A program made the position numbers and the translations under genes. Shown here one piece after another: positions 1 to 5,280 of a DNA stretch of 5,280 nt (its first letter is position 1; each line of letters starts with the position of its first letter). The notes below the pieces were generated by a model. It was not told where the DNA came from. It searched no databases and worked only from the letters and a program-made list of their open reading frames with translations. Source of the stretch: Planctomycetia bacterium (GTDB taxonomy: Bacteria > Planctomycetota > UBA1135 > GCA-002686595); the NCBI GenBank assembly GCA_005778045.1, contig SXKQ01000212.1:1-5280 (forward strand), given 5' to 3'.

Positions 1-39
1 CGACGGGGCGCGTTCTCACCGCGCTGGAGGCCGCGCGCA
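1..39 (+). repeat. 39-bp direct repeat, copy 1 (chimeric 5' end of folE)
   Basis: Positions 1-39 are identical to 779-817 and diverge at the next base (T at 40, C at 818). The repeat may extend further left, beyond the window. In copy 2 the sequence is native: it encodes '[12 protein letters not shown]' of the SelL-related gene. In copy 1 it sits in another frame inside folE and gives non-folE residues. The last 11 bases (29-39) also fit genuine folE coding for 'GRAH', so the join looks like a microhomology junction. It may be a tandem-duplication or circle junction, or a chimeric read or assembly end. Confidence 0.9.
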
Positions 40-352
40 TGTCGCGTACCTGCCGGCGAACGATCGCGTGTGCGGACTCTCGAAAGTCGCGCGCACGGTC
101 GACGTGTTCGCTCGCCGCCTGCAGATGCAGGAGCGACTGACCTCGCAGATCGCCGATGCGATCGTCGAGCACCTCGATCCGCTCGGAGTGGCCGTGATCC
201 TCGAAGGCGAGCACATGTGCATGCGCATGCGTGGCGCCTCGAAGAGCGGATCGGACATGCTGACCACCTCGTTCCGTGGAGTGTTCGAGAGTGACCGCAG
301 CGCGCGCGCGGAAGTGTCCGCGCTGCTGCTCGGCGGCCATCGCAGGAGTTGA
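2..352 (+). CDS. folE: GTP cyclohydrolase I, C-terminal part (5' end missing)
   Basis: GTP cyclohydrolase I converts GTP to 7,8-dihydroneopterin triphosphate, the first step of folate and pterin synthesis, in the cytoplasm. The reading frame shows the family's C-terminal signature in order: 'GRAHVAYLP', '[24 protein letters not shown]', split here only by position, then '[17 protein letters not shown]' and 'TTSFRGVF'. The Cys in 'HMCM' is the family's late zinc ligand, and the QxQE-like 'QMQERLT' is the usual substrate-site segment. The upstream CEHH zinc/active-site motif is not in the window. Family resemblance starts only at about position 29. The codons before that (DGARSHRAG) are unlike the family and come from a 39-bp copy of sequence found at 779-817, so the true N-terminal part has been cut off or replaced. 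The stop TGA (350-352) is 6 bp before the next start, which suggests an operon. Identity is very sure; the 5' boundary is not. Confidence 0.92.
344..348 (+). promoter_or_regulatory. Ribosome binding site for the GTG start at 359
   Basis: AGGAG lies inside the end of folE, 10 nt before the GTG at 359. It supports that non-ATG start and coupling of the membrane protein's translation to folE. Confidence 0.6.
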
Positions 353-358
353 GGCGAC

Positions 359-769
359 GTGCAGACGGCGGCGACGTGGCAGAAAACGACGCTCGTGCTC
401 GCTGGGGCCTACAACCTCGCGTGGGGAACGCTCGTTGTGATCGCGCCGCGCGCGACGCTTGAGTGGCTCGGGCTCGAGGTCGAGACGCCGCTGATCGAGC
501 AACTCTGGGGCTGCATCGGCATGTTCGTGGCCGTGTGGGGCGTCGGCTATCTCGCAGCCGCGCGCGATCCGTTGCGCCATTGGCCGATCGTGATGGTCGG
601 ACTGATGGGCAAGGTCTTTGGACCGATCGGCTTCGCGCTGGCGCTCGCACAGGATGCGTTGCCTCTGTCGATGGGCAAGACGCTGCTCACGAACGACCTC
701 GTGTGGTGGATTCCGTTTGGTCTGATCCTGCGCGGCGCGCGACGGGCAGCGCTGGAGCGCGCCCCGTGA
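359..769 (+). CDS. Small four-helix membrane protein, partner of SelL-related protein
   Basis: This 136-residue integral membrane protein starts with GTG, which is supported by AGGAG at 344-348. Four hydrophobic segments are visible: residues about 10-29 ('TLVLAGAYNLAWGTLVV'), 47-67 ('LWGCIGMFVAVWGVGYLAAA'), 73-96 ('HWPIVMVGLMGKVFGPIGFA') and 111-125 ('NDLVWWIPFGLIL'). The motifs 'AYNLAWG', 'DPLRHWPIVMVGLMGKVFGPIGF' (read in two parts) and 'LTNDLVWWIPF' resemble a family of short membrane proteins that I recall being loosely annotated as alkyl hydroperoxide reductase. No peroxidase-type CxxC or catalytic Cys is visible; the only Cys is in 'WGCIG'. I infer the label comes from association with the peroxiredoxin-like gene that follows. 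Its stop overlaps that gene's GTG start (GTGA, 766-769), so the two are probably translated together. It could be a membrane anchor or redox partner. The biochemical role is unknown. Confidence 0.88.
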   Translation: MQTAATWQKTTLVLAGAYNLAWGTLVVIAPRATLEWLGLEVETPLIEQLWGCIGMFVAVWGVGYLAAARDPLRHWPIVMVGLMGKVFGPIGFALALAQDALPLSMGKTLLTNDLVWWIPFGLILRGARRAALERAP

Positions 770-1341
770 AGGCTCTCGCGACGGGGCGCGTTCTCACCGC
801 GCTGGAGGCCGCGCGCACGCAGCAGGGCACGACGCTCGCCCAGCTCTCGTTCGAGCGGCCCGTGCTCGCGGTGTTCCTGCGTCACTTCGGGTGAACGTTC
901 TGCCGCGAGGCAATGAGCGACCTCCGTGCGAGGCGCGCGCAGATCGAGGCGGAAGGCGTGCAGATTGCACTCGTGCATCTCGCGAGCGAGGCCGCGGCGG
1001 CGAGGTTCTTTGCGCTCTGGGGTATGGGCGACGTGCCCGGCGTAAGCGACCCGCGCTGCGAGCTCTACGCCGCACTCGAGTTGCCCAAGGGCAATGCGCG
1101 AACGCTGTTCGGGCCGCGGGTGTGGTGGCGCGGCTTCCGGGCCGGCGCACCGCGCTGGCTCGGCGGCGCCGGCCTCGGCGTCGGTCGCCCTCAGGGCGAT
1201 CCGCTGCAGATGCCCGGCACCTTCCTCCTCCACCGCGGCGCGGTGGTGCGCGAGCACCGCCATGTCGACGTCGCGGATCGTCCCGACTATTGCGCGCTTG
1301 CGCGCGGCTTAGACCCGTCCTCCGAGGAATCGCAACGATGA
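766..1341 (+). CDS. Probable selenoprotein: SelL-related peroxiredoxin-like protein with UxxC site
   Basis: Read through the in-frame TGA at 892-894, this encodes 191 residues in one frame, from a GTG (GTGA overlap with the previous stop, GGAG at 754-757) to a TGA that overlaps the next ATG. It belongs to the AhpC/TSA-like, SelL-related thioredoxin-fold group. A short helix region '[11 protein letters not shown]' is followed by the strand 'PVLAVFLRHFG', then the redox site at residues 43-46: U-T-F-C, where Cys homologues have C-x-F-C. Next come 'REAMSDLRARR', 'GVQIALVHLASE', 'GVSDPRCELYAAL', 'LFGPRVWWRGF' and 'QMPGTFLLHRGAVVREHRH', all typical of the family, so homology continues across the TGA. 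Established knowledge: SelL proteins carry a UxxU diselenide motif, and thioredoxin-fold proteins with Sec replacing the attacking Cys are common. The expected role is thiol-dependent peroxide or disulfide chemistry in the cytoplasm. Alternatives are a nonsense mutation or a base error (TGC/TGT to TGA). If TGA stops translation, only 42 residues are made. Internal ATG 913 would lack the fold's first strand and the active site. Confidence 0.82.
779..817 (+). repeat. 39-bp direct repeat, copy 2 (native, within SelL-related gene)
   Basis: Identical to positions 1-39. Here the sequence is in the gene's own frame and encodes family-like residues ([12 protein letters not shown]), so this is the original copy and the one at the window start is the transplanted one. 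The distance between copies is 778 bp. Confidence 0.9.
892..894 (+). other. In-frame UGA, candidate selenocysteine codon (U43)
   Basis: TGA falls exactly at the first Cys position of the redox motif in 'RHFG-[C/U]-TFC-RE'. The frame is open and homologous on both sides. UGA is a normal stop elsewhere in the window (ends of folE, the first membrane gene, SOUL and M28), so a genome-wide reassignment is not the explanation. Confidence 0.75.
914..939 (+). promoter_or_regulatory. Candidate bacterial SECIS hairpin
   Basis: By-eye folding gives the following pairs: 914-939 (U-G), 915-938, an A-G mismatch at 916/937, 917-919 with 934-936, a single bulged A at 920, and CCUC (921-924) with GAGG (930-933). 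The 5-nt loop CGUGC spans 925-929. The loop holds a GU, and the loop starts 30 nt after the UGA, in the coding region just downstream, as bacterial SECIS elements do for SelB binding. The bulge and the loop G/U echo the E. coli fdhF element. In GC-rich DNA such hairpins arise by chance, so the position next to the UGA carries most of the weight. Confidence 0.55.
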
Positions 1342-2114
1342 AGCTTCTCCGCTGGTCCAGCCTGTTCCTCTCCGCGCTCGCCGCCGCGTGCAGCTCATCT
1401 CAAAGCGCCGTCGAGGACGCGAGCAAGGCGCCGCAGATCGTGACGCCGCCCGCCGAGCCCGCTCCGCTGCCGGAGATCCCCGGTGGCGTGCAGCGCGTCG
1501 GCGGTGACATGGAGGCCAACGTCGAGAAGCTCGTCGGTCGTGGAGTGGATGGGGCGGACGTGTACGTCTTCGGCGACTGCAACGTCACGACCGCCCTGCC
1601 CGAGGGCTATCCTGCGCCGACGCCGCCGGGCGCGATCGAGATCAAGTCCTACCCCCGCGCGCGGCGCGCCGAAGTCACCGGCAACACGAACCCCGACCTC
1701 GGCATGTTCTTCGGCTTCTGGCCGCTGTTTCAGCACATCAAGCGCAACGAGATCGCGATGACCTCGCCGGTGGAGCTCGACTACCGCGGCTTCAACGATC
1801 GCGGTCGCGTCTCGACGCAGGGCTGGACGATGTCGTTCCTCTACCGCGAGCCCGAGATGGGAGCGGTCGGCAACGACGGCGACGTGGCGATCACCGACCG
1901 CTTGCCCGTGGTCGTGATCTCGAAGGGCAGGAAGGGTCCGTACTTTTTCGATCGCGCCGACACCACCGCGCAGGAGCTCGTGAAGTGGGTCGAGGCGAGT
2001 GGGGAGTGGGAAGTGGCGGGCGCTCCGCGCGCGCTCTACTACAACGGCCCGGACCAGGACAACTCGGACAAGTGGTCGGAGATCCAGATGCCGATCCGCA
2101 AGCGCGCGAAGTGA
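1338..2114 (+). CDS. SOUL-family haem-binding lipoprotein
   Basis: This 258-residue protein begins at an ATG overlapping the preceding stop (ATGA), with GAGG at 1324-1327 as ribosome site. The N-terminus 'MKLLRW' plus a hydrophobic stretch ending 'LSALAAAC-SSS' is a lipoprotein signal with a lipobox-like Cys at residue 18. A Pro/Ala-rich linker ('VTPPAEPAPLPEIP') follows, so the mature protein should be tethered outside the cytoplasm. The SOUL/HBP domain runs from about residue 98 to the end. It opens with 'AIEIKSYPRARRAEVTG', continues with 'GFWPLFQHIKRNEIAMTSPV' (W128 inside), which is the family's strongest motif, and ends with 'KWSEIQMPIRK'. SOUL proteins bind haem or other tetrapyrroles, and bacterial members are poorly characterised. 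The position behind a redox gene suggests haem or tetrapyrrole handling under oxidative stress, which is inference. The frame is open further upstream to 891, but that extension is antisense-like noise over the SelL-related gene. Confidence 0.9.
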   Translation: MKLLRWSSLFLSALAAACSSSQSAVEDASKAPQIVTPPAEPAPLPEIPGGVQRVGGDMEANVEKLVGRGVDGADVYVFGDCNVTTALPEGYPAPTPPGAIEIKSYPRARRAEVTGNTNPDLGMFFGFWPLFQHIKRNEIAMTSPVELDYRGFNDRGRVSTQGWTMSFLYREPEMGAVGNDGDVAITDRLPVVVISKGRKGPYFFDRADTTAQELVKWVEASGEWEVAGAPRALYYNGPDQDNSDKWSEIQMPIRKRAK

Positions 2115-2121
2115 TCGCGCC

Positions 2122-2126
2122 GGAGG
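2122..2126 (+). promoter_or_regulatory. Ribosome binding site deciding the ATG at 2135
   Basis: GGAGG lies 8 nt before the ATG at 2135. A competing in-frame GTG at 2111 overlaps the SOUL stop as GTGA, but the strong Shine-Dalgarno lies downstream of it and favours 2135. Confidence 0.7.
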
Positions 2127-2134
2127 CTGCCACC

Positions 2135-2569
2135 ATGGACTCCGTGCAGGCGCTCCCCTATGCGCACGTCGCCGCGACGGGCGTGATGGTCGGCGTGATC
2201 TGGTTCTGCCAGCTCGTGCACTACCCGCTGCTCGCGCTCGTCAGCGATGGCTCGTGGGAAAAGTACGAGGTCGCGCACTGCAATCGCGTCACTGCCATCG
2301 TGGGGCCGGCGATGGCCGTCGAGGCCGTGTCGGCGGCAGCGCTGTGCGTGCCGGGCATCTGGTGGGAGGGCACGCCATGGACCGCTTGGGCGAGCCTCGG
2401 GCTGCTCGCCATCATCTGGGCCAGCACCGCGTTTTTGCAGGTGCCGTTGCACGCGAAGCTCGGCCACGGCCGCGACGAGGTCGCCCTGCGCAAGCTGGTG
2501 GCCACGAACTGGATCCGCACGGTCGCGTGGAGCGCGCGCCTGCCGCTCGCGCTGATGCTGCTGCCGTAG
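2135..2569 (+). CDS. Uncharacterised four-helix membrane protein
   Basis: This 144-residue integral membrane protein has four hydrophobic segments, at residues about 10-35, 52-73, 81-100 and 123-143. Conserved-looking features are 'VIWFCQLVHYPL' in the first helix, 'WEKYEVAHCNRVTAIVGPAM' leading into the second, 'WASTAFLQVPLHAKL' at the third, and 'LVATNWIRTVAWSAR' entering the fourth. Polar and aromatic residues inside the membrane (His-Tyr-Pro, and Gln-Val-Pro-Leu-His) could bind a cofactor or metal, but this is speculation. I recognise the general pattern as a widespread hypothetical membrane family without a known function. The start is ATG 2135 with GGAGG at 2122-2126; GTG 2111 would add eight residues. 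It follows the SOUL gene closely and is probably the last gene of the coupled operon. The next gene starts 42 bp downstream without a Shine-Dalgarno. Confidence 0.87.
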   Translation: MDSVQALPYAHVAATGVMVGVIWFCQLVHYPLLALVSDGSWEKYEVAHCNRVTAIVGPAMAVEAVSAAALCVPGIWWEGTPWTAWASLGLLAIIWASTAFLQVPLHAKLGHGRDEVALRKLVATNWIRTVAWSARLPLALMLLP

Positions 2570-2598
2570 CGAGCATCGCGGGATCGTCCACGGCGCAG

Positions 2599-2604
2599 TA
2601 CCCT
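2599..2604 (+). promoter_or_regulatory. Possible -10 box for leaderless M28 transcript
   Basis: TACCCT fits the TANNNT pattern and ends 7 nt before the ATG at 2612, about the distance from a -10 box to a transcription start. With no Shine-Dalgarno before that ATG, a leaderless message is plausible. No convincing -35 box is seen about 17 bp upstream, where the bases are TCGCGG. Confidence 0.3.
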
Positions 2605-2611
2605 GCGTCCC

Positions 2612-4018
2612 ATGCTGCTTTCACTCGCGCTGCTGCTGTGCACCTCCGGCGACAAGGTCGGCAAGGCGAATCCCGACGTCACGCGCGCGGACATCGAGCG
2701 CACAGTCGCGTATCTCGCGAGCGACGAACTCGAGGGACGCGACACAGGGAGCGCGGGCGCGGAGAAGGCCGCCAAGTTCCTCGCGGACGCTCTCTCCCGT
2801 GCCGGCGTCGAGCCCGCGGGCGACAAGGGCACGTGGCTGCAGCAGGTGCCGATCACGCGCACGACGTTTGGCGAGGTGCCGCGCCTCTCGGTGTGGACCG
2901 AGGACGGCAAGCAGCGCGAGTGTGTGGCAGGGATCGACTTCGAATGGTCCTCGGGCGCGCCGGGCACGAAGCGGCTGCGTGCGAGCGTCGTCACCAAGGA
3001 CGACGAGATGCTCGGCTTACAAGATGACGAGGTCGCGCTCTTCCTCGATGGCTCGATGCAGGACCGGCGCCGCTGGTTGTCGGCCTCGCAGGGCATCGGC
3101 TTCGGGCTGGTGATCACGCCCGGAAGCGACCAGCCGGGCTCGACCGCGACGACCACGCCGCCGCGCACGCAGACGAGCGCGGGCGCACCCGACGCGCAGC
3201 CCGCGGGCCAGCTGCGCGTGCGTGGCGAGGTGCTCGCCCTGTTCCGCGCGGGCAAGGTGAAGGCCGTGCGCGTGCATGGCAGGGTCGAGCGAGCGAAACT
3301 GCCCGCATTCAACGTGCTCGGCATCCTCCGCGGCGTCGGCACGCCCGAGAATCCAGCGCTCGCCGAGGAGGCGATCGTCTTCAGCGCGCACTACGACCAC
3401 GTAGGTCTCGCGAGCGGCGAGGCGAAGCCGGGCGACGACGTGATTCGCAACGGCGCGGATGACGACGCCTCGGGTTGCGCGGCGGTGATCGAGCTGGCGG
3501 AGGCGCTCGCTGCGGGCCCCAAGCCTGCGCGTTCGATCGTGTTCCTGCTCGCGACGGCCGAGGAGATCGCGTTGATCGGGACCGAGTGGTACATCGAGCA
3601 CCCCCTGTTCACGCTCGAAAAGACAGCCTGCAACCTGAATTACGAGATGGTCGGTCGACCCGACGCGCTCGTCGGAGGTGCCGGGAAGCTCTGGCTCACG
3701 GGCGACGAGCGCTCCAACCTCGGCGTCCGGCTGCGCGAGCTAGGTGTGCCCGTGGTCGCGGACCCGCGCCCGCGGCAGAACTTCTTCCAGCGCTCCGACA
3801 ACTACGCCTTCGCCCGGCGCGGCGTGGTCGCCCAGACCCTCTCGACCTTCGATCCCGAGACACACAAGGACTACCACGGCGTCGACGACGAGCTGGAGCG
3901 ACTCGACCTCGATCACATGGCGCAAGCCGTGCGCGCCTCGCTGCCCGGTGTGCGCGCGCTCGCCGACGGCACGCTCACGCCCGCGTGGAATCCCGGCGGG
4001 GACCCGTCCAAGCGCTGA
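2612..4018 (+). CDS. M28-family zinc metallopeptidase, exported or lipidated
   Basis: This 468-residue protein is a di-zinc aminopeptidase or carboxypeptidase-type M28 enzyme. The very short N-terminus 'MLLSLALLLCTSG' looks like a signal with a possible lipobox Cys at residue 10 but lacks the usual basic start. 'VAYLASDELEGRDTGSAGAEKAAKF' (read in two parts) is the usual M28 opening. Residues about 120-240 hold a divergent insert, perhaps a PA-type domain, including a Thr/Pro/Ala-rich loop. Catalytic motifs are complete: H260 and D262 in 'SAHYDH', 'NGADDDASG' (bridging Asp at 283), E317-E318 in 'ATAEEIALIG', E345 in 'NLNYEMVGR' (many relatives have Asp here) and H422 in 'DYHGVDDE'. It probably cleaves peptides outside the cytoplasm; the substrate is unknown. 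The start is ATG 2612, the only good candidate after the upstream in-frame TAG at 2567. There is no Shine-Dalgarno. The gene is intact, unlike the kinase after it. Confidence 0.93.
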   Translation: MLLSLALLLCTSGDKVGKANPDVTRADIERTVAYLASDELEGRDTGSAGAEKAAKFLADALSRAGVEPAGDKGTWLQQVPITRTTFGEVPRLSVWTEDGKQRECVAGIDFEWSSGAPGTKRLRASVVTKDDEMLGLQDDEVALFLDGSMQDRRRWLSASQGIGFGLVITPGSDQPGSTATTTPPRTQTSAGAPDAQPAGQLRVRGEVLALFRAGKVKAVRVHGRVERAKLPAFNVLGILRGVGTPENPALAEEAIVFSAHYDHVGLASGEAKPGDDVIRNGADDDASGCAAVIELAEALAAGPKPARSIVFLLATAEEIALIGTEWYIEHPLFTLEKTACNLNYEMVGRPDALVGGAGKLWLTGDERSNLGVRLRELGVPVVADPRPRQNFFQRSDNYAFARRGVVAQTLSTFDPETHKDYHGVDDELERLDLDHMAQAVRASLPGVRALADGTLTPAWNPGGDPSKR

Positions 4019-4023
4019 ATGGC

Positions 4024-4052
4024 TTGAGACTGGAGGCGCGCGGCGACGGAAT
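4024..4052 (+). promoter_or_regulatory. Weak candidate promoter before the kinase
   Basis: TTGAGA (4024-4029) is followed after 17 bp by CGGAAT (4047-4052), which ends 7 nt before the ATG at 4060. The -35 match is fair and the -10 poor. GGAGG at 4032-4036 is too far from the ATG to act as its ribosome site. Confidence 0.22.
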
Positions 4053-4059
4053 CCGGCCC

Positions 4060-5280
4060 ATGGAGTCCGGGATACTTCGCTCGCCTTCGCAGGAGTCCGC
4101 GGACGCGGGAGGGGCCTCGTCGCGACCGAATCTCCCGCCTGATTTCGGCAGCGCGGTTCTAAAGCGCCAGCGCGGCGGCGGCGCCCGGCGCTACGCGGTG
4201 CGGCAGGGGATCGGGCGCGGTGGGATGGGGCGCGTGCTGTCGGCGCGCGAAGAGGATCTGCGTCGCGAAGTGGCGATGAAGGTCACGCGCGAGGACGACG
4301 GAGACGCCGGTGACTCCTCGTCGCGGCGCTCCATGCGCCTCGCCCGCTTCCTCGAGGAAGCGCAGGCCACCGCGCAACTCGGCGAACTGGCATCGTACCG
4401 GTGCATGAGCTCCGTATCGACAAGCACGGGCGCGTCTACTTCACGATGAAGCTCGTGCGCGGCGAGGATCTCTCCCGCGTGATCGAACATGCGCGTGCCG
4501 GACGCGATGGTTGGATCGAGACGCGCGTGGTGACGGTGTTGCTGAGGGTGTGCGAGGCGATGGCCTAAGCGCACTCGAAGGGCGTGATCCATCGTGACCT
4601 GAAGCCATCCAACATCCGAGTCGGCCGGTTTGGCGCCGTGTATGTGATGGACTGGGGTCTCGCGCGGATCCACGGCCGCAGCGACGAACGCGACTTGCCG
4701 GTGCGTGAGTTCGAGCCTTCGGAGGCTTCGGAGCCGGTCGTGCCCGAGCGGACGTTGCAGCCGACCGGTGACTCGCCGCTGCACACCATGGACGGAACTC
4801 CGATCGGTACGCCGATGTTCATGTCCCCGGAACAGGCGAGTGGGTGTCTCGACCAGCTCCGCCCGACCATGGATGTCTACGGGCTCGGCGCGATCCTCTA
4901 CACGCTGCTCGCAGGTCGCATGCCTTATGTCGAGCCCCACGCCACACCGGACGGCCTCGCGATCGTGCGGCAGATCCGCAGCGGTCCGCCTCGCACGTTG
5001 CGCGAGCTCGTACCGCGTGCAACGCGGAGCTCGCGGCGATCTGCGAACGAGCGATGGAACGCGACCCATCGCGGCGCTATTGCCACATGGGCGAACTGGC
5101 GGAAGAGCTGCGTGCCTATATCGAGCAGCGCGTGGTGCGAGCGCACCGAGCAGGGCCTTGGAGCGAGCTCAAGCTCTGGTGCCGACGCAATCGGACCGTG
5201 GCGTTGTCGCTGGGATGCGCTGGACTCGCCGTTCCCTCTGGAGTGGCCGGAGTCGCTTGGTGGGAAGCGCTGCGGGGCGC
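4060..5280 (+). pseudogene. Membrane Ser/Thr protein kinase (Hanks type), disrupted, runs off window
   Basis: Three segments in three frames together make one kinase. Segment A (4060-4389) has 'GIGRGGMGRV' (residues 50-59), the ATP lysine K74 in 'VAMK' and helix-C E100 in 'FLEEAQATAQLGEL'. Segment B (from 4392, shifted frame) continues 'IVPVHEL', 'VYFTMKLVRGEDL', 'HRDLKPSN' (4590-4613), 'VYVMDWGLAR' (DWG for DFG, from 4650), 'GTPMFMSPEQA' and 'DVYGLGAILYTLLAGRMPY'. Segment C (from 5021, third frame) gives 'NAELAAICERAMERDPSRRY', 'ELRAYIEQRVV', then a hydrophobic helix from about 5197. The lesions are: loss of about 10 nt near 4390, removing the 'EHPG'-type turn; TAA at 4566 where relatives have Tyr ('AMA-Y-AH'); and about 1 nt lost near 5020. 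An intact version would phosphorylate Ser/Thr and carry a domain across the membrane. It is either a decaying paralogue or poorly sequenced DNA. Catalytic residues survive, so decay would be recent. Start ATG 4060 has no Shine-Dalgarno. Confidence 0.88.

Follow-up and report, generated by a model that had tools for sequence, protein, structure and literature searches.

The window analysed here is a stretch of 5,280 nucleotides whose forward strand carries three genes that overlap by a few bases. The first (359..769) encodes a small hydrophobic BphX-like protein of 136 amino acids, recognized by a sub-threshold BphX match and three hydrophobic stretches. The second (766..1341), the subject of this report, is a frame of 191 residues with a GTG start and a sole internal stop, the TGA at 892–894, which we propose to be a selenocysteine (Sec) codon, U43. 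The third (1338..2114) is a SOUL-like gene, its Pfam SOUL score of 25.5 bits lying just below the cut-off of 27. The GTG start overlaps the stop of the upstream gene as GTGA (766–769), and the stop of the frame overlaps the start of the next gene as ATGA (1338–1341). A 4-base 5′ overlap recurs in four related loci (L001–L004), as GTGA but in L001 as ATGA, which bears out the view of an earlier, sequence-only reading that the full-length frame is the unit of the operon.

The window aligns with these relatives from base 29 (L001, 93.3% over 3.4 kb; L002, 79% over 5.2 kb; L003 and L004, each 77% over 4.0 kb), and the aligned part takes in the end of a GTP cyclohydrolase I gene, the three overlapping genes and part or all of an M28 peptidase gene. 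Because the relatives align only from base 29, the first 28 bases of the contig look like an assembly artefact. Positions 1–39 are an exact repeat of 779–817, and the TGA at 892–894 is unaffected by the suspected artefact. At the other end of the window (4060–5280), a Ser/Thr kinase gene is spread across several frames with an in-frame TAA at 4566–4568, and represents either poor sequence or a decayed gene.

The UGA codon and its column in relatives

The stop codon lies in the context VFLRHFG-TGA-TFCREAM, exactly where relatives carry the first Cys of the motif RHFGCTFCRE. The second Cys of the motif is retained, both in the window, where TGC at 901–903 encodes Cys46, the proposed resolving residue of a UxxC motif, and in L001–L004. 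With UGA read as Cys, the protein matches the NCBIfam family NF040769 (SelL_rel_redox) at 139.6 bits (cut-off 120) over residues 16–178, across the TGA, so that homology extends to both sides of the stop as had been proposed; the Pfam domain AhpC-TSA_2 (PF13911) is matched at 42.6 bits against a gathering cut-off of 27. The in-frame UGA therefore stands at a Cys column of the relatives in a frame that is intact on both sides, the pattern by which selenoprotein genes are recognized.

Gene calling obscures this arrangement. The ORF listing splits the frame into an upstream ORF that merely ends at the TGA and a 142-amino-acid piece starting from the ATG at 913 (913..1341), and it is in this 142-amino-acid form that the window's own protein is present in the database (P0002). 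The six best database proteins after that entry (P0003–P0008) are likewise pieces of 127–142 amino acids from which the motif is absent. The expectation that standard callers would miss the gene was therefore correct.

Scanning a single genome from each species gave at least 37 relative loci. Among the 37 matches listed, column 43 was TGA in four and Cys in 33; the four TGA loci, L001–L004, come from planctomycete MAGs, are the nearest among the matches listed (90, 74, 70 and 70% identity) and all keep Cys46, while the 33 Cys loci among the matches listed divide into 21 with CxxC and 12 with CxxT. A search of 81 genomes from the family of the L001 genome gave matches in 37 genomes, and the 30 loci returned had TGA in the column in 27 cases (L001–L004 again included) and Cys in three; one TGA form, L089, has Thr at +3. 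Eight further stretches from the family search, chosen since their matches were reported to contain a TGA at some position, all had it in the column, with Phe at +3 in four. Loci L109, L110, L111 and L112 form a side branch of the WLRHCGU-LFF type, in which U is followed by Phe at +3 and there is no resolving Cys at that position.

The phylum sample covered 392 genomes, of which 80 had matches. The column was checked at 28 of these loci and was Cys in 26 (two of them from genomes already counted) and TGA in two, L122 and L132, the latter having its Sec domain fused to a BphX-like domain. When the 33 remaining TGA-bearing matches of the phylum sample were fetched, the TGA lay in the column in all 33, most being UxxC and a few having Ser or Ala at +3; as these loci were chosen for having a TGA, this result tests position and not frequency. 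All the loci examined thus had either TGA or a Cys codon at column 43, the outcome expected for a Sec position.

Selection and constraint around the UGA

The window and L001–L004 form a clade of five, giving ten pairwise comparisons. For residues 9–42, and again for the region past U+16, dN was lower than dS in all ten pairs. This bears directly on whether the TGA reflects a sequencing error, or else a nonsense mutation that arose recently, in what would otherwise be a plain Cys protein or a pseudogene. Signs of poor sequence do exist elsewhere in the window, namely the foreign contig end and the kinase gene lying across several frames. We nevertheless judge an error or mutation to be very improbable, given that the TGA is repeated in four related MAG assemblies, which stand in for reads, that the same TGA is found at dozens of more distant loci, and that the frame is kept and selected on both sides of it.

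The 16 codons that follow the UGA (U+1 to U+16, 895..942) showed a suppression of synonymous change. In three of the ten pairs, every one involving L004, dN exceeded dS here, which reflects the near absence of synonymous change in this stretch. Codons were identical in 127 of 139 same-residue pairs within U+1 to U+16, compared with 573 of 938 after it and 124 of 244 before it, and the highest codon identity of 175 successive 16-codon segments in the clade of five was that of the segment starting at the TGA column. Where the residue of a column is invariant, the five codons were all alike in 10 of 12 cases within the stretch versus 24 of 92 elsewhere (Fisher p = 0.0002, with kinship not corrected for). 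No such rise appeared in Cys relatives, taken as five groups of which two overlap, the values for U+1 to U+16 and elsewhere being 0.37 and 0.37, 0.43 and 0.56, 0.45 and 0.49, 0.86 and 0.94, and 0.56 and 0.55. A second Sec clade of 23 sequences had a weaker rise (0.60 vs 0.49), which was clear in four of its five subgroups; the fifth gave 0.52 vs 0.48, with a higher N-terminal value of 0.55. Constraint after the TGA in the Sec clade, and none in the Cys groups, is the prediction of an in-frame SECIS, and the codon comparisons demonstrate, at the level of the aligned sequences, constraint on the RNA downstream of the UGA.

The same constraint is informative about a scheme in which the locus yields two products, one a stub of 42 residues and the other a C-terminal protein of 142 residues initiated at ATG 913. 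Such a split would match both the ORF calling and the database entry. The constraint, however, runs through the supposed gap between the two products; in the AlphaFold2 model a product starting at ATG 913 would be without the first strand, the motif and some of the active-site helix; and the Cys relatives that were read are single proteins across the site. We therefore give the two-product scheme only a slight chance.

The position of the SECIS itself is less clear. For bacterial selenoproteins we applied the criterion of a SECIS hairpin 16–37 nt downstream of the UGA, and hairpins with uninterrupted stems were scored against synonymous shuffles. A hairpin with the loop CGUGC or CGUGA at +30 nt had the best score in L001–L004, and several members of the second clade have the same or a near loop at +33. 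The corresponding candidate in the window (917..936, with the loop CGUGC at 925–929, 30 nt past the UGA) has letters identical to the hairpin of L001–L004, yet a shifted fold scores better, and in the strict hairpin test the window's own hairpin was no better than synonymous shuffles (p = 0.25). The distance agrees with the bacterial SECIS model in the available portion of PMC13188914. Taken together, 28 Sec genes had stronger hairpins than 41 Cys genes (median z −0.49 vs 0.33, p = 0.0007, with kinship not corrected for), and −7.5 kcal/mol was reached by nine of the 28 Sec genes and three of the 41 Cys genes; a qualifying hairpin was absent in three of the 28. Folding the stretch past each TGA singly gave no common structure, and an Rfam scan of the window gave three matches, all far under threshold. 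The assignment of the exact SECIS hairpin is accordingly provisional.

Selenocysteine machinery and the distribution of Sec and Cys forms

The genome of L001 (G001) is a close proxy for the organism of the window, as the two share 93.3% DNA identity over 3,364 bases. tRNA-Sec, SelA, SelB and SelD were all over cut-off in G001 and in G002. SelB was not over cut-off in G004, and G003 had SelB and SelD, a fragment of SelA where a contig ends, and no accepted tRNA-Sec. A tRNA-Sec candidate in G003 (45.8 bits, cut-off 47) was rejected, since ARAGORN gives it as tRNA-Cys(GCA) and Rfam returned nothing over threshold. In L104 of G003, positions 494–597 contain a sequence of about 96 nt that resembles a tRNA, with a long variable arm and the anticodon GCA (Cys), and that had no Rfam match over threshold.

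Among the 23 Cys-form genomes covered by the machinery searches, eight had selA over cut-off, so machinery alone cannot tell a Sec form from a Cys form. Its distribution does follow the TGA. In the 81-genome family, selA was over cut-off in 74 genomes, including 33 of the 35 with a TGA checked at the column, the two exceptions being G003 (selA fragment) and G056 (no selA). In the phylum sample, 41 genomes had the TGA form, each confirmed at the column for one locus or more, and 39 of them had strong selA; among the 39 other genomes the number was 12, or 10 at a stricter threshold. The association of the TGA form with selA had a Fisher p of 7.6e-10, kinship not being corrected for, and the two TGA-form genomes that showed no selA were G311 and G359. 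The least probable explanation is that UGA encodes a standard amino acid, Trp or Cys, in this lineage with no selenium involved, for although the frame is open once UGA is taken as a residue and relatives have Cys there, the gene's own stop and that of its upstream neighbour are TGA, the gene uses TGG four times, a single TGA at a single Cys column points to Sec, and relatives have Sec machinery, with tRNA-Sec(TCA) identified by ARAGORN in G001, G002 and G004 and with SelD itself containing an in-frame TGA in each of G001–G004, the four near TGA-form genomes.

These data indicate that the gene in the window most likely encodes a UxxC selenoprotein of the SelL-related family NF040769, a reading drawn from sequence comparison to which we give a probability of roughly 0.9. 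The central claim of the sequence-only reading is upheld in this respect by a column that holds only TGA or Cys, a selected frame, constraint downstream of the UGA and Sec machinery in near relatives.

In phylogenetic trees the window and L001–L004 form a supported clade (100/98) that is nearer to Cys proteins than to the second Sec clade. The 176-row tree needs two Sec/Cys changes, and none of 200 bootstrap trees needs only one; with L122 and L132 added, the minimum is four. Holding all Sec rows together was not rejected (p = 0.758), the constrained tree in fact scoring higher, and since that grouping stands we do not claim several origins of Sec. Genomes G095 (L080 and L106) and G400 (L117 and L171) each have a Cys form and a Sec form, and the two forms within each genome may be a selenium-dependent pair.

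The BphX-like gene lies upstream of the Sec gene in all five members of the window's clade, and was not found beside L081–L103, where about 1.5 kb or less was covered on each side. The BphX-like protein of the window has 49% identity to the N-terminal part of P0012, and of the database homologues P0002–P0121, 77 have 250 residues or more, 74 of these carrying a BphX-like part fused to the redox domain; none of the 43 shorter ones does. As far as the literature searched shows, the link between the window's branch and a small BphX-like membrane protein is new.

Relation to known redox proteins and proposed function

The AlphaFold2 model (mean pLDDT 88.6) has a strand at 33–37, then U43, then a helix at 44–62, and so would place U43 at the start of the active-site helix. 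R39, H40, R47, R57, R122, Q148 and P150 are invariant in 50 aligned sequences, and by analogy may act as in other thioredoxin-fold enzymes. A Foldseek ranking put peroxiredoxin Q first and human prostamide/prostaglandin F (PGF) synthase eighth. The latter was also the top PDB sequence match (9us9, E = 1.4e-8), and the profile alignment pairs U43xxC46 with its C44xxC47, RRFGCVVCR with RHFGCTFCR. The human enzyme has a CxxC without Sec, and as it is an animal enzyme its substrate is not implied for the window protein. Also comparable are the Cys forms of NF040769, such as P0012 (154.6 bits for the family), which have fold and motif context in common with the window protein; the named members seen have Cys at the first motif position, and P0012 is fused to a BphX-like domain.

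SelL, said to have been described by Shchedrina and colleagues in 2007, reportedly has a UxxU motif with two Sec residues and a diselenide. As in the window protein, Sec comes first in a CxxC-like motif, and kinship is implied by the family name. The window protein is set apart by its motif, UxxC with one Sec, position 46 being TGC (Cys), and so is not a SelL in the strict sense. The sequence-only reading compared it with UxxU proteins only and saw an intermediate between CxxC and UxxU. That argument has to be dropped, as UxxC Prx-like selenoproteins are already in print in the portions available of two papers: Prx-like 2 of the Global Ocean Sampling survey (PMC2398784) and the algal AhpC_b (PMC7539508). 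Prx-like 2, described there as marine, with UxxC, several UxxU sequences and a weak similarity to pfam04592, is like the window protein a bacterial Prx-like UxxC selenoprotein, compared here by description only. AhpC_b, compared in the same manner, is an AhpC/TSA-domain UxxC selenoprotein with prokaryotic Cys relatives; it comes from a diatom and has a eukaryotic SECIS, unlike the window gene. The AhpC/TSA selenoprotein assigned to pfam13911 or cd02970 in the accessible parts of PMC9312934 and PMC13188914 has the Pfam domain of the window gene and differs in its motif, given as UxxS for pfam13911 in PMC9312934.

We propose a model in which the product of the window gene would be a selenoenzyme with a thioredoxin fold, belonging to the SelL-related family. 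The ribosome would insert selenocysteine at the UGA (892–894), guided by an RNA signal just 3′ of it. U43 would attack a peroxide or a disulphide, and C46 would then form a selenenylsulphide, which may be reduced by thiols of the cell or by an electron donor in the membrane. In the least certain step, the BphX-like membrane protein probably serves as a tether for the enzyme or as its coupling to the membrane.

Planctomycete selenoproteins as such are already known from the portion available of PMC4807772. A query with the second clade gave 61 protein matches, 51 of them shorter than 140 residues; 'selenoprotein' appears in none of the names given to these 61, and the eight full-length matches that were read are Cys forms. 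The terms 'SelL' and 'Planctomycet' do not occur in the main texts of PMC13188914, PMC9312934 and PMC12013277, and a search for 'SelL-like' with selenocysteine found no literature, although an earlier report of the family is possible. As far as the literature searched shows, a broad Sec group in Planctomycetota that is shortened in protein databases is new. More tentatively, and as a possibility that we consider well short of even odds, a large group of selenoproteins may have escaped annotation in the Planctomycetota. Within it a single catalytic position would have switched between Sec and Cys several times, with a varying +3 residue (Cys, Thr, Ser, Ala or Phe), and in one branch the selenol enzyme would be coupled to the membrane and have a BphX-like partner, with two overlapping genes encoding them in the window and a single fused gene in L132.

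Overall, the bacterial selenoprotein listed for this Pfam family is UxxS, and the finding would extend the family to UxxC in a phylum that is not named in the main texts of two prokaryotic selenoproteome reviews searched. Many short 'hypothetical proteins' in planctomycete MAGs would also be explained, as fragments of selenoproteins. With Sec and Cys forms that occur with or without a membrane domain, and sometimes in the same genome, the family would be good material for asking why Sec persists.
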